From: Minwuia sp.
Lineage (GTDB): Bacteria > Pseudomonadota > Alphaproteobacteria > Minwuiales > Minwuiaceae
Length of the DNA: 64,000 bases
Reading direction: 5' to 3'
NCBI GenBank assembly: GCA_029210175.1
Contig: JARGPL010000039.1
Span: 1 to 64,000 of the forward strand
A program made the position numbers and the translations under genes. The notes beneath the pieces are model-generated. The model searched no databases, had not been told where the DNA came from, and saw only the letters and a program-made list of their open reading frames with translations. Positions 1-64,000 of this stretch are shown here, piece after piece; the stretch's first letter is position 1, and each line of letters starts with the position of its first letter.

Positions 1-6
1 GCAGGT

Positions 7-1176
7 ATGTGTTCTGGGAGACCAGAGGGGCCCAAGCGTAGCAGCGAGAGCAGAAAGCCACGAGAGCAGGCAGAAACTGACGCCAGCCAGTCACGCATTA
101 CCTCAAGGTCGCCAATCACACCGGTAAATAGAAGTGCTCAGTGGATTAAGGGAGACCGCAAGACCGCGCGCCGTGATCAATTGGATTTTGTTATCTCTCT
201 TTGGGAGAGACATGCGAAGCATACGCCCCGCCGCGTTTCCCTGACCGAAGATCACCTGCGCGAGATTAAAGAGCAACGTCGGCGTACCGGGGTGGAGCCT
301 AAGGCGCTGTTTAAGTCACCTTTTAATCCGCCCGAGGATTTATCGGTTCAGCTTGTCCAAAACTGGCTTCAGGGGGCGGTTAAGACGGTTCGCGAGGATC
401 ATCTGAACTATGTGCTCTCGTCATGGCGGGGGCTATCCGACGTGTTCCAAGTCGACCCTGCCCTGCTTGGCGTGAAGGAATATGATGTGGTGCGTGGGCG
501 TGTTGTCCTGAGTTCTGACATTGTGAAGCATCTGCGCGATCTGCGCGACATATCCGGGCGATCCTCTACCGCAATTTTGAAGGCCGCCACGCAGAAGGGG
601 CTCTCGATCCCATCCGGGCTGAACCCGGCAGAAATCTCGCGCTGGTTCTCAGGTCAGGCAAAAACGGCCAGTCCCCGGCATCTCGCCCTTGTTATCGATG
701 TCTATGAAGCATTACAGGACGCCAACATGGAGATCACTTCGCTCTCCGAGAAAGACGTGGGAGTCTTGGCGGATTTTCACGAGCGCGGGATTTCGGCGGA
801 AGACCTCTTGAAGGAAAGCGTAAAAACACCAGCCGATTTGTCGGCGGCCATGATTAACGGCTTGTTGTCAGGGCGCACGAAGGCGGGGCGTAAAGATCAT
901 CTGAATTGGTTGCTGGCGCGTTGCGAGACAGTATCGAAATTATCTTCGCGCCGTGTTCCGGTAACGCCTGAAGTTATATCGAGACTTGAAAGCGCCCGGG
1001 CGCGCAGCGGTGTTTCCCAAGCCAAGTTCCTTGAGCGGGCGCGCCATGTGCCGTCAGGACTGTCGGCCGCTATGATCTCGCATTGGATCAACGGCTATGT
1101 CGCAACAGCCCGCAAGGACTGGCTGGACTGGACGATTACGCAGTGGGAGGCTGCCGCTCGCAACCGCGGGAAATGA
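7..1176 (+). CDS. Tandem HTH-like repeat protein, unknown function
   Basis: The 389-residue protein contains about four and a half copies of a unit of roughly 75 residues. Each unit has a helix with an SG- or ISAE-type turn, then a segment ending in the pattern I-x-x-W-hydrophobic-x-G, then KTA-x-x-x-HL and a helix ending in W or Y. Examples are ISRWFSGQAKTASPRHL near residue 210 and ISHWINGYVATARKDWL near residue 358. The unit resembles a Cro/CI-type helix-turn-helix, so the protein may be a multi-HTH nucleic-acid binder. This is inference. The frame is open to the window edge, so the true start may lie upstream. It is the first visible gene of the integrated element. No enzymatic motif is visible. 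Confidence 0.7.
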   Translation: MCSGRPEGPKRSSESRKPREQAETDASQSRITSRSPITPVNRSAQWIKGDRKTARRDQLDFVISLWERHAKHTPRRVSLTEDHLREIKEQRRRTGVEPKALFKSPFNPPEDLSVQLVQNWLQGAVKTVREDHLNYVLSSWRGLSDVFQVDPALLGVKEYDVVRGRVVLSSDIVKHLRDLRDISGRSSTAILKAATQKGLSIPSGLNPAEISRWFSGQAKTASPRHLALVIDVYEALQDANMEITSLSEKDVGVLADFHERGISAEDLLKESVKTPADLSAAMINGLLSGRTKAGRKDHLNWLLARCETVSKLSSRRVPVTPEVISRLESARARSGVSQAKFLERARHVPSGLSAAMISHWINGYVATARKDWLDWTITQWEAAARNRGK

Positions 1177-1285
1177 GGACAAAAACCAGATTTATACTTG
1201 TAAAAATTGAATGTAAACGGACGATTAACCTGGAATTAACCATAATATATCAAAATATAGGTATATTTATATTAGGTGGAGTTCC

Positions 1286-1867
1286 GTGGATAATATTATT
1301 AATCTCGAAATCATTAAAAATCAGACCGATCCGGAGTCACAACGAACGGAATCGCCGATGCGGTTTTGGAAAAGCGGTGCGGACACCGGGACGCCTCCCA
1401 AACAAGACTCAAACGGATCGCAGAGATATTTGCCGCGCGATGGAGGTTTGGATCGATACGATGATTTCGCATCGATCCTGAAGGTTGCCCTGAAATCAAA
1501 ACCGCCGGAGCGGATGAAGTGCCTTCGTTTTCTGGCAAGGGTGTTTCTCTATTACCCTGTGAGGGATTCCCTGTTGCGGAAAATCGGACACATGCAAGTA
1601 AAGCGCCTTGTGGGTCTTTCCTTGAAACTCAATCGCCCGGATTTTCGGATCGACGTGGTGCAGAGCCATGACAACCGTATTTTGGTTCGCTTGGACTCCG
1701 CGGAATTCACAAAGGGCGGCGCGGCCTCCATTGAAATACTTTCCGGCCTTTTACCGGGTCACGATCCGTATATCGCGCTCAAACCTTCGGATTTGAGAGA
1801 GACGAACAGGCGTTTGATACACCTCTCCGAATTAACAGACATCGGCGTGCTCGGCCCTGCCGATTAG
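1286..1867 (+). CDS. Hypothetical protein in the integrative element
   Basis: This 193-residue protein is not recognised. The GTG start is chosen because AGGTGG lies about six bases upstream and the frame is closed by an AT-rich region of about 110 bases that looks like a promoter. The first 60 residues are polar and low in complexity. The rest alternates basic helices (RMKCLRFLARVFLYYPVRD) with a short beta-rich stretch near residues 120-145. There is no signal peptide or membrane segment. Two terminator-like hairpins follow, which suggests that it and the upstream repeat protein end a transcription unit. It could be an accessory or regulatory protein of the element. Confidence 0.55.
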   Translation: MDNIINLEIIKNQTDPESQRTESPMRFWKSGADTGTPPKQDSNGSQRYLPRDGGLDRYDDFASILKVALKSKPPERMKCLRFLARVFLYYPVRDSLLRKIGHMQVKRLVGLSLKLNRPDFRIDVVQSHDNRILVRLDSAEFTKGGAASIEILSGLLPGHDPYIALKPSDLRETNRRLIHLSELTDIGVLGPAD

Positions 1868-1869
1868 CG

Positions 1870-1890
1870 ATCACCGCTCATGGTGATTTT
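1870..1890 (+). terminator. Rho-independent terminator after the 193-aa gene
   Basis: A six-base-pair stem (ATCACC/GGTGAT) with a six-base loop is followed by TTTT and begins three bases after the stop codon. The stem is short, so efficiency is uncertain. Confidence 0.5.
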
Positions 1891-1993
1891 CATAAAGATT
1901 CCCACGTATTCGTAACGCAAATTTGCGCGGCAGCTGGGCATGGATATGATGACGTGGCTTAAGGAAGCCAGGCGCATGGCAGCGCGCCGTTCA

Positions 1994-2017
1994 CCCGCCG
2001 GATTAAAGCGGGTTTTT
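1994..2017 (+). terminator. Second terminator-like hairpin, convergent region
   Basis: CCCGC pairs with GCGGG across a nine-base loop and is followed by TTTTT on the plus strand. It overlaps the 3' end of the convergent minus-strand gene and would stop read-through into it. Confidence 0.5.
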
Positions 2018-2743
2018 CAGCAGGTAGCGCCGTAAATCTTCGTAAAAGACATTGTTCGTGAAGCGATGGGGCGTGTGCCCGTCGATAAGGTGCGACAGCT
2101 CTTCCATTTCTAGCAGCTTGGCAAAATCCTTCATAATCCGCTCAAATGATGAAACCACGGCTTCGAACAATTCGGGATCATCGGGGCCTTCCTTGTGGAG
2201 ATGAATGTAAAGCGCCACGAGTTGAAGCTCCGCATAGGCCTGCCGAATTTCCTCGGAATACAGCGTGTCATTATCCTTTTGCATGGAGAGCGTGCAAAAA
2301 ACCCGCACCACGGTCTCGAACGCCAACTGGCTAAACCGGACACCGGGGGTTCCGGTTAAGTTCAAACGCGCATCGTGACGATTGATAATCTGGCGCATCA
2401 GGTCGCTACCGATCACGGCATCGATGATCGCTGTGCCCCGAACCGACAACTGGTCTTTCTCGAACAAAAAATAACCCGCCCATCCGAACGCGAAGCGATC
2501 TGTAAATACGGCCCGCATGAGGGCATCGCGGAAACGCTCGAACAAGGGGCGAACGGTGCGGATGGAAACACCGGTCGCAACGGCGGCCTCCGTAGCCGTC
2601 ATATCATCGGCAAAGCCCCTCAAGACCTGAAGAAACTTATACTCCGAGAGCTTGGCGCGGCGATGGTAGCGGTTGCGCGGTGCCGGTTTGCGCGCATCCT
2701 TTTTGTTTCGCTTGGACGGTGTTTTCGGTTTCTTATCAGGCAT
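2003..2743 (-). CDS. Putative HTH-containing protein of the integrative element
   Basis: The 246-residue protein begins with a very basic tail (about residues 1-32, rich in Lys and Arg). A helix-turn-helix-like stretch follows near residues 33-75 (MTATEAAVATGVSIRTVRPL), matching the resolvase or IS-type HTH pattern of skipping turns. The remaining 170 residues are mostly helical with no catalytic motif that I recognise. No DDE or zinc-ribbon transposase core is present, so a transposase label is not supported. It is the only minus-strand gene in the visible part of the element, and its divergent position suggests a regulator. The function is unknown. Confidence 0.6.
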   Translation of the reverse strand: MPDKKPKTPSKRNKKDARKPAPRNRYHRRAKLSEYKFLQVLRGFADDMTATEAAVATGVSIRTVRPLFERFRDALMRAVFTDRFAFGWAGYFLFEKDQLSVRGTAIIDAVIGSDLMRQIINRHDARLNLTGTPGVRFSQLAFETVVRVFCTLSMQKDNDTLYSEEIRQAYAELQLVALYIHLHKEGPDDPELFEAVVSSFERIMKDFAKLLEMEELSHLIDGHTPHRFTNNVFYEDLRRYLLKNPL

Positions 2744-2927
2744 TTGGGCATTATCCGCATGCGCTCATCTTCCTTAGGCCATCTTGCGCGATCTTGACCG
2801 TTGCCGCATCTTTTAATCACAGCCTTTTCAAATCCTCCTTTCAAAAAAGCCGAACAGTGATTTTGCGCGGGACTCCGTTTCGCGCGGATCGCTGAAGATC
2901 AACGGCTAACAGAAAAGGAGAAAAGCC

Positions 2928-3158
2928 ATGGGTACTTCAAAACTTCCTGACGAAATTCCGATTCCAGGAGCCATCAAGCTTCAAGGCTGGATGTATGGCC
3001 TTGGCATGATTGCCGGACTGTTGTCGTTCGGGGCGTTCTCGAACGGCGATGGTGGGTTCGGCGTTATCGTTGCCGGAATTGGGCTCGGCCTATTTTGGCT
3101 CGGCTCGAATATCAAGACTCACAAGAAAGCTTTCGTCGAAGGCAAAGGCTATCGGTGA
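2928..3158 (+). CDS. Small inner-membrane protein
   Basis: This 76-residue protein has a good ribosome site (AAGGAG, about eight bases before ATG). It carries two glycine-rich hydrophobic segments, about residues 22-38 and 46-63, then a basic tail (KTHKKAFVEGKGYR). It looks like a two-pass membrane protein with its C-terminus in the cytoplasm. It lies upstream of another membrane protein and the coupling ATPase, but a strong terminator separates it from them. It may belong to the DNA-transfer apparatus. No family is recognised. Confidence 0.6.
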   Translation: MGTSKLPDEIPIPGAIKLQGWMYGLGMIAGLLSFGAFSNGDGGFGVIVAGIGLGLFWLGSNIKTHKKAFVEGKGYR

Positions 3159-3164
3159 ACGATC

Positions 3165-3195
3165 GCCCCCGGCGGAAACCCGCCGGGGGCTTTTC
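3165..3195 (+). terminator. Strong Rho-independent terminator
   Basis: A perfect 11-base-pair GC stem (GCCCCCGGCGG with CCGCCGGGGGC) closes a four-base loop AAAC and is followed by TTTTCC. It begins seven bases after the stop of the 76-residue membrane protein and would uncouple it from the downstream transfer genes. Confidence 0.85.
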
Positions 3196-3221
3196 CCCAT
3201 ACAGAATGTGGAGTTTTTTCA

Positions 3222-3536
3222 ATGTCCAACCCTTACAATATGCCCGCCGGTGCTGGCGGTGAAAACGGCCCACCGGGACAAAACATGCTGGCGGTCACGC
3301 TGGCGTTGCTCGCCGCCATCCTCGGCACGCCGTATCTGTTCAACTATGTCGGTCCATTCGTCGAGAATCTGGTCTACAAGGCCTATGGTTCCCGCGATCT
3401 GGCCGATCTTATGTACTTCGTGAGCTTTGCGCTGTCGGGGTTCGTGATCTTCGCCGTGTGCCGCATGGCGTTATGGTACGCCATTGCCGGGATCGTCGCC
3501 TTCGGCTCGATCCGCATGGCCGGTCTGGCGATTTAG
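3222..3536 (+). CDS. Membrane protein, possible split-off membrane domain of the coupling protein
   Basis: The 104-residue protein has a Pro/Gly-rich N-terminus of about 20 residues and one transmembrane segment at about 22-45. A short polar stretch follows (VENLVYKAYGSRDLADL), then one or two more hydrophobic segments from about residue 65 to the C-terminus. Its stop is four bases before the ATG of the VirD4/TraG-like ATPase, so the two are surely co-translated. Coupling proteins normally carry their own N-terminal membrane domain with two passes and a small periplasmic part. The neighbouring ATPase lacks one, so this protein may supply it. That assignment is inference from topology and position. 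Confidence 0.6.
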   Translation: MSNPYNMPAGAGGENGPPGQNMLAVTLALLAAILGTPYLFNYVGPFVENLVYKAYGSRDLADLMYFVSFALSGFVIFAVCRMALWYAIAGIVAFGSIRMAGLAI

Positions 3537-3540
3537 CGCC

Positions 3541-5148
3541 ATGGCTGAGCCATTTGGCAACAACGCCGATCATCCCTTCGGTTCCAGTCGTTTTTCTGGG
3601 CCGAAGGAGATCGCGCGTGCGGGGCTGTTTACCCGCAAGCCGCATTCCTTGCTGGTTGGTTTTTTTCAAGGCCGTGGGCTGTGGTATTCCGACATGGGCG
3701 GCGCTGCCTGCTTTGCGGGTCCACGTAGTGGCAAGCTGAGCACACTGATCGGCATGAATATCTGCTATGGCATTCATACACCGTCCATGCTGATCTTGGA
3801 TGTCAAAGGCGAGCTTGCCGCAATCTCACGCAATCAAACCCCGGATCGCAAATTCTGTCTCTATTGGAACCCGCAGAATCTTCACGGCATTCATGGCGAC
3901 CGGATCAATACGCTTGATCATATGCGTAAAGACAGTTTGACGCTGATCTCGGATATCAAGGTCTTCGTCGAGAACCAGATAACACTCAGCGGCAGCCCGC
4001 AAGGGCGCTACTTCGAGGGCCGCGCCAAGGAAATCCTTGAGGCGATTTGCCTCACCATCGTCAACCGTGACGGGGTGCTGACCTATCCCGCGCTTTACCG
4101 CGCGATCAACCTTTTGGTGATCGGCGGCAGTGCGTGGCTCGACTTCGCGTTTGAAATGACGGAAATCGGGATTGGGTTCGCGGATCGTATCGAAGAAGAA
4201 ATCGCCTCCTCGCGCGATGATAATACAGGCGGCTTCAAAGGCATCATGGGCGAGATCACCCACGCCTTTAACTGCCTGTCCGATCCCGATCTGATGGCCT
4301 CGGTCTCGCCGCCTTTTACGGCGTCGATGGCGCAGATGTGCGAGAGCGATCAAACCTATCAATTCTATCTGATGCCGCCGGGTGACATGGTCGAAGCATG
4401 GGCTCCGGTCCTGAAATCTTTCTTCGTCAATGCCCGCACCTATAAATCCCGTGCGCCCGCCGCGCCGCGCCAGACATGGATATTGGATGAGATCGGGAAC
4501 CTCGGCTCGTTCCCCTTGGCGATGAAGCTGTTCACCCGCGATGCCGGGCTGGGCATTCGCCCTTGGGGGTTCTGGCAATCGACGGAACAGATGAAATCGC
4601 TGGCACCGGGGGCCGAGAAGATCATCCCCGCCTCGGCGGCCTTGCAGAACTGGTTCGGCGTACGCGATGACAGCACCGCCATTGCGCTCTCACAGCGCTT
4701 AGGCTTCGAGACCTTGCGCTATGCTGATGATGAACGCCGCGTGCGCGCCGAACACTCCAAGCGCCATGCCGCGATGGCCGCCTTCACGGGCCGTAACCCG
4801 TTCGGCGCGGCGATGGAAGCGGCGCATCACGCCAAGCTGGCCGACCTTCCGGCGCTCAAGCAACGCGCCTTGATGACGCAGGATGAGGTTCTCGGCCTGC
4901 CGCAAAATAAACAGATCATCTTCGCCGATGGGCTGGCGCATCCCATTCTGGCGGATCGGGTTCAGTACTACGAACTGCCGTTCATGGCCGGGCGATACCA
5001 CCCGAACCCGTATTTCCCGCCGAAAGATCGCGTTCAGATCATGACGCCGCGCGGGCAACAGTGGCGGCCTGTCGTTGTCGAACCCGTACCCAAACGCTTC
5101 GCGCATTACCCGCAATATCGAGACGGAAGATGGAGCCGCATCGCATGA
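3541..5148 (+). CDS. Type IV coupling protein, VirD4/TraG-like ATPase
   Basis: This is a 535-residue cytoplasmic ATPase of the family that feeds DNA-relaxase complexes to a type IV secretion channel. A P-loop appears near residues 57-66 (AGPRSGKLST), followed by the family's DVKGEL motif. A Walker B with the typical acidic pair lies near 311-320 (WILDEIGNLG). The conserved blocks GRYFEGRAKEI and TYKSRAP are also present. I chose the ATG four bases after the upstream membrane gene because upstream in-frame extensions have no membrane segment. The protein lacks the usual N-terminal transmembrane domain. The residue after GK in the P-loop is Leu, which is unusual. A small gene overlaps its stop. 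Confidence 0.85.
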   Translation: MAEPFGNNADHPFGSSRFSGPKEIARAGLFTRKPHSLLVGFFQGRGLWYSDMGGAACFAGPRSGKLSTLIGMNICYGIHTPSMLILDVKGELAAISRNQTPDRKFCLYWNPQNLHGIHGDRINTLDHMRKDSLTLISDIKVFVENQITLSGSPQGRYFEGRAKEILEAICLTIVNRDGVLTYPALYRAINLLVIGGSAWLDFAFEMTEIGIGFADRIEEEIASSRDDNTGGFKGIMGEITHAFNCLSDPDLMASVSPPFTASMAQMCESDQTYQFYLMPPGDMVEAWAPVLKSFFVNARTYKSRAPAAPRQTWILDEIGNLGSFPLAMKLFTRDAGLGIRPWGFWQSTEQMKSLAPGAEKIIPASAALQNWFGVRDDSTAIALSQRLGFETLRYADDERRVRAEHSKRHAAMAAFTGRNPFGAAMEAAHHAKLADLPALKQRALMTQDEVLGLPQNKQIIFADGLAHPILADRVQYYELPFMAGRYHPNPYFPPKDRVQIMTPRGQQWRPVVVEPVPKRFAHYPQYRDGRWSRIA

Positions 5149-5447
5149 CCAGTTTCTCAAAGAACATATCGCCGAGCTCTATCAATGCCGGATCGTCCCG
5201 CGAGGCATTCGACGACGCACGCAATGAAGCGCCGGACAAAAGCGATCAGCGTCCATCTTCGATGGTGGAAAAAGAACAGCCACACCCAGCGCCGCGTCCC
5301 TCACCGGACATTGCCGGGGATGTAGATCGCGCCAGCTTCGATGCTGCCTGGGCACGCGAACAGCGCCGTGCCGCCTTCATTCATGAACGCACAGACACGC
5401 AGACTGGTGGTCGCGTCCGCATTTTGAACAAGACCTTCAACCGCTAA
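5145..5447 (+). CDS. Hypothetical protein coupled to the coupling ATPase
   Basis: This 100-residue protein is hydrophilic and probably disordered in its first 55 residues (Ser, Pro and Glu rich), with a helical tail (FDAAWAREQRRAAFIHERTD). Its ATG overlaps the ATPase stop as ATGA, so translation is coupled. An in-frame ATG 15 bases upstream is possible. There is no membrane segment or known motif. Tight coupling suggests an accessory factor for the transfer ATPase, but this is inference. Confidence 0.6.
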   Translation: MTSFSKNISPSSINAGSSREAFDDARNEAPDKSDQRPSSMVEKEQPHPAPRPSPDIAGDVDRASFDAAWAREQRRAAFIHERTDTQTGGRVRILNKTFNR

Positions 5448-5467
5448 CTGAGAGAGGAGTTAACGCG

Positions 5468-5785
5468 ATGAGTAAAGATGACCGTAGCCCGGAGCCGATC
5501 CGCCCTGAGGACGTATTGCGCGATGGCAACTTGAAGGCGTCGATCTGGCGCAATGGATCCGAACGGGGAGATTATTTTGCGACTACTTTCGCACGCACGC
5601 ATAAGGATGATGACGGCAATCTGCGAGACAGCCACAGCTTTATCGGGACGGACTTGTTGAAATTGTCCGAGCTGGCGCGCCGAAGCTACGAGCGGACAAG
5701 TGAATTGCGCCGGGAAGAATTCAAAGGTCGGCGTGAAGAACAAGGCAGGGCTCCGAAGGGTAACCGCCCAAATCGGAGCCAATAA
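5468..5785 (+). CDS. Hypothetical protein of the transfer module
   Basis: This 105-residue protein starts 20 bases after the previous gene and has an AGGAG ribosome site. The centre has a beta-rich segment (LKASIWRNGSERGDYFATTFART) followed by a helix and a strongly basic, disordered tail. The pattern SIWRN, then FATTFARTYKD, is one I associate with small conserved proteins encoded in proteobacterial mobile elements, of unknown function. It is the last gene of the transfer operon before an AT-rich gap. Confidence 0.6.
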   Translation: MSKDDRSPEPIRPEDVLRDGNLKASIWRNGSERGDYFATTFARTHKDDDGNLRDSHSFIGTDLLKLSELARRSYERTSELRREEFKGRREEQGRAPKGNRPNRSQ

Positions 5786-5913
5786 CTAAATAATAGTACA
5801 ACTTTTTCTTGTATATTGGTGAGCAATCTCGTATAAATGTTCATGTAATGTTCTATCGCACGGCAAGGAAAGGAGGCGGGTGAGAGAAGACAATTCTATA
5901 TGAAGGAGACGCC
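5786..5913. promoter_or_regulatory. AT-rich intergenic region upstream of the recombinase unit
   Basis: This 128-base gap is much richer in A and T than its surroundings and ends with a clear ribosome site (GAAGGAG). It probably carries the promoter for the 127-residue gene and the recombinase. No operator repeat stands out. Confidence 0.4.
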
Positions 5914-6297
5914 GTGATGACGGAACAAAAAGACGTAGAGCAATTGAACAACGAGAGCGGCGAGAATGGCTCAAACGGATCAGTGCATCCGTCAGTCTCT
6001 TTCGATCCGGCAGAATTTATGCACTTTCTCGATGAGGCGGATTGGAGTGAAGAAGAAAAATTCAAATACCTCGCGCTGGTCTGGGAGATCGTCTGCGAAT
6101 TCGTGATGCTCGGCTTCGATGTTCACCCATTCCAGCAAGCCCGGAAAAACTGTGGAAAAGCCGACGAATTCCGCCCTCAGCCCCCGCCTGAGACCGCCCG
6201 CGTGATAGACTCTTCCCATAGTCAATTGATTGAAAAATTTGTGAGTCAGAGCGGGATGGAATCTGCTTCTGATGGGAAAGGATCTGTCGATGGATAG
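5914..6297 (+). CDS. Hypothetical acidic protein upstream of the recombinase
   Basis: The 127-residue protein is acidic. Its first 30 residues are low in complexity, followed by helices near residues 32-70 (FMHFLDEADWSEEEKFKYLALVWEIVCEFVMLGFDVHP). A disordered tail follows. Two consecutive ATG codons occur and either may be used. Its stop lies eight bases inside the recombinase start region, so the two genes are translationally coupled. It may assist or regulate recombination, for example as a directionality factor, though it lacks the basic HTH typical of those. The family is not recognised. Confidence 0.6.
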   Translation: MMTEQKDVEQLNNESGENGSNGSVHPSVSFDPAEFMHFLDEADWSEEEKFKYLALVWEIVCEFVMLGFDVHPFQQARKNCGKADEFRPQPPPETARVIDSSHSQLIEKFVSQSGMESASDGKGSVDG

Positions 6298-7808
6298 GCC
6301 ACAAGAAGCCCTGATTTATTGTCGCGTGTCGGGTAAAAAACAGACGAAGGATGGATCGGGCCTCGACAGTCAGGAATATCGCTGCCGCCAGTATGCGGAA
6401 GCCAAAGGATATTCCGTGGAGGCGGTTTTTCCCGATGACGTATCGGGCGGTGGAGACTTCATGAACCGCCCCGGCATGGTCGCTCTGCTCGCCTATATGG
6501 ATGCGCGCGCAGGAGAACGCTTCGTCGTTATTTTTGACGATCTGAAACGCTACGCCCGTGATGTGGAATTCCACCTTAAGCTACGCCGCGAGATGTTGGC
6601 GCGCGGGGCAATCCGCGAATGTCTGAACTTCAATTTCGAAGACACGCCTGAAGGCAAATTCAACGAGATTATCTCCGCCGCCGCTGGAGAACTGGAACGC
6701 CTGCAGATGGGGCGGCAAAACAAACAAAAAGCGATGGCACGGGTCGAACAAGGCTACGCCGTGCGTTCAGTGCCGCCTGTTGGCTTGAAATACGTCCCGG
6801 CTAAAGGCGGAGGTAAGGTGTTGGTTCACGATGAGCCAGTCGCCTCGATCATCCGCGAAGCGCTCGAAGGCTTTGCCTCTGGGCGCTTCCAGTCCCAGTC
6901 CGAAGTGAAACGCTTTCTCGAATCCCAGTCCGACTTTCCCAAAGACCTGTCTGATGGTTCGATCCGGCAACAGAAGGTGAAACGTTTGCTCACCCAAATC
7001 TATTATGCGGGATATATCGCGATGCCAAGCTGGGGCATTTCTATCCGCGATGCCAAACACGAAGGCATCGTCAGCAAAGAAACCTTTCACCGCATTCAAG
7101 AGCGCCTCAAGGAACGCCCCGTTATGCCCGCCCGCAAGGATATGAGCGTGGATTTCCCGTTGCGTGGCGCTGTCACTTGCGCCTCATGCGGTTATTCGCT
7201 CACCGGAGGGTGGAGCAAGGGAAAAAACCAGAGATATGCCTATTATTTCTGCCACCACAAAGGGTGCCCAGAACGAGGAAAAACGATTCCGGTCGCAAAG
7301 TTCCATGACTTGTTCGAAGAGCTCCTACGCTCATTGCAGCCCTCGCGCCCGTATTTCGAACTGGTAAAGGCGATGTTCATCAAAGCTTGGGATGCTCAAA
7401 CCAAACGTTTAGACGAAACTGTGGAGGCCTATGCAGTAAAAGCCCGCGCACTCGAAACGGAAATTGGTAAGGTTGTGGATCGTATGATTGAAGTGACCAA
7501 CCCGCGTGCTTTAAAGGCGTTTGAAGATCGCATCGAAGCGCTGGAACGCGAAAAACTCACCGCCATCGAAAATGCGTCAAAAAAACCTGCCTCTGCGCAT
7601 TCGTTCGAGGAAATGTTTGAACACGCAATGCAGTTCCTCGCAAACCCTTATGAATGCTGGAAAATTGGGGGTCAGACAGCACAAAAGTTGGTGTTGAGAT
7701 TGGCCTTCTGTGAGCCCATCACCTATGCCCGAGATACGGGCTGTTTGAACACCAAAAAGTCTAATGTTTTTAGACTTTTAGAGGGTAATAACATGTCGAG
7801 AAGAAAGA

Positions 7809-7825
<17 letters not shown>
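6290..7825 (+). CDS. Large serine recombinase (integrase of the element)
   Basis: This 511-residue site-specific recombinase catalyses integration and excision through a phosphoserine intermediate. The catalytic domain begins IYCRVSGKKQTKDGSGLDSQ with the nucleophile Ser at residue 14. The conserved arginine region DDLKRYARDVEFHLKLRREM follows. A recombinase domain comes next, then a zinc beta-ribbon near residues 297-325 (CASCGYSLTG, later CHHKGC) and a coiled coil near 385-435. The ATG at 6290 is chosen because a good ribosome site (GGGAAAGG) precedes it and the family starts a few residues before the YCRVS motif. Its last codons (VPPE, stop) lie within the tRNA-Thr gene. Confidence 0.93.
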
Positions 7826-7883
<58 letters not shown>

Positions 7884-7973
7884 ATGGCAGGCGGCGCGTC
7901 ATAGCCCGCGCCCGGGTCGGGGTCAACAGCTAGATGGCCTCGGGCCACGATTGCCGTGTCCGGAAATCAAAGC

Positions 7974-8011
7974 GATACAAAATCATTTACGAACATGGTG
8001 ATTTGTGTATC
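7974..8011. promoter_or_regulatory. Imperfect inverted repeat, candidate operator of the paa operon
   Basis: GATACAAAATCA (7974-7985) faces TGATTTGTGTATC (7999-8011), an almost perfect palindrome with a 13-base spacer, about 60 bases before paaA. The AT-rich context fits a promoter. A TetR-type PaaR or similar regulator could bind here. No regulator gene is in the window. Confidence 0.4.
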
Positions 8012-8067
8012 ATATTCATCAGACATGGTGGCGAGGCCATGTGAACAGGCATTGGGGAGCGCGCGTC

Positions 8068-9069
8068 ATGGCTGGATCAGACAGCTCACAACAGGGGTCG
8101 GACAGGCCCGAACTGGTTGCCGCGCCCGACGAGGCGGCGATGGAAACCGCGTTCCAGGCCCGGATCGATGCGGAGACCCGGATCGAGCCGCGCGACTGGA
8201 TGCCTGACAAGTACCGCAAGTTCATGATCCGCCAGATCTCCCAGCATGCGCATTCGGAATATGTCGGGATGCTGCCGGAGGGGAACTGGATCACCCGCGC
8301 GCCGACCCTGCGCCGAAAGGCGGCCCTGCTGGCCAAGATCCAGGATGAGGCGGGGCACGCGGCCTACCTCTACAGCGCCGCCGAGACCCTGGGCACGACG
8401 CGGGACCAGACGCTGGAAGACCTGCATTCGGGCAAGGCGAAGTATTCGTCGATCTTCAATTACCCGGTTCTGACCTGGGCCGACATCGGCACCATCGGCT
8501 GGCTGGTCGACGGTGCGGCCATCGTCAATCAGGTGGCGCTCTGCCGCACGTCCTATGGTCCCTATGCCCGCGCCATGGTGCGCATCTGCAAGGAAGAGAG
8601 CTTTCACCAGCGCCAGGGGTTCGAGATCATCACCACGCTGGCGCATGGCGCGCCGGAGCAGAAGGAGATGGCGCAGGACGCGCTGAACCGCTGGTGGTGG
8701 CCAGCGCTGATGATGTTCGGCCCGCATGATGCCGATTCCCCGAATTCCGAAATCGCCTTCAAGTGGAAGGTGAAGCGGCAGTCGAACGACCAGCTGCGGC
8801 AGCGCTTCGTCGACATGACGGTGCCACAGGCCGAATTCCTGGGCCTGAAGGTGCCGGACCCGGATCTGACCTGGAACGCCGAAACCGGCCACTACGACTT
8901 CGGCCCCATCGACTGGGACGAGTTCTGGCGCGTGGTGAAGGGGGATGGCCTGTGCAATCGCGACCGCCTTGCCGCCCGCCGCACCGCGCATGAGGACGGT
9001 GCCTGGGTGCGGGACGCTGCCATGGCGCATGCCGCGAAGAAACGCGCCGCGAAACAGGATGCCGCCTGA
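8068..9069 (+). CDS. paaA: Phenylacetyl-CoA epoxidase catalytic subunit PaaA
   Basis: This 333-residue subunit carries the diiron centre of the multicomponent oxygenase that epoxidises the ring of phenylacetyl-CoA in aerobic phenylacetate degradation. The iron-ligand motifs are visible: [12 protein letters not shown] near residue 95 and [12 protein letters not shown] near residue 180. The substrate-contacting stretch [16 protein letters not shown] precedes them. I chose the ATG preceded by GGGGAG at eight bases. An upstream in-frame ATG lacks a ribosome site. It is the first gene of a five-gene operon and is followed by paaB after a gap of 43 bases. Length and motifs match the family. Confidence 0.97.
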
Positions 9070-9112
9070 TCACGGCCTGCATCCGGCCTGACAGGCAAGG
9101 GGAGAGACAATC

Positions 9113-9403
9113 ATGACCACCGCCAAGGAATGGCCACTCTGGGAAGTGTTCATCCGCAGCCGCGACGGCCTGCACCACAAGCATGCGGGCAGCCTGCATG
9201 CGCCGGATGCCGAACTGGCAATCCAGAACGCCCGCGATCTCTATACCCGCCGCTCCGAAGGGGTGTCGATCTGGGTGGTGCCATCGGCGGACATCGTGGC
9301 GTCGGAACCTGCCGACAAGGACAGTCTGTTCGATCCGGCGGCGAGCAAGGTCTATCGCCACCCGACCTTCTATACGGTCCCCGACGAGGTGACGAACATC
9401 TGA
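9113..9403 (+). CDS. paaB: Phenylacetyl-CoA epoxidase subunit PaaB
   Basis: This 96-residue protein is the small structural subunit thought to organise the PaaAC heterodimers of the epoxidase. The characteristic beginning WPLWEVFIRSRDGLHHKHAG and the downstream ARDLYTRRSEGVSIWVVPS are typical of PaaB. It has a strong ribosome site (AAGGGGAGAG) ahead of the ATG. It sits between paaA and paaC in the canonical order. Length matches the family (about 95). Confidence 0.97.
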   Translation: MTTAKEWPLWEVFIRSRDGLHHKHAGSLHAPDAELAIQNARDLYTRRSEGVSIWVVPSADIVASEPADKDSLFDPAASKVYRHPTFYTVPDEVTNI

Positions 9404-9468
9404 CGGGCGCTGTCGGTTGCCGCCTGATTGCCGCCACCGCCGCCCATCCTCTGCGTGAGGTTTACGCC

Positions 9469-10245
9469 ATGACTGCATCTGCCACTGATCACGACGCCGC
9501 CCTGTTCCGCTATCTGCTGCGGCTGGGGGACACCAGTCACGTGCTGTGTCACCGGCTGGGGGAATGGTGCGGTCACGGACCGATCATGGAGGAGGACATT
9601 GCCCTGACGAACGTCGCGCTGGACCTGATCGGGCAGGCGCGCCTGTTCTATCAGTATGCGGGTGAGGTGGAGGGCAAGGGCCGGTCGGAGGATGAGCTGG
9701 CGTTCCTGCGCCCGGAGCGGGATTTCAACAACCTGCTGCTGGTGGAGCAGCCGAACGGCGATTATGCGCACACCATGGCGCGGCAGTTCCTGTTCGATGC
9801 CTGGAACCTGCTGCTGTTCCGGGGGCTGGCGCAATCGAAAGACGCCCGCATTGCGGAGATTGCGGCCAAGGCGGTGAAGGAAATCACCTATCACCGTCGC
9901 CATTCGTCCAGCTGGGTTATCCGCATGGGTGACGGGACGGAGGTAAGCCGGACCCGCATCGTGGCCGCGTTCGAACAGCTGATGGGCTTCACGCCTGAAT
10001 TCTTCCACATGGATGATATTGACCGGCAGATGGCCGAAGCGGGCATTGGCCCTGATCTGGCTGCCCTGCGCGACCCCTGGATGGCGGATGTGGAAGCGGT
10101 CCTTGCCGAGGCGACGCTGGACTGGCCGTCGGCCACCTGGTCGGTGATGGGCGGGCGGCATGAGGGTCGCCATACCGAGCATCTGGGGCATCTGCTGGCG
10201 GAAATGCAATCGACACAGCGCCAGTATCCCGGATTGAACTGGTAA
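9469..10245 (+). CDS. paaC: Phenylacetyl-CoA epoxidase structural subunit PaaC
   Basis: This 258-residue subunit has the ferritin-like fold of PaaA but serves as the structural partner of the catalytic subunit. Family hallmarks include LGDTSHVLCHRLGEWCGHGP near the N-terminus, EDIALTNVALDLIGQARLFY, and ERDFNNLLLVEQPNGDYAHTM. The ATG is set by GTGAGG eight bases upstream and the usual family start. Longer in-frame extensions overlap paaB in another frame and look spurious. It lies 65 bases after paaB and 29 before paaD. Confidence 0.96.
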   Translation: MTASATDHDAALFRYLLRLGDTSHVLCHRLGEWCGHGPIMEEDIALTNVALDLIGQARLFYQYAGEVEGKGRSEDELAFLRPERDFNNLLLVEQPNGDYAHTMARQFLFDAWNLLLFRGLAQSKDARIAEIAAKAVKEITYHRRHSSSWVIRMGDGTEVSRTRIVAAFEQLMGFTPEFFHMDDIDRQMAEAGIGPDLAALRDPWMADVEAVLAEATLDWPSATWSVMGGRHEGRHTEHLGHLLAEMQSTQRQYPGLNW

Positions 10246-10274
10246 GGCCCCCAGAAAAGAGCCAGGACAGACTC

Positions 10275-10868
10275 ATGACAGCCCCCCGCCACACGCGCCC
10301 GAAACCCAGCGGTGCCGCCTTGCCTGACGAGATCTTCGCCGGATTCGCGGGGGCGCCGATGCAGGTGCAGGCGACCCCGGGTCCCCTGACGGTGGAGCGC
10401 GCGCAGGCGGTGCTGGCCACCGTGCCGGATCCCGAAATCCCCAGCGTGATGCTGCCCGACCTGGGGGTCATCCGGGGTGTGGATGTCGACGGAGACGCGG
10501 TGACCGTGCGCATGTCGCCGACCTATACCGGCTGCCCCGCGACCGACCTGATGCAGATGATGATCCGCGAACAGCTGACCGCTGCCGGGTTTGCCACCGT
10601 GACCGTCGATCTGGTGCTGTCGCCAGCCTGGTCGTCCGATGACATCACGGCAGAGGGACGGCGGAAGATGGCCGCGGCGGGCATTGCCCCGCCCGCCCAC
10701 CGCGCGACCGACAAGCGCCACCTGACCGGCACGACGCCGGACGTCGCCTGCCCGCATTGCGGGTCCATGGCGACGGAGATGACCAGCGCCTTCGGGGCGA
10801 CCGCCTGCAAGGCGCTTTGGCGCTGCACCGATTGCCAGGAACCATTCGATTACTTCAAGTGCATCTGA
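10275..10868 (+). CDS. paaD: Phenylacetate degradation protein PaaD (Fe-S maturation)
   Basis: This 197-residue protein of the MIP18/DUF59 family is needed for assembly or maturation of the epoxidase system. The N-terminal half holds the MIP18 motif (VPDPEIPSVMLPDLGVIRGV, then SPTYTGCPATDLM). The C-terminus carries a Cys-rich zinc or iron ribbon (CPHCGSMATEM, later CTDCQEPFDYFKC) as in long PaaD proteins. AGGA lies seven bases before the ATG. It is followed by paaE after 13 bases. Confidence 0.94.
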   Translation: MTAPRHTRPKPSGAALPDEIFAGFAGAPMQVQATPGPLTVERAQAVLATVPDPEIPSVMLPDLGVIRGVDVDGDAVTVRMSPTYTGCPATDLMQMMIREQLTAAGFATVTVDLVLSPAWSSDDITAEGRRKMAAAGIAPPAHRATDKRHLTGTTPDVACPHCGSMATEMTSAFGATACKALWRCTDCQEPFDYFKCI

Positions 10869-10881
10869 CGGAGGCCGCACA

Positions 10882-11961
10882 ATGGCACCCAAGTTTCATA
10901 CCCTGAACGTGGCCGATGTCCGCCAGGAGACCGATGACGCCGTCTCCATTGCGTTCGACGTGCCGTCGGAACTCCGCGCCGATTACCACTTCATTCCCGG
11001 CCAGTACCTGACCTTGCGGGCGGACGTCGGTGGCCGCGACATTCGCCGGTCCTATTCCATCTGCTCCGGCCCTGATGACGGGGAACTGAGGGTGGCCATC
11101 CGCCGGGTCGACGGCGGCCTGTTTTCCAGCTTTGCCAATGACGCCATCGGCGCGGGCGATCCGATCCAGGTGATGACCCCGGACGGGCGGTTCACCTTCG
11201 ATGCCGACCCGAACCGCGCCGGGCAGTATGTCGCCTTTGCCGCCGGGTCCGGCATCACGCCGATCCTGTCCATCGTCAAGGCGGTGCTGGGGGCGGAGCC
11301 GAAGTCGTCCATGACCGTGGTCTATGGCAACCGGACCACCCAGTCGGTGATCTTCCGCGAGGCGCTGGAGGACCTGAAGAACCATTATCCGACGCGGCTG
11401 AACCTGATCCACATCCTGTCGCGGGAAACCATGGAAGCGCCGCTGCTGTCGGGGCGCATCGATGCGGAAAAGGCCGAGGCGCTGCTGGGCAAGCTGATCA
11501 ATGTGGCCGACACCGACGCATTCTGGCTCTGCGGGCCGGAGGAGATGATCACCACCGTCTCCGACGCGCTGAAGGCGCATGGCGCCACCCCGGACAGGAT
11601 CAGGTTCGAGCTGTTCACCCCCGCCAATGACGGCAACCCGAAGCCGAAACGGGTCGCCAGTCCGGGGGAGGAACTGCCCGTGCGCCACATCGGCGTCATC
11701 ATCGATGGCCACCGGATCGACTTCGACATGGTGGATGACGGGACCGCCATCCTCGACGCCGCCCTGGAAAACCGCGCCGATCTGCCCTTTGCCTGCAAGG
11801 GCGGCATGTGCTGCACCTGCCGCTGTCGCCTGATCGAAGGTCAGGTGGAGATGGACAAGAACTACGCCCTGGACGATGACGAGATCGCGGACGGGTATGT
11901 CCTGTCCTGCCAGGCGACACCGACCACGGACACCGTCGTGCTGGATTTCGACCAGCGCTAG
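10882..11961 (+). CDS. paaE: Phenylacetyl-CoA epoxidase reductase PaaE
   Basis: This 359-residue flavoprotein transfers electrons from NADPH through FAD and a 2Fe-2S cluster to the PaaA diiron site. Domains in order: an FAD-binding region (RRSYSICSGP near residue 55), an NAD-binding region (AAGSGITPILSIVKAVL near 115), and a C-terminal plant-type ferredoxin domain with cluster cysteines in CKGGMCCTCRCRLIEG and SCQATP. It has a GGAGG ribosome site at a good distance. It ends the operon. No paaK, paaG, paaZ or regulator follows here. Confidence 0.96.
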   Translation: MAPKFHTLNVADVRQETDDAVSIAFDVPSELRADYHFIPGQYLTLRADVGGRDIRRSYSICSGPDDGELRVAIRRVDGGLFSSFANDAIGAGDPIQVMTPDGRFTFDADPNRAGQYVAFAAGSGITPILSIVKAVLGAEPKSSMTVVYGNRTTQSVIFREALEDLKNHYPTRLNLIHILSRETMEAPLLSGRIDAEKAEALLGKLINVADTDAFWLCGPEEMITTVSDALKAHGATPDRIRFELFTPANDGNPKPKRVASPGEELPVRHIGVIIDGHRIDFDMVDDGTAILDAALENRADLPFACKGGMCCTCRCRLIEGQVEMDKNYALDDDEIADGYVLSCQATPTTDTVVLDFDQR

Positions 11962-12031
11962 GCACCGCCGCCCGCTGCGGCAGTCAGGCCCTTGCGGCAT
12001 CCAGCGATTCCGCTCCGCGCCGAATTGATCT

Positions 12032-13666
12032 ATGACCGGCTGCATGGGAACACCGGCAACATCAGGGGATCGCGGGACGGGGCCATCCGGCGGACGCAAG
12101 GGGCCGTCCGGACTGGTCCGGGCCGCCATGACCGTGGGCGGCTTCACCCTGATCAGCCGCGTTACCGGCTTTGCGCGCGACATCCTGATCGCGGCGCTGC
12201 TGGGCGCGGGACCGATCGGGGACGCGTTCTTCGTGGCATTCAAGCTGCCCAATTTCTTCCGCCGCCTGTTTGCCGAGGGCGCATTCAACGCAGCTTTCAT
12301 CCCGCGCTTCTCCGCTCACCTGAAACAGGACGGTCGCGACGCGGCGCATGGCTTCGCGGAGGAGACGCTGGCGGTTCTGCTCGGCGTCCTCTTGCTGTTC
12401 GTGGCGCTGGCACAGATGTTCATGCCGGTGCTGATGCTGGGGCTGGCCCCCGGATTTGCAGACGATCCGGCGACATTCGACCTCGCCGTCGATCTGACGC
12501 GCATAACCTTCCCCTATCTGCTGTTCATCAGCCTGGTGTCCCTGATGGCCGGGGTGTTGAACGGGGTCGGGCGGTTTGCGGCGGCAGCGGCGACGCCGAT
12601 CCTGCTGAATCTCTGCCTGATCGCCGCCTTGCTGCTGCTGGTCGATCACGTGCCGACGGCGGGCCACGCGCTGGCCATCGGCGTCTTCGTGGCTGGTGTG
12701 GTGCAGTTCGTCTGGCTGCTCATCGCCCTGAACAGGGCCGGCCTGGCGCTGCGTCTGCCCCGTCCCCGCCTGACACCGGCGGTACGCCGCGTGCTGATCA
12801 TCATGGGACCGGCGGCGCTGGGGGCGGGCGTCGTGCAGGTCAATCTGGTCATCGACATCATCCTGGCGTCCCTGCTGCAGGACGGCGCCATTTCATACCT
12901 GTTCTATGCCGACCGCATCAGCCAGTTGCCCATTGGCGTGGTGGGCGTGGCAGTGGGTACGGCGCTGCTGCCGCTGCTGTCACGACAGGCCGCGGCGGGG
13001 GAGAATGAAGCCGCACGGCAGAGCCTGAATCGGGCGATGGAGCTTGGTCTGCTGCTGGCGCTGCCGGCCATGGCGGCCTGCCTGGCGATCCCCGACATTC
13101 TGGTGGCGGGATTGTTCGAGCGTGGTGCCTTCACTGCCGCTGATACGCAGGCAACCGCCATGACCCTGACTGCCTATGCCATCGGCCTGCCGGCCTATGT
13201 GATGATGAAAGTGCTTGGCCCGGCATTCTTCGCGCGATCCGACACGGTGACGCCACTGAAGATCGCGCTGGTGACGGTCGTGGTGAACATGGCCCTCAAT
13301 CTCGCCCTCATGTGGCATCTGCAGCAGGTCGGGCTGGCACTGGCGACCGCGCTGTCGTCGTGGCTCAGCGCGGTCCTTTCCATGTGGCTGCTGCACCGCC
13401 GGGGCTGGCTGGCGACAGACACGCGGTTGCGCATCGCCGTGGCAAAGGCGGTGTTTGCCAGTGCCCTGATGGCCGGTGTTCTGGTCGCAGCCGCTCTGGC
13501 GCTGGCCCCGCTGGCGGGGGAGGGGGAGGCGCTACGAGCCACCGGGCTGGTCGTGCTGGTGGCCATGGGGCTGCTGACCTATGCGGTGCTGGCCCAGATC
13601 ACGGGCCTGGCGCGGTTGCGCGACCTGAAGGCGATGATGCGCGGACGGGACGTGGGCGCACGATGA
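12032..13666 (+). CDS. murJ: Lipid II flippase MurJ
   Basis: This 544-residue inner-membrane protein of the MOP superfamily (MviN) translocates lipid II for peptidoglycan synthesis. The signature MTVGGFTLISRVTGFARDI and the following DAFFVAFKLPNFFRRLFAEGAFNAAFIP are diagnostic. About 14 hydrophobic segments follow. The start is uncertain. The ATG used adds some 30 polar residues before the conserved SGLVRAAMTVGG, and a later start is possible. The gene lies alone between paaE and the HD hydrolase, 16 bases before the latter. Confidence 0.95.
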   Translation: MTGCMGTPATSGDRGTGPSGGRKGPSGLVRAAMTVGGFTLISRVTGFARDILIAALLGAGPIGDAFFVAFKLPNFFRRLFAEGAFNAAFIPRFSAHLKQDGRDAAHGFAEETLAVLLGVLLLFVALAQMFMPVLMLGLAPGFADDPATFDLAVDLTRITFPYLLFISLVSLMAGVLNGVGRFAAAAATPILLNLCLIAALLLLVDHVPTAGHALAIGVFVAGVVQFVWLLIALNRAGLALRLPRPRLTPAVRRVLIIMGPAALGAGVVQVNLVIDIILASLLQDGAISYLFYADRISQLPIGVVGVAVGTALLPLLSRQAAAGENEAARQSLNRAMELGLLLALPAMAACLAIPDILVAGLFERGAFTAADTQATAMTLTAYAIGLPAYVMMKVLGPAFFARSDTVTPLKIALVTVVVNMALNLALMWHLQQVGLALATALSSWLSAVLSMWLLHRRGWLATDTRLRIAVAKAVFASALMAGVLVAAALALAPLAGEGEALRATGLVVLVAMGLLTYAVLAQITGLARLRDLKAMMRGRDVGAR

Positions 13667-13682
13667 CCGGGGCCCGGGTCAG

Positions 13683-14945
13683 ATGATGGACTGGCGCAAG
13701 CTGCTGTCGGCGCGGCGTCTGGTGGATGTTGCACCGGAACCCTATGACGTGGCCCGCAGCCCGTTCCAGAAGGATTTCGACCGCATCGTCTTCTGTTCCG
13801 CTTTCAGACGGCTGCAGGACAAGACCCAGGTCCATCCCCTGTCCGACAATGACTATGTGCGCACGCGCCTGACCCACAGCCTGGAGGTCGCGTCGGTCGG
13901 CCGCTCCCTCGGTGCCGGGATCGGGCAGGTGATCGCGGGGCGTCGGCGGTTGCCGGCGGAACTTGATGCGGCAGAGTTCGGCCATATCGTGTCCGCCGCC
14001 AGTCTGGCGCATGACATCGGCAATCCGCCGTTCGGTCATCGGGGTGAGAAACTGATGCGCAGCTGGTTCCGCGATGCCGCGCGGGGCCGGGCGATGCTGA
14101 ACGGCCTGACCGAGGCGGAACAGCAGGATCTGCTGCAGTTCGAGGGCAATGCCCAGGGCTTTCGCATCCTGACCCGGTTGCAGAACTGGCGTGATGCGGG
14201 TGGCCTGCGGCTGACGGCTGCGACACTGGCCACGTTCAGCAAGTATCCGCGGCTGGTGAACGGTGCGCCTGCGCGGGGTGCCGATGATGCCGGGGCGCAG
14301 AAATTCGGCATCATGCAGGCAGAGGCCGCAATCTTCCGCGATGTGGCCCGGGAAACGGGCCTGCAGGGCGCTGGTGAAGGGCGCTGGTTGCGCCATCCGC
14401 TGGCGTTCCTGGTCGAGGCGGCAGACGACATCTGCTACACGATCATCGACCTGGAGGATGGCTACAAGATTGGCAAGATCCCCTTCGCCGAGGCGGAGCA
14501 GCTGTTGCTGGCGCTGGGGGGAACCCGGCGGCGGCTGAAGGAAATCGCCGAACCGGCCCGGCGCATCGCCTACCTCAGGGCCAAGGCCATCGGGGTGCTG
14601 ATCGGTCAGGTCGCCGCCATGTTCCTGGATGTCGAACCGCAGCTGCTGGATGGCCGCCATCGCGCGCCGCTGCTGAATGACGTGCCGGGGGCGGCGGCGC
14701 TGGCGCACATCACCGACGTCACGGCGCGCAAGGTCTTCGTCAGTGATGGAGACTATGAACGCGACCTGGGCGCAGATCGGGTGATCCGTGCCTTGCTGGA
14801 CCGTGCAGCCAGCCAGTCAGCGACGGGCACCTCGGCCTACGCACGTGCGCTCGGCGTCACTGACCTTGTATCAGGCATGACAGACAGCTACGCAATGCAG
14901 CAATATGCTGCTTCGGACCTTTCCCGCGGCAGCTTCCGTGGGTAA
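13683..14945 (+). CDS. Deoxyguanosinetriphosphate triphosphohydrolase-like protein
   Basis: This 420-residue HD-domain hydrolase of the dGTPase family releases tripolyphosphate from dNTPs. Visible motifs are the N-terminal DFDRIVFCSAFRRLQDKTQV, the first HD histidine in RTRLTHSLEVASVGR, the HD pair in SLAHDIGNPPFGHRGE, and a later Asp in EAADDICYTIIDLEDG. Two adjacent ATG codons are candidates for the start and the ribosome site is weak. The order murJ then dGTPase with a 16-base gap suggests co-transcription. Substrate specificity cannot be told from sequence. Confidence 0.92.
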   Translation: MMDWRKLLSARRLVDVAPEPYDVARSPFQKDFDRIVFCSAFRRLQDKTQVHPLSDNDYVRTRLTHSLEVASVGRSLGAGIGQVIAGRRRLPAELDAAEFGHIVSAASLAHDIGNPPFGHRGEKLMRSWFRDAARGRAMLNGLTEAEQQDLLQFEGNAQGFRILTRLQNWRDAGGLRLTAATLATFSKYPRLVNGAPARGADDAGAQKFGIMQAEAAIFRDVARETGLQGAGEGRWLRHPLAFLVEAADDICYTIIDLEDGYKIGKIPFAEAEQLLLALGGTRRRLKEIAEPARRIAYLRAKAIGVLIGQVAAMFLDVEPQLLDGRHRAPLLNDVPGAAALAHITDVTARKVFVSDGDYERDLGADRVIRALLDRAASQSATGTSAYARALGVTDLVSGMTDSYAMQQYAASDLSRGSFRG

Positions 14946-14976
14946 CATGGTAACTCAACATCAGGATCTCTGAACA

Positions 14977-15576
14977 ATGACCCAGCAGCAGGTGGACTAT
15001 TTCGGCGCCCTCGGTTCACCCTGGACGTATCTGGGCCATGAGCGATTGACGGCGATGGCATCGATGGCGGGCGCGAAGATACGTTTCTGCCCGATCAACC
15101 TGCTGCCGGTATTCGATCAGACGGGGGGACTGCCCTTGCCGAAGCGGGCACCGGCCCGGCGGGCGTATCGGATGCAGGAACTGAAGCGCTGGCGCGCCAA
15201 GCTGGAACGGCCCCTGACGCTGGAGCCGAAGTTCTTCCCGGCGAACGAGACGGAGGCGGCGCTGCTGACCATCACCGCCCGCGAAACCGGCGGCGATGAT
15301 CTGGTGCTGGCTGGCGGCTTCATGCGGGCCGTCTGGGCGGAAGATCGCGATATCTCGGACGCGGCGACCATCGACGCGATCATTGCCGAGGCCGGGATGG
15401 ATGCCGCCGACCTGCGCGCCAGGATGGCGGACGTCGACCCGGCTGCCATTCGGGGGCGGGAAACGGCGGAGGCGCTGGAACGCGGTGTCTTCGGCGCACC
15501 GACCTATCACTTTGGCGACGAGATGTTCTGGGGCCAGGACCGGCTCGACTTCGTCGAACGAAAGCTGCGAGGCTGA
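14977..15576 (+). CDS. 2-hydroxychromene-2-carboxylate isomerase family protein (DsbA-like)
   Basis: This 199-residue thioredoxin-fold protein of the kappa-GST/HCCA isomerase group is glutathione-dependent in characterised members. The N-terminus VDYFGALGSPWTYLGHERL carries the catalytic Ser (in GSPW) in place of a Cys. Conserved NLLPVFDQTGG, FFPANETEAAL and GVFGAPTYHFGDEMFWGQDRLDFVE follow. Characterised homologues act in naphthalene degradation, but most genomic copies have unknown substrates. Its stop overlaps the next gene's ATG. Confidence 0.88.
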   Translation: MTQQQVDYFGALGSPWTYLGHERLTAMASMAGAKIRFCPINLLPVFDQTGGLPLPKRAPARRAYRMQELKRWRAKLERPLTLEPKFFPANETEAALLTITARETGGDDLVLAGGFMRAVWAEDRDISDAATIDAIIAEAGMDAADLRARMADVDPAAIRGRETAEALERGVFGAPTYHFGDEMFWGQDRLDFVERKLRG

Positions 15577-15938
15577 TGAGCGTGGATGAGGACCTGCCGC
15601 TGCTCGACGATGGTGCCCTGCAGTCGCTTGCCCGGGATACCGGCGACGAGATCGTCGGCGTGCTGGTGGGGGAGTTCCTGTCGGAGGCCGAGCGGCGGGT
15701 GCAGGAAGTCGCCGACGCGGCGCATACCGCCGATTTCGCGCGCCTGGGGTTCGAGGGCCATGCCCTGAAAAGCACATGCTCCACCTTTGGTGCGGCCCGG
15801 CTGGGCGTGCGGGCAGCCGACATCGAACGTGCGGTCAAGGATGGTGACGAGGCCCGGGCGGTTGCCGGTGCGCAGGGGATCGAGGCTGAGTTCGAAGCCA
15901 CCGCGCAGGCGTTCCGCGACCGCTTTCCGGGCGGCTGA
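15576..15938 (+). CDS. Stand-alone histidine phosphotransfer (HPt) protein
   Basis: This 120-residue single-domain HPt protein would shuttle phosphate between a hybrid kinase and a response regulator. The phospho-acceptor histidine is at residue 62 in FEGHALKSTCSTFGAARLG, the canonical HxLKG-like motif with Ser in place of Gly. The protein is otherwise all helical. Its start overlaps the upstream isomerase stop as TGATG. No hybrid kinase or receiver lies nearby, so its partners are elsewhere. Confidence 0.85.
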   Translation: MSVDEDLPLLDDGALQSLARDTGDEIVGVLVGEFLSEAERRVQEVADAAHTADFARLGFEGHALKSTCSTFGAARLGVRAADIERAVKDGDEARAVAGAQGIEAEFEATAQAFRDRFPGG

Positions 15939-16030
15939 GGCAGCATATCGTGACCTGATTGCCGATCACGCGGTGGTCATCACCCAAGTTTGGTCTTGCG
16001 GCCCGTCGCAGACCCGCGAACAATCACGCA

Positions 16031-17812
16031 ATGAACAAGTTGAAGCTTCCCATGCGGACACTGCTGTCGGCGACACTTGGCATGGCCATGACAGCCCTTG
16101 TCGGCCTGCCCGGTATTGGCCCGGCCCATGCAACGGATGTTGCATCCAAGGACCGTGATGCCGTCATTTCGCCCGTCACCCCTGCGGCCCGTGTGTCGGG
16201 GAAGGGCTTCGGTGCCTTTCTGGCTGCGCGTCAGGCGCGCAAGGATGGCGATATCGCGGCGGCGGCGCATTACTTCAATGAGGCGCTGACTGCGGATCCC
16301 GGCAACATCTGGCTGTTGCGCCGGGCGTTTCTGCTGACGGTGTCGGAGGGCGAAGTGACTGCCGCCCTGCCGCTGGCGATCCGCATTCTTGAAGGCGACG
16401 AACAGGCACCGGTCGCGAACCTGACAGTCGCCGTCGATGACCTGAAGAACGGGCGCTATGGCAAGGCGGAATCACGCATTTCGAAGGCCAACAAGCGGCG
16501 TGGCTCCATGCGTCTTGTCGGGCCGCTGCTGCGGGCGTGGGCGTCCTATGGCAAGGGCGATGGCGCGGAAGCGGCACAACGCCTGGACATGCTCAACAAG
16601 ACCGAAGCCTTTGCCCCGTTCGCGAATTATCACCGCACGCTGATCCTGGCTGCGGCGGGCGATCTGGACGCGGCATTGACGGCATTTGCCGCCTATGAGG
16701 AGGGTACCCGACCTGATCTGCGATCCATGCTGGTCAAGGCTGCCATCATCGAGATGCGCGATGGAGCAGAAGCGGGTCGTGCGGCGCTGGAAACCCTGCG
16801 TCGGCGTTTCGGTGAGGACCATGTGCTGGTCGCTTACCTGAACGGGGAAAGGGCACTGTCGGAAGCGTTTCCGATCCGTGATGCCAATGACGGCGTTGCG
16901 GAGGCGCTGTACGGCGCGGCCTCGGCGCTGGTCCGCGACAATGTCAGCGACGTGGCAATGATCTACCTGCGGCTGTCGCTGCATGTGCGCGGCGACCTGG
17001 ACGTGGCGCAGGCCCTGCTGGGCGATATCCGGGAATCCGGTGACCGCTGGCTGGAGGCCATAGCCGCCTATGAAGGCGTGGCCAATGAATCCCCCTACAA
17101 GTGGGGGGCGAAGCTGCGGACGGCCTGGATGCTGGACAAGCTGGACCGTACCGATCAGGCCATCGAACTGCTGCAGCGCATGGCGGCCGAGCGGCAGAAG
17201 GAAACGGTGGCCCTGATTACCCTGGCGGATCTGCTGCGCACGCATTCACGGTTCGAGGAAGCGGCGACGATCTACAGTCAGGCCATCGACCGCATCGATG
17301 AACTGGGGCCACGGCACTGGGCGGTGCTGTACGCCCGGGGTATCGCGCTGGAAAGGTCCGGCCGCTGGACCGATGCCGAGCAGGATCTGCTGCAGGCGCT
17401 GGAACTGCGGCCCAAGCACCCTTACATCATGAATTACCTGGCCTATTCCTGGGCTGACAAGGGCGTGAAACTGGATGAGGCCGTGGAAATGCTGCGCCAG
17501 GCCGTCGCGCTCCGGCCGCAGGACGGCTACATCATCGACAGCCTTGGCTGGGTCCTGTTCCGCAAGGGGGAGCATGAGGAAGCGGTCAAGCAACTGGAAC
17601 GCGCCGTCGAACTGCGCCCCGAAGACCCCACGATCAACGAGCATCTGGGCGATGCCTACTGGCATGTGGGGCGTCGTCTCGAAAGCTGTTTCCAGTGGCG
17701 CCGCGTGCTGGTGCTCGAACCGCTGGAGGGACAGGTGGAGACGGTCGGCGTGAAGCTGAAGGAAGGCCTGCCCACCGGCAAGGGCGGGGCCAGCTTCCGG
17801 GGCTGTACCTGA
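16031..17812 (+). CDS. Secreted TPR-repeat protein
   Basis: This 593-residue protein begins with a signal peptide (about residues 1-36: basic start, hydrophobic TLLSATLGMAMTALVGLPG, AHA cleavage). Tetratricopeptide repeats follow, one near the N-terminus (ARQARKDGDIAAAAHYFNEAL) and a strong block near 400-560 (LEAIAAYEGV, EEAATIYSQAI, AEQDLLQALELRPKHPYIMNYLAYS, EEAVKQLERAVELRPEDPTINEHLGD). Such proteins scaffold envelope complexes. The ATG at 16031 is chosen because it gives a proper signal peptide. It sits four bases upstream of ispE, a common alphaproteobacterial arrangement. Confidence 0.88.
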   Translation: MNKLKLPMRTLLSATLGMAMTALVGLPGIGPAHATDVASKDRDAVISPVTPAARVSGKGFGAFLAARQARKDGDIAAAAHYFNEALTADPGNIWLLRRAFLLTVSEGEVTAALPLAIRILEGDEQAPVANLTVAVDDLKNGRYGKAESRISKANKRRGSMRLVGPLLRAWASYGKGDGAEAAQRLDMLNKTEAFAPFANYHRTLILAAAGDLDAALTAFAAYEEGTRPDLRSMLVKAAIIEMRDGAEAGRAALETLRRRFGEDHVLVAYLNGERALSEAFPIRDANDGVAEALYGAASALVRDNVSDVAMIYLRLSLHVRGDLDVAQALLGDIRESGDRWLEAIAAYEGVANESPYKWGAKLRTAWMLDKLDRTDQAIELLQRMAAERQKETVALITLADLLRTHSRFEEAATIYSQAIDRIDELGPRHWAVLYARGIALERSGRWTDAEQDLLQALELRPKHPYIMNYLAYSWADKGVKLDEAVEMLRQAVALRPQDGYIIDSLGWVLFRKGEHEEAVKQLERAVELRPEDPTINEHLGDAYWHVGRRLESCFQWRRVLVLEPLEGQVETVGVKLKEGLPTGKGGASFRGCT

Positions 17813-17816
17813 CCGC

Positions 17817-18728
17817 ATGATCCTTGCCTGTGCCGCACCGGCCAAGCTGAACCTTTTCCTGCATGTCGGGGGGCGGCGTGACGATGGCCTGCATCTGCTG
17901 CAGAGCCTTGTCTGCTTTGCCGACGTCGGCGACCGCGTGACGGTGGAGCGGATCGGCAACACGGGGGCACCGCTGCAGTTCGTTGCAACCGGTCCTTTCG
18001 CGCATGATCTGGATGGTGACGGCGGGGCCAACCTGGTTGTCCAGGCTGCCGTCGGGCTGGCCCGCGCGACAGGTCAGACAACGGATGGCCTGCGCCTGAC
18101 CTTGCGGAAGAACCTGCCCGTGGCGTCTGGCATCGGCGGCGGGTCAGCCGATGCTGCGGCCACCCTGCGGGCGCTGGAAGCTTTCTGGGGTGTTGCCCTG
18201 GACCCTGACGCCCGCGCGGCGCTGGCGCTGGCGCTCGGGGCCGATGTTCCGGTATGCCTGTCGGCCCGGCCCGCGCTGCTGGAAGGGGTGGGGGAGCGGC
18301 TGACACCCTGCGCCATTCCCGCCGGAATTGGCGTGTTGCTGGTCAATCCAGGGTCGCCGGTATCGACACCGGCGGTCTTTCGCGCGTTCGCCGCGGCAGG
18401 CACATTCACGCCATCACGTGACGGTTTCCCGTCCGCTGACCGGGATGGCTGGTTCGATGAACTGTCCGGATGCCACAACGACCTGCAGCCAGCGGCAAGG
18501 ACAATCTGTCAGCCGATTGACGCGGTTCTGGCCATGCTGGCGCGCTGTGATGGGGTGCGGCTGTACCGCATGTCGGGGTCTGGGGCGACTTGCTTCGCCC
18601 TGTTCGACACAGTGGCCGGGGCCGAGGGCGCCAGGCACCTTGTCGCGCAGACCCGTCCTGACTGGTGGTGCGCCGCCGGGGCGCTGCACCACCAGCAATC
18701 AGGTCAGCCGTTCAGCGCGGAATGCTGA
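17817..18728 (+). CDS. ispE: 4-diphosphocytidyl-2-C-methyl-D-erythritol kinase IspE
   Basis: This 303-residue GHMP kinase phosphorylates the 2-hydroxyl of CDP-ME in the MEP isoprenoid pathway. Motifs in order: PAKLNLFLHVGGRRDDGLH at the N-terminus, the glycine-rich ATP loop LPVASGIGGGSADAAATL near residue 105, and the C-terminal MSGSGATCFALF. It is separated from the TPR gene by four bases. A perfect inverted repeat overlaps its stop codon and probably ends both this gene and the convergent trxA. Confidence 0.96.
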   Translation: MILACAAPAKLNLFLHVGGRRDDGLHLLQSLVCFADVGDRVTVERIGNTGAPLQFVATGPFAHDLDGDGGANLVVQAAVGLARATGQTTDGLRLTLRKNLPVASGIGGGSADAAATLRALEAFWGVALDPDARAALALALGADVPVCLSARPALLEGVGERLTPCAIPAGIGVLLVNPGSPVSTPAVFRAFAAAGTFTPSRDGFPSADRDGWFDELSGCHNDLQPAARTICQPIDAVLAMLARCDGVRLYRMSGSGATCFALFDTVAGAEGARHLVAQTRPDWWCAAGALHHQQSGQPFSAEC

Positions 18729-18733
18729 ACGGC
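18707..18733. terminator. Hairpin between convergent ispE and trxA
   Basis: GCCGTTCAGC (18707-18716) and GCTGAACGGC (18724-18733) form a perfect ten-base-pair stem with a seven-base loop. It includes the ispE stop codon and sits seven bases from the trxA stop. There is no clear T-run, so it may act as a weak bidirectional terminator or as mRNA 3'-end protection. Confidence 0.55.
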
Positions 18734-18739
18734 GCAGGG

Positions 18740-19060
18740 TCAGATGTTTGAATCGATCCAGGACTGCAGCTGCGACTTCGGCAGCACGCCAACCTTGGTG
18801 GCCACGACTTCGCCGCCCTTGAACAGCATCAGGGTCGGGATGCCGCGCACGCCATAGCGGGTGGGCGTGTTGGGGTTTTCGTCGATGTTCAGCTTGGCGA
18901 CGGTCAGCTTGCCGTCCATCTCCGCCGAGATCTCGTCCAGCGACGGGGCGATCTGGCGGCACGGGCCACACCATTCGGCCCAGTAATCCACCAGGACCGG
19001 CTTGTCGGCGGCCAGGACGTCGGTCTGGAAGTTGTCGTCGGTGATCTTGACGGTGCTCAT
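18740..19060 (-). CDS. trxA: Thioredoxin TrxA
   Basis: This 106-residue cytoplasmic thioredoxin is a general disulfide reductant. The active site WCGPC is at residues 30-34 in [20 protein letters not shown], and the cis-proline motif [12 protein letters not shown] lies near residue 75. It is encoded downstream of addA with a 134-base gap that likely carries its own promoter. Confidence 0.98.
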
Positions 19061-19194
19061 CGCGCATTCTCCGAATGATGGTCAGGCCGAAATGGCTCGG
19101 CATCTTGTTTTCTGTGTCGGTCCACGGCCTGGATGTTTCACGGGTCAGGATGGATCGGACGTTGAACAGAAACTAGGTAGGGGCAGGGGGAGCG

Positions 19195-22100
19195 TCAAGG
19201 CGCGGGCCGAAGCACCTGATCCAGCAAGGCATCGGGCAGGGACATGCTGCGGGCCTCATCCGTCCAGACGAGAATCGCCTCCACCGGGCGGTCCCCGTGC
19301 AGTTGTTGCAGCACCGACCGGTAGAGCGCCATCTGCCGAAGGTAGGCAGTCGAAACATCCGCGACATCCTGCGGCGGGGGACGGTTGGTCTTGTAGTCGG
19401 CGACGATGATCCGGTCGTCACTGATCAGCAGCCGATCCACCTGTCCGGTCACCACCACGCCATCCACCAGGCCGGTGATCGCCACTTCTGCGCGGCTGCC
19501 GGTACCGAACAGCGCGGCCAGCGCCGGGGCATCCATCACGGCCAGCGCCTCCGCAATCAATGCGGCGGCCATCTGCTCCGCAGCCTTGGCATCCAGACCG
19601 GGTGACATGCCCGCCAGCCGACGGCGCAACAGGGTCTCGCCACGGGTCTGGCGCTGCTCGACTGGCAGGGTGGGCAACACCTGCAGCAGGTAATGGATCA
19701 GAACGCCGCGCTGCAGCGCGCCCGACCCGCCATGAAACAGCGGGCTGCGCACGGCAGGTTCCATCTCGCTGGGACGGGACGGGCTGAGCGGGCGCGGCGG
19801 TACCGGTTCTTCCGGTATCGGTGCCGTCACCCATGCAGGCAGGGTCAGGTCAGGGGGCAGATCGGTCTGTCCCGAAGGCAAGGCTGCCGCGACTTCGCCC
19901 AGCACCAGGGTCCCTGCCGCGTCCACCGCCACGGCACCGGCATCCTGCAGCCCGGCCTGCACCATCCGGTACCAGCTGTCTTCGTTGGGCACGTTCCGGC
20001 TGGAGGTGAAACAGCCGCAGACATACAGCCGGTCCTCGGCGCGGGTCATCGCGACGTAGAGCAGGCGGCGATACTCGGCGATCTGGTCCTGCATCACCCG
20101 GTCGCGATGGGTTTCGAGGGCGATGGGGCTCTCGGCCCGTGTGCCGGTGACAAGGGGCAGCCCGCCAGCGTCATTGTCCAGAAACACCAGGCGGTCGCGG
20201 GGCGCCTGTGGCGGCCGTCCGGTATCGGGCAGGAAGACGACCGGAGCCTCCAGGCCCTTTGCGCCATGGACGGTCATGATACGCACCGCATCGCGCCCAT
20301 GATCCATGTCGCGCTTTATTTCCGCATCCTGCTGGCGAAGCCGGTGCAGGAAACCCTGCATGGATGCCGGGCCATGGCCTTCATCGTTCAGGGCAGCCTG
20401 AAGGAATTCATCCAGCGGGTCGATCTGGTCAGGCCCAAGCCGCCGAACCAGCCGCTTCCGCCCACCGCGCTGGCCCAGCAGGCGGCTGTAGAATTCGAAT
20501 GGTGGCAGCAGATCCACTTGCCCCAGCAGGTCCGAAAGCTCATCGATCGCGGCCTGCCAGTGTGGTTGTTGCGCCGCGTGTGACCGCAGCGACGACCACA
20601 ATGATGCCTTCCCGCGCCCGTGCGCCAGCGGGAACAGGTCAGCGTCATCGTCAAATCCATACAGCGGCGATTTCAATACCGTGGCCAGCGCCAGATCGTC
20701 TTCCGGCAACAGCAGGAAATCCCCCAGCACCATCAGATCCATGACCGCGATCTGTTCGGTCAGGCGCATCCGGTCGGACCCGGCGACGGGCACATTCTCT
20801 GCCTTCAGCGCGCGTGAAATCTCCACCACGAGTGCGTCACGCTTGCGCACCAGGATCATCACGTCACCGGCGCGTATCGGACGCATTGGCCGCGATCCGT
20901 CCGGGCCATCGCCGATCGTCTCCCGGTCACGGATCATGCCCGCAATCCGTGCCGCGATCTGCTTCGCCAGTCGGCGGCGGGGGCTGTCTTCCTGTTCCTG
21001 GTCCTGCGGCGCGTCCCAGCGGTTGCCTTCCTGACGTTCCACGGGTTCCACCAGGGGCCAGAGTTCCACCAGACCCGGTGTCGCCTGCCGGAAGACGTGG
21101 TGGCGCGGCGGCGTGCCGTCTGCCGTCAGCCCGGTCGCCCGCGCGCCTGACAGGGTATGATCCACCGCCGTCAGGATGGCGGTGGTGGAGCGGAAGGAAA
21201 GCTGCAGGTCGATGGGCGCGAAACCTTCACCTACGTCATGCACGCGGTTGGCGAACCAGTCGCGGTTGGTCTGGAACCCCTTGGGGTCGGCACCCTGGAA
21301 GCTGTAGATCGACTGCTTTTCGTCACCGACAGCGAAGACCGTGCGTGTCGCTTCGCGTGCGCCATGCCCGACAAAGAACTCCTCGCTGAGTTCGCGGGCG
21401 ATGTCCCACTGGGCAGGCGACGTGTCCTGCGCTTCGTCGATCAGGATGTGGTCGATACCCTGATCCAGCTTGTAGTGTACCCAGCCCCGGTCCTTCCGCA
21501 GCAGGTCGCGCAGCCGCAGGATCAGGTCGTCATGGTCCAGCATGCCGCGCCGGGCCTTGGCCGCGCTGTAGCCGTCCAGCAGCACCCCGGCGAGGGTCAG
21601 GAAATCATGCGTCATGTCGGCGAGGGCGGCGGCGCGGCGGCGGTCTGCCAGGACACAGATCCGGTCCTGTTCTGCCAGCATGGGGTCGAGCGCGCTGGGG
21701 TCGGCCTTCTCCGCCGCCTTGCTCAACAGTCTGGCCTTCGGCTCGGCGGTCTGTGTCAGGTAGATGGTGCAATAGTCATCGAACATGGTCCGACGGCCTG
21801 CATCGTCTGACGCCAGCCAGGCGGACAGCAACCCTGCACTGCGTTGTGCGACGACACCCTTCCTGTCCTGTTGCAGTGCCTGCATCGCGCGGCGCAGGCC
21901 CAGGGCGTCGAAATGGCCGTCGCGGCAGCCGCTCGCCAGGACCGCTTCCTCGGTCTCGTCCGGTCCGAGGCCCAGATTGCGGCGCAGTGCAGCCACGGTG
22001 CCGTCCGGGCCACCGTGGCGCTGCAAGGCTTCCGACAGCCGATCACGCCGCCAGAGCGCGCTGTTCAGCAGGCTGTCGAATTCCGTGTCCGGCAGACGGT

Positions 22101-22677
22101 CCACCAGCCGCGCCATGGCTGCAACAACGGCTTCAGGGCGGCCATGCCCGGCCAGCAGGTTGTCCTTCAGGGCGGTCTTGATGGCATTGGCCTGAATGTC
22201 GTCCATCACCCGGAACTCGGGCGAGATTCCGGCCTCCAGCGGGAACCGCCCCAACACCGCACTGGCGAAGGCGTGGATGGTCTGGATCTTCAGACCGCCT
22301 GGCGTTTCCAGTGCGCGGGCGAACAATCGCCGGGCGGTATCGAGACTGATGTCTTCACCCACATCGGACCCGACGAGATCCTTCAGTTCCCCGCGCAGCT
22401 TTTCATTGCTCAGGGCGGCCCATCTGCCCAGCCGGTCGAACAGGCGGTTTTCCATCTCCGCCGCTGCGGCCTTGGTGAACGTCAGGCTGAGGATGCGGTT
22501 CGGCTCCGTCCCCGCCAGCAGCAATCGCACCACCCGGTCGGTCAGCACGCGGGTCTTGCCCGATCCCGCATTGGCGCTGACCCATGCGGATGTCAGCGGG
22601 TTCGCTGCGCGCCGCTGTCGACCGATGGTGACATCCAGGTCGACCGGTGCGTCAACAGGGGGGCGGCTGCCGGTCAT
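19195..22677 (-). CDS. addA: ATP-dependent helicase/nuclease subunit AddA
   Basis: This 1160-residue UvrD-like helicase and nuclease subunit acts with AddB in recombinational repair of DNA double-strand breaks. The Walker A is at residues 36-42 (SANAGSGKTRVLTDRVV). Helicase motifs LSLTFTKAAAAEMENRL, IDHILIDEAQDTSPAQW, FAVGDEKQSIYSFQGADP and RIMTVHGAKGLEAPVVFLPD follow. A C-terminal RecB-type nuclease motif appears in RIIVADYKTNRPPP. The ATG overlaps the addB stop as ATGA, which fixes the start. Confidence 0.96.
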   Translation of the reverse strand: MTGSRPPVDAPVDLDVTIGRQRRAANPLTSAWVSANAGSGKTRVLTDRVVRLLLAGTEPNRILSLTFTKAAAAEMENRLFDRLGRWAALSNEKLRGELKDLVGSDVGEDISLDTARRLFARALETPGGLKIQTIHAFASAVLGRFPLEAGISPEFRVMDDIQANAIKTALKDNLLAGHGRPEAVVAAMARLVDRLPDTEFDSLLNSALWRRDRLSEALQRHGGPDGTVAALRRNLGLGPDETEEAVLASGCRDGHFDALGLRRAMQALQQDRKGVVAQRSAGLLSAWLASDDAGRRTMFDDYCTIYLTQTAEPKARLLSKAAEKADPSALDPMLAEQDRICVLADRRRAAALADMTHDFLTLAGVLLDGYSAAKARRGMLDHDDLILRLRDLLRKDRGWVHYKLDQGIDHILIDEAQDTSPAQWDIARELSEEFFVGHGAREATRTVFAVGDEKQSIYSFQGADPKGFQTNRDWFANRVHDVGEGFAPIDLQLSFRSTTAILTAVDHTLSGARATGLTADGTPPRHHVFRQATPGLVELWPLVEPVERQEGNRWDAPQDQEQEDSPRRRLAKQIAARIAGMIRDRETIGDGPDGSRPMRPIRAGDVMILVRKRDALVVEISRALKAENVPVAGSDRMRLTEQIAVMDLMVLGDFLLLPEDDLALATVLKSPLYGFDDDADLFPLAHGRGKASLWSSLRSHAAQQPHWQAAIDELSDLLGQVDLLPPFEFYSRLLGQRGGRKRLVRRLGPDQIDPLDEFLQAALNDEGHGPASMQGFLHRLRQQDAEIKRDMDHGRDAVRIMTVHGAKGLEAPVVFLPDTGRPPQAPRDRLVFLDNDAGGLPLVTGTRAESPIALETHRDRVMQDQIAEYRRLLYVAMTRAEDRLYVCGCFTSSRNVPNEDSWYRMVQAGLQDAGAVAVDAAGTLVLGEVAAALPSGQTDLPPDLTLPAWVTAPIPEEPVPPRPLSPSRPSEMEPAVRSPLFHGGSGALQRGVLIHYLLQVLPTLPVEQRQTRGETLLRRRLAGMSPGLDAKAAEQMAAALIAEALAVMDAPALAALFGTGSRAEVAITGLVDGVVVTGQVDRLLISDDRIIVADYKTNRPPPQDVADVSTAYLRQMALYRSVLQQLHGDRPVEAILVWTDEARSMSLPDALLDQVLRPAP

Positions 22678-25631
22678 GCCTCGCCCTCCCCGCCTTCGGT
22701 GGTGGACCATTCCGCAACCCGGGCCAGATGGTCGTAGTCGCCCGGGTAGCCGAGAAACTGCACCCGTGGACGCGAGAGGTAGGGGGTCTGTGGGTCCATG
22801 TATTCGGTGATCAGGCTGACCAGCCCTGCCTCCACATCCGCCAGCAGGTCGCCCAGGGGATGTTTCAGGGGCTTCCATTCGCCGCCCTCGCGAATGCCGT
22901 GCACGCGAATATGCACCAGATCGGTCAGATCCGGCTGACCCGCATCGGTGAACCCGCCTGCCCCAAGAATGAGACCCTGCAGCGGCATCTGCACCGCGAA
23001 GCCTGCGGCCACCTGCTTCTGGCTGGGGGGGCTGCCGGTCTTGTAATCGACAATCCGGGCGCTGCCGTCGGCCATCAGGTCGATCCGGTCGGCCTGCGCT
23101 GTCAGGTGAAAGCCTGGCAGGTGGGCCAGTCCGGGGTGTTCGCCGTCGACTTCCGCCAGCCGTCGGGTCACGTCGGTCGGGTCTGCCACATCCTGATCCA
23201 GCAGCCAGTGCGCGGCCTTCTCGAACCTGTGCCACCAGAGGGCATGAATGGCGGGGCGGGCTTCCAGCTCACGGAACACCTCCACCCCGATCCGGCGCAG
23301 ATGCGGCCAGTCACTGCTTTGCCAGGCCCCTGGCCTGTCCTTGGCGAACCGGTCGAACGCGGCGTGGATAAGATCACCCTTCTGGCGTGGTCCCGGTTCC
23401 TCATCCAGGGGATCGAGCGCACGCAGCCGCAGGATCCGGCTGGCGTAGATGTCATAGGGGTCGCGGATCAGCCGCTCCACCGCAGTGACCGACAGCTTGT
23501 CGGGTCGTGCCGCGACCGGCGGCCTCGGGCTGGGGGGATCGATTGCGGTCTGTTCCGCAGGGGTATCGATGGCGCGGGCAAGCTGTATCAGACCCGTGTC
23601 CTGATCCAGCGACAGCCCGGCCCCGCTTGCCACACTGCGCAACCGCAACAGCCAGCGGGATGGCACCGTCGGTGTGCCCTCGGCCTTCAGTGACCGGGTC
23701 AGCACAACCGTGCCGGACGCTGCCAGCTGGCTGAAGTCATGGGCCTGCAGGCCGATCCGGCGTTCCGGTGCGGGCAGGCCGAACTGCGCGCGCATGCCAC
23801 GGCTCATCCATGGATCGACATTGGCCTCGGCGGGCCAGGTGCCCTCATTCAGGCCGCCCAGGATCATCAGGTCGGCGGTCTGCAACCGGGCTTCCAGCGG
23901 CCCGAGGATGCGGATGCGGGGGTGGGTGCCGAAACGGGGCCGCACGGTGGCGCCGCCGATCAGCCTGTCGAGCAGGTCCGGCCAGTCCTCTGCCGCCACC
24001 GGCGCGCCATCATTGGCCACATCCAGCAGGTCGGTGATCAGCATCGCCGCCTGCTCACCTGCCTCCCCCTGCCAGAGCCGCTCCGCACCGGAAATCGTGT
24101 CCGTCGCAGCCAGTACCTCCGCGATTTCGACAAAGGCCTGCAACAGCGCGCTCAGCGGCATGGCGCCGTCGGTGAGGGCGCGGCAAAGGGGGCGTGTTGC
24201 ATCGGCCAGCGCCAGCAGCCAGTCCGGTGCCGGTCCGGCGTGGACATCATCGGCAAGCACGGCAATGAACCCGTCCAGATCCACATGCAGGCGCACACCC
24301 CGCATCGCCTGGCGTTCAAGCGTGCGCACCGCACGGCGCAGGGTCGCTGTATCCAGCCCCAGGCCGGTCAGGGGATGTTTCATCAGGGCGAGCAGCGACA
24401 CAGGGGTGAAACCATCCGCCAGGGCACCGGCTAGCAAGCCCAGAAACCGCCCCGGCGGTGTCAGGCGCAATGGTGTGCCGCCGGTATCGTCAACCGTGAT
24501 GCCAAATCGCGCCAGTTCGGCGGCCACCCGCCGGCCAAGGCTGCGGTCCGGCGTGACCAGAGCCGCGGTCCGGGCGGGCTGTTCCATTTCCCTGCGCAGC
24601 AACAGGGCGATGGCCAGTGCCTCCTGCCCCGGATGCTCCGCCTCCACCACCGACAGGCCGTCCAGCGCATCAGGTGTCAGGTGGCTCAGGTCCTGCCAGC
24701 GGTCGGTGGTGGTGGCGGGACGCATGGTCTCGGTCAGCAGGGCATGGCGGTGGGCAGATCGCGTCACGCCGGGCTGGTCGCCCGCTGCACCTGCCCAGAT
24801 ATCCACATCTGCCGGATTGACGTGCAGCAGGCGCAGCAGATGTCGCATGCCGTGCTGCGGGTGCGCCGGTTCGGCCAGGATTTCCTTGTGTTCCGTCGCG
24901 TCCTTGTCCGCTTCGAAACCCGGCAGCACGACCCGGCCCTGATCAAGTGTCAGGACCGCCTGCATCAGGTCCGCCGTTCCGGGCACACTGCCGGTGGACC
25001 CGGCGATGATGACCGGCGCTGCCGATCCGCTGTCCCGCAGGCGGGCGGCCAGGCGCTGCATCAACATGTCCCGTCGGGCCGCCGGGTCGATCAGGTCCAG
25101 GTCCGACAGGACGGCTGGCCAGGCCTGCGTGATGATGGTCAGGAACCGCAGGGTCTCTTCCCAATGGGCCTGAAAGTCATCGGGCACCAGATCGCGCAGG
25201 TCCGCGAAATCAAGGCGCTCGGTCGCTGTTTCGTCCAGCAGACGGGCCAGCGCATCGGCCAGGGCCATGGCACCCGCTGGCCCTGCCGTGCTGATCGGAC
25301 CCGCCGCGACCAGCCGGGACAGGATCAGCCTGCGCCGGGTATCGGAGATGGCAGCAGGCAGGTCTTCCTCATCCACCGGGTCAAGCAGGTTGACCGGCGC
25401 GTCATCTTCCGAGAGGTCGCCCAGCGGGCGCATCAGCGGCAGCAGCAGCGCCCGCCCCTCACTGACCCGCAGAAAGGCCTCTGTCAGCCCGCGCACGGCG
25501 CGCCGGGTTGGCAGCAGGACAAGCGTGTCGGGCAACTGCCCGTCACCATCGGGGCCATGCCGTTCCAGCAACCGTGCGGCGAGGCAATCGACAAAGGGCG
25601 CACCGGCGGGAATGGTTGCGACCCGGCCCAT
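22674..25631 (-). CDS. addB: Double-strand break repair protein AddB
   Basis: This 985-residue partner of AddA belongs to the alphaproteobacterial AddB type. An N-terminal inactive helicase-like part (LVLLPTRRAVRGLTEAFL) precedes a C-terminal RecB-family nuclease (DLIHAAFDRFAK near residue 750, then ARIVDYKTGSPPSQKQV near 865). The start lies three bases after the murU stop, in a tight operon with amgK, murU and addA. No iron-sulfur cysteine ladder is evident in this subunit. Confidence 0.93.
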   Translation of the reverse strand: MGRVATIPAGAPFVDCLAARLLERHGPDGDGQLPDTLVLLPTRRAVRGLTEAFLRVSEGRALLLPLMRPLGDLSEDDAPVNLLDPVDEEDLPAAISDTRRRLILSRLVAAGPISTAGPAGAMALADALARLLDETATERLDFADLRDLVPDDFQAHWEETLRFLTIITQAWPAVLSDLDLIDPAARRDMLMQRLAARLRDSGSAAPVIIAGSTGSVPGTADLMQAVLTLDQGRVVLPGFEADKDATEHKEILAEPAHPQHGMRHLLRLLHVNPADVDIWAGAAGDQPGVTRSAHRHALLTETMRPATTTDRWQDLSHLTPDALDGLSVVEAEHPGQEALAIALLLRREMEQPARTAALVTPDRSLGRRVAAELARFGITVDDTGGTPLRLTPPGRFLGLLAGALADGFTPVSLLALMKHPLTGLGLDTATLRRAVRTLERQAMRGVRLHVDLDGFIAVLADDVHAGPAPDWLLALADATRPLCRALTDGAMPLSALLQAFVEIAEVLAATDTISGAERLWQGEAGEQAAMLITDLLDVANDGAPVAAEDWPDLLDRLIGGATVRPRFGTHPRIRILGPLEARLQTADLMILGGLNEGTWPAEANVDPWMSRGMRAQFGLPAPERRIGLQAHDFSQLAASGTVVLTRSLKAEGTPTVPSRWLLRLRSVASGAGLSLDQDTGLIQLARAIDTPAEQTAIDPPSPRPPVAARPDKLSVTAVERLIRDPYDIYASRILRLRALDPLDEEPGPRQKGDLIHAAFDRFAKDRPGAWQSSDWPHLRRIGVEVFRELEARPAIHALWWHRFEKAAHWLLDQDVADPTDVTRRLAEVDGEHPGLAHLPGFHLTAQADRIDLMADGSARIVDYKTGSPPSQKQVAAGFAVQMPLQGLILGAGGFTDAGQPDLTDLVHIRVHGIREGGEWKPLKHPLGDLLADVEAGLVSLITEYMDPQTPYLSRPRVQFLGYPGDYDHLARVAEWSTTEGGEGEA

Positions 25632-25634
25632 GCC

Positions 25635-26393
25635 TCAGCCTTCCCTGCCGCCGGACAGCCTGAGTTCGTTTTCCGCGAAGGCCAGACCGGCGAGCGTGCC
25701 GACGTCCAGCCAATCACCGTCGTGGCGGGTGCCGAACAGCCGCCCGGCCTCCTGCGCCTTGTCATAGATGCGGTTCAGGGAAAACGGCTCCACCGCCATC
25801 CCCTCGAAGGCTTCGGGGCGCAGGATCTGTACGCCGGAGAACAGGAAAGGCGCCACCTTCGGGGCCTTGCGTCGGCGCAGGCGTCCGACGGCATCCATCT
25901 GGAAATCACCCTGCCCGCGATAGCCGTGGGCGGTGATCGTGGGCTGCATCATCAGCAGGGCGTCCATCTGCGTCGGATCGAACTGACGTCCCATCAGTGC
26001 CAGGGTGTTGGTCAGGCCATCCCGCCAGATCATGTCCGAATTCACCACCAGGAACGGGTCCGGTCCCAGGCGGTCGAGCGCGTTCAGGACGCCGCCACCG
26101 GTGTCCAGCAGCGCTTTCTCCGTCGACAGGCTGACGGCAGGTATTGTCCGCGTTGCCAGATGCTCGGCCAGCATCTCGGCGCGATAGTGCACGTTGACCA
26201 CCACATCGGTAACGCCCGCCGCGGCCAGCCGATCCAGCGTCCGATCGATCAGCGTGCGCCCGGCAACGGACACCAGGGGCTTCGGACGGCTGAGGGTCAG
26301 GGGTCGCAGTCGCTTGCCGAAACCGGCGGCCAGCACCATCGCCCGTTTCGGCAGTCCCTTTGGGGCAGGGGCCTGGGTATTGCTGTCGCTCAT
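25635..26393 (-). CDS. murU: N-acetylmuramate alpha-1-phosphate uridylyltransferase MurU
   Basis: This 252-residue nucleotidyltransferase would make UDP-MurNAc from MurNAc-1-phosphate in peptidoglycan recycling. The nucleotidyl-transfer signature is at residues 19-38 (VLAAGFGKRLRPLTLSRPKP), followed by TDVVVNVHYRAEMLAEHL and LVVNSDMIWRDG. The pairing with the upstream kinase gene through an ATGA overlap supports the recycling role rather than a sugar-nucleotide role in capsule synthesis. Confidence 0.88.
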   Translation of the reverse strand: MSDSNTQAPAPKGLPKRAMVLAAGFGKRLRPLTLSRPKPLVSVAGRTLIDRTLDRLAAAGVTDVVVNVHYRAEMLAEHLATRTIPAVSLSTEKALLDTGGGVLNALDRLGPDPFLVVNSDMIWRDGLTNTLALMGRQFDPTQMDALLMMQPTITAHGYRGQGDFQMDAVGRLRRRKAPKVAPFLFSGVQILRPEAFEGMAVEPFSLNRIYDKAQEAGRLFGTRHDGDWLDVGTLAGLAFAENELRLSGGREG

Positions 26394-27421
26394 GAGTCTC
26401 GTCGCTCCATTCGGTCGGCCGCTGCGTCATCCGGCGCGTGCTGTTCCACCCAGGCCAGCACCGGGCTGAGGGCGGGATGGTGCAGGTCGCGCCGCACCAG
26501 CCGCCAGGTCCGCGCCAGCCAGCCTGTATAGGACGGCTTGCCGTCGCGCCGCCACAGCCGCGTGAACACGCCCAGGATGCGCATGTTGCGCTGGGCACCC
26601 AGAATGGCCAGCGCCTGCTGCAGCTTCGCCGCATCGGCCCCTGTTCCGCTCAGGTAATGGCTGACCATCCGCTCTGCCAGTGCCGGATCGATATCGCGCC
26701 GCACATCCGACAACAGTGAAGCCAGGTCATAGGCGGCATGGCCCGATACCGCGTCCTGGAAATCCAGCAGGCCAACCCGGCGAACGCCGTTCCGTTCCGG
26801 TCGCCAGATCAGGTTATCGACGTGATAGTCACGCAGGACGAGGGTGCCGGTCGGGTCAGCCAGGCCGGACAGTACCGACTGCCAGGCCGTGCGGAAGCCT
26901 TCTGCCTCCCCTGCGGTCGGGGGACGGCCATGGATTTCGGGGAAGCGCCATTCCAGGAACAGGCATACTTCTTCGAGCAGGGTTTGGGGATCATGGTGCG
27001 GCAGGTCGGTCGGTGCGGTGCGATCATGCAGGGCGATCAGGACATCGACAGCGGTGCTGTAGAGCTGCTCCTCGGCCACGGACCCTGTGCTGATCAGATG
27101 ACTGAACAGGTCATCGCCCAGATCCTCCAGCAACAGGAAACCGTTTTCCGGGTCGGCGGCGATGACCGCTGGTGCGGACAGGCCCCAGCTGTCGAGCAGG
27201 GCGGCAATGTGCATGAAGGGCCGCACGTCCTCATCCGGTGGTGGTGCATCCATCAGGACCAGAACCGGGCCGCCTGCCGCATTCACCCTGTGGTAGCTGC
27301 GGAACGACGCATCCGCCGCCAGCGGGCGCACGTCGGCGGTCGCCAGGCCAGCGCCGCCAAGGAACGCGCGCATTTGCGCCGCCCGCTGGGCAGGACCCCT
27401 GTCGTGGCGGTCAGTCGCCAA
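26390..27421 (-). CDS. amgK: N-acetylmuramate/N-acetylglucosamine kinase AmgK
   Basis: This 343-residue protein has an aminoglycoside phosphotransferase fold and would phosphorylate anomeric MurNAc or GlcNAc for cell-wall recycling. The catalytic loop is LRDYHVDNLIW and the metal-binding LLDFQDAVSGHAAYDLASLL follows. The N-terminal lobe has ASFRSYHRV and the hinge LLLEDLGDDLF. It overlaps tsaE by 11 bases upstream and murU by four downstream. Some homologues are annotated only as phosphotransferases. Confidence 0.86.
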   Translation of the reverse strand: MATDRHDRGPAQRAAQMRAFLGGAGLATADVRPLAADASFRSYHRVNAAGGPVLVLMDAPPPDEDVRPFMHIAALLDSWGLSAPAVIAADPENGFLLLEDLGDDLFSHLISTGSVAEEQLYSTAVDVLIALHDRTAPTDLPHHDPQTLLEEVCLFLEWRFPEIHGRPPTAGEAEGFRTAWQSVLSGLADPTGTLVLRDYHVDNLIWRPERNGVRRVGLLDFQDAVSGHAAYDLASLLSDVRRDIDPALAERMVSHYLSGTGADAAKLQQALAILGAQRNMRILGVFTRLWRRDGKPSYTGWLARTWRLVRRDLHHPALSPVLAWVEQHAPDDAAADRMERRDS

Positions 27422-27878
27422 GGAACCGCTCCATCATCTCGGGGGACGCGGTGAATGTCGCCTGGCGTGCATCACCGTCCTGCGTCAGGTGGATTTCGAG
27501 TGCATTGGCAGGGGTCAGGTCACCCAGCCGGTCCGGCCATTCCACGATGATGGCACCATCATCCAGCGCTTCATCCAGACCCAGTTCGACAACATCGTCG
27601 GGACCTTCCAGCCGATAGAGGTCGAAATGGGTGATGGTGATGTCGCCGAGTTCATAGGGAATGACCAGATTGAACGTGGGACTCGGCACCTCGATACCGT
27701 GCCCGGCCTTGTCAGTCCCGAATCTGGCCCGGATCATGGATCGGGCAAGTTCGGTCTTGCCAGCACCCAGGTCACCGGTCAGCAGCACGGCGTCACCTGC
27801 GTGCAGGCGGGCACCCAGACGGCGACCCAGGGCAACCGTTGCCGACAGGTCTGCCAGGCGTATTGCAGATGCCGCCAT
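27411..27878 (-). CDS. tsaE: tRNA threonylcarbamoyladenosine biosynthesis ATPase TsaE
   Basis: This 155-residue P-loop ATPase works with TsaB, TsaC and TsaD to place t6A at position 37 of ANN-decoding tRNAs. The P-loop is at residues 35-42 (GDLGAGKTELARSMI). The family motifs VPSPTFNLVIPYE, THFDLYRLEGPDDVVELGLDE and IVEWPDRLGDLTP follow. It starts five bases after divL, the usual alphaproteobacterial order. Confidence 0.95.
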   Translation of the reverse strand: MAASAIRLADLSATVALGRRLGARLHAGDAVLLTGDLGAGKTELARSMIRARFGTDKAGHGIEVPSPTFNLVIPYELGDITITHFDLYRLEGPDDVVELGLDEALDDGAIIVEWPDRLGDLTPANALEIHLTQDGDARQATFTASPEMMERFLGD

Positions 27879-27883
27879 TGAAC

Positions 27884-30172
27884 TCAGACTTCTGATGTCT
27901 GGCCGGGTTCGCGCAGCCCGTCCGGGTTCAGCGCGATCGCCGCAGTGCCGCCAGGTCCCGTGTTAGGCAGTGCTGCACCACCCACGCCGGGGAAGCGGCA
28001 GGTCACCTTCGTGCCGACACCGCTTTCCGATGCCAGTTCCACGGAACCACCCATCAGATCCATCAGGCTGCGGACCAGTGCCAGCCCGAGACCGGCTCCA
28101 CGCCGGGTATGGCGGTCGCTGGTCCGGAAGGTCTCGAACACATGCTCCTGTTCCTCCACCGGGATGCCGATGCCATTGTCATCGACGGAGATTTCCGCAA
28201 GGCCGTTGACCATGCTCGCAGCGATCACGACTTCGCCGCCCGGTGGCGTGAACTTGACCGCGTTGCTGATCAGATTGCCCAGGATCTGTTCGAGGCGTCG
28301 CTGGTCGCTGTTCATCTCGGTCAGGCCCGGCGAAATCTCGACGCGCAGGCTGATCTGGCGGCGGTTGGCGCGGTCCTGATGGCGTTCCAGCACCGCATCG
28401 ACGGCATCCGCGACCTGGAACGGTTCTTCGTCCACGTGCAGATGCCCGGCCTGAATGGAGGCGAGGTCCAGCATGTCGTTGATCATGGAAAGGAACTGAC
28501 CGGACGCTTCCAGGATGCCGGAGGAATACTCCCGCTGGCGGTCATTCAGGGTGCCGAAGTAGTCATTGTGCAGGATCTCGGCGAAGCCGAGGATGGTGTT
28601 GAGCGGGGTCCTGAGCTCATAGGACATGTTTTCCAGGAACTCGCTCTTGATCAGGTCGGCGGCAACCAGCGCCTCGTTGCGCTCCCTCAGCGCGCGTTCG
28701 ATCCTGAGAGAGTCGGTGACATCGATATAGGTGAACAGTGTCTTCGCATCGGGCAGGCCGGTGGCGGCGTAATCCACGATCCGCCCGTCCGGCAGTTCCA
28801 TGCGCCCGGTGCCGGACCGCATCTCCGTTGCGGACGCGATCATCCGGTCCCTGTTGTCGGTGAACTTCTGCGGATTGCCCCAGAATTCCAGAACGGAATC
28901 CGCCAGTTCGCGCACATGGGGGTTGTTGTCGGTCACTTCCGTCGGGACCCCCAGCATCTCGCGGAATCCGACGTTGGTCAGGTTCAGGCGTCCGTCGGGG
29001 CCGAACACGGCGACGGCTTCATGCAGGTTGTCCAGCGTGGCGCGCTGCACCGCGATCAGGGTGTTCAGCGTGCGCTCCAGCACGATGCGGTCCGTCGCAT
29101 CCTCCACCATGAACAGCAGCCCGCCAAAGCTGTGGCGGGTGATCGTCTCCCTCACCATGCGCTCATCGGGTAACTGGTAGAGATCCTCGAACGGCTCCAG
29201 CAGCGTGCTGAAGAAGGCTTCACGATTGCGGCGGAACTGGCGGTACTCGACCTGTTCGGGCAGCTTGCGGCTCTGATGCAGGCGGTCCATGACTTCGCCC
29301 AGGGTTGGCTGGTGGCCAACGAACTCATCCTCCAGACCCCAGAACTGGGTGAATGCCCGGTTGGCGAAGATCAGTCGCTTGTCGCGATCATAGATGCCGA
29401 CAGCGGTCGACATGTGCTCCAGCACTTCGTTGTTGGCGCGGATGTTGCGGCGCAGTTCGCGACGCAACTCATCGCTGTCTGATGTGTCGATGGCGAAGCC
29501 GGCGGACTCATCCTCTGACAGCAATGGCGTTTCGAGCACCTGAAACACGCGGCGCTGTCCGTCCACCACAAAGCGGCGTTCCTCACCCGCAATGGCTTCC
29601 TCGTCGCGGGCCTTGGCGATCAATGCCTGGGACCGCTTGCTGTCGGACTTGGAGGCGATTTCCTCGTGATTGCCGTCTTCGCCCAGCAGGGAAATCAACG
29701 TGGCATTGCGCCAGATCATGTCGCCCGCCAGATCCCGCCGCCAGGCCGCGAAGGGGGCCGCGTTCAGCAGGCGGCGATACTGGTCGCGCTCCCGCCCCAG
29801 GGACGTGAGCTTGTCGCGGGTGAGGCCAAGTTCGGCTTCATGCCGCTGCGTATCGGCGCGAAATCTGTCCCGCTCTTCGGACAATGTCCGCAATTCCGCC
29901 TGCAGGCTGCGCGTGGCGCTACCCTGTCGCTGCCGCAGGAAGGCGGCAATGACACCGGCAATGACGGCCCCGGCCAGAATGCCCACCAGGAGCACGATCA
30001 TCGGCGGATCCTGGGTGACAGTGGCGAGGTCGACCCGGGTGATCGACTGGCCATGTGCGGACGTGGCCCAGGTGGTCAGCAGTGAAGGCAAAGCGGATGC
30101 AGCCAGCACACGACCAGCGGCAACCCGGAAGAACCGGGCGCTGCGGGCCAGTACGTGTTGCATCGATCTCAT
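27884..30172 (-). CDS. divL: DivL-type PAS-domain pseudo-histidine kinase (Tyr in the H-box)
   Basis: This protein of about 762 residues has a signal-like or membrane N-terminus, including a clear segment MIVLLVGILAGAVIAGVIAAFL. Several PAS-like regions follow, then a DHp domain and an ATPase domain. The phospho-acceptor histidine of the H-box is replaced by Tyr at about residue 518 (FLENMSYELRTPLNTILGF, codon TAT at 28619-28621). The ATPase boxes are intact (NLISNAVKFTPPGG, DNGIGIP, GAGLGLALVRSL). Caulobacter DivL has this same Tyr and governs the CckA-CtrA cell-cycle pathway. Position beside tsaE and amgK agrees. An ATG 48 bases upstream or a TTG 60 bases upstream could be the start. Confidence 0.9.
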   Translation of the reverse strand: MRSMQHVLARSARFFRVAAGRVLAASALPSLLTTWATSAHGQSITRVDLATVTQDPPMIVLLVGILAGAVIAGVIAAFLRQRQGSATRSLQAELRTLSEERDRFRADTQRHEAELGLTRDKLTSLGRERDQYRRLLNAAPFAAWRRDLAGDMIWRNATLISLLGEDGNHEEIASKSDSKRSQALIAKARDEEAIAGEERRFVVDGQRRVFQVLETPLLSEDESAGFAIDTSDSDELRRELRRNIRANNEVLEHMSTAVGIYDRDKRLIFANRAFTQFWGLEDEFVGHQPTLGEVMDRLHQSRKLPEQVEYRQFRRNREAFFSTLLEPFEDLYQLPDERMVRETITRHSFGGLLFMVEDATDRIVLERTLNTLIAVQRATLDNLHEAVAVFGPDGRLNLTNVGFREMLGVPTEVTDNNPHVRELADSVLEFWGNPQKFTDNRDRMIASATEMRSGTGRMELPDGRIVDYAATGLPDAKTLFTYIDVTDSLRIERALRERNEALVAADLIKSEFLENMSYELRTPLNTILGFAEILHNDYFGTLNDRQREYSSGILEASGQFLSMINDMLDLASIQAGHLHVDEEPFQVADAVDAVLERHQDRANRRQISLRVEISPGLTEMNSDQRRLEQILGNLISNAVKFTPPGGEVVIAASMVNGLAEISVDDNGIGIPVEEQEHVFETFRTSDRHTRRGAGLGLALVRSLMDLMGGSVELASESGVGTKVTCRFPGVGGAALPNTGPGGTAAIALNPDGLREPGQTSEV

Positions 30173-30269
30173 GCCTGTGTGCCTGCGCGGTTGGCGTCGA
30201 TTCACCTGGACGCCCCACATTAGGGCACCCAAGTGATGATTGGAAAGTTACCGCACCGGCATTGCGCGG

Positions 30270-31565
30270 TCAGTAGCGGTAGTGTTCCGGCTTGTAGGGA
30301 CCGACCGCCGGGATGCCGAGATAGGCAGACTGGTCGTCGGACAGTGTCGTCAGCTTCACACCCAGGCGTTCCAGATGCAGGGCCGCGACCTTCTCGTCCA
30401 GATGCTTCGGCAGCACATAGACCTCGCAATCGTAGTTCTTGTGGTTCTCCCAAAGCTCGATCTGCGCCAGCACCTGATTGGTGAAGGATGCGCTCATCAC
30501 GAAGCTCGGGTGCCCGGTGCCGCAGCCCAGGTTCACCAGACGGCCCTCGGCGAGCAGGATCAGGCGCTTGCTGTCGGGGAACTCGATCTCGTCAACCTGC
30601 GGCTTCACGTTGTGCCAGGGGTAGTTGCGCAGGCCAGCGACCTGAATCTCGGAATCGAAGTGACCGATGTTGCAGACGATGGCCCGGTCCTTCATCTCCC
30701 GCATGTGGTCAACGGTGATGACGTCCTTGTTGCCTGTCGCGGTGACGAAGATGTCGGCGGTGGCGGCCACGTCTTCCATGGTCTTGACGTCGTACCCTTC
30801 CATCGCCGCCTGCAGGGCGCAGATCGGGTCGATTTCGGTCACGATCACCCGGGCGCCCTGGCTGCGCAGGCTCTCGGCGGAACCCTTGCCCACGTCGCCG
30901 AAGCCACAGACCACGGCGACCTTGCCGGCCAGCATCACGTCGGTGGCGCGCTTGATGCCATCGACCAGGCTCTCGCGGCAGCCATACAGATTGTCGAACT
31001 TCGACTTGGTGACCGAGTCATTCACGTTGATCGCCGGAACCTTCAGCGTCTTCGCCTTGGCCATTTCATACAGGCGATGCACGCCGGTGGTGGTTTCCTC
31101 CGACAGGCCACGGACGTCCTTCAGCAACTCGGGGAAGTTCTCGTGCATGCGCTGGGTCAGGTCGCCGCCGTCGTCCAGGATCATGTTCGGATGCCAGCCG
31201 TCGGGACCTTCGATGGTCATGTCGATGGCCCACCAGAACTCATCGTCATCCATGCCCTTCCAGGCAAAGACCGGAATTTCAGCGGCGGCAATGGCGGCGG
31301 CTGCCTGATCCTGGGTGGAGAAGATGTTGCACGAGGACCAGCGGATTTCCGCGCCTAATGCCGTCAGGGTCTCGATCAGCACAGCCGTCTGAATGGTCAT
31401 GTGCAGGCAACCGGCAATGCGGGCGCCGGAGAGGGGCCTGGATTCGCCGAATTCATGGCGCAGTGCCATCAGACCGGGCATTTCGGTCTCGGCGATGTTG
31501 ATTTCCTTGCGGCCCCAGTCGGCCAGACTCATGTCGGCGACCTTGTAGTCAGTGAAATTGCTCAT
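30270..31565 (-). CDS. ahcY: Adenosylhomocysteinase AhcY
   Basis: This 431-residue enzyme splits S-adenosylhomocysteine into adenosine and homocysteine, using tightly bound NAD. Typical blocks are [21 protein letters not shown] at the N-terminus (abridged), [16 protein letters not shown], the NAD-binding [20 protein letters not shown], and the C-terminus ending KPEHYRY. The ATG with GGAG upstream gives the family start. The leader of about 180 bases was inspected for a SAM or SAH riboswitch and none could be supported. Confidence 0.97.
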
Positions 31566-31746
31566 ATCGTGCTCCAGATTCTCGGGCCAGGTTCCGGCCA
31601 TGCGCGCGGATGTGCCAACGCATGTAGGGACTGGCGAAACAGACTTCCATCCCGGCGTGGCAACATCAGGTTGCGCGCTGTCTACCAAGCTTGCAGACAC
31701 GGGGCAAGGAAGCGGCTTTGTCGCAGGTCCGCGTCAGGTCCAGCGC

Positions 31747-32583
31747 CTATTCCATCAACCGTCCGTATTCGTCCAGCAGGGCCAGCACTTCGTCGCGGCC
31801 CTTGTCGGGGACATCGAACAGCACCCGGTCGATCCCGGCGTCCCGGCAGGCCGCGACGTGGGCCGGTTCGGGGATGGCGCGGAACACGGTGACGGACAGG
31901 GTGGACATGGGTCGCTCCGCCTTGTCCGCCGCCTGCTTCAGCCGTGCCATGCCCTCTGCCGGGTCAAAGCTGTAGTTGGCGCGCGGGAACCAGCCGTCGG
32001 CGAATTCGACAACACGGCGAATGGTGTGGTCGGTCTCGCCACCGATCAGGATCGGCGGATGCGGGCGGGTCGCGGGCTTGGGGAAGGACCAGACCCGATC
32101 GAAATCCACGAACTCGCCATGGAATTCGGCTTCATCTTCGGTCCAGAGTGCCTTCATGGCCTTCAGCCGTTCCTCCAGCACCTTGAAGCGGGTCTTGGGA
32201 TCCGTGCCGTGGTTGCGCATTTCCTCCAGGTTCCAGCCGCCACCGGCACCCAGGACAAAGCGACCGCCGGACAGCAGGTCCAGGCTCGCCGCCGCCTTGG
32301 CTGTCACGATCGGGTCGCGCTGGGTGATCAGGCTGATGCCGGTGCCGAGGGTCAGTTCCCGCGTCGCCGCCGCGGCGAACGACAGGGCCACGAACGGATC
32401 ATGCGTATGGGCATATTTCTCCGGCAGTTCGCCCCCGCCGGGGAAAGGCGTTTCCCGGCTGACCGGGATGTGGGTGTGCTCACACAGGAACAGGGATTCG
32501 AACCCCCGGTCCTCAAGCTCCTTCGCCAGATCGACCACATCGATGGCGTAGGCGGTGGGAAAGAAGAATGTGCCGAACTTCAT
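31747..32583 (-). CDS. LLM-class (luciferase-like) oxidoreductase
   Basis: This 278-residue TIM-barrel protein of the bacterial luciferase-like family uses a reduced flavin (FMN or F420). The start MKFGTFFFPTAYAIDVVDLA, the FVALSFAAAATRELTLGTGI block, ASLDLLSGGRFVLGAGGGWN and PPILIGGETD are typical. The usual genome label is F420-dependent, but the cofactor cannot be decided from sequence. It faces away from the divergent methyltransferase gene and precedes ahcY by 181 bases. Confidence 0.85.
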   Translation of the reverse strand: MKFGTFFFPTAYAIDVVDLAKELEDRGFESLFLCEHTHIPVSRETPFPGGGELPEKYAHTHDPFVALSFAAAATRELTLGTGISLITQRDPIVTAKAAASLDLLSGGRFVLGAGGGWNLEEMRNHGTDPKTRFKVLEERLKAMKALWTEDEAEFHGEFVDFDRVWSFPKPATRPHPPILIGGETDHTIRRVVEFADGWFPRANYSFDPAEGMARLKQAADKAERPMSTLSVTVFRAIPEPAHVAACRDAGIDRVLFDVPDKGRDEVLALLDEYGRLME

Positions 32584-32742
32584 GGCTGCGTTTCCTGACG
32601 GTGCTGCATTTGGGTTGGTTTCGGCAGGGATGGTAACGCGCGCGCGGGCTTTATCCACCAGTCAGCGTCCGGCCATCGCTCGACAGGGTATGCCGTGGCC
32701 TGTATCTGTGCGGTCTGGATCACTGGTGAACAGCGGGGCAGC

Positions 32743-33594
32743 ATGACCATCGGCGCGATCGAACAGGTTGAACTGGAAGACGTCGGCGCAATCCGGGTGG
32801 AAACCCGGGCATGTCCGCAATGTGGCGCCGACAATACCGCCCGCGCGGCCCGTCATGCCCGCGATCCATGGAACATCAAGGACTGCGGGTCCTGCGGTTT
32901 CGTGTATCTGGAACAGGCACCGGTCTACGATGAACTTTTCCGCAATCTGGCCTGGCAGAAGAACTGGAAGCGTGAGGAGAAGCGCCGCAAGAAGGCGCGG
33001 CCGCTGAGCTATCGCGCGTCGAAGATGACCCGATTCCGCCTGCACATGTTTCCGCGCAAGCAGGTCGACGACCTGACGATCCGTTTTGCCCGGCCAGGCA
33101 ATGTCATCGACATCGGTTGCGCCGGGGGCAAGCGGCTGGCGAGCCTGCCTGACCAGTTCACACCCTATGGCATCGAGATCGAGGAAGAGATCGCGGCGGA
33201 GGCGGATACGCTGTTCCGGACCAAGGGGGGGCGGGCGGTCAACGCGTCATCCCTGGACGGCCTGCGGCAGTTCGAGGACGGGTTCTTCACCGCCGCCACG
33301 CTGCGTTCCTATCTGGAGCATGAGGTCCAGCCGCGCGAGGTCATGACCGAGATCGCGCGCACCCTGGCACCGGGCGGGATCGCCATCATCAAGGTGCCCA
33401 ACTATTCGTCCGTGATGCGCCCGATCATGGGACTGGAATGGTCCGGATTCCGCTTTCCCGACCATGTGAATTACTTCACCCCTGCCAGCCTGCGCCAGAT
33501 GATCGAAGGTGTCGGCCTGCACGTTCGGCGCTTCAACTTTTTCGATCACATGCCGACGTCCGACAACATGTGGATGATTGCCGAACGGAAATAG
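32743..33594 (+). CDS. Class I SAM-dependent methyltransferase with N-terminal zinc ribbon
   Basis: This 283-residue protein has an N-terminal four-cysteine ribbon (CPQCGADN, then CGSCGFVYL, residues 25-66) and a Methyltransf_23-type domain (NVIDIGCAGGKRLASL near residue 120). The post-motifs LEHEVQPREVMTEIARTLAPGG, KVPNYSSV and DHVNYFTPASLRQMIEG resemble methyltransferases of polysaccharide or small-molecule modification. The substrate is unknown. A GCGGGGC stretch precedes the ATG. Confidence 0.85.
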   Translation: MTIGAIEQVELEDVGAIRVETRACPQCGADNTARAARHARDPWNIKDCGSCGFVYLEQAPVYDELFRNLAWQKNWKREEKRRKKARPLSYRASKMTRFRLHMFPRKQVDDLTIRFARPGNVIDIGCAGGKRLASLPDQFTPYGIEIEEEIAAEADTLFRTKGGRAVNASSLDGLRQFEDGFFTAATLRSYLEHEVQPREVMTEIARTLAPGGIAIIKVPNYSSVMRPIMGLEWSGFRFPDHVNYFTPASLRQMIEGVGLHVRRFNFFDHMPTSDNMWMIAERK

Positions 33595-33636
33595 CCGCAC
33601 CGCACCGTCTGTTTCATATCCTGGGTAGGAATTCAC

Positions 33637-34044
33637 ATGGACGTCACCATTCTGGGCAGCGGCTCGCCGCTGCCACGTCTTCACCCGACCCTGGGGTTCC
33701 GGATCGAGGCCGAGGGCAAGGTCATCGCCATTGCCGGTGATACCGTGCCCTGCGAGGGGTTGGACGCGATCTGTCAGGATGACGATGCCTATGTGCAGAC
33801 CGTGATCCGCAGCGACGTCATCGCGAAGGCACCATCCCTGCGCATGCGTGATGTCATCGACCACCATTCGGATGTGGCGCAGGCGGGGGAGACCGCGCGG
33901 CGCTGCAACGTGAAGCGGCTGGTACTGAATCATTTCGTGCCGCCGCCGCCGCCGGGCCGGGAAGAGGAATGGGCCGCCGACGCCCGCGTCTGCTTCGATG
34001 GCGAGATCCTGGTTTCACATGACCTGATGACGATCACCTGCTGA
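33637..34044 (+). pseudogene. Metallo-beta-lactamase-fold hydrolase with large in-frame internal deletion
   Basis: This 135-residue frame begins like a ribonuclease Z-type MBL hydrolase (MDVTILGSGSPLP). It jumps directly to the C-terminal half of that family (LGFRIEAEGKVIAIAGDTVPC, YVQTVIRSD, VLNHFVPPPPPG). The HxHxDH metal-binding region and about 200 residues of the usual core are missing. The retained IAGDT and the late His are not enough for a dinuclear site. The reading frame is intact, so it could still be expressed, but I judge it non-catalytic. Confidence 0.75.
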
Positions 34045-34101
34045 CAGTCTGGCCGGACCATGCTTCCCTCCGCTCGGATTTTTCTGGGGGAGAGGCAAGT
34101 C

Positions 34102-35007
34102 ATGGCTGAACGAATCGGTTTCATCGGGCTGGGCGCCATGGGTGGTCCCATGGCCGCCAACCTGGCGCGCAAGGGTCATGACCTGACGGTCTTCGACATG
34201 GACATGGCGAAGACGGTGCCGCTGGCAGAGCTTGGTGCCTCGGTCGCCGGGTCCGTTGCGGAACTGACAGCCGGGGTTGATCTGGTGATCACCATGCTGC
34301 CCGATTCGCCGGATGTGGAGGCAGTGCTGCTTGGCCCCGGTGGGGTGCGCGCGCACGGTCGCCCGGACATGGCTGTGATCGACATGTCCACCATCGCGCC
34401 CGCCACGACCGACCGCCTGTTCACCGCCCTGACAGAGGCCGGTATCGGCTTTGCCGACGCGCCCGTCGGGCGTCTGGTGGCGCATGCGATCAAGGGCGAA
34501 TCGCTGTTCATGGTCGGTGCGTCGGACAATGATTTCGGACGCGTGAAACCGGTGCTGGAGGGGATGGGCAGCACCATCCTGCACTGTGGTCGCCCGGGCA
34601 GCGGTATCCGCACCAAGCTGGTGAACAACCTGATCGCCATCTCGGTCTGTCAGGTCAACGCGGAAGCCGTGACCCTGGCCCAGGCCTTCGGGCTGGACAT
34701 CCGCAACACCCTGGATGTGGTGAACGGCACGACCGCCACCAATGGCCATCTGGTGACCGCCTGGCCCAACAAGGTACTGGTGGACGACACGGAGCCAGGG
34801 TTCCGCATCGCCCTGGCGCACAAGGACGTGGCGCTGGCGCTGGATGCAGCGAAGGAAGCGGGCATTCCCATGCTTGCCGGATCAGCCGTGGCCCAGGCCC
34901 TGACGGCGGCCAAGGGCACCGCAGGTTTCGGTGACCGGGATTTCTCGGCGCTGCTGGATTTCGTGTCCGGCATGGCGGGCATCACGCCGCCGCGCTTCGA
35001 CAGATGA
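34102..35007 (+). CDS. NAD(P)-dependent beta-hydroxyacid dehydrogenase
   Basis: This 301-residue member of the 3-hydroxyisobutyrate dehydrogenase family has a Rossmann motif IGFIGLGAMGGPMAANLAR at the start. The substrate-binding DAPVGRLVAHAIKGESLFMVG lies near residue 130, and the catalytic Lys is in GSGIRTKLVNNLIAI near 175. The substrate motif deviates from the common DAPVSGG, so the substrate is uncertain (tartronate semialdehyde, hydroxyisobutyrate and sulfolactaldehyde enzymes all share the fold). It has a strong ribosome site (GGGGGAGAGG). It overlaps the next gene as ATGA. Confidence 0.88.
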   Translation: MAERIGFIGLGAMGGPMAANLARKGHDLTVFDMDMAKTVPLAELGASVAGSVAELTAGVDLVITMLPDSPDVEAVLLGPGGVRAHGRPDMAVIDMSTIAPATTDRLFTALTEAGIGFADAPVGRLVAHAIKGESLFMVGASDNDFGRVKPVLEGMGSTILHCGRPGSGIRTKLVNNLIAISVCQVNAEAVTLAQAFGLDIRNTLDVVNGTTATNGHLVTAWPNKVLVDDTEPGFRIALAHKDVALALDAAKEAGIPMLAGSAVAQALTAAKGTAGFGDRDFSALLDFVSGMAGITPPRFDR

Positions 35008-36593
35008 CGGCCTTCGCCGCGCAGCTGGTTGCTGCCCTGAAACGCCGTGGGACCCGCCATGTCTTTGGTGTGCCCGGCGGTGGATCCAGCCTGGACCTGA
35101 TCGAAGCCTGCGGTCGCCAGGGTGTGGAATTCGTGCTGACCCGCAGTGAGACCTCCGCCGTCCTGATGGCCGCCTGTTCCGGCGAACTGACCGGCGCACC
35201 GGGGGCGGCCCTGACCGGTGTGGGACCCGGTGCGGCGGCGGCGGTGAACGGCATGGCCTATGCGTCGCTGGAACGGTCGCCGCTCGTCCTGTTCACCGAC
35301 CGGATCGAGCCCACCCGCGCGCGCCCGACCTGGCATCAGATCTATGACCAGCCCGCAGGGTTCGCCCCGGTCGCCAAGGCCGCCCGCTGGATCCGGCCCG
35401 ATACGGATGCGGCGGAGATTGCAGATCTGCTGGACCTGCCGACGGCGGAACCTCGCGGCCCGGTACATCTGGACATCGTGGCGGCAGAGGCAGGCCGGCC
35501 CTCCGACCCGATCCCGAACCAGGCTGCATCACCTGTTTCAGCGGCACTGCCCGACGCCCTGCGACAGCGTATTCTCGGTGCGAAGCGACCGGTTCTGATC
35601 GTTGGCCTGCAGGCCCGGCATCTGCGGGATGAAACACGGGCGCTGGCCCGGTCGCTGGGCGCGGCATGCCTGACCACCTACAAGGCCAAGGGCACCATTT
35701 CCGACCATGATCCGCTGCTGGTGGCGCAATTCACCGGTGGTACGGCAGAGGCCGCTGTTCTGGCCGCTGCCGACCTGATCGTCATGGTCGGCCATGACCC
35801 GATCGAGATGATTCCCGGCATCTGGAGCCATGCGGCACCCGTGGTCGCCCTGTCCACCTGGGACTGGGTGGCGGCAGGCGGCTATCCCGTGCCGCAGCAG
35901 ATCGCTGTGGGCGGCCTGCGTGCCCTGCTGGCCGACCTGACACCAGCGACAGCTCAGCCGGGCTGGGATCTGGCTGAGCTGGCAGGCTTGCGCGCCGCCT
36001 ATCGCAGCCGCATTGCCTACCCGGACGTGGCGGGCATTTCACCCGATGTGGTGGTCGACAGCCTGCAGCAGGTGGCCGGGCCGAACGCGCGGCTGGCGGT
36101 GGATGCCGGGGCGCACATGTTCCCGACCCTGGCCCGCTGGATGGCGGATGCGCCGCTGGGCGTGCTGAAATCCAACGGCCTGTCGACCATGGGTTTTGCC
36201 CTGCCTGCCGCCATTGCCAGCGCGCTGCATGAACCGGATCGACCGGCAGTGGCGGTGACCGGCGACGGTGGCATGATGATGTGCCTCGGCGAACTGGCCA
36301 CGGCGGTGGAACGCAAGCTGGATGTGACGGTCGTTGTCCTGAACGACGCCATGCTGAGCCTGATCGACGTGAAGCAGCGCAAGCAGCAACGCCCGCAGGC
36401 CGGGGTCGCATCCCGCACGGTCGATTTTGCCGCCATCGCGCAGGCCATGGGCGCGCATGGCAGCACCGTGCGTGAAACATCCGAAATCCTGCCCGCGCTT
36501 CAGGCTGCGGCGCGGGTATCGGGGCCGCGACTGATCGATGTGCATATCGATGCATCCGGCTATGACGCCCAGCTGGACGCCATGCGCGGTTGA
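35004..36593 (+). CDS. Thiamine diphosphate-dependent enzyme (acetolactate synthase-like)
   Basis: This 529-residue ThDP enzyme has the three usual domains. The N-terminal Pyr domain has RGTRHVFGVPGGGSSLDLIEA (abridged) and the cofactor-activating Glu in TRSETSAVLMAA. A central domain follows. The C-terminal PP domain has the ThDP-binding motif GDGGMMMCLGELATAVERK. It is shorter than true acetolactate synthase and no regulatory subunit lies nearby, so it is more likely a 2-oxoacid decarboxylase or a catabolic ligase-like enzyme. It is translationally coupled to the preceding dehydrogenase, which might act on its product. Confidence 0.85.
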   Translation: MTAFAAQLVAALKRRGTRHVFGVPGGGSSLDLIEACGRQGVEFVLTRSETSAVLMAACSGELTGAPGAALTGVGPGAAAAVNGMAYASLERSPLVLFTDRIEPTRARPTWHQIYDQPAGFAPVAKAARWIRPDTDAAEIADLLDLPTAEPRGPVHLDIVAAEAGRPSDPIPNQAASPVSAALPDALRQRILGAKRPVLIVGLQARHLRDETRALARSLGAACLTTYKAKGTISDHDPLLVAQFTGGTAEAAVLAAADLIVMVGHDPIEMIPGIWSHAAPVVALSTWDWVAAGGYPVPQQIAVGGLRALLADLTPATAQPGWDLAELAGLRAAYRSRIAYPDVAGISPDVVVDSLQQVAGPNARLAVDAGAHMFPTLARWMADAPLGVLKSNGLSTMGFALPAAIASALHEPDRPAVAVTGDGGMMMCLGELATAVERKLDVTVVVLNDAMLSLIDVKQRKQQRPQAGVASRTVDFAAIAQAMGAHGSTVRETSEILPALQAAARVSGPRLIDVHIDASGYDAQLDAMRG

Positions 36594-36668
36594 CCGTGGT
36601 GCCAAGCCGTTGGAAACCGTGTAGATATTCCTGAACACCAAGTCGAAATTGCCGAGGGACCCCATTCC

Positions 36669-38258
36669 ATGCGTGATCTGCAACTGCCTGGCCGCTCCGT
36701 CGTTCATGCCACCAATGGTGCGGCGGCAACGTCTCACCCGCTTGCCTCTCTTGCCGCGATGGAGATCCTGCAGGCAGGTGGCAATGCCATTGACGCCGCC
36801 ATCGCCGCCTGCGCCGTGCAGTGCGTGGTGGAGCCCATGTCGACCGGCATCGGTGGAGACTGCTTCGTACTGTTGCAGAAGGGTGCGCGGGGGCCGGTGA
36901 TCGGTCTGAACGGCTCCGGCCATGCACCGGAAGCGCTGACGGCGGATCATCTGCTGGGGCAGGGGATCACGCAGATCGGCCTGGAAAGCCCGCATTCGAT
37001 CACCGTGCCAGGGGCGGTGGATGCCTGGTGCCGGCTGCTGGACGACCATGGGTCCATGGGCATCGACCGGGTGCTGCAGCGGGCAATTCGCTATGCGGAA
37101 GACGGCTTTGCCATCACTCCGCGCGTGTCCGTCGACTGGTCGCGCAATGTGAAGCGGCTCAGCGGTGACGCCAATTCCACTGCCCAGTACCTGCGCAACG
37201 GTGCCAGCCCCACCGCAGGCCAGAAGTGGCAGTCCCCGGAACTGGCCGGCACCCTGAAACGCATCGCGGCGGAGGGGCGCGACGGCTTCTACGCCGGGCC
37301 GGTGGCCGACGACATCGTCACCTACCTCAACAGCATCGATGCCACCCATGCGCTGGATGATTTCACCGCTCAGCGCTGTGAATATGTCGATCCGATCTCC
37401 AGCGAATATGCCGGGCGCCAGATCACGGAGATTCCGCCCAACGGGCAGGGCATCACCGCGCTGCTGATGCTGAACATCCTGAAGGGCTATGACCTGTCCG
37501 CCTATGGTCCGACCAGTGTCGAGCGGCTGCACATCGAGGCCGAGGCCACGCGCCTGGCCTTTGCCGCCCGCGACAGGCATGTGGCCGATCCGCGCCAGGC
37601 CGAGGTGCCGGTGGAGATGCTGCTGTCCGATGCCTTCGCCGACGAACTGCGCGCGCAGATTTCCCTCGGCCACGCCATGGCCGACGATGATCAGGCGACC
37701 GGGCCGCAGTACCGCGACACGGTCTATCTGACCGTGGTGGACCGGGACCTGAACTGCGTGTCCTTCATCAATTCGCTCTATTTCGCCTTCGGGTCCTGCA
37801 AGACCGCGCCGAAATCGGGTGTCATCCTGCAGAACCGTGGCGCGGGCTTCGTTGTCAAGCCGGGCCACCCCAACTGCATCGCCCCGCGCAAGCGTCCGCT
37901 GCACACCATCATCCCCGGCATGGCGCTGAAGGATGGCCGCTGCGAGATCTCCTTCGGTGTGATGGGCGGCGGTTATCAGCCGGTCGGCCACGCCCACCTG
38001 CTGACCAACATCTACGACTACGGCATGGATGTGCAGGAAGCCATCGACTGCCCGCGTGCGTTCCATGTCGGCGGCAAGCTGGACGTCGAACGCAGCCTGT
38101 CCGACGACGTGGTCGCCGGGCTGGGCGCGCTGGGGCATGAAACCAATGTGCCGGAGATGCCCTGGGGCGGCGGTCAGGCAATCATGATCGACTATGCCAA
38201 CGGCACCCTTGCCGCCGGGTCCGACCCGCGCAAGGACGGCATGGCGATGGGGTACTGA
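36669..38258 (+). CDS. Gamma-glutamyltransferase family protein (Ntn hydrolase)
   Basis: This 529-residue protein matches GGT from ATSHPLASLAAMEILQAGGN at the N-terminus through MSTGIGGDCFVLL, NPLASM-like variants and FAFGSCKTAPKSGVILQN. The autocatalytic nucleophile Thr is about residue 351 (YRDTVYLTVVD). No signal peptide is present, so it is cytoplasmic, unlike classical periplasmic GGT. Cytoplasmic homologues include oxamate amidohydrolase and acylases. A GAGGGA site precedes the ATG. It lies in a plus-strand run with a ThDP enzyme and two dehydrogenases. Confidence 0.85.
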   Translation: MRDLQLPGRSVVHATNGAAATSHPLASLAAMEILQAGGNAIDAAIAACAVQCVVEPMSTGIGGDCFVLLQKGARGPVIGLNGSGHAPEALTADHLLGQGITQIGLESPHSITVPGAVDAWCRLLDDHGSMGIDRVLQRAIRYAEDGFAITPRVSVDWSRNVKRLSGDANSTAQYLRNGASPTAGQKWQSPELAGTLKRIAAEGRDGFYAGPVADDIVTYLNSIDATHALDDFTAQRCEYVDPISSEYAGRQITEIPPNGQGITALLMLNILKGYDLSAYGPTSVERLHIEAEATRLAFAARDRHVADPRQAEVPVEMLLSDAFADELRAQISLGHAMADDDQATGPQYRDTVYLTVVDRDLNCVSFINSLYFAFGSCKTAPKSGVILQNRGAGFVVKPGHPNCIAPRKRPLHTIIPGMALKDGRCEISFGVMGGGYQPVGHAHLLTNIYDYGMDVQEAIDCPRAFHVGGKLDVERSLSDDVVAGLGALGHETNVPEMPWGGGQAIMIDYANGTLAAGSDPRKDGMAMGY

Positions 38259-38341
38259 TGCGCGGGTTCTCACCGCCGTGAAGCCTGTTCCTTGTCCCCG
38301 GCCCCAGGCGACCGTCCACGCAAGTATCCTGAAATGGGTGG

Positions 38342-38386
38342 CCGGCCAGATGTGCCCGTCCTGCCCCCGGACGGGGAGAGGGCCGG
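38342..38386. repeat. Nested inverted repeat upstream of the D-2-hydroxyacid dehydrogenase
   Basis: An outer pair CCGGCC (38342-38347) and GGCCGG (38381-38386) encloses an inner perfect stem CCCGTCC (38355-38361) and GGACGGG (38369-38375). The stem ends 37 bases before the next ATG, so it may be a mRNA leader hairpin or a REP-like intergenic element. Confidence 0.45.
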
Positions 38387-38423
38387 AGCAGATTGTCTGC
38401 AAATACAAACGGAGTCTCTCGCA

Positions 38424-39419
38424 ATGACGCATACGGTTCTGCTTGCTGGCTGGGTATCGAAGGGCAAGGGCCCGGCCCTGAAAGCCGCCCTGAAGACCGA
38501 CTGGACCATCGAAGCCTGTGACCCGGCGGAGGAACCGGACCGGTTTCAGGCGCTGGCCCCGAAGGCCGATGCCATCGTCGGCGGCCACATCAGCGCGCCC
38601 TGGCCCGCCACCCCGGACCTGAAGCTGTTTCAGATCCCCTTCACCGGCTTCGATTTCCTGTCGCCGGAAAAGCTGCCGAAGGGCACGGCCTGCTGCAATA
38701 CCTACGAACATGAAACATCCATCGCCGAATACATCCTGCTGGCGATGCTGGAATGGGAAATCGGCCTGCGCCACACGGATGCGAAGTTCCGCGCCGCTGG
38801 CTGGGACGGCAAGGGTGCGGCCCAGGGGCCGGTGCATGGTGAAGTGCGCGGCAAGACGGTTGGCATCATCGGCTATGGCCACATCGGTCGCGAAGTCGCC
38901 ATCCGCGCCCGTGCCTTCGGCATGAAGGTGCTGGGTGTCGGGCGGCGCGAAATGGCGACCCCGGCGGAGATCGACCGCTATGAAACCGTCGATGCCGGGC
39001 TGCGCCGCCTGCTGGCCGAGAGCGACTATGTCGCCGTCTGCTGCCCGCTGAACGACGCCACCCGCGGCATGATCAACGCGCAGACCCTGGGGCAGATGAA
39101 GCCCACGGGCCTGCTGATCAATGTCGCGCGCGGCCCCGTGCTGGATGAGGAAGCGGTCTACAACGCCCTGGCCGCGAAGCAGATCGGCGGCGCGGTGATC
39201 GATGTCTGGTACCAGTACCCGAATGCGGAAGACCGCAACCCGTCCCCGTCGAAGTTCCCGTTCGGCGATCTGGACAACGTCATCATGACGCCGCACAACT
39301 CCGGCTGGACCCAGGAACAGATCGACCGCCGCTGGCTGTTCGTGGCCGCCAACCTCGACCGCCTCGCACGCGGGGAGCCGTTGCAGAACATGGTCTTCGA
39401 AGGCACCCGCGAAGCCTGA
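38424..39419 (+). CDS. D-2-hydroxyacid dehydrogenase
   Basis: This 331-residue NAD-dependent dehydrogenase has the family's NAD-binding motif GKTVGIIGYGHIGREVAIRA near residue 150, the active Arg in LINVARGPVLDEEA near 235, and the catalytic His in VIMTPHNSGWT near 290. The Glu/Asp partner lies in GGAVIDVWYQYP, where Trp-Tyr replaces the usual FxxEP. That unusual position makes the substrate hard to guess. The ATG has GGAG about nine bases upstream. It is the last gene before tRNA-Ser. Confidence 0.88.
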   Translation: MTHTVLLAGWVSKGKGPALKAALKTDWTIEACDPAEEPDRFQALAPKADAIVGGHISAPWPATPDLKLFQIPFTGFDFLSPEKLPKGTACCNTYEHETSIAEYILLAMLEWEIGLRHTDAKFRAAGWDGKGAAQGPVHGEVRGKTVGIIGYGHIGREVAIRARAFGMKVLGVGRREMATPAEIDRYETVDAGLRRLLAESDYVAVCCPLNDATRGMINAQTLGQMKPTGLLINVARGPVLDEEAVYNALAAKQIGGAVIDVWYQYPNAEDRNPSPSKFPFGDLDNVIMTPHNSGWTQEQIDRRWLFVAANLDRLARGEPLQNMVFEGTREA

Positions 39420-39591
39420 AGCGACGCCTTTCGACGGCAGATGGCATCACCTGCCCGATCCGGCGCGCGGAGCAGTTGCACCGCGCCCGGCCTTCGGCTA
39501 GGTTCCGCCGTCCGCAGGCGGGACCGAGCCGCCTGAGACCCTGCGCCGACCGGTTGACCGACACGCAAATGTCAACCGCCAGCGCATCCGC

Positions 39592-39684
<93 letters not shown>

Positions 39685-39745
39685 TTCTTTTGAATGCAAT
39701 CCAGTTACCTGTATCGCGCGCCGGTTCGGCAAGGCTCTGGCGGGA

Positions 39746-40177
39746 TTATCCACCGGCCTGTTGCGGCATGAAGGCAATGGCAAGCGAGATCGCGATACTC
39801 AACACGATCAGGGTCATGTAGAGCGGAAAGACAGACCATCCGGTCATGGTATCGGAAACCGTGTGCGCAGCGCGAACGTCCTCGCCGGGTGTCATGACGA
39901 AATCCGCCGCCCCGGTGTTCTGGCGTGCCGTGTCGTACATCGCCCGAAACCATCTTTCCTGGGCCAGGTATCTGGCATCCAGCGCCCAGAACAGGAGCGC
40001 CAGCACCGCACCCGCAGGTGCCAGCACGTATGTGTCGGTCGCGGCGGCCGTGGAGGCCGTTGCCGCGATGGAGGCGAGCGCGAACTGTTTCATCCGTGCG
40101 CTCTCGCCCGCCATGCGGCCGATCGTTGCCTGGATCATCGCCAGATGCGCGACCTTCTGTTGGGAGAATTCAGTCAT
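39746..40177 (-). CDS. Small membrane protein paired with the LRR-GTPase-TIR protein
   Basis: This 143-residue protein has a soluble N-terminal helix (MTEFSQQKVAHLAMIQATIGRM, abridged). Two adjacent hydrophobic segments span about residues 31-67. A conserved-looking motif ALDARYLAQERWFRAMYD follows, then a loop and a C-terminal transmembrane segment (about 117-138). The pattern W-x-L-D-x-x-Y-L-x-Q-E-R-x-F-R resembles small membrane proteins I associate with TIR or other defence genes, from memory. Its ATG overlaps the TIR gene stop by eight bases, so the two are co-translated. It could anchor the sensor or act as a pore-forming effector. The function is unproven. Confidence 0.7.
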   Translation of the reverse strand: MTEFSQQKVAHLAMIQATIGRMAGESARMKQFALASIAATASTAAATDTYVLAPAGAVLALLFWALDARYLAQERWFRAMYDTARQNTGAADFVMTPGEDVRAAHTVSDTMTGWSVFPLYMTLIVLSIAISLAIAFMPQQAGG

Positions 40178-42965
40178 CGGTCAATCCGTTTGCCAGCAGG
40201 TCTTCCAGGCTGCGTGAATGAACATGGTCCGCGAGGACACCCAGAATATCATCCGTGTCATGGGCAAATTTCCTCACCCTGTGATAATCGCGGGTCTGTC
40301 GCTCGGACAGGTTCGCCAGTCCACGTCCCTCGAAGCGTTGCAACATGTCGATCCAGTGATCCTGCCATTCGAACCACCGGCTCGAATCATCCAGCGGAAT
40401 GTCTTCCCCCTTGTGGAGCCTGACTTTCTTCATGAACGCTGCATCATCTTCGGCGCGCTGCCAGATCTGGTGCAGTTCGTACATGCAGAAGGGGGATTTC
40501 AGGTAGGCCTCGCTGAGGAAGATGAAAATCCGGTCACCCGTTGCCAGCATGTTCATGAATTTGGAGATGCTGTCGCCGTGATTGAGTTGTTCGGTATCGC
40601 GCAGGATGGCGCGGTCCTGTTGGCACGCCGCATCGCAAAACCGGTCGATAGGCGTGCCTCTGGCGGGTGTATTGTCGCTGTTGGCGTAGGAAACGTACCA
40701 CTGCTGTCCGGCCTTGCGCTCCCGTTCGTAGACCAGCGCGGGCGGTGTCGAGGTTTCGTCGCGGGGGCGGTCCCTGGGTTCTGTCCTGCCGTCCTCAACG
40801 CGTTCGGATGACAGGCCGAGGTTCTGTTCCTGCTGCCGGACCATGTCGGAAAGGGCATCGAGCAATTCCCGCGCCCGTCCCCGTTGGGTCCTGATGGTGA
40901 TGGTGCCTGCCCATTGTCCGGTCATGTGCTGCTGGATCAGGGCGCGGCTCCGGCGTTCGCGTTCGAAGACATAGACGCCACTCCGCCAGTATTCGCCGGA
41001 CAGTCCGGCAGTCTGGCCGATATGGGCGATGATGCCGCGCATGAGGGCGGGCGTCAGCAGATCGTAGCTGAATGTGGCGGTCTGCGTTTCCGCGTCTGCC
41101 TCCCATTCCTGTCCGGCGTCGCGGGGCTGTGATTCCGGCAGCAGGTCCGGGGCGATGTACTGGGCCTCGATATCCCGGGCGGCATCCCCGCTGCGGTGTT
41201 TGAAACAGATTCCGCAGGACTGCATCATGCTCAGGAACAGTTCCTGTTCCTCCGGCGTATGCTCGGCGTCCCATATCAGCCCGCCGAGCATGGACCGGTC
41301 AAACCGGCCCTGGTTGCTGGTGATCGGACGCACGCATTTCTGGCGATTGAAGACGGCATAGATGGCGTCGAGCGCCCAGGACTGATCCACAATCAGCTGA
41401 TTGCCGAACAGGCCCTGGCGATAGAACACGGTGCCCGCGTTGTGCAGGAAGTCGAGGAAGGCAGCCGTGTCGGAGATATTGCCTGCATCCTCACACATCT
41501 TCTCGAACGCGGCGTAGGTGATGGTCTGATCTTGCCGGTCCCCCGGCGCGCGTCGCATATCCGCGTCGCGCAGGGCCTCGATCCGGTTCTTGACGGTCAG
41601 CCTTCCCTTGCCGATCAGGGGATTGGGCAAATGATTGCAGCAATCGGCGAGCGCATCGTAGAGCGTGGCGCGGTTGCGGTCGGTTTTCGCGGAATAGCAG
41701 ATCGTGGATTTGACCGCGAAGGGATCCAGGCGCCGGTAGGCGTCTTGCGGGATCAGGGCATCCTGTGCCGGGGTGTCGCACTGGCTCTGGATGACGACAA
41801 CGGGGCTGTCTGTTCCGCCGAAGCGGGCGGCGTAATCGAGCCAGTAGGGCAAGGGATAATTGCGGAAGACCATGTCCTCGTGGGTGTGGGTTTCCTCTAC
41901 CTCCATCCGGGGTGTCCAGACAATCGCGAAGACAGCGCGGGTCCTGAGGAACAGGGCATGGGTGCCATGATAGATATCCTGGCCACCAAAGTCCCAGATA
42001 TGCAGGCGTCCCCCGGCACTGTCATCAGCGGACCCGGGGGCATCCATGGCGTTGACGGTGATGCCGTGGGTGGAGGAGATGCTCTCGTCGAATTCCCTGC
42101 CCAGCAACCGTTCGCAGATCTGTGTCTTGCCGATACGGCCATTGCCGAGCACCATCAGCTTGGCATCACCGAGGTGTTCGGCCCCGTCCCGGATATCGCG
42201 CAGATGCGCCCGCATACGCCCGAGGCAGTTGTCATCCCATGACTTAGAGAGGACTTCTGCAGGCACATCGGGAAATGTTGCACCCAGGGAATTGACAGTT
42301 TGCAGCGTCTGCTTGTCCCAAAGCGCCCCTGGCACAGTGACGATATTGCATCCACCACAGTTGATCGACTGGAGGCTCTGGAGGTTGTGCAACGGGGTGA
42401 GGTCGCTCACCTGGTTGTCGGGGCAGTTGATCGACTGGAGGCTCTGGAGGTTCTGCAACGGGGTGAGGTCGCTCACCTGGGTGGCAGAGCAGGTGATCGA
42501 CTGGAGGCTCTGGAGGTCCTGCAACGGGGTGAGGTCGCTCACCTGGGAGCGGGAGCAGTAGATCGACTGGAGGCTCTGGAGGTTCTGCAACGGGGTAAGG
42601 TCGCTCACCTGGGTGTCGGAGCAGTCGATCGACTGGAGGCTCTGGAGGTTGTGCAACGGGGTGAGGTCGCTCACCTGGGTGGCATAGCAGTAGATCGACT
42701 GGAGGCTCTGGAGGTCCTGCAACGGGGTGAGGTCGGTCACCTGGGTATAGGAGCAGTTGATCGACTGTAGGCTTTTGATGTTCTGCAGCGGTCCGAGGTC
42801 GCTCACCTGGGTGCCATAGCAGTCGATCGACTGGAGGTTCTGGAGGTTCTTGATGCTGGCTGGCAGGTCAGCAAGCGCGAAAATTCGGAGGTCGAGGGTT
42901 TGCCCCTCCTGCCATTGAGCGATCCGTCTTTCCGCTTCTCGCATGGCCTCGTCAGCGTCGATCAT
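40170..42965 (-). CDS. LRR - Roc GTPase - COR - TIR multidomain protein (candidate immune sensor)
   Basis: This 931-residue protein has four regions. Leucine-rich repeats fill residues about 34-235: eight near-identical 22-residue units of the form LTPL-x-NLQSLQSI-x-C-x-x-TQVSD plus degenerate caps. A Roc-type GTPase occupies about 267-450 with P-loop GNGRIGKT (274-281), switch motif DFGGQ (325-329) and a divergent base motif QSQCD. A COR-like region spans about 455-740. A C-terminal TIR domain starts about 753 (YVSYANSDN) with the candidate NAD-cleaving Glu in SPFCMYELHQIW near 830. Roco proteins and TIR domains are both known in bacterial immunity, but this combination is rare in my experience. 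It heads a two-gene operon beside tRNA-Ser. Confidence 0.9.
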   Translation of the reverse strand: MIDADEAMREAERRIAQWQEGQTLDLRIFALADLPASIKNLQNLQSIDCYGTQVSDLGPLQNIKSLQSINCSYTQVTDLTPLQDLQSLQSIYCYATQVSDLTPLHNLQSLQSIDCSDTQVSDLTPLQNLQSLQSIYCSRSQVSDLTPLQDLQSLQSITCSATQVSDLTPLQNLQSLQSINCPDNQVSDLTPLHNLQSLQSINCGGCNIVTVPGALWDKQTLQTVNSLGATFPDVPAEVLSKSWDDNCLGRMRAHLRDIRDGAEHLGDAKLMVLGNGRIGKTQICERLLGREFDESISSTHGITVNAMDAPGSADDSAGGRLHIWDFGGQDIYHGTHALFLRTRAVFAIVWTPRMEVEETHTHEDMVFRNYPLPYWLDYAARFGGTDSPVVVIQSQCDTPAQDALIPQDAYRRLDPFAVKSTICYSAKTDRNRATLYDALADCCNHLPNPLIGKGRLTVKNRIEALRDADMRRAPGDRQDQTITYAAFEKMCEDAGNISDTAAFLDFLHNAGTVFYRQGLFGNQLIVDQSWALDAIYAVFNRQKCVRPITSNQGRFDRSMLGGLIWDAEHTPEEQELFLSMMQSCGICFKHRSGDAARDIEAQYIAPDLLPESQPRDAGQEWEADAETQTATFSYDLLTPALMRGIIAHIGQTAGLSGEYWRSGVYVFERERRSRALIQQHMTGQWAGTITIRTQRGRARELLDALSDMVRQQEQNLGLSSERVEDGRTEPRDRPRDETSTPPALVYERERKAGQQWYVSYANSDNTPARGTPIDRFCDAACQQDRAILRDTEQLNHGDSISKFMNMLATGDRIFIFLSEAYLKSPFCMYELHQIWQRAEDDAAFMKKVRLHKGEDIPLDDSSRWFEWQDHWIDMLQRFEGRGLANLSERQTRDYHRVRKFAHDTDDILGVLADHVHSRSLEDLLANGLTDD
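42363..42890. repeat. 66-bp tandem DNA repeat encoding the LRR array
   Basis: The motif GATCGACTGGAGG recurs with an exact period of 66 bases at 42363, 42429, 42495, 42561, 42627, 42693, 42759 (one base different) and 42825. Intervening sequence is nearly identical at DNA level apart from codons for the variable LRR positions. This suggests recent expansion and an easily changed copy number. Confidence 0.93.
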
Positions 42966-43008
42966 CAGCCTGTCCCCGATCCCGCCCCGCCTCTGGCGCC
43001 GCCACCCC

Positions 43009-43653
43009 TCACCCCGCCTCCTTCGCCACCTGTTCCAGGATGCGCGTGTAGTTCTCCACCCCCTGCGCGCCGGTGACCAGGTGCTTGCGGTTGAGGACGA
43101 CGGCGGGGACGCCGCGGATGCCTTGCTGGACCCAGAAGGTCTCGATCTGGCGGACTTCCGCTGCGAAGCGCTGATCGGCCAGCACGGCCAGGGCCTCGGC
43201 CCGGTCGAGGCCGGTTTCCGCGGCCACGTCGGCGAGTACCGCGTCGTCGGAGAGGTCGCGCCCGTCAGTGAAGTGGGCGGTGAACAGCGCCAGCTTCAGG
43301 TCGTGCTTGCGGCCCTGGGTGTCGGCCCAGTGCAGCAGCTGGTGGGCGTTGAACGTGTTGTGCATCCGCATGTCGTCCGTATAGCGGAAGTCGAAGCCGA
43401 GATCCGCGCCAAGGCTGGTCATCTGCTGGCGGCTCCGGTTCGACTGTTCCGGTGTGGAGCCATATTTTTCCATGATGTGTTCCCGCGTGTTCTGCCCCTC
43501 GGGCGGCATTTCGGGGTTCAGTTCGAACGGGTGCCAGTGGATGTCATGCGCGGTGCCGGTGGCGTCCAGCGCCTCGGCCAGCTGGCGGTAACCGATGATG
43601 CACCAGGGGCACATCACGTCGGACACGATGTCGATGCGGAGTGGCTGGGTCAT
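43009..43653 (-). CDS. DsbA-family oxidoreductase, FrnE-like
   Basis: This 214-residue thioredoxin-fold protein has a CPWC active site at residues 15-18 (DIVSDVMCPWCIIGYRQL). FrnE-type blocks follow: WHPFELNPEMPPEGQN, MHNTFNAHQLLHWA, LFTAHFTDGRDLSD and QGIRGVPAVVLNRKHLVTGAQ. There is no signal peptide, so it is cytoplasmic. Characterised FrnE proteins are disulfide isomerase-like and linked to oxidative stress. The start is the ATG preceded by GAGGACCACCC. Confidence 0.9.
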   Translation of the reverse strand: MTQPLRIDIVSDVMCPWCIIGYRQLAEALDATGTAHDIHWHPFELNPEMPPEGQNTREHIMEKYGSTPEQSNRSRQQMTSLGADLGFDFRYTDDMRMHNTFNAHQLLHWADTQGRKHDLKLALFTAHFTDGRDLSDDAVLADVAAETGLDRAEALAVLADQRFAAEVRQIETFWVQQGIRGVPAVVLNRKHLVTGAQGVENYTRILEQVAKEAG

Positions 43654-43758
43654 GGGTGGTCCTCTCAATCATGTGCGTGCGTGCCATGGCGCCGGGCAGC
43701 GGCAGGCGTATGGCCCCGACAATAGCCCGGACGGGTGATGGCGCGAAAGATCGCCGGT

Positions 43759-44288
43759 TCAGCGTTTCACGTTGCCGCTGATCTCCGGCACGCCGAATTC
43801 GGCATGGCAGATGGCAGCCAGCTTCGCGATGCCGGCGCGGATGGTCTCGATGGCCGGGTTGGCGAAGCAGATCCGGATCCAGCTGTCGGCGTCCGCGCCC
43901 AGCGACCATTCGGGGCCGGGGTTCACCGCCACGCCTTCCGCGCCCGCGACGGCGGCGAGGCGGGCGGTGGTGACGCCTTGGGGCAGTTTCACCCACAGGA
44001 AGATGCCGCCCGGTGGCCTGGCGTAGTCGATGGTGGTGCCGAAGTTCTCGTCCAGGGCCTCGATCAGGGCGTCCAGCTTCCCCTTCAGCACCGCGTTGCA
44101 GCGTGCCACATGGGCGTCGAAATGCGCGGGGCAGTATTCGGCCAGCATCATCTGTTCCAGCGCGCCTGACCCGGCATCGTGGCATCGTCGATATGGCCGC
44201 CGACGAAGTTGTAGTCGGGGAAACCTGCCCATCGGGCCGCCGGGGCCGGGACATGGGCGGGCAGCAGGGGGGTAAAGTCGAACGACAT
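43759..44288 (-). pseudogene. PLP-dependent aminotransferase, internally deleted and frameshifted
   Basis: The remnant starts MSFDFTPLLPAHVPAPAARW then GFPDYNFVGGHIDDATMPG, the N-terminus of a MocR-like or 2-aminoadipate-type class I aminotransferase. It then runs out of frame near 44170. The next open frame continues with the family's C-terminus (GALEQMMLAEYCPAHFDAHV, PPGGIFLWVKLPQG, EGVAVNPGPEW). Roughly 270 central residues are gone, including the PLP lysine, and the two ends differ in frame. It cannot make an active enzyme. Confidence 0.8.
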
Positions 44289-44449
44289 TGGCACTTCCTG
44301 GTGTCTGGAAAGGTGCAACGACATTCAGCCCGCGCGCCATCGACATGCCCGCCAGATCCGGTGTCGAATGCGGCACGTCGATTCCGGACCAGCCTTCCAG
44401 GACCCTGTTGCCCCGGAAGGCGGGGCTGAATGCCCGTTGCTGTCAGGCG

Positions 44450-44758
44450 TCAGCCGGTGACTTCACCGACCAGCGTCTGCGGCTGCCCGTTGTAGAAGTT
44501 CGGAATGTCGGACAGGGCCGGTCCCGCGGCCTTCATGGCCTCGCCCAGGGCAGCCTGATCCTTGAACACCATCGTCGCGATGGCGTGATAGCCCGGCGGC
44601 GTGTCCGGTCCCCCGGCCAGTCCCTTGACGATCACCGTGCTGTCGATGTGCGGGCCCATGTGCTTTTCCACGATCGCCATGTGGGTCGCGGCGTAATAGT
44701 CATGATCGAACGTGGTGTCGCCCGTGGACGGGTAGAGCACCTGAAGCGAAACGGACAT
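44450..44758 (-). CDS. EthD-family protein
   Basis: This 102-residue dimeric alpha-beta barrel-type protein has the EthD pattern: an N-terminal strand (VSLQVLYPSTGD), then FDHDYYAATHMAIVEKHMGP with the conserved histidines, YHAIATMVFKDQAALGEAM and a C-terminal strand. EthD was found in ether degradation, but most members have no known role. A very good ribosome site (GGAGGACAGG) precedes the ATG. Confidence 0.88.
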   Translation of the reverse strand: MSVSLQVLYPSTGDTTFDHDYYAATHMAIVEKHMGPHIDSTVIVKGLAGGPDTPPGYHAIATMVFKDQAALGEAMKAAGPALSDIPNFYNGQPQTLVGEVTG

Positions 44759-44860
44759 CCTGTCCTCCGTGATTGTTCACCATGATGGATTGCGTCTGGC
44801 CGCAGGATTCTACGGGGGCGGGTCCCGCTCAGCGAGTCCTTAATCGTTTCGCCAGCGGCA

Positions 44861-46135
44861 TCAGTCGTCGCCCGGGGCAGGTTTCGCCAGTGCGCGATCC
44901 CGGATCTTCTGGCGGAGGTAGGACGGAAACTGCTCCGTCGACGGCTCGACGTCACGCAGCATCTCCTTGGCCACGACCAGCTTGTGCACCTCCGTCGGGC
45001 CATCCGCCAGGCCGATCATGAAGCTGTTCATCAGATGGTCGGTGAAGGGCATTTCCGTCGTGAAGCCAAGCGAGCCATGCAGATGCAGCGCCATGCTGGA
45101 CACGTCGTGCAGCACCTTCGGCATCATCACCTTCACGGCGGACACATTCTGCCGGATCGCCTTCCAGTCCTTGCCCTGATCGGCCATCCAGGCGGTTTCC
45201 AGCACCAGCAGGCGGAACTGCCTGATCTGGATCCAGGCATCGGCCAGCCGTTCCTGAACCATCTGCTTCTGGCCCAGCACCTCCCCCTTCGTGGTGCGGG
45301 AGACGACGCGCTCACAGGTATATTCCAGGCACTTCGTCGCTTCGGCCAGGGCCCGCATGGCGTGGTGCAGGCGACCGCCGCCCAGCCGGGCCTGGGCCAC
45401 GGCGAACCCGTCGCCCCGGCCCCCCAGCCGATGGTCCGCAGGCACCCGCACGTTGTTCCAGCGGATATGGGCGTGCTCCGGTTCCTTCTGGCCGAGATAG
45501 CCGTAGTCCTTGATGATCTCGATGCCCCTGGTCTCGGCGGGCACGATCAGCATCGACTGGCGGCGATGGGGGTTGTTCGCCGTCGGCTCCGTCTCCAGCA
45601 TGACGATGAAGAAAGCTGCGAACTTGGCGTTGGAGGAGAACCATTTCTCGCCGTTGATGACCCATTCGCCATCCTCCAGCACCGCCGTGGTCTCGATCTT
45701 CAAAGGGTCGGCGCCGCCCTGCGGTTCCGTCATCGCGAAGCAGGATACGATCTCGTTGTTGAGCAACGGTTTCAGAAACCGTTCCTTCTGCGCCTCGGTG
45801 CCATACTGGGCCAGGATCTCCGAATTGCCGGTATCGGGCGCCTGGGAACCGAAGGTGATGGGGCCGAAGCGGGAACGACCGAACTGTTCATTCATCAGCG
45901 CCAGTTTCAGCTGGCCATAGCCCTTGCCACCAAGTTCCGGACCCAGATGACAGGCCCACAGGCCACGCTTCTTCACCTGCGCCTGCAGGGGGCGGACGTG
46001 TTTCACGAACGCCGGATCGTGGATGTTCCACTGGCTGCCCAGAATTTCGTCCAGCGGCGCGATCTCGTTGCGGGTGAAGTCTCCGATCCAGTCAAGTTCG
46101 CGCTGGAATTCCGGATCCGTTTCAAATGACCACAT
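44861..46135 (-). CDS. Acyl-CoA dehydrogenase family protein
   Basis: This 424-residue flavoprotein has ACAD motifs: FAMTEPQGGADPLKIETTA (FAD and substrate contacts), INGEKWFSSNAKFA, HAHIRWNNVRVPADHRLGG, QKQMVQERLADAWI, and LHGSLGFTTEMPFTDHLMN near residue 370. The C-terminus DGPTEVHKLVVAKEML is typical. The N-terminus (MWSFETDPEFQRELDWIGDF) resembles ACAD10/11-like proteins. The substrate is unknown. The start is the ATG after GGGGAAGG. Confidence 0.92.
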   Translation of the reverse strand: MWSFETDPEFQRELDWIGDFTRNEIAPLDEILGSQWNIHDPAFVKHVRPLQAQVKKRGLWACHLGPELGGKGYGQLKLALMNEQFGRSRFGPITFGSQAPDTGNSEILAQYGTEAQKERFLKPLLNNEIVSCFAMTEPQGGADPLKIETTAVLEDGEWVINGEKWFSSNAKFAAFFIVMLETEPTANNPHRRQSMLIVPAETRGIEIIKDYGYLGQKEPEHAHIRWNNVRVPADHRLGGRGDGFAVAQARLGGGRLHHAMRALAEATKCLEYTCERVVSRTTKGEVLGQKQMVQERLADAWIQIRQFRLLVLETAWMADQGKDWKAIRQNVSAVKVMMPKVLHDVSSMALHLHGSLGFTTEMPFTDHLMNSFMIGLADGPTEVHKLVVAKEMLRDVEPSTEQFPSYLRQKIRDRALAKPAPGDD

Positions 46136-46169
46136 CAGACATGCCTTCCCCAGGAAATGATGCGCCATT

Positions 46170-46222
46170 CATGCCTGATATCGGCGCGCCACGCCAACAG
46201 CGGAAAGCTGCTGTCAGGCATG
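46170..46222. promoter_or_regulatory. Spaced inverted repeat upstream of the acyl-CoA dehydrogenase
   Basis: CATGCCTGA (46170-46178) faces TCAGGCATG (46214-46222) with a 35-base spacer, 35 bases upstream of the ATG at its near end. It could be paired regulator half-sites or a leader hairpin. Nothing else in this 189-base gap stands out. Confidence 0.3.
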
Positions 46223-46324
46223 CCTCGACCATGCGCACTGTCCAGGAATCAAGCCGCGCCTGAAAAACGCTGGGTCACGTGTGTGCGTGGAACGTCAGTC
46301 ATCCATGCGGGGCAGGGGTGTTTC

Positions 46325-47269
46325 CTACCGGAACGCGATCACCCATCGGCCCCGGCTGCCACCGGCCTCCAGCGCGGCGTGCGCCTTGCTGGCCTCCTCC
46401 GGTGCGACGGTGCCGGCGACGCGCAGGCTGAGCTTGCCTGCTTCAACCAGCTGGCGCAGGCGGTCGAGCTTTTCGTGTTCGCCGTCATAGGTGCGCACCC
46501 AGGTCTGCGTGAACCGGATGTCCCGCACCTGATCGTCAGGGCTGAAACCACGGATGGCCGTGAACACACCCCCGTCACGGATCGCCGGAATGGCAGCCGC
46601 GTTCAGCAGCGCACCGTCGGCCAGACCATCGACGCCATCGGGGAAGTGGCGGCGCACCTCGGCAGCAAGATCGTCGGTCCGGGGTACGATGATGTCCACG
46701 CCCAGCGCCTGCAGCAGCGCCTCATCCTTCGGCGCGGCATCGGCAATGACCGTCAGACCTTCGGTTTTCGCAAGCTGGATGACATAGCCGCCATAGGCGC
46801 CGGGCCCGCCGGTCACCGCCAGCGTCTGGCCAGCCTTCAGGTCCATCAGATCGAGAGACAGGCGTGCCGTCAGCCCGTTCATCGGCAGGGTGCAGGCTTC
46901 CACGTGGCTGGTGTCCTTCGGTGCAGCAACCACAGCCCGCTGGTCGAGCACGATCTGTTCGCGATAGGCACCGTGCGTGCCCTCCGGGCACACCATAGCC
47001 ATCACCCGGTCACCGACCCTGACCCCTGTGGTCACGCCGTCACCCACGGCATCGACGATACCGGCAATGTCCATTCCCGGCACATAGGGCGGCGGGTCCT
47101 TCTTCTGCATCCTGGCGCGGGATCCGTTGCGGGCCATCGTGTCGGTCGGGTTCACGGCGGCTGCATGAACGCTGACGCGCACCTCGCCCGGCCCGGCGTG
47201 TACCTCTGCCACATCAACCACCTGCAAGACCTCCGGTCCGCCGTGAATCATCAACCCGACTGCGCGCAT
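46325..47269 (-). CDS. Medium-chain dehydrogenase/reductase (quinone oxidoreductase-like)
   Basis: This 314-residue MDR protein lacks zinc-binding cysteines, so it resembles NADPH:quinone reductases. The N-terminal GroES-like domain has [20 protein letters not shown] and [15 protein letters not shown]. The cofactor domain has [22 protein letters not shown] near residue 145. The C-terminus GRWVIAFR is the familiar domain end. The ATG has AGGGGCAGGAC upstream. Confidence 0.9.
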
Positions 47270-47448
47270 GTCCTGCCCCTGTGCGATGTCATCCGTTCGC
47301 TGATCCGGACAATAGGCCGGTCACCGGCACTCTGCCACCTGCACTGAATTCAACTGATGGTTTGCGCGGGGGTGTGTCCGGCTGGCTGCAGGACTGGCAA
47401 GTTCCACCACCACCTTCCGCGACCAGATCGCCAGCGCGGTCCGCTGTG

Positions 47449-48723
47449 CTATCCCTTCAGCCAGTTCACGATGGTGCCGAAATTGTCCAGGTCGCGTTGC
47501 GCGCGGTCGTCTGTGCTGTTGCGGAGAAAGCCGGACAGCCGCAGCCGCAGCCGCCACCATTTCAGCGGATAATAGAGGAAGACCCGGGGGGACCGCGCAT
47601 CCACCGGAAACTCCCGCGCGATGCGTGCACGGGACGGGAAGGCGCGGCCCAGCAGGCGACCGATCTTGCCCCCGACCGTCGGGGTATCAGCCAGTTCCGC
47701 CTGCAACGCCACGTCGCCCCGTGCCTCGACACTGCGCAAGAGGCTGTGTGCGGCGACAGGGAGGATCGGGTCGTCTGCGCGAATGATCGCCGCCGCCGCG
47801 TCATCCCATGCAATCTGCTGGCCGGGCCATTCCCGCTCCAGCAGGCGCAGGGCCAGCGCAACGCCCCGGGTGGCCTGCTGTTGTCGTGCCAGGTCCCAGA
47901 ATGTCGGCCAGTCGATCTGATGATGGTCCAGAATCCAGGCGATGTCCGTGAGGGTCAGAGGGCCATTGTTGAACTGGTTGTCCAGCACGGCATGGACGCA
48001 GATATGCAGCAACAGGTCTTCCGGGCCGGAAAAGCTGATGTCCTGACCAGCGACGGTGCGTCGGACGGCACGCTGCCCCAGCACCTCGTGGCGTCCCAGG
48101 GCCGGATCGTAGGGCATCAGCGCGCTGGGCGTGGTCGTCAGCGTATGCACCTCCACCGACGCCCCGCCCGGCACCCGGATGGTCGGCAGGTGCTTCGATC
48201 CGGCCAGGTAGACCTCCGGGTTGCCCATGTGCTTCGGGTTGCGTTCCAGCCCGTTGGCCAGAAGCGCGTTGAAGGCCGCCATTGCCTGATCGCGCCTGAC
48301 CAGCACATCCAGATCCCGCATGGGGCGAAGACCGGATTCGGGATAGGCGAAATGGGCGAGGTAGGCACCCTTCAGAAACAGGTGCCCGATGCCGGCGTCG
48401 TCCAGCACGCGGCTGACATGGATCATGTCACGCTGCATCGACAGGGCGCGCAGGGTTGATCTGCGGTAGGCAGCCGCCAGAGTGCGCTGGACTTCTGCCG
48501 GCAGCGTATCGCGCAGTCCCGCCCGTCCGATGCTGTAGTGCAGATAGGGCATGAACCGGTGCTCGGCCGCCCACGCCAGGATCTGTGACCAGTCGTCACC
48601 CGTCAGCGCGCCGATGTCCGACCCCTGCATCTGGTCGGGCCGACAGATCAGCGCCAGGGTCATGTCCTCCCGTGCGACCGCACCGGACATCGGATCAACC
48701 AGTGAATACCCGGGTTCAGTCAT
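47449..48723 (-). CDS. Nucleotidyltransferase-fold protein of the lasso-peptide cluster
   Basis: This 424-residue protein belongs to the NTP_transf_5 type (minimal nucleotidyltransferase fold). It shows FLKGAYLAHFAYPESGLRPM then RDLDVLVRR with the metal-binding Asp pair near residue 140, and LLLHICVHAVLDNQ near 225. Relatives occur in lasso-peptide clusters. One, the pseudomycoidin enzyme, is reported to modify the peptide C-terminus (from memory). It is transcribed away from the precursor gene. The 18 bases at its start match those of the cyclase gene exactly. Confidence 0.8.
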   Translation of the reverse strand: MTEPGYSLVDPMSGAVAREDMTLALICRPDQMQGSDIGALTGDDWSQILAWAAEHRFMPYLHYSIGRAGLRDTLPAEVQRTLAAAYRRSTLRALSMQRDMIHVSRVLDDAGIGHLFLKGAYLAHFAYPESGLRPMRDLDVLVRRDQAMAAFNALLANGLERNPKHMGNPEVYLAGSKHLPTIRVPGGASVEVHTLTTTPSALMPYDPALGRHEVLGQRAVRRTVAGQDISFSGPEDLLLHICVHAVLDNQFNNGPLTLTDIAWILDHHQIDWPTFWDLARQQQATRGVALALRLLEREWPGQQIAWDDAAAAIIRADDPILPVAAHSLLRSVEARGDVALQAELADTPTVGGKIGRLLGRAFPSRARIAREFPVDARSPRVFLYYPLKWWRLRLRLSGFLRNSTDDRAQRDLDNFGTIVNWLKG

Positions 48724-48738
48724 CCGAAATTCCGTTCA
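48721..48738 (-). repeat. Shared 18-bp translation start motif, copy 1 (nucleotidyltransferase)
   Basis: Read on the minus strand, TGAACGGAATTTCGG runs directly into the ATG of the nucleotidyltransferase. The identical sequence precedes the cyclase gene at 55798-55815. Downstream coding sequence diverges immediately. Confidence 0.85.
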
Positions 48739-49074
48739 CGACGTTCAGGCACCGGATTGTTGCTGCGAACACCAGTATACACCGGGCCAAGGCCAGTTGC
48801 CTCCTGCCTCTCTTGTGCTTGTAAATGCGACAAATTTCTCACATTCAGGAACAGAATTCACAGTTTCGCCGACCAGCATTATCACGCCAGAACACAGCGC
48901 ATACCCCTGAAACGTGCAAGAACACAGGATTATCGCTCCGGCAACGGGGAAACGCCCCGCTCACCACAGCTTCGCCGGTGCCGGTTCACAGATATATCGC
49001 TCTTGCCAACCGATGGGCAGATGCGTAGAAACGGAACAGCGCATTTATCCAACGTTCAAAAGCGGAATAGCCTG
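48724..49074. promoter_or_regulatory. 351-bp divergent intergenic region upstream of the lasso precursor
   Basis: This gap separates the minus-strand nucleotidyltransferase from the plus-strand precursor. It is more AT-rich than its surroundings, especially near 48820-48900, and must hold both promoters. Beyond the 18-bp start motif and one small hairpin (GGGGAAACGCCCC, about 48949-48961), I see no clear operator, RNA gene or second precursor. Confidence 0.5.
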
Positions 49075-49224
49075 ATGACACAGCGTACCATCTCCGAAGA
49101 CAACGCCTCCACCATCGAAGGCGACGAGAAGAAGGTTTACGAGAGCCCCGTTCTGAACGTGCTTGGCTCCGAAGAAACCGCGAACCTTACCGCTGCAAAT
49201 TCGGATGCCACGACGGTTAGCTGA
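49075..49224 (+). CDS. Lasso peptide precursor (A)
   Basis: This 49-residue peptide has a leader with the RRE-recognition pattern Y22-x-x-P25-x-L27-x-x-L30-G31 (YESPVLNVLG) and Thr35 at the place of the conserved penultimate leader Thr. If cleavage follows Ala36, the core is the 13 residues NLTAANSDATTVS, with an eight-residue ring Asn1-Asp8. If cleavage follows Thr35, the core starts with Ala and a nine-residue Ala1-Asp9 ring is possible. Asp44 is the only acidic residue in the core. The peptide ends in Ser, matching kinase-bearing lasso clusters. It is alone on its strand, followed by a terminator. Confidence 0.8.
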   Translation: MTQRTISEDNASTIEGDEKKVYESPVLNVLGSEETANLTAANSDATTVS

Positions 49225-49258
49225 TCACGGCTTTGCCTCTGGTGATTGCAGAGATTGA

Positions 49259-49302
49259 TGAGGGTGTGTGGACGCTTGGTTCATGCACCCTCACTCGTTT
49301 TG
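49259..49302 (+). terminator. Terminator downstream of the lasso precursor
   Basis: TGAGGGTGTGTG pairs with CATGCACCCTCA (12 pairs with two G-U) across an 11-base loop. CTCGTTTT follows. It starts 34 bases after the precursor stop, so the precursor is transcribed on its own mRNA. The rest of the 228-base gap to the ABC transporter gene shows nothing else. Confidence 0.75.
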
Positions 49303-49452
49303 CCGCTGATATTTTCCTTGGCCTATTGCAGCAGTTTGACCGTATCGAGCGGCCAGTCCCGACCTAAGAACTGGCTAACCTCGTATTGGTCAGGAAAATT
49401 CTGAGTGGATGAGTTTCCCCAGGCGAGGGATTCAACAAGTTGGCGCCTCCTC

Positions 49453-51177
49453 TCAATCTACGCTCGTCTGTGACGGTGCCACGCTTTCCAAGCATCCGGA
49501 TTTGAGAACGACGATCTGATCAGCATGTTGCCTGGTAGCAGCTCGGTGGCCGATATGAACGATGGCCATTTGTCCGTGCAATTGTTGCAGGGCAGTGACA
49601 ACAGCCTGTTCGTTGGCTTCGTCCAGGGAACTTGTGGCTTCATCCAGGATCAGCAGGCTGGGCTTGCGCAACAGCGCCCGCGCGATGGCAAGCCGCTGAC
49701 GTTCGCCGCCGGAAAGCCGCACACCATTGTCCCCGACCATGGTCTCGAGACCGTCCGGCAGGGCGAAGACGAAGTGGGCTGATGCCATTTCGAGTGCGGC
49801 AACCAGATCAGTCTCGGATGCGTCTGGATTGCCGACCAACAGATTGGCGCGCACCGTGTCATTGAACAGGAACACGTCCTGCGGGACGTAAGCCACCGCG
49901 CGCCGCCATCGGTGCTGCGATGCCTCGTCCAGCGCCGTTCCATCGATCTCGACAGTCCCCTCATCCGGCGTCATCAACCCCATCAGAACGTCCGCCAGGG
50001 TGCTCTTGCCAGACCCGGACGGGCCCGTGATCGCCGTCGTGGTCCTGGCTGGCAGTGAAAGGCTCAAGTCCTGCAATGCCGGTTCCGCACGACCGGTAAA
50101 GGTCAGGGTCACGTTCCTCAGGGTGATGGCTTCGTTCAACTGCCAGCCGGGCGGCTCGCTTTCGGGCACAGGCTCCGCATGCGCGGCACTTTCGGCAATG
50201 AATCGGTCGACAGCCGCCAGCGCGGGTTCCGCATTGAGCCAGCGATGCAGGAACTGCTGAGCAGAAAGCAGCAGAGGCATCAACCGTGCGAACAGGAACG
50301 TCAGCGCGAGCAGTTCAGCCAGTGACAGTGCTAGCCATTCCAGGCCCGCGTAAACGCATAGCGCCAACATCGCCGCGCCAATGGCCTGTTGCAGGCTGCG
50401 GGTCAGGCTGGTGTCGATGCCGAACTTTAGTTGCGTGCGGCGTACCTGGCCGACGGTCCTGACCAGCAATTCGATATGGTGGCGCTCGCTGCCCAGGATC
50501 TTGGTCAGTTTCAATCCGGTGAAGGCCTGCTGCACGTTGGCCATCAGGGCCTGGTTGGCCTTGACCTGCTCCGTACCCAGCCGGGATGCGCTGCGCCGGA
50601 TGCGATGCATGGCGACATAGCCGATTGCGGCGGCAAGGGCGATCAATGCCGCCATCCCGGGGGAGAAGACGAGTGCTACGGCGAAATAGGCAATGGCGGT
50701 TGCAAGGGTTGTCAACAGGGTCAGGCCGGCATTCAATCCCGCGCCGATGCGCTGCACCTCCCCCAACACGAGGTTCATGTGGTCTGTTCGGGTCTGCGCC
50801 GTGATCCAGCGCCAGTCCGCGCGCATCAACTGGCTGATGCAGTTCTCCCGCAAGCCGTCGACAACCCGGAATTGCAGGGTCAGGCTGGTCCGATCCTTGG
50901 CGAACTGGATGACACTGCGCAGCGCGACCAGGGCGACGAAGACCAGCAGGAATCCTGCCAGCGTCGCGGATATGTTCAGCGTATCGAGCAGATCGAGCAG
51001 ATGCTGGACAATGGTGTTGCTGTTGTCGCCACCCATCAGCGATGACAGCAGCGGCACCAGCAGGATGATGCCTATCCCCTCCGTCATGCTGCCTAGCAAT
51101 AGCAGGATGACGAGGGCAAGCAGATGGGGACGAGGTGCGCGCCGTAGCAGGGAATACAGGCTGTTCACGCTGGTCAC
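49453..51177 (-). CDS. Lasso peptide ABC exporter
   Basis: This 574-residue half-transporter fuses six transmembrane segments (residues about 15-310) with a nucleotide-binding domain. The Walker A is GPSGSGKSTLADVLMG near 382, the Q-loop lies in YVPQDVFLFNDTV, and the signature LSGGERQRLAIARALL near 485 precedes LLILDEATSSLDE. It likely exports the mature peptide and gives self-protection. Its ATG overlaps the B2 stop as ATGA, so ABC, B2 and B1 form one minus-strand operon. Confidence 0.93.
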   Translation of the reverse strand: MTSVNSLYSLLRRAPRPHLLALVILLLLGSMTEGIGIILLVPLLSSLMGGDNSNTIVQHLLDLLDTLNISATLAGFLLVFVALVALRSVIQFAKDRTSLTLQFRVVDGLRENCISQLMRADWRWITAQTRTDHMNLVLGEVQRIGAGLNAGLTLLTTLATAIAYFAVALVFSPGMAALIALAAAIGYVAMHRIRRSASRLGTEQVKANQALMANVQQAFTGLKLTKILGSERHHIELLVRTVGQVRRTQLKFGIDTSLTRSLQQAIGAAMLALCVYAGLEWLALSLAELLALTFLFARLMPLLLSAQQFLHRWLNAEPALAAVDRFIAESAAHAEPVPESEPPGWQLNEAITLRNVTLTFTGRAEPALQDLSLSLPARTTTAITGPSGSGKSTLADVLMGLMTPDEGTVEIDGTALDEASQHRWRRAVAYVPQDVFLFNDTVRANLLVGNPDASETDLVAALEMASAHFVFALPDGLETMVGDNGVRLSGGERQRLAIARALLRKPSLLILDEATSSLDEANEQAVVTALQQLHGQMAIVHIGHRAATRQHADQIVVLKSGCLESVAPSQTSVD

Positions 51178-51674
51178 GCCTTGCCCTCCGGCGCGAGACC
51201 GCGGCCGACAAACATGCGGACCACATGATAGTGCGCGAAAGCCTGACCGCCGGTGACGGAAATCGGTCCGGACATGACCCAGGCATGGGCGCTGAGGTCA
51301 CGGGCACCCTTCGCGCGCTCCAACCCGAAATAGATCGCGTGAGGTACCCGATAGAAGCGCAGCAATGTGCGCGCCGCCAATGCCTGTGGATAGCAGTTGG
51401 CATCCCATGGGCAGTACCTCACGGCAAGCGCGATGGTTCGGCGGATCTGTCGGGCGCGTGATGTCTGCCTGTCACCAGTCAGAGGCACCCAGGCGCTGGC
51501 CCCCACGTCCTGTCCATAGAACGGGGCCATTCGCTTCAGGGGGACGGACAGGATCAGCGCCCGATACAGACCGAGCAGCAGCCAGACCGGAAACAGCCAG
51601 ATGATGGTGAATGCAGGCTGGCGGCCGAGGTTGCGACATTTTCGGGCAATTGTTTGGGCCAGCGACATCTGCAT
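51174..51674 (-). CDS. Lasso peptide B2 protein (leader protease)
   Basis: This 166-residue transglutaminase-like cysteine protease cuts the leader from the precursor. The catalytic Cys is in RYCPWDANCYPQALAARTLL near residue 95 and the catalytic His in LSAHAWVMSG near 135. The Asp is not clearly assignable. A hydrophobic N-terminal segment (AFTIIWLFPVWLLLGLYRAL) may associate it with the membrane. The start is uncertain between two ATGs six bases apart. It lies seven bases after the RRE gene. Confidence 0.88.
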   Translation of the reverse strand: MQMSLAQTIARKCRNLGRQPAFTIIWLFPVWLLLGLYRALILSVPLKRMAPFYGQDVGASAWVPLTGDRQTSRARQIRRTIALAVRYCPWDANCYPQALAARTLLRFYRVPHAIYFGLERAKGARDLSAHAWVMSGPISVTGGQAFAHYHVVRMFVGRGLAPEGKA

Positions 51675-51681
51675 GACATTG

Positions 51682-51948
51682 CTAATCTGCCACCAGCCGA
51701 TTCTTGACCAGGTCGGCCAGGAAAGCCTGCACGTCCTTCCGGCAATCCTGCTCCGATACCTCGAACTCGGCGCGGACCAGTGACACCAGTTCATCTTCGG
51801 TCCGCGGCTGTTCCAGCTTATCCCAGATCAGGGCGGCGACACCGCCGACACCGAAATACGAACCATGCTCGATGCTCATCAGCACGGTCTCGCCATCCAT
51901 GTCGGTCGAGACGAAATCGGGCAGGCGACAATAGGTCGTTGAAGACAT
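51682..51948 (-). CDS. Lasso peptide B1 protein (PqqD-like RRE)
   Basis: This 88-residue PqqD-type RiPP recognition element binds the leader and presents it to B2 and the cyclase. The family pattern is LPDFVSTDMDGETVLMSIEHGSYFGVGGVAALIWDKLEQ (abridged; residues about 10-48), followed by the helix pair DELVSLVRAEFEVSEQDC and VQAFLADLVKNRLV. An ATG 15 bases upstream is also possible. It leads the minus-strand B1-B2-ABC operon. Confidence 0.9.
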   Translation of the reverse strand: MSSTTYCRLPDFVSTDMDGETVLMSIEHGSYFGVGGVAALIWDKLEQPRTEDELVSLVRAEFEVSEQDCRKDVQAFLADLVKNRLVAD

Positions 51949-52136
51949 GTACTCTGGTTCCATCCCTTGGTATGCGGCCTTAATAGGGCATAATCCGACG
52001 TGTTGGCAAAAGGAGTTTCCCAGTCGGTTTCGGGAGGCATGCCTTGCATCACACCCGGTTCGCAGAACGGTTCCCCCCTGACGATCTTTGCTTTAGTAGT
52101 TTTGGCAGAGATCAGGACACCATCGACGGATAAATC

Positions 52137-53039
52137 ATGCCCCGCTTCTGCAAGGCCTATGGTCTCACCATAGAGTCAGACATTGCCCTGCCAGAACTGC
52201 TCGCAGCCGCTCACGAAGGTGGACCTGCGGACATCACGATTTCTCGTGGCCCTGTTCGTGTGCCAGCTGTTGGGCAAGTGAAGCAGATTTCGCCCTTTAT
52301 CTGGGTTGGTGAAGATGCCTTCTGGCTTCATGTGCCAGGTGTCGCCCGTTTTTCAGTGGTCGGTGCGTCAAAGATTACCATCGATCCTGAGCCTGGCGTG
52401 GACGAGGCGTCCATCCGCGTGTTCCTGCTGGGGTCGGTTCTGGGTGCGGTTCTGTTCCAGCGCGGTTTCCTGCTGTTGCATGGCAACGCGGTCGAAGTTG
52501 ACGGCGGGTGCGTGATCTGCATCGGGCCATCCGGAGTGGGGAAATCCACGCTTGCGGCCGGTTTCCTGCAGCGCGGATACCGGATGCTTGCCGATGACGT
52601 GGTGCCGATAGATGCTGACTGTGCTGCCGTTCCGGGCTTTCCCCGGCTCAAGATCTGGCAGGATGCAGCCGAGAAGATGGCCATAAATACAACGGCGCAA
52701 ACGCGCGTGCGGCCGGACATGAACAAGTTCAACCTGATGACTCGGGACAATTTCAGCGATGCACGCTTGCCCGTGCGCTGGATCTATATTCTCAGCAGCG
52801 AGAACCGGGATGGATTCGAGGTTCAGCCGATCCATGGCATGCATCGCTTTGCGCCGCTGCGCGAGAACACTTACCGACGCCGTTTGATGGAAGGCATGGC
52901 CCTGCAGCCGGAGCATCTGAAACGCTGCGGTGAGCTGGCATCGAAGGTGCGTCTGACCAGGCTGGTTCGGCCAAAGACCGGTTTCGATATCGATGGGTTG
53001 GTCGACACGATCCTGGCAGACATCAGGACCGCGGGTTGA
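52137..53039 (+). CDS. HprK-like kinase of the lasso cluster
   Basis: This 300-residue protein has a C-terminal half like HPr kinase: P-loop IGPSGVGKSTLAAGFLQRGY near residues 127-145, DDVVPIDADCAAVPGFPRLK, and a late GMALQPEHLKRCGELAS stretch. The N-terminal half is the divergent domain common to lasso kinases. In the paeninodin type such enzymes phosphorylate the side chain of the C-terminal Ser of the precursor (from memory), and the precursor here ends in Ser. It is divergent from B1 and is followed by the sulfotransferase after one base. Confidence 0.88.
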   Translation: MPRFCKAYGLTIESDIALPELLAAAHEGGPADITISRGPVRVPAVGQVKQISPFIWVGEDAFWLHVPGVARFSVVGASKITIDPEPGVDEASIRVFLLGSVLGAVLFQRGFLLLHGNAVEVDGGCVICIGPSGVGKSTLAAGFLQRGYRMLADDVVPIDADCAAVPGFPRLKIWQDAAEKMAINTTAQTRVRPDMNKFNLMTRDNFSDARLPVRWIYILSSENRDGFEVQPIHGMHRFAPLRENTYRRRLMEGMALQPEHLKRCGELASKVRLTRLVRPKTGFDIDGLVDTILADIRTAG

Positions 53040-53040
53040 A

Positions 53041-53895
53041 ATGGGTGGCATCTACTGGCTGGCATCCTATCCGAAGTCCGGGAACACATGGTTCCGGACC
53101 TTCCTGCAGAACCTGATGAGCGTTGCCGACACGCCGACTGATATCAACAAGCTGAACACGGGTAGTATCGCGTCCAGCAGGAACTGGATCGATGATGTGA
53201 TCGGTTTCGACACGTCCGACCTGCGCCAGGACGAGATCGAGAGCCTCCGTCCCCATGTCTATCGCTGGATGTGCCGTGGCGACGGCGTCGCCTATCACAA
53301 GATTCATGATGCCTACACCCATACGGGTGAAGGACGGCCGCTGGTTGATGATATTGCCACGCTTGGAGCGCTCTACATCATCCGCAACCCGCTGGATGTT
53401 GCGCCATCCTATGCCGGTCACCGCAATTGCAGCATTGATGATGCGATAGGCTCCATGGGCGATCCGAGACACGCGCTGGCACGATCGCAGAAGGCGCTGC
53501 CTGATCAGTTGCTGCAGTTCGTGGGGACCTGGTCACAACACGTCATCAGTTGGGTGGATGCGGAACGGTTGAACGTGAAGGTCATCCGCTACGAGGACAT
53601 GCATGCGACGCCAGATCGAACGTTCGGGTCCGCCGCAGACTTTCTGGGCCTCGACACGGATACCGAGCGACGCAGGCGTGCAATCGACTTCAGCAGTTTC
53701 GATATCGTTGCGGGGCAGGAGGCTCGTTCGGGGTTTCGGGAGCGGCCGCCGCAGGCGGAGCGGTTCTTCCGCAAAGGGGTTGCCGGTGACTGGCGCGAGT
53801 CTTTGACCGATGCCCAGGTCACACGGATCATCGCGGACCATGGGATCGTGATGTCCCGTTTCGGTTATCTGGATGCGGCGATGCAACCCGTCTGA
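53041..53895 (+). CDS. Sulfotransferase of the lasso cluster
   Basis: This 284-residue PAPS-dependent sulfotransferase has the 5'-phosphosulfate loop YPKSGNTW at residues 10-17 and the 3'-phosphate motif YIIRNPLDVAPSYAGH near 115-130. The late motif VIRYEDMHATPDRTF and the C-terminal FFRKGVAGDWRESLT are typical of cytosolic-type sulfotransferases. The start one base after the kinase stop shows coupling and favours a role in the same modification step. Sulfation of a lasso peptide is inference and would be unusual. Confidence 0.9.
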   Translation: MGGIYWLASYPKSGNTWFRTFLQNLMSVADTPTDINKLNTGSIASSRNWIDDVIGFDTSDLRQDEIESLRPHVYRWMCRGDGVAYHKIHDAYTHTGEGRPLVDDIATLGALYIIRNPLDVAPSYAGHRNCSIDDAIGSMGDPRHALARSQKALPDQLLQFVGTWSQHVISWVDAERLNVKVIRYEDMHATPDRTFGSAADFLGLDTDTERRRRAIDFSSFDIVAGQEARSGFRERPPQAERFFRKGVAGDWRESLTDAQVTRIIADHGIVMSRFGYLDAAMQPV

Positions 53896-53901
53896 ACCCT
53901 G

Positions 53902-55800
53902 TCAGAAGTCATTGCGTCCACTGATGTAGCGCACGAAGCGGGCAGTCGTCAGCCCGCGGCTGAGCGCCAGTTTCAGTGTCTGAGTCTGCTCATGAGTGAT
54001 GCTTGAACCGTCTGTCGGCATGTCCTCTACCGCTCGCCTCAAACGGTCGAAGTCCAGATATCCCTTGACCAATGGATCAGACGAAAGCCATTCGATTTCG
54101 GCAAGGAGTTCTTGGCGTTGTGGCAACATCCGCGCTGTCCAGTCTGCCGCCTGTAGTCCACGTCGCTTCTCGTTGCGGACCATTTCCGGCACCTTGCCGA
54201 CCAGCATGCGTTTCGCAAGCCAACGTTTCCGACCCCTGTTGAGGTATTGTTCCGGCGGGATCGCGAGACAGAATTCGAGCAACGGTCGGTAGCGTGTGGG
54301 GTCGCGGTTTGGAAGACCGTGCAGCCGTTGCAGGGCGTAAAGCAGATCTCCTGTTTCATTTCCGGCATCCACCAGAGTGGCGTGGCGAAAATCAAGTACC
54401 GAGGATGGAGGCATGAAGGCTCGGTCCTGGCCCATCTCGAACGCGCGTTCCGCCACATCATGATCGCGGGCAAACTCTGGGTGAATCGGTGACCAGGTCG
54501 GCAGGTCCGTGCTCCACAGACTGCCGAACCGCCTTCTCAAGGCCTGCCGTGTCGATACTGGCAAGAACGGCAACACGGCTTCGCGTGCGGTGCGGTCGAA
54601 CAGCTTCCGTCGCGGCCCACCGTGCCAGAGTTCCAGTGCTGCGCGCACCCACTGGCCGTTGCGGATCATGTCCTGCAAGAAGCCGTTGCCTGCATAGCTG
54701 AAAGTTGCATTCCCCATGACTCCGGTCAACAGCACATCGGCGTTCGCGCCCTTGGCTCCCCGCTGAACGTTATGTATCCATTTGAGGTTTGTCGGGTTTC
54801 GCGGCGATATGAGGGATGCTTCGAAGATATCTCCCTGATCGTCGGTGAAATTTTCCCCGGTGGATTCCACCCAGTGCGGCCGCAACTGCGGATACATGGC
54901 CGCCAATGCCTCGACGTGGGGTCGCTCATCGACCAGTGTGGACGAATCTCCTGGCGTCCAGTTCGGGTCCGGTACGGACGTGAATGACAGCAGCGGTTGA
55001 TCCGGCCGGACCTGCATCGTGTAGGCGGCGACAGCCTGGGAATCCAGTCCGCCTGACAGGCTGATGGCGGGGCGCTCAAAGCCGTCGAGTGCCATGGTCA
55101 CGGCCTCACGGAACAGGGCGTCTGCGGCCTCCACATAGTCGCTGTCACGCTTGAAGCGGACGGGCGGGATGTTTTCTATATCGAAAAAGCGGGTTTCCTT
55201 GACGCCATCCGGTGTGGCCCAGACACGGGTGCCGCGCGGCAGGCGCGCGACGCCCTTGAACCAGCCGCGACGTTCCTCGCGATAATTGAGATACAGCGTA
55301 TCGGCGATCTTCTGTTCGTCCAGCACCCGTTCGATCTCGCCGCTGGCGAAGATTGCCTGTGCATGGCCGGTCACGATCAGCCGGTCGGCGTCGCGCCAGA
55401 AATACAATGCGGGTGACCTGATCGGGCTGCGCGCCATGCGGACGCGCTTGCCATTGGCTTCCACCATGATCACGGCATATTCGCCCAGCAATCGCTGGTC
55501 GGCATCCTCCCCCCACCGGGCCCAGGCAGCGGCATAAAGCGCAGCATCCCCTTCGTCTGGCACACCCAGTTCCGCCCGCATCGCGTGGCGGTTCTCGATG
55601 AAGCCATAGAGCAGCACCGCCGAGCCGTCCGGGGCGCGGGCAGGCAGTTCCGTCGGCGCGGCATAGCCGTCACAGAGCAGTGCCCCGTTCAGAAGGTGCG
55701 CCCTTGCCGACGAGAAACCGGTCCGAAGGGCAGAAGCGAATGCAACTGACCGGGACAGGGCCGCATCCGGGTCATGCCAGAGGACGTAAACGCCAATCAT
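53902..55800 (-). CDS. Lasso peptide cyclase (asparagine synthetase-like C protein)
   Basis: This 632-residue ATP-dependent lasso cyclase closes the isopeptide bond by adenylating the Asp side chain. The N-terminal glutaminase-like domain lacks the catalytic Cys2 (it starts MIGVYVLWH), as in lasso cyclases. The synthetase domain has the PP-loop SLSGGLDSQAVAAYT near 247 and GDIFEASL, LTGVMGNATFSY and RKRWLAKRMLVGKVPEMVR motifs. It converges with the sulfotransferase gene (six-base gap). The 18-bp start motif matches the nucleotidyltransferase gene. Confidence 0.92.
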   Translation of the reverse strand: MIGVYVLWHDPDAALSRSVAFASALRTGFSSARAHLLNGALLCDGYAAPTELPARAPDGSAVLLYGFIENRHAMRAELGVPDEGDAALYAAAWARWGEDADQRLLGEYAVIMVEANGKRVRMARSPIRSPALYFWRDADRLIVTGHAQAIFASGEIERVLDEQKIADTLYLNYREERRGWFKGVARLPRGTRVWATPDGVKETRFFDIENIPPVRFKRDSDYVEAADALFREAVTMALDGFERPAISLSGGLDSQAVAAYTMQVRPDQPLLSFTSVPDPNWTPGDSSTLVDERPHVEALAAMYPQLRPHWVESTGENFTDDQGDIFEASLISPRNPTNLKWIHNVQRGAKGANADVLLTGVMGNATFSYAGNGFLQDMIRNGQWVRAALELWHGGPRRKLFDRTAREAVLPFLPVSTRQALRRRFGSLWSTDLPTWSPIHPEFARDHDVAERAFEMGQDRAFMPPSSVLDFRHATLVDAGNETGDLLYALQRLHGLPNRDPTRYRPLLEFCLAIPPEQYLNRGRKRWLAKRMLVGKVPEMVRNEKRRGLQAADWTARMLPQRQELLAEIEWLSSDPLVKGYLDFDRLRRAVEDMPTDGSSITHEQTQTLKLALSRGLTTARFVRYISGRNDF

Positions 55801-55815
55801 CCGAAATTCCGTTCA
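55798..55815 (-). repeat. Shared 18-bp translation start motif, copy 2 (cyclase)
   Basis: TGAACGGAATTTCGG followed by the ATG of the cyclase gene on the minus strand, identical to the copy at 48721-48738 seven kilobases away. Confidence 0.85.
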
Positions 55816-55977
55816 TTCATGGGTGTCATCGCACGATACCTGCGGCTGGCCGGTGCCCGTTGCCGACCTGTCGTAGCAGGATTCGCGTCGGACTGAACAG
55901 CCATCTGCCCGCAACATCGCCCGTTGCTTCGCCCTTCAGCCGACAGCCTTTGACCATTGGCACGTGTGCGCTGGCCG

Positions 55978-59738
<3,761 letters not shown>

Positions 59739-59748
59739 GGGGTGACCG

Positions 59749-60594
59749 TCAGAAGACGGCGTTCCAGATGCCGGCGATCCAGGATTCCTCATCCTCCTGC
59801 GGGGCCAGTTTCTGGCCGGACAGAACGGCATAGGAATCCCGATACCAGACGCTGTTGGGGAAATTGTGGCCAAGCACGGCGGCCGTGGCCTGCGCCTCAT
59901 CGATGACGCCAAGCAGCAGATAGGATTCGGTCAGGCGGTGCAGCGCTTCCGGTGTGTGGCTGGTCGTCTGATAGTCGCGCACCACCGTGCGGAACCGGTT
60001 GATGGCCGCCACATAGTGCGCGCGTTCCAGGTAATAGCGCCCGATCTCCATTTCCTTGCCAGCCAGATGGTCCTGGGCGAGGGCAAGCTTGGCCTGCGAG
60101 TCCTGGGCGTAGGCGGATGTCGGGAAACGCCGGATCACCTCTTCCAGCGATTCGAGCGCCTTGACGGTCCTGCCCTGATCACGCCCGATATCGGTGATCT
60201 GCTCGTAGTGGCTGACAGCCACCATGTAATGGGCATAGGCCGAATCCGGGCTGCCCGGATGCAGGCGGATGAAACGGTCAGCCGCACCGATGGCAAGGTC
60301 GTAGTCGTTGGTCATGTAATAGGAGAAAACGGCCATCAGCTGGGCCTTTGTCGCCCAGACCGAATAGGGGTACTGCCGCTCCACCAGATCGAACGTCTCT
60401 GCGGCGTCCTCGTAATCGCCGGCAGTGACTTCATCCAGGCCCTGATTGTAGATGACCTCGACCGGGGTATCCTCCGGCGCCTGGGCAACCGGTTTCGACG
60501 GCTTGTCGCCGGAGCAGGCCGCAACCAGAAACAGCGCCCCGCCCAGCAATGCGGCACGCCCGGCAGACCGCCAGTACGCTCGAACATGTTCCAT
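59749..60594 (-). CDS. bamD: Outer membrane assembly lipoprotein BamD
   Basis: This 281-residue lipoprotein is the essential TPR component of the BAM complex that inserts outer-membrane beta-barrels. The signal peptide ends in the lipobox LVAAC with the acylated Cys at residue 27. TPR units follow (DVTAGDYEDAAETFDLVE-like, QYPYSVWATKAQLMAVFSYY, RYYLERAHYVAAINRFRTVV). A TTG one codon upstream could also start. Order bamD-recN-ligA is common in Alphaproteobacteria. Confidence 0.96.
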   Translation of the reverse strand: MEHVRAYWRSAGRAALLGGALFLVAACSGDKPSKPVAQAPEDTPVEVIYNQGLDEVTAGDYEDAAETFDLVERQYPYSVWATKAQLMAVFSYYMTNDYDLAIGAADRFIRLHPGSPDSAYAHYMVAVSHYEQITDIGRDQGRTVKALESLEEVIRRFPTSAYAQDSQAKLALAQDHLAGKEMEIGRYYLERAHYVAAINRFRTVVRDYQTTSHTPEALHRLTESYLLLGVIDEAQATAAVLGHNFPNSVWYRDSYAVLSGQKLAPQEDEESWIAGIWNAVF

Positions 60595-60769
60595 CAAATC
60601 TATGTCTCATGGAGGCAGGGCGAAATCAAGCGATGCCCGCATCATCATGCGCGACTTTTGACACCCCGGCACAGCATTTGAATGGATGGGAGCAATTCGA
60701 AGTGAGAGCCGTCGTCAGCACCCCCGACTGAGCGCTTTTCGTGTCACAAAGCAGAACTGAGGTCACAGA

Positions 60770-61216
60770 ATGCAACACCTTCGCCATATTGATCGCCATG
60801 TGGGAGAGCGCATTCGCAGCCGTCGGGCCGAACTCGGGATGACGCAGCACGACCTGGCGTCTCTGCTCGGCATTTCCTATCAGCAGGTGCAGAAATACGA
60901 GACTGGCGCCAATCGCGTCAGTGCCGGGCGGCTGTATGAAGTCGCCCGCCAGCTCGGATCTTCCGTTGGCTTCTTCTTCGAGGGGCTTGAGGGTGAGGCC
61001 TCACAGACGGTCACCGAACTGGCCCATGGCGGCACCAACCGCACGACCATCGATCTGGCACGCAACTTCGGTCGCCTCGACAACAACTCCATCCGCGGCG
61101 CGATCTCTACCCTGGTGCGTGCGCTGGCGGACGAAGCAAACGAAGAGGATGACAGCATCCGGGGCGCAGGTCACAAGTCGACGCCCGTCACGCGGATTGC
61201 CCAGGCGGCAGAGTAA
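60770..61216 (+). CDS. XRE-family transcriptional regulator
   Basis: This 148-residue regulator has an N-terminal Cro/CI helix-turn-helix at about residues 14-66 (RIRSRRAELGMTQHDLASLL, then GISYQQVQKYETGANRVSAG). The tail near 80-148 is unlike standard domains and has a low-complexity end. Such proteins with the tail FFFEGL are widespread in Alphaproteobacteria and several control motility or cell cycle, but the target here is unknown. GAGG precedes the ATG at eight bases. It is divergent from bamD. Confidence 0.9.
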   Translation: MQHLRHIDRHVGERIRSRRAELGMTQHDLASLLGISYQQVQKYETGANRVSAGRLYEVARQLGSSVGFFFEGLEGEASQTVTELAHGGTNRTTIDLARNFGRLDNNSIRGAISTLVRALADEANEEDDSIRGAGHKSTPVTRIAQAAE

Positions 61217-61325
61217 CTGTTGAATTCGACTTCCGACTGACGGGCCTCGCTGCATGGGCAGCCCCGTCAACGATCGGTGATCTGAGCTGTCCCGGACCTC
61301 TGGATCTGTCCATCAAGTGCTGGAC

Positions 61326-61405
61326 CCTCACCAGCCCGCTCCCCCACCCGGCCACCCATTCAGGATGATCCAGTGGGGGCCGGGTGGGGGAGCGGGCTGG
61401 TGAGG
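61326..61405. terminator. Perfect 28-bp inverted repeat between convergent genes
   Basis: Left arm 61326-61353 is exactly complementary to right arm 61378-61405, with a 24-base loop. The arm starts CCTCACCAGCCCGCTCCCCC. It sits between the XRE gene and the convergent flavin reductase gene, 20 bases from the latter's stop. It probably works as a strong bidirectional terminator, though the length and perfection also suggest a REP-like mobile intergenic repeat. No T-run is present. Confidence 0.75.
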
Positions 61406-61425
61406 CAATCCAACAGCGGAACGAT

Positions 61426-62037
61426 TTAGTCGGGGCGGTTCATGGCGAAGGTTTCCTCCACCACCGTGTAATCCATGTAGCCGAGACGCGCCAACGGGCG
61501 GTACTTGGCGATATCGACCATGCCGTCGGTCAGGATGCGCTCATCGATGTGAATTCCGACCACCTCCCCGATTACCAGATTGTTGACGACTTTCGGCGAT
61601 GAGGACCGCAGCTGGATGATCTGCACCAGGCGGCATTCCAGATTGACCGGTGATTCCTTGACCCGGGGCGCCGACACGATCTCGCAGCCGACAGGCGTCA
61701 GGCCCGCTTCCTCGAATTCGCTGACGGATCGGCTGACGTGCGCGGAACTGATGTTCATCTGATCCTTCAGGTCGGCTGTGACCATGTTGACCACGAACTC
61801 TCCCGTGTCGCGCACATTGGCTGCCGTGTCCTTCACGCCGCCTTCCGGGTGTGGCCCGTTGCAGCCGAACAGGACCGTTGGCGGTGAATCCGTTATCGCA
61901 TTGAAATAGCTGAAAGGCGCCAGATTCATCGTGCCATCGCTGGACAGGGAAGAAATCCAGCCAATCGGGCGTGGAGCCACCAGGGCCTTGAACGGGTTGT
62001 GCTTCAGGCCATGCGGTTGATCGGCGCGGTAATACAT
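61426..62037 (-). CDS. Flavin reductase-like (FMN-binding) family protein
   Basis: This 203-residue FMN-binding split-barrel protein resembles flavin reductases and styrene monooxygenase-type reductases. Motifs are ALVAPRPIGWISSLSSDGTMNLAPFSYFN near residues 20-45 (abridged), VLFGCNGPHPEGGVKDTAAN and FVVNMVT. A downstream ATG about 11 bases after AGGAGG is chosen; an ATG nine bases upstream is also possible. The physiological acceptor is unknown. Confidence 0.85.
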   Translation of the reverse strand: MYYRADQPHGLKHNPFKALVAPRPIGWISSLSSDGTMNLAPFSYFNAITDSPPTVLFGCNGPHPEGGVKDTAANVRDTGEFVVNMVTADLKDQMNISSAHVSRSVSEFEEAGLTPVGCEIVSAPRVKESPVNLECRLVQIIQLRSSSPKVVNNLVIGEVVGIHIDERILTDGMVDIAKYRPLARLGYMDYTVVEETFAMNRPD

Positions 62038-62323
62038 TCTGGTCATCCCCTCCTGCGGAACAGTCACGTGTGCTTGCGCGGTGTGGCCCTTCAGCTAGCG
62101 CATCGTGGCTCAAAATGAAATCTGCTCTCACTCCAATCTCTCGACATGCATTGGCCGCGTTGCAGTTTTTTCTGTTGTCGGTGGCAATCTGCGATTATGA
62201 AAAGGGAATGAGCAGGAAATCGGAACAGCGACGACGCAGCAGCTGACGTATCGGGTGGGCACCTGATGCGTGGAACAGCCTGTTGCCCGTCTTGTCCCGC
62301 TGATTGATCGAAGTTGCCCAGAA

Positions 62324-62818
62324 ATGTTCCGGATTTCCCCCATGGACGCTGCCAACGCGTCCGAATTCCCCGCCATCCTTGATATCTGTTTCGGCCCTGA
62401 CCGCCAGTCGAAGATCGCCTATCGCTTTCGCGACGGGGTGCCGCCATGCGACCGTTTCTGTCTGGTGGCCTATGCGTTCGGCGAACTGATCGGGGGCATC
62501 CAGTACTGGCCCTGTCAGGTGGCGGGCGTTGATGCCCGGCTGCTGGGGCCGATCGCGGTGCTGCCAGCCTGGCGGGGGCGGGGTGCCGCCAGGGCGCTGG
62601 TCAACCAGAGCATGGAGATGGTGGCGGACGCTGGCGTCGATCTGGTCGTGTTGATCGGCGATGCGGCCCTGTACCGCCAGTACGGGTTCTTCCCCGCCTC
62701 GGCTCAGGGCCTGTTCATCGCCGATGAAAATCCGGCACGGGTGCAGATCAGGCCCCTGACCCCGGCGGGCGCGAGGGCATCCGGTGAGGTGGCGGTGGCA
62801 GCGAAAGTGTCGGCCTGA
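62324..62818 (+). CDS. GNAT-family N-acetyltransferase
   Basis: This 164-residue protein has the GNAT acetyl-CoA-binding motif LLGPIAVLPAWRGRGAARALVNQSM near residues 70-95 (abridged), followed by LVVLIGDAALYRQYGFFPAS typical of the YhbS-like subgroup. The start is uncertain. A GTG 54 bases upstream is possible, and no ribosome site is obvious for either. The substrate is unknown. Confidence 0.82.
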   Translation: MFRISPMDAANASEFPAILDICFGPDRQSKIAYRFRDGVPPCDRFCLVAYAFGELIGGIQYWPCQVAGVDARLLGPIAVLPAWRGRGAARALVNQSMEMVADAGVDLVVLIGDAALYRQYGFFPASAQGLFIADENPARVQIRPLTPAGARASGEVAVAAKVSA

Positions 62819-62825
62819 ACGGCCA

Positions 62826-63680
62826 TCACCCTTTCCGGGTCGCGATCCCCAGTTCATCCAGCTTCTGCCTGAAGCTCAACAGATCTGCCCAGGCCTGGCG
62901 TTTCAGGGCGGGCTGGCGCAGCAGATAGGCCGGGTGAAACATCGGCAGGGCGGGAATCGGACCCGCCTGCGCCGGATAGTCTCGCCAGCGCCCGCGTTCC
63001 CGCGTGATGCGGGCCTCGAAGTCGAACAGGGCACCCAATGCCGATCCGCCGGTCAGCAGCAACAGCTTCGGGGCAACCAGTTCGATGTGCCGGACCAGAA
63101 ACGGCAGCATCGCGGTCACTTCCGATGGTGTGGGTTTCCGGTTGCCGGGAGGGCGCCAGAGCACCGTGTTGGTGATGTAGACGGATTGCCGGTCAAGGCC
63201 TATGGCGGCCAGCATGCGGTCCAGCAGCTTGCCGGATTCGCCGACGAAGGGGCGACCGATGCGGTCTTCATCGCGGCCTGGCGCCTCGCCAATCAGCATG
63301 ACATCCGCATCCGGATTGCCGTCGGCGAAGACGAGCTGCGTTGCGGTTTCCCTGATCGCCAACCCCTGAAACCCTTCCAGCGCCTGCCGCAGTGCCGTCA
63401 GGTCACTGCACTGCGCGGCCAGTTGCTGGGCGGTGATCGCGGCCTGCCGTTCCGACACGACCTCATCGGATTCCTGCCTGATCACCTGCCGTGTGGGGGG
63501 CATTTGCGGACGTGGCTGCGGTTCAGACGGCGCGGCTGTTGCCCGCGGCGTCCGTTCCGGTTCCGGCGGCGGTTTCAGGCGGTCCGTCGGCTCCGACCCG
63601 ATCGCGATATCCAGCCCGGCGTCGACAAGAAACGCGAGGGCTGCCAGATCGGCCTGGAACTGATGTGCGGTGTCGGTCAT
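62826..63680 (-). CDS. Uracil-DNA glycosylase family protein (type 4/5-like)
   Basis: This 284-residue protein has the UDG motifs [20 protein letters not shown] near residue 130, [19 protein letters not shown] and [15 protein letters not shown]. The first 85 residues are Pro- and Glu-rich and probably disordered. Classical type 4 enzymes carry four cysteines for an iron-sulfur cluster (CxxCxL pattern near the N-terminus of the domain). Here only one Cys (AQCSDL) is seen there, so the cluster is doubtful. Confidence 0.85.
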
Positions 63681-63842
63681 TCAGTCAATATAGCGCGAAA
63701 GGGCGTCGCTTGAATTTGTTACATACACAGTTAGGCTGATCTGCGATGTACAGGCCGCCGTATCGGCCTAGTGCGCACGGAATCGGGCAGGGGATGCCCG
63801 GTTGGAGATAACGCCCGACGTGTCAGGAATGGGGAGTTTGTC

Positions 63843-64000
63843 ATGGAACGCGAGTTTATGGAGTACGACGTTGTGGTTGTCGGCGGCGGGCCATCGGGCC
63901 TTTCGTCAGCGATCCGGCTGAAACAACTCGCGGAGAAGGCGGGGACGGAAGTCAACGTCTGCGTGCTGGAGAAGGGTTCGGAGATCGGGGCGCACATTCT
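63843..64000 (+). CDS. Electron transfer flavoprotein-ubiquinone oxidoreductase, partial
   Basis: Only the first 52 residues are in the window. The start MEREFMEYDVVVVGGGPSGL contains an FAD dinucleotide-binding motif (GGGPSG at residues 14-19). SSAIRLKQLAEKAGTEVNVCVLEKGSEIGAHI follows in the manner of ETF-QO. GGGGAG lies about seven bases before the ATG. The gene runs off the right edge. ETF-QO passes electrons from acyl-CoA and other dehydrogenases to ubiquinone. Confidence 0.85.
   Translation, partial: MEREFMEYDVVVVGGGPSGLSSAIRLKQLAEKAGTEVNVCVLEKGSEIGAHI

Follow-up and report, generated by a model that had tools for sequence, protein, structure and literature searches.

Phosphorylated lasso peptide clusters of the paeninodin family (PadeA/PadeK, ThcoK; Bacillota) combine an HprK-like kinase with a split B1/B2 pair, a cyclase and an ABC exporter, and their precursors have a leader with an aromatic-xxP motif, Thr(-2) 13 residues later, and a C-terminal Ser. 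Lasso kinases act on this precursor Ser and are able to attach several phosphates (PMC8498205, PMC9266682), the C-terminal Ser also being the reported target in the polyphosphorylated lasso peptide of Sphingobium yanoikuyae (SyanA/SyanK), a proteobacterial kinase cluster (PMC8498205, PMC9266682). BsfK of another lasso kinase clade phosphorylates Ser3 and not the C-terminus (PMC10368454), and the sites of lasso kinases therefore vary. HprK together with NTP transferases has been described as typical of paeninodin-like clusters (PMC13381572), and the addition of hexoses to the phospho-Ser of lasso peptides has been linked to a nucleotidyltransferase homologue (PMC8498205, PMC9266682), as for pseudomycoidin (psmK, psmN), whose phospho-Ser gains hexoses in vivo. 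A sulfotransferase gene is mentioned, with no function given, in some Firmicutes lasso clusters (PMC8498205, PMC9266682). A literature search limited to open-licence papers found no sulfated lasso peptides, and none of the papers searched has yet demonstrated phosphate together with sulfate chemistry on a lasso peptide.

The locus described here lies at 47449-55800 of the window (the whole stretch of DNA that was analysed, 64,000 nucleotides from a Minwuia-like alphaproteobacterium). It shares the genes and precursor features listed above with the paeninodin family but has Tyr for Trp in the leader, a much shorter core, a precursor unrecognised by the paeninodin model NF033524, an HprK-sulfotransferase gene pair and another gene order. 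With the SyanA/SyanK cluster it shares a proteobacterial setting, the kinase and the C-terminal Ser, and with pseudomycoidin, by description, a kinase and an NTP-transferase homologue, although the reviews consulted report no sulfotransferase for the latter. The Bsf cluster of Bradymonas sediminis (BsfK, BsfN) likewise has RRE, B2, cyclase, kinase and nucleotidyltransferase but differs in its Ser3 target, in Ile as penultimate leader residue and in a C-terminal Asp. An earlier sequence-only reading of the locus had stated that kinases and nucleotidyltransferases are known in some lasso clusters, which the chemistry on record bears out (PMC8498205, PMC9266682), and that the two together with a sulfotransferase were not characterised. 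The latter holds for the sulfotransferase in open-licence papers but not in the sense of a one-off, since the kinase-sulfotransferase pair recurs across Pseudomonadota. Beyond known kinase and NTP-transferase chemistry, this conserved pair is the single additional feature.

Gene content of the cluster

All eight genes are present with the checked active-site motifs intact, in the following order:

47449-48723, minus strand: NTP_transf_5-family protein, candidate tailoring nucleotidyl/glycosyl-transferase like PsmN (PF14907, E 5.6e-49; KG...R-x3-DxD intact)
49075-49224, plus strand: lasso precursor with a leader up to ...YESPVLNVLGSEETA and NLTAANSDATTVS as predicted core (homologues in relatives L007 and L008; Thr(-2), acid at 8/9 and C-terminal Ser as in relatives)
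49453-51177, minus strand: ABC exporter (PF00005, PF00664)
51174-51674, minus strand: B2 leader peptidase, transglutaminase-like (NF033537, 67 bits, cut-off 33; catalytic Cys and His conserved)
51682-51963, minus strand: B1 RRE, PqqD-like leader-binding protein (PF05402)
52137-53039, plus strand: HprK-like lasso kinase (PF07475, 38.9 bits, cut-off 33.3; His115, Walker A GPSGVGKST, Asp153-Asp154)
53041-53895, plus strand: PAPS-dependent-type sulfotransferase (PF00685; YPKSGNTW, KIH, RNPxDVxxS and GxxGDW intact; lasso-linked side of the sulfotransferase tree)
53902-55800, minus strand: Asn-synthetase-like lasso cyclase, C protein (NF033535, E 2e-44, below the model cut-off; SGGLDS loop)

A precursor with leader, an RRE, a B2 protease and an Asn-synthetase-like cyclase define this as a lasso cluster, and the genes named in the sequence-only reading, a full lasso set with HprK-like kinase, sulfotransferase and NTP_transf_5 protein, were all found, all but the precursor by family matches. 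The boundaries proposed there were also right, the flanking ORFs being acyl-CoA dehydrogenase-like and oxidoreductase-like on the left and LigA-like and RecN-like on the right (ORF translations, by eye), while two gene starts had to be moved: the sulfotransferase most likely begins at 53041 rather than 52993, and B2, although its ORF is open to 51794, more likely starts at the Met at 51674.

The window's own genome has a single lasso B2 gene, the one in the cluster. Searching genome contigs with a cyclase-alignment profile gave no more than three close relatives and two Bacillota matches, both weak; the relatives that have names are a MAG of Minwuia thermotolerans and 'Kordiimonadales bacterium' IMCC3096. 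Compared with L008 the RRE-B2-ABC-precursor-NTP block (window 47449-51963) is inverted, and HprK, sulfotransferase and cyclase have the same orientation in both. At its left end the window has a stretch of lower GC, and an ORF there (3448-5148) resembles, by eye, a conjugative coupling protein.

The His-Lys-Asp-Asp motif of the kinase is complete (His115, Lys136, Asp153, Asp154) and its AlphaFold (AF2) model, with a pLDDT of 72.9, matches PEPCK and HprK structures in the PDB; the HprK-related kinase A model TIGR04352 gives 39.6 bits, below the required 200 bits. The sulfotransferase matches PF00685 with 72.7 bits (cut-off 22; E 4e-20) and keeps the PAPS loops and the catalytic His. An APS kinase domain was found in the window's own genome and PAPS can therefore be made. 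By sequence the closest solved-structure relative of the sulfotransferase is the glycopeptide sulfotransferase TEG12, also a modifier of a peptide natural product, which matched in only two short stretches and whose pathway differs from that of the window. The NTP_transf_5 protein keeps its KG and DxD motifs; its AlphaFold model (pLDDT 46.6) was unusable and a PDB sequence search with the protein gave no match.

The precursor and its predicted core

The window precursor has no NCBIfam or Pfam match, NF033524 (cut-off 27 bits) giving none at E<=1, and the relatives L007 (13.6 bits) and L068 (19.4 bits) also fall below this cut-off. Homologues occupy the equivalent place in L007 and L008, and from the relatives cleavage is predicted after Thr(-2)-Ala(-1), between ...EETA and NLTAANSDATTVS, which would give a core of 13 residues with an Asn1-Asp8 ring and a C-terminal Ser13. 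Asp8 then lies within core positions 7-9 after Thr(-2), and Ser13 is the C-terminal Ser expected of a phosphorylated lasso precursor. The spacing of the window leader agrees with that of paeninodin-family precursors, and an annotated precursor of this family on a Priestia plasmid (L126) has the same W-to-T spacing. Placing the core start by the spacing otherwise usual, Tyr(-17)/Thr(-2), would leave the window core with no acid at positions 7-9 and was rejected for that reason.

When small ORFs in the cluster loci were scanned for [WY]xxPx[hydrophobic] followed by Thr 13 or 14 residues on, with the core unconstrained, 41 candidates were obtained, 35 of them with Asp or Glu at core position 8/9. 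All 35 end in Ser, against one of the remaining six. Among 30 de-duplicated precursors, curated by hand and eye, 29 have the acid at 8/9, against an average of 4.9 over 20,000 shuffles, of which not one reached 29, and since this list was picked by eye the 35/41 of the scan is the fairer figure. The precursor rule picks up peptides that the NCBIfam model misses. In the HprK-sulfotransferase loci every precursor (23/23) has the C-terminal Ser, and no second conserved hydroxyl was found in their cores, the other tabulated positions having at most 39% Ser, Thr or Tyr; in the window core the other hydroxyls are Thr3, Ser7, Thr10 and Thr11. One candidate precursor in a kinase-sulfotransferase locus (L083, 11220-11309; core GPSTFSSGQAAHVS) keeps the C-terminal Ser and has no Asp or Glu at 7-9.

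The predicted window core is very short and starts with Asn, which counts against a lasso pathway and would suit a decayed or non-lasso one in which the core stays uncyclised, as in the linear polyphosphorylated peptides (LPPs), for which clusters with HprK and NTP transferase are known (PMC13381572). LPPs lack a cyclase, however, whereas the window retains both the SGGLDS loop of the cyclase and the Cys-His pair of B2, and the acid at 8/9 is conserved; we regard this explanation as very unlikely.

Kinase-sulfotransferase pairs in other genomes

In a class sample of 385 alphaproteobacterial genomes the kinase search returned 45 places in 21 genomes. At 27 of the 45, in 16 genomes, a sulfotransferase gene lies directly downstream of HprK on the same strand with a gap of -43 to 165 bp, a count for which coordinates were transferred by hand from the outputs of the kinase and sulfotransferase searches. 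In many of these loci, HMMs trained on them detect neighbouring RRE, B2 and cyclase genes, and 3.9-kb loci from outside the Alphaproteobacteria, taken from a phylum sample, also contain HprK-sulfotransferase pairs, with NTP-HprK-sulfotransferase in family f188. The two genes form a module that is conserved across Pseudomonadota.

The broader sulfotransferase family is common (86/385 alphaproteobacterial genomes at E 1e-25), and close homologues are also found alone or in tandem arrays distant from lasso genes, as would be expected if the window enzyme were a passenger acting off the peptide, e.g. on a surface glycan or lipid. In 20 loci around unpaired copies no cyclase, RRE or B2 was found with HMMs trained on cluster loci. 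Against a passenger role, which we consider quite improbable, the HprK-sulfotransferase gene order is strict over many families and the tree sets the lasso-linked enzymes apart from the unlinked ones. In this maximum-likelihood tree, built from 30 sulfotransferases linked to a kinase and 42 unlinked ones, one label change suffices (shuffled mean 23), and the separating branch has support of 97/89 and is present in 96% of bootstrap trees; because 'linked' means a kinase match within 2.5 kb and the tree is midpoint-rooted, it shows clustering, not direction. Conservation of the sulfotransferase without lasso genes, which the sequence-only reading had named as evidence against its proposal, is thus seen in the broader family but not in the clade that holds the window enzyme.

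Several loci show other arrangements. One (L066) has three HprK-sulfotransferase pairs with RRE and cyclase-like genes inside 19 kb, a Tistrella-like genome (L094) has two pairs consecutively in tandem, and L104 is a tandem array of ~8 or more sulfotransferase genes outside any lasso cluster. In a lasso cluster on a plasmid of Sulfitobacter indolifex (L124) HprK lies beside a sulfotransferase annotated as family 2, which was missed by the sulfotransferase HMM and is possibly an independent recruitment.

A proposed pathway with phosphate and sulfate

Taken together, the locus is likely to encode a phosphorylated-lasso pathway with a conserved HprK-sulfotransferase module, in which the peptide is also the substrate of the sulfotransferase, perhaps at its C-terminal end; the conserved kinase and sulfotransferase would probably add phosphate and sulfate to the lasso peptide. 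The RRE would bind the YxxPxL leader, the kinase act on the linear precursor to phosphorylate its C-terminal Ser, and B2 cleave after Thr(-2)-Ala(-1), after which the cyclase would link Asn1 to Asp8 into a 13-residue lasso for export by the ABC protein. The sulfotransferase would sulfate the peptide using PAPS, and the NTP_transf_5 protein may place a hexose on the phosphorylated end, as proposed for PsmN. Gene content, intact motifs, conservation and the precursor rules were observed directly, and from them we infer the order of the steps, the cleavage site, the ring, and sulfation and its site. Among the modifications foreseen in the sequence-only reading, phosphate on the C-terminal Ser has good support from homology, while sulfate and a sugar or nucleotide are suggested by the enzymes present.

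As acceptor of the sulfate, we think the end bearing the phosphate (or a hexose placed by the NTP_transf_5 protein) somewhat more likely than one of the variable hydroxyls of the core, since no hydroxyl other than that of the C-terminal Ser is conserved. Sulfation, independent of the kinase, of a Ser, Thr or Tyr side chain that varies by peptide (here Thr3, Ser7, Thr10 or Thr11) is nevertheless a serious possibility, if the less probable one: SULT-fold enzymes normally sulfate hydroxyls, TEG12 is the nearest solved relative by sequence, and the listed HprK-sulfotransferase cores do have another hydroxyl residue. Its position is not conserved, however, and wherever a sulfotransferase lay near a lasso cyclase in the sampled loci, the kinase was there too, adjoining it directly except in one distant case (L100); this suggests that the sulfotransferase depends on the kinase. 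Two group-transfer enzymes with one conserved acceptor residue could also compete for the C-terminal Ser, to give either phosphate or sulfate, but competition does not need strict pairing and known lasso kinases act alone, and we think this unlikely. The conserved kinase-sulfotransferase pair and the single conserved acceptor residue make a compact set of enzymes and peptides for testing lasso sulfotransferase function.

A wider and rather doubtful extension would be a Pseudomonadota-wide group of lasso peptides with a composite C-terminal group, made up of Ser phosphate, an NTP_transf_5 extension and a sulfate cap from the dedicated sulfotransferase, on cores down to 13 residues that do not start with Gly. 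The NTP_transf_5 gene adjoins the kinase-sulfotransferase pair in the genus of the window and in one other group, and in many genomes it is located elsewhere. In the relatives L007/L079 and L008/L080 it lies directly upstream of HprK-sulfotransferase on the same strand, with protein identities of 51-58%. A PF14907 gene is present in 20/21 genomes selected for kinase-sulfotransferase pairs versus 5/26 other sampled members of the class, but genome size differs between the two sets, many of the control genomes being small, and confounds the comparison. Outside the bacteria, a lasso cluster on a plasmid of the archaeon Halopiger xanaduensis (L128) has genes for an NTP-transferase, an HprK-like protein, B2 and PqqD.

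Follow-up and report, generated by a model that had tools for sequence, protein, structure and literature searches.

Lasso peptide clusters that encode a kinase, among them that of paeninodin, are the closest described relatives of the locus reported here. These clusters combine a split B1/B2 pair, an ABC exporter and an HPr-like kinase, and their precursors have a C-terminal Ser and a Thr near the cut (PMC8498205). In linear precursors the lasso kinase modifies the C-terminal Ser (PMC8498205), but Ser3 is the residue phosphorylated by the related BsfK (PMC10368454). Some lasso clusters were already noted in 2014 to include an HPr kinase and a sulfotransferase (PMC4289311), and lasso clusters with sulfotransferases and nucleotidyltransferases are described from Firmicutes (PMC8498205). 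A Thr at the penultimate leader position is a published rule, and the role of Tyr, Pro and Leu in the leader motif is taken from the same source (PMC10368454). Published cores span 13 to 33 residues (PMC13352647); huascopeptin has 13 (PMC12427821) and was called the shortest lasso peptide in a 2020 review (PMC7549694). Rings of seven to nine residues make up the published range (PMC8498205, PMC7549694), a ten-residue ring being described only for an engineered in-vitro analogue (PMC8498205). The thread is commonly held in place, according to the same source, by bulky plug residues.

In the window, i.e. the whole 64,000-nucleotide stretch of Minwuia sp. DNA that was analysed, domain models identify a corresponding set of genes:

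47449..48723, minus strand: NTP_transf_5 nucleotidyltransferase (PF14907, 167.4 bits)
49075..49224, plus strand: lasso precursor gene (A), 49 aa, reading MTQRTISEDNASTIEGDEKKVYESPVLNVLGSEETANLTAANSDATTVS (ORF list, homologues, codon pattern)
49453..51177, minus strand: ABC exporter (D; PF00005, PF00664)
51174..51794, minus strand: B2 leader peptidase (NF033537, 67.1 bits, cut-off 33)
51682..51963, minus strand: B1, PqqD-like leader-binding protein (PF05402, 71.2 bits, cut-off 23.4)
52137..53039, plus strand: HPr-kinase-like protein (PF07475, 38.9 bits, cut-off 33.3, P-loop region)
53041..53895, plus strand: sulfotransferase (PF00685, 73 bits; conserved KSGxTW motif)
53902..55800, minus strand: asparagine-synthetase-like lasso cyclase (C; PF00733, E 3.8e-18)

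The HPr-kinase-like protein has the conserved P-loop GxSGxGKSTLA, and the sulfotransferase gene starts one base past the kinase stop codon. B2 is the only one in the genome, and its Cys134 and His170 are invariant in all 14 aligned sequences. For the cyclase and B1, lasso models are the best or near-best NCBIfam matches, both under the curated cut-offs (NF033535 as top match of the cyclase, 152 bits against 525; NF033536 for B1, 76.9 bits against 80). The cyclase aligns with those of eight related clusters and has no N-terminal Cys after Met. Four partial-length matches elsewhere in the genome (26-27% identity) were considered as a second lasso cyclase and taken as ordinary asparagine-synthetase relatives, and among plasmids every match to the cyclase stayed below 60% identity, the best rows at 22-28%. 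About 110 bases of the B2 frame overlap B1, owing to an extended N-terminus that is missing or different in two related clusters (L044, L050); judged from these, translation of B2 probably starts at an internal Met at about 51668. Elsewhere in the window, a 931-aa ORF (40170-42965, minus strand) combines leucine-rich-type repeats with a P-loop-like GNGRIGKTQ stretch and, at its C-terminal side, a TIR-like part (YVSYANSD); by eye it resembles a ROCO/TIR-type protein.

Cyclase, B2, B1, a YxxPxL leader with (given the predicted cut) a penultimate Thr, and an acidic residue within core positions 7-9 mark the locus as a lasso cluster, and the HPr-kinase-like gene together with the C-terminal Ser of the precursor places it in the kinase-containing, paeninodin-like class. 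Compared with paeninodin, the locus has its genes in another order, encodes a different core sequence and includes in addition a sulfotransferase and a nucleotidyltransferase; a 13-residue core starting with Asn is predicted here, where paeninodin has Ala. The paeninodin-like precursor of Bacillus cereus KPR-7A has the same Trp-to-Thr spacing, its core being given with Gly first (PMC7533575, Table 3 for the spacing). Pseudomycoidin (PMC8498205) shares the C-terminal Ser and the combination of kinase and nucleotidyltransferase, but it is a Bacillus peptide without Asn1, and the sugar chemistry shown there can only be presumed here. Huascopeptin matches in length, yet comes from Streptomyces and has a Gly1-Asp7 ring (PMC12427821, PMC7549694). 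The Bradymonas bsf cluster (PMC10368454) is likewise a Proteobacterial-type kinase cluster with B1, B2 and an N gene; it differs by Ile at -2, Tyr(-17) spacing, a Gly1-Asp8 ring and phosphorylation on Ser3.

The precursor itself shows the following elements:

49138..49155, plus strand: YxxPxL leader motif YESPVL, residues 22-27, predicted B1 recognition site (sequence)
49177..49182, plus strand: Thr35-Ala36, predicted leader positions -2 and -1 (Thr35 invariant, 8/8 in precursor alignment A5)
49183..49221, plus strand: predicted core NLTAANSDATTVS (register common to related clusters)
49183..49185, plus strand: Asn37, predicted core residue 1 (kept in 4/4 genus precursors)
49204..49206, plus strand: Asp44, predicted ring acceptor, core residue 8 (invariant, 8/8 in A5)
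49219..49221, plus strand: Ser49, C-terminal, likely kinase target (4/4 genus precursors; by analogy with paeninodin kinases, PMC8498205)

Pro25 and Leu27 of the leader motif are also invariant in A5. The ORF at 49075-49224 had been proposed as a lasso precursor from the DNA of this stretch, and re-reading of the sequence, the lasso cluster, the homologues and the codon pattern confirm that it is a real gene within a complete lasso peptide cluster. The pattern searched for, a short ORF with [YW]xxPx[LIVMAF], Thr at the penultimate leader site and Asp/Glu at core position 8 or 9, occurs once in the 64 kb. Taken alone this is weak evidence, because 60 block-shuffled windows also yield matches (mean 0.37, maximum 3). 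The ORF nevertheless goes beyond chance, since it lies within the lasso cluster, has homologues in three other genomes of the genus and shows the codon pattern given below against the closest species (G385). Pfam and NCBIfam models, including precursor families, gave no match to the precursor at the limits used. A competing precursor gene as the real substrate, named in the original prediction as a finding that would overturn it, was sought genome-wide with a profile of eight precursors: the profile finds this gene with E 5.6e-22 and no second precursor, the next matches (E 0.69 and 1.87) lying inside longer frames of 383 and 193 codons.

The precursor is present in four of seven genomes of the genus, that of the window (G000) included, with identities to it of 72, 52 and 42%. 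One relative (G082) carries B1, B2, D, A, the nucleotidyltransferase, kinase and sulfotransferase genes and part of C on a single 15-kb stretch, and another (G387) has all cluster genes, split over two contigs. G385 is represented by a short contig that ends inside B2 and shows only the nucleotidyltransferase gene, A, D and part of B2; the HPr-kinase-like gene is seen in two of these three relatives. The four predicted cores are NLTAANSDATTVS, NQPVAGTDGVTSAS, NGGPGASPDGVTSS and NDIAPSNDGATTSS. All four precursors share Thr-Ala-Asn, an Asp seven or eight residues past the Asn, and a C-terminal Ser, and within the cores only this Asn, this Asp and the terminal Ser are kept throughout. Between the two closest species, G000 and G385, 14 of codons 19-36 are identical, four are synonymous and none is changed, whereas from codon 37 to the end two are identical, three synonymous and eight changed, with one gap. 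A conserved leader and a variable core are what is expected of RiPP precursors of this kind.

Where the core begins can be judged from ring size and spacing. Cleavage after Ala36 would give the 13-residue core NLTAANSDATTVS with Asp8 as its sole acidic residue, and with Asn as residue 1 the rings of the four species would comprise 8, 8, 9 and 8 residues. Counted from the Tyr of YxxPxL, Thr lies at +13, residue 1 at +15 and the ring acid at +22/+23, a spacing that recurs in many kinase-containing clusters. The four genus precursors and this recurrence support cleavage after Ala36, an Asn1-Asp8 ring and a five-residue tail, in agreement with the original prediction. That prediction also offered a cut after Thr35, giving a 14-residue core with an Ala1-Asp9 ring, and this we regard as very unlikely: Ala often stands first in lasso cores and Ala36 is kept in 4/4 genus precursors, but the rings would then have 9, 9, 10 and 9 residues against a natural published range of 7-9, Thr would stand at -1, and the acid would lie at +23/+24 from the Tyr, out of register with the relatives. 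The tail had been put at four or five residues; under either cut it is ATTVS, hence five and never four.

Several observations count against the preferred reading. Precursor family models do not match, the cyclase and B1 score under their NCBIfam cut-offs, the tail lacks a bulky plug, and Asn stands first in none of the lasso papers found. The predicted Tyr(-15) differs from the canonical Tyr(-17) (PMC10368454), and the boundary between conserved and variable codons falls after Asn37, not before it, which would fit Asn37 as the final residue of the leader. Under the canonical spacing itself the core would begin at Thr39 and have a six-residue ring (seven in G387), outside the published range; this register was rejected. 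A cut after Asn37, with core LTAANSDATTVS, a Leu1-Asp7 ring and Thr35 at -3, is unlikely in our estimation. The conserved block between G000 and G385 does end with Asn37, and a one-residue shift in three relatives (L092, L124, L090) would produce Gly1-Asp7; yet residue 1 would become Leu, Gln, Gly and Asp across the four species, and under the Thr(-2) register Gly is frequent at core position 2 of relatives, as in SG or AG starts. The paeninodin core begins Ala1-Gly2. Rings of 7, 7, 8 and 7 residues would result from residue 38 as the start, and a seven-residue ring is known from huascopeptin (PMC12427821), but Thr at -3 runs contrary to the penultimate rule (PMC10368454). Of the three starts, Asn37 as residue 1 is the only one in keeping with the published penultimate Thr (PMC10368454), and the cut after Ala36 is the best supported.

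A survey of kinase-containing clusters was used to place this register in a wider context. It drew on 19 stretches around 20-odd B2 matches from a search of the class (20 of 385 genomes matched) and on 80 sulfotransferase loci, those that rank best among 568 confirmed matches. Confined to loci that hold a kinase plus one or more further lasso genes, the pattern search returned 131 candidates, of which 52 scored at least 3; the window and the G385 contig are outside this count. The 79 candidates scoring below 3 were dropped, some of them true precursors in other registers (e.g. L052, L075, L144), and the counts for the 52 include at least two entries of spurious appearance (R1 in L082, D1 in L087). 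Residue 1 falls at +15 from the Tyr/Trp in 32 precursors, at +16 in 11 and at +17 in nine. Thr stands at -2 in 44 of the 52, and because the selecting score used Thr at -2 as well as the acid at 8 or 9, the survey is no independent proof of the cut. It does support the spacing and the variety of residue 1 across these pattern-selected sequences. Several loci (L106, L087, L091, L144) carry three or four different precursors in tandem, with first residues G/L/I/A in L106 and S/S/S/T in L087, and two class relatives (L053, L063) have two precursors each.

Residue 1 among the 52 precursors is Ser in 12, Gly in 11, Ala in 10 and Asn in four, followed by Ile, Lys, Thr, Phe and Val (two each) and by Gln, Arg, Asp, His and Leu (one each). 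Asn had been called atypical at this position, and with 4/52 against 33/52 for Ser, Gly or Ala in this pattern-selected set the description holds. Asn1 is predicted in the four genus precursors, in a member of another family of the same class (L055) and in a Burkholderiales MAG (L123, with Thr-Ala-Asn). In a tree built from 42 cyclases, at least three changes are needed to account for the Asn1 label, a number that is also forced by the well-supported branches; labels were assigned by hand from the precursors, six rows are unlabelled, and no cyclase frame was obtained for two of the 43 labelled loci (L073, L144). Clustering of the label is no stronger than in 52 of 500 shuffles, and Asn1 is therefore better described as a recurrence than as a clade. 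In L073 (Roseibaca ekhonensis) the precursor at 6664-6825 has a register with Gln or Asn first, TM preceding QNAPGVKSD. The literature searched, mostly outside subscription papers, yielded no statement on a lasso peptide with Asn at position 1; matches for lasso peptide and 'Asn1' concern amanitin analogues and graspetides only.

The original prediction also stressed how short the core is. As huascopeptin also has 13 residues, the predicted core is at the known minimum and not below it, and its exceptional character is weakened by the eight of 52 survey precursors with predicted 13-residue cores, by huascopeptin and by the recurrence of Asn1. The locus is predicted to encode a member of the paeninodin-like class whose first residue is uncommon and whose core is as short as any known. 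Neither ATTVS nor the tails of the three genus relatives contain a bulky plug residue, and because the tail is so short and free of bulk, threading may be unstable. The same features could speak for enzymes that make a branched-cyclic unthreaded or a linear modified peptide in place of a threaded lasso. We hold this to be very unlikely, as all lasso enzymes are present and conserved, and other clusters encode cores whose tails are just as short (L113: GSTGPISDGITTS, AGGPGITDAGFLS).

As a whole, we consider it likely that the gene encodes a short precursor of the kinase-containing, paeninodin-like type that is bound by B1, cut after Ala36, closed to an Asn1-Asp8 ring, threaded and modified. B1 would bind the YESPVL motif and B2 would cut after Ala36; the cyclase would activate Asp8 and link it to the Asn1 amino group, closing an eight-residue ring through which the five-residue tail would be threaded, and the ABC protein would export the peptide. 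Prior to folding, the HPr-like kinase probably phosphorylates the C-terminal Ser, and nucleotidyltransferase and sulfotransferase probably add further groups, on the phosphate or on Ser/Thr. That the terminal Ser suits the kinase, as suggested earlier, is plausible (38 of the 52 survey precursors end in Ser) but not certain, because BsfK phosphorylates Ser3; the core offers Ser7, Ser13 and three Thr as possible sites. In L063 the two precursors end in Pro and Val despite the presence of a kinase, and so the target there cannot be a C-terminal Ser.

A kinase match is present in 65 of the 80 sulfotransferase loci (best 80 of 568), mostly about 900 bases upstream of the sulfotransferase and in many phyla; among the 19 class stretches, ten have a sulfotransferase and 12 a kinase. 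Given this wide occurrence, the kinase-sulfotransferase pair is a common module; the original prediction for this ORF made no reference to the sulfotransferase. Novelty of the sulfotransferase was considered and rejected, as such genes were reported in 2014 (PMC4289311) and in Firmicutes (PMC8498205) and are common in the surveyed loci. That the genus makes very short, Asn-first lasso peptides with small Ser/Thr/Val/Ala/Gly tails, in which added phosphate, sulfate or sugar serve as thread stoppers, is an unlikely reading.

Judging by the survey, lasso clusters with a kinase and a sulfotransferase are common in many phyla, and the range of their first core residues goes beyond Gly, Ala, Ser and Cys. 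If the predicted peptide is confirmed, Asn would join the residues accepted by a lasso cyclase at ring position 1, and the product would be a second lasso peptide at the known 13-residue minimum. Bulk-free tails encoded beside a kinase, a sulfotransferase and a nucleotidyltransferase would offer a direct test case for added groups locking the thread.
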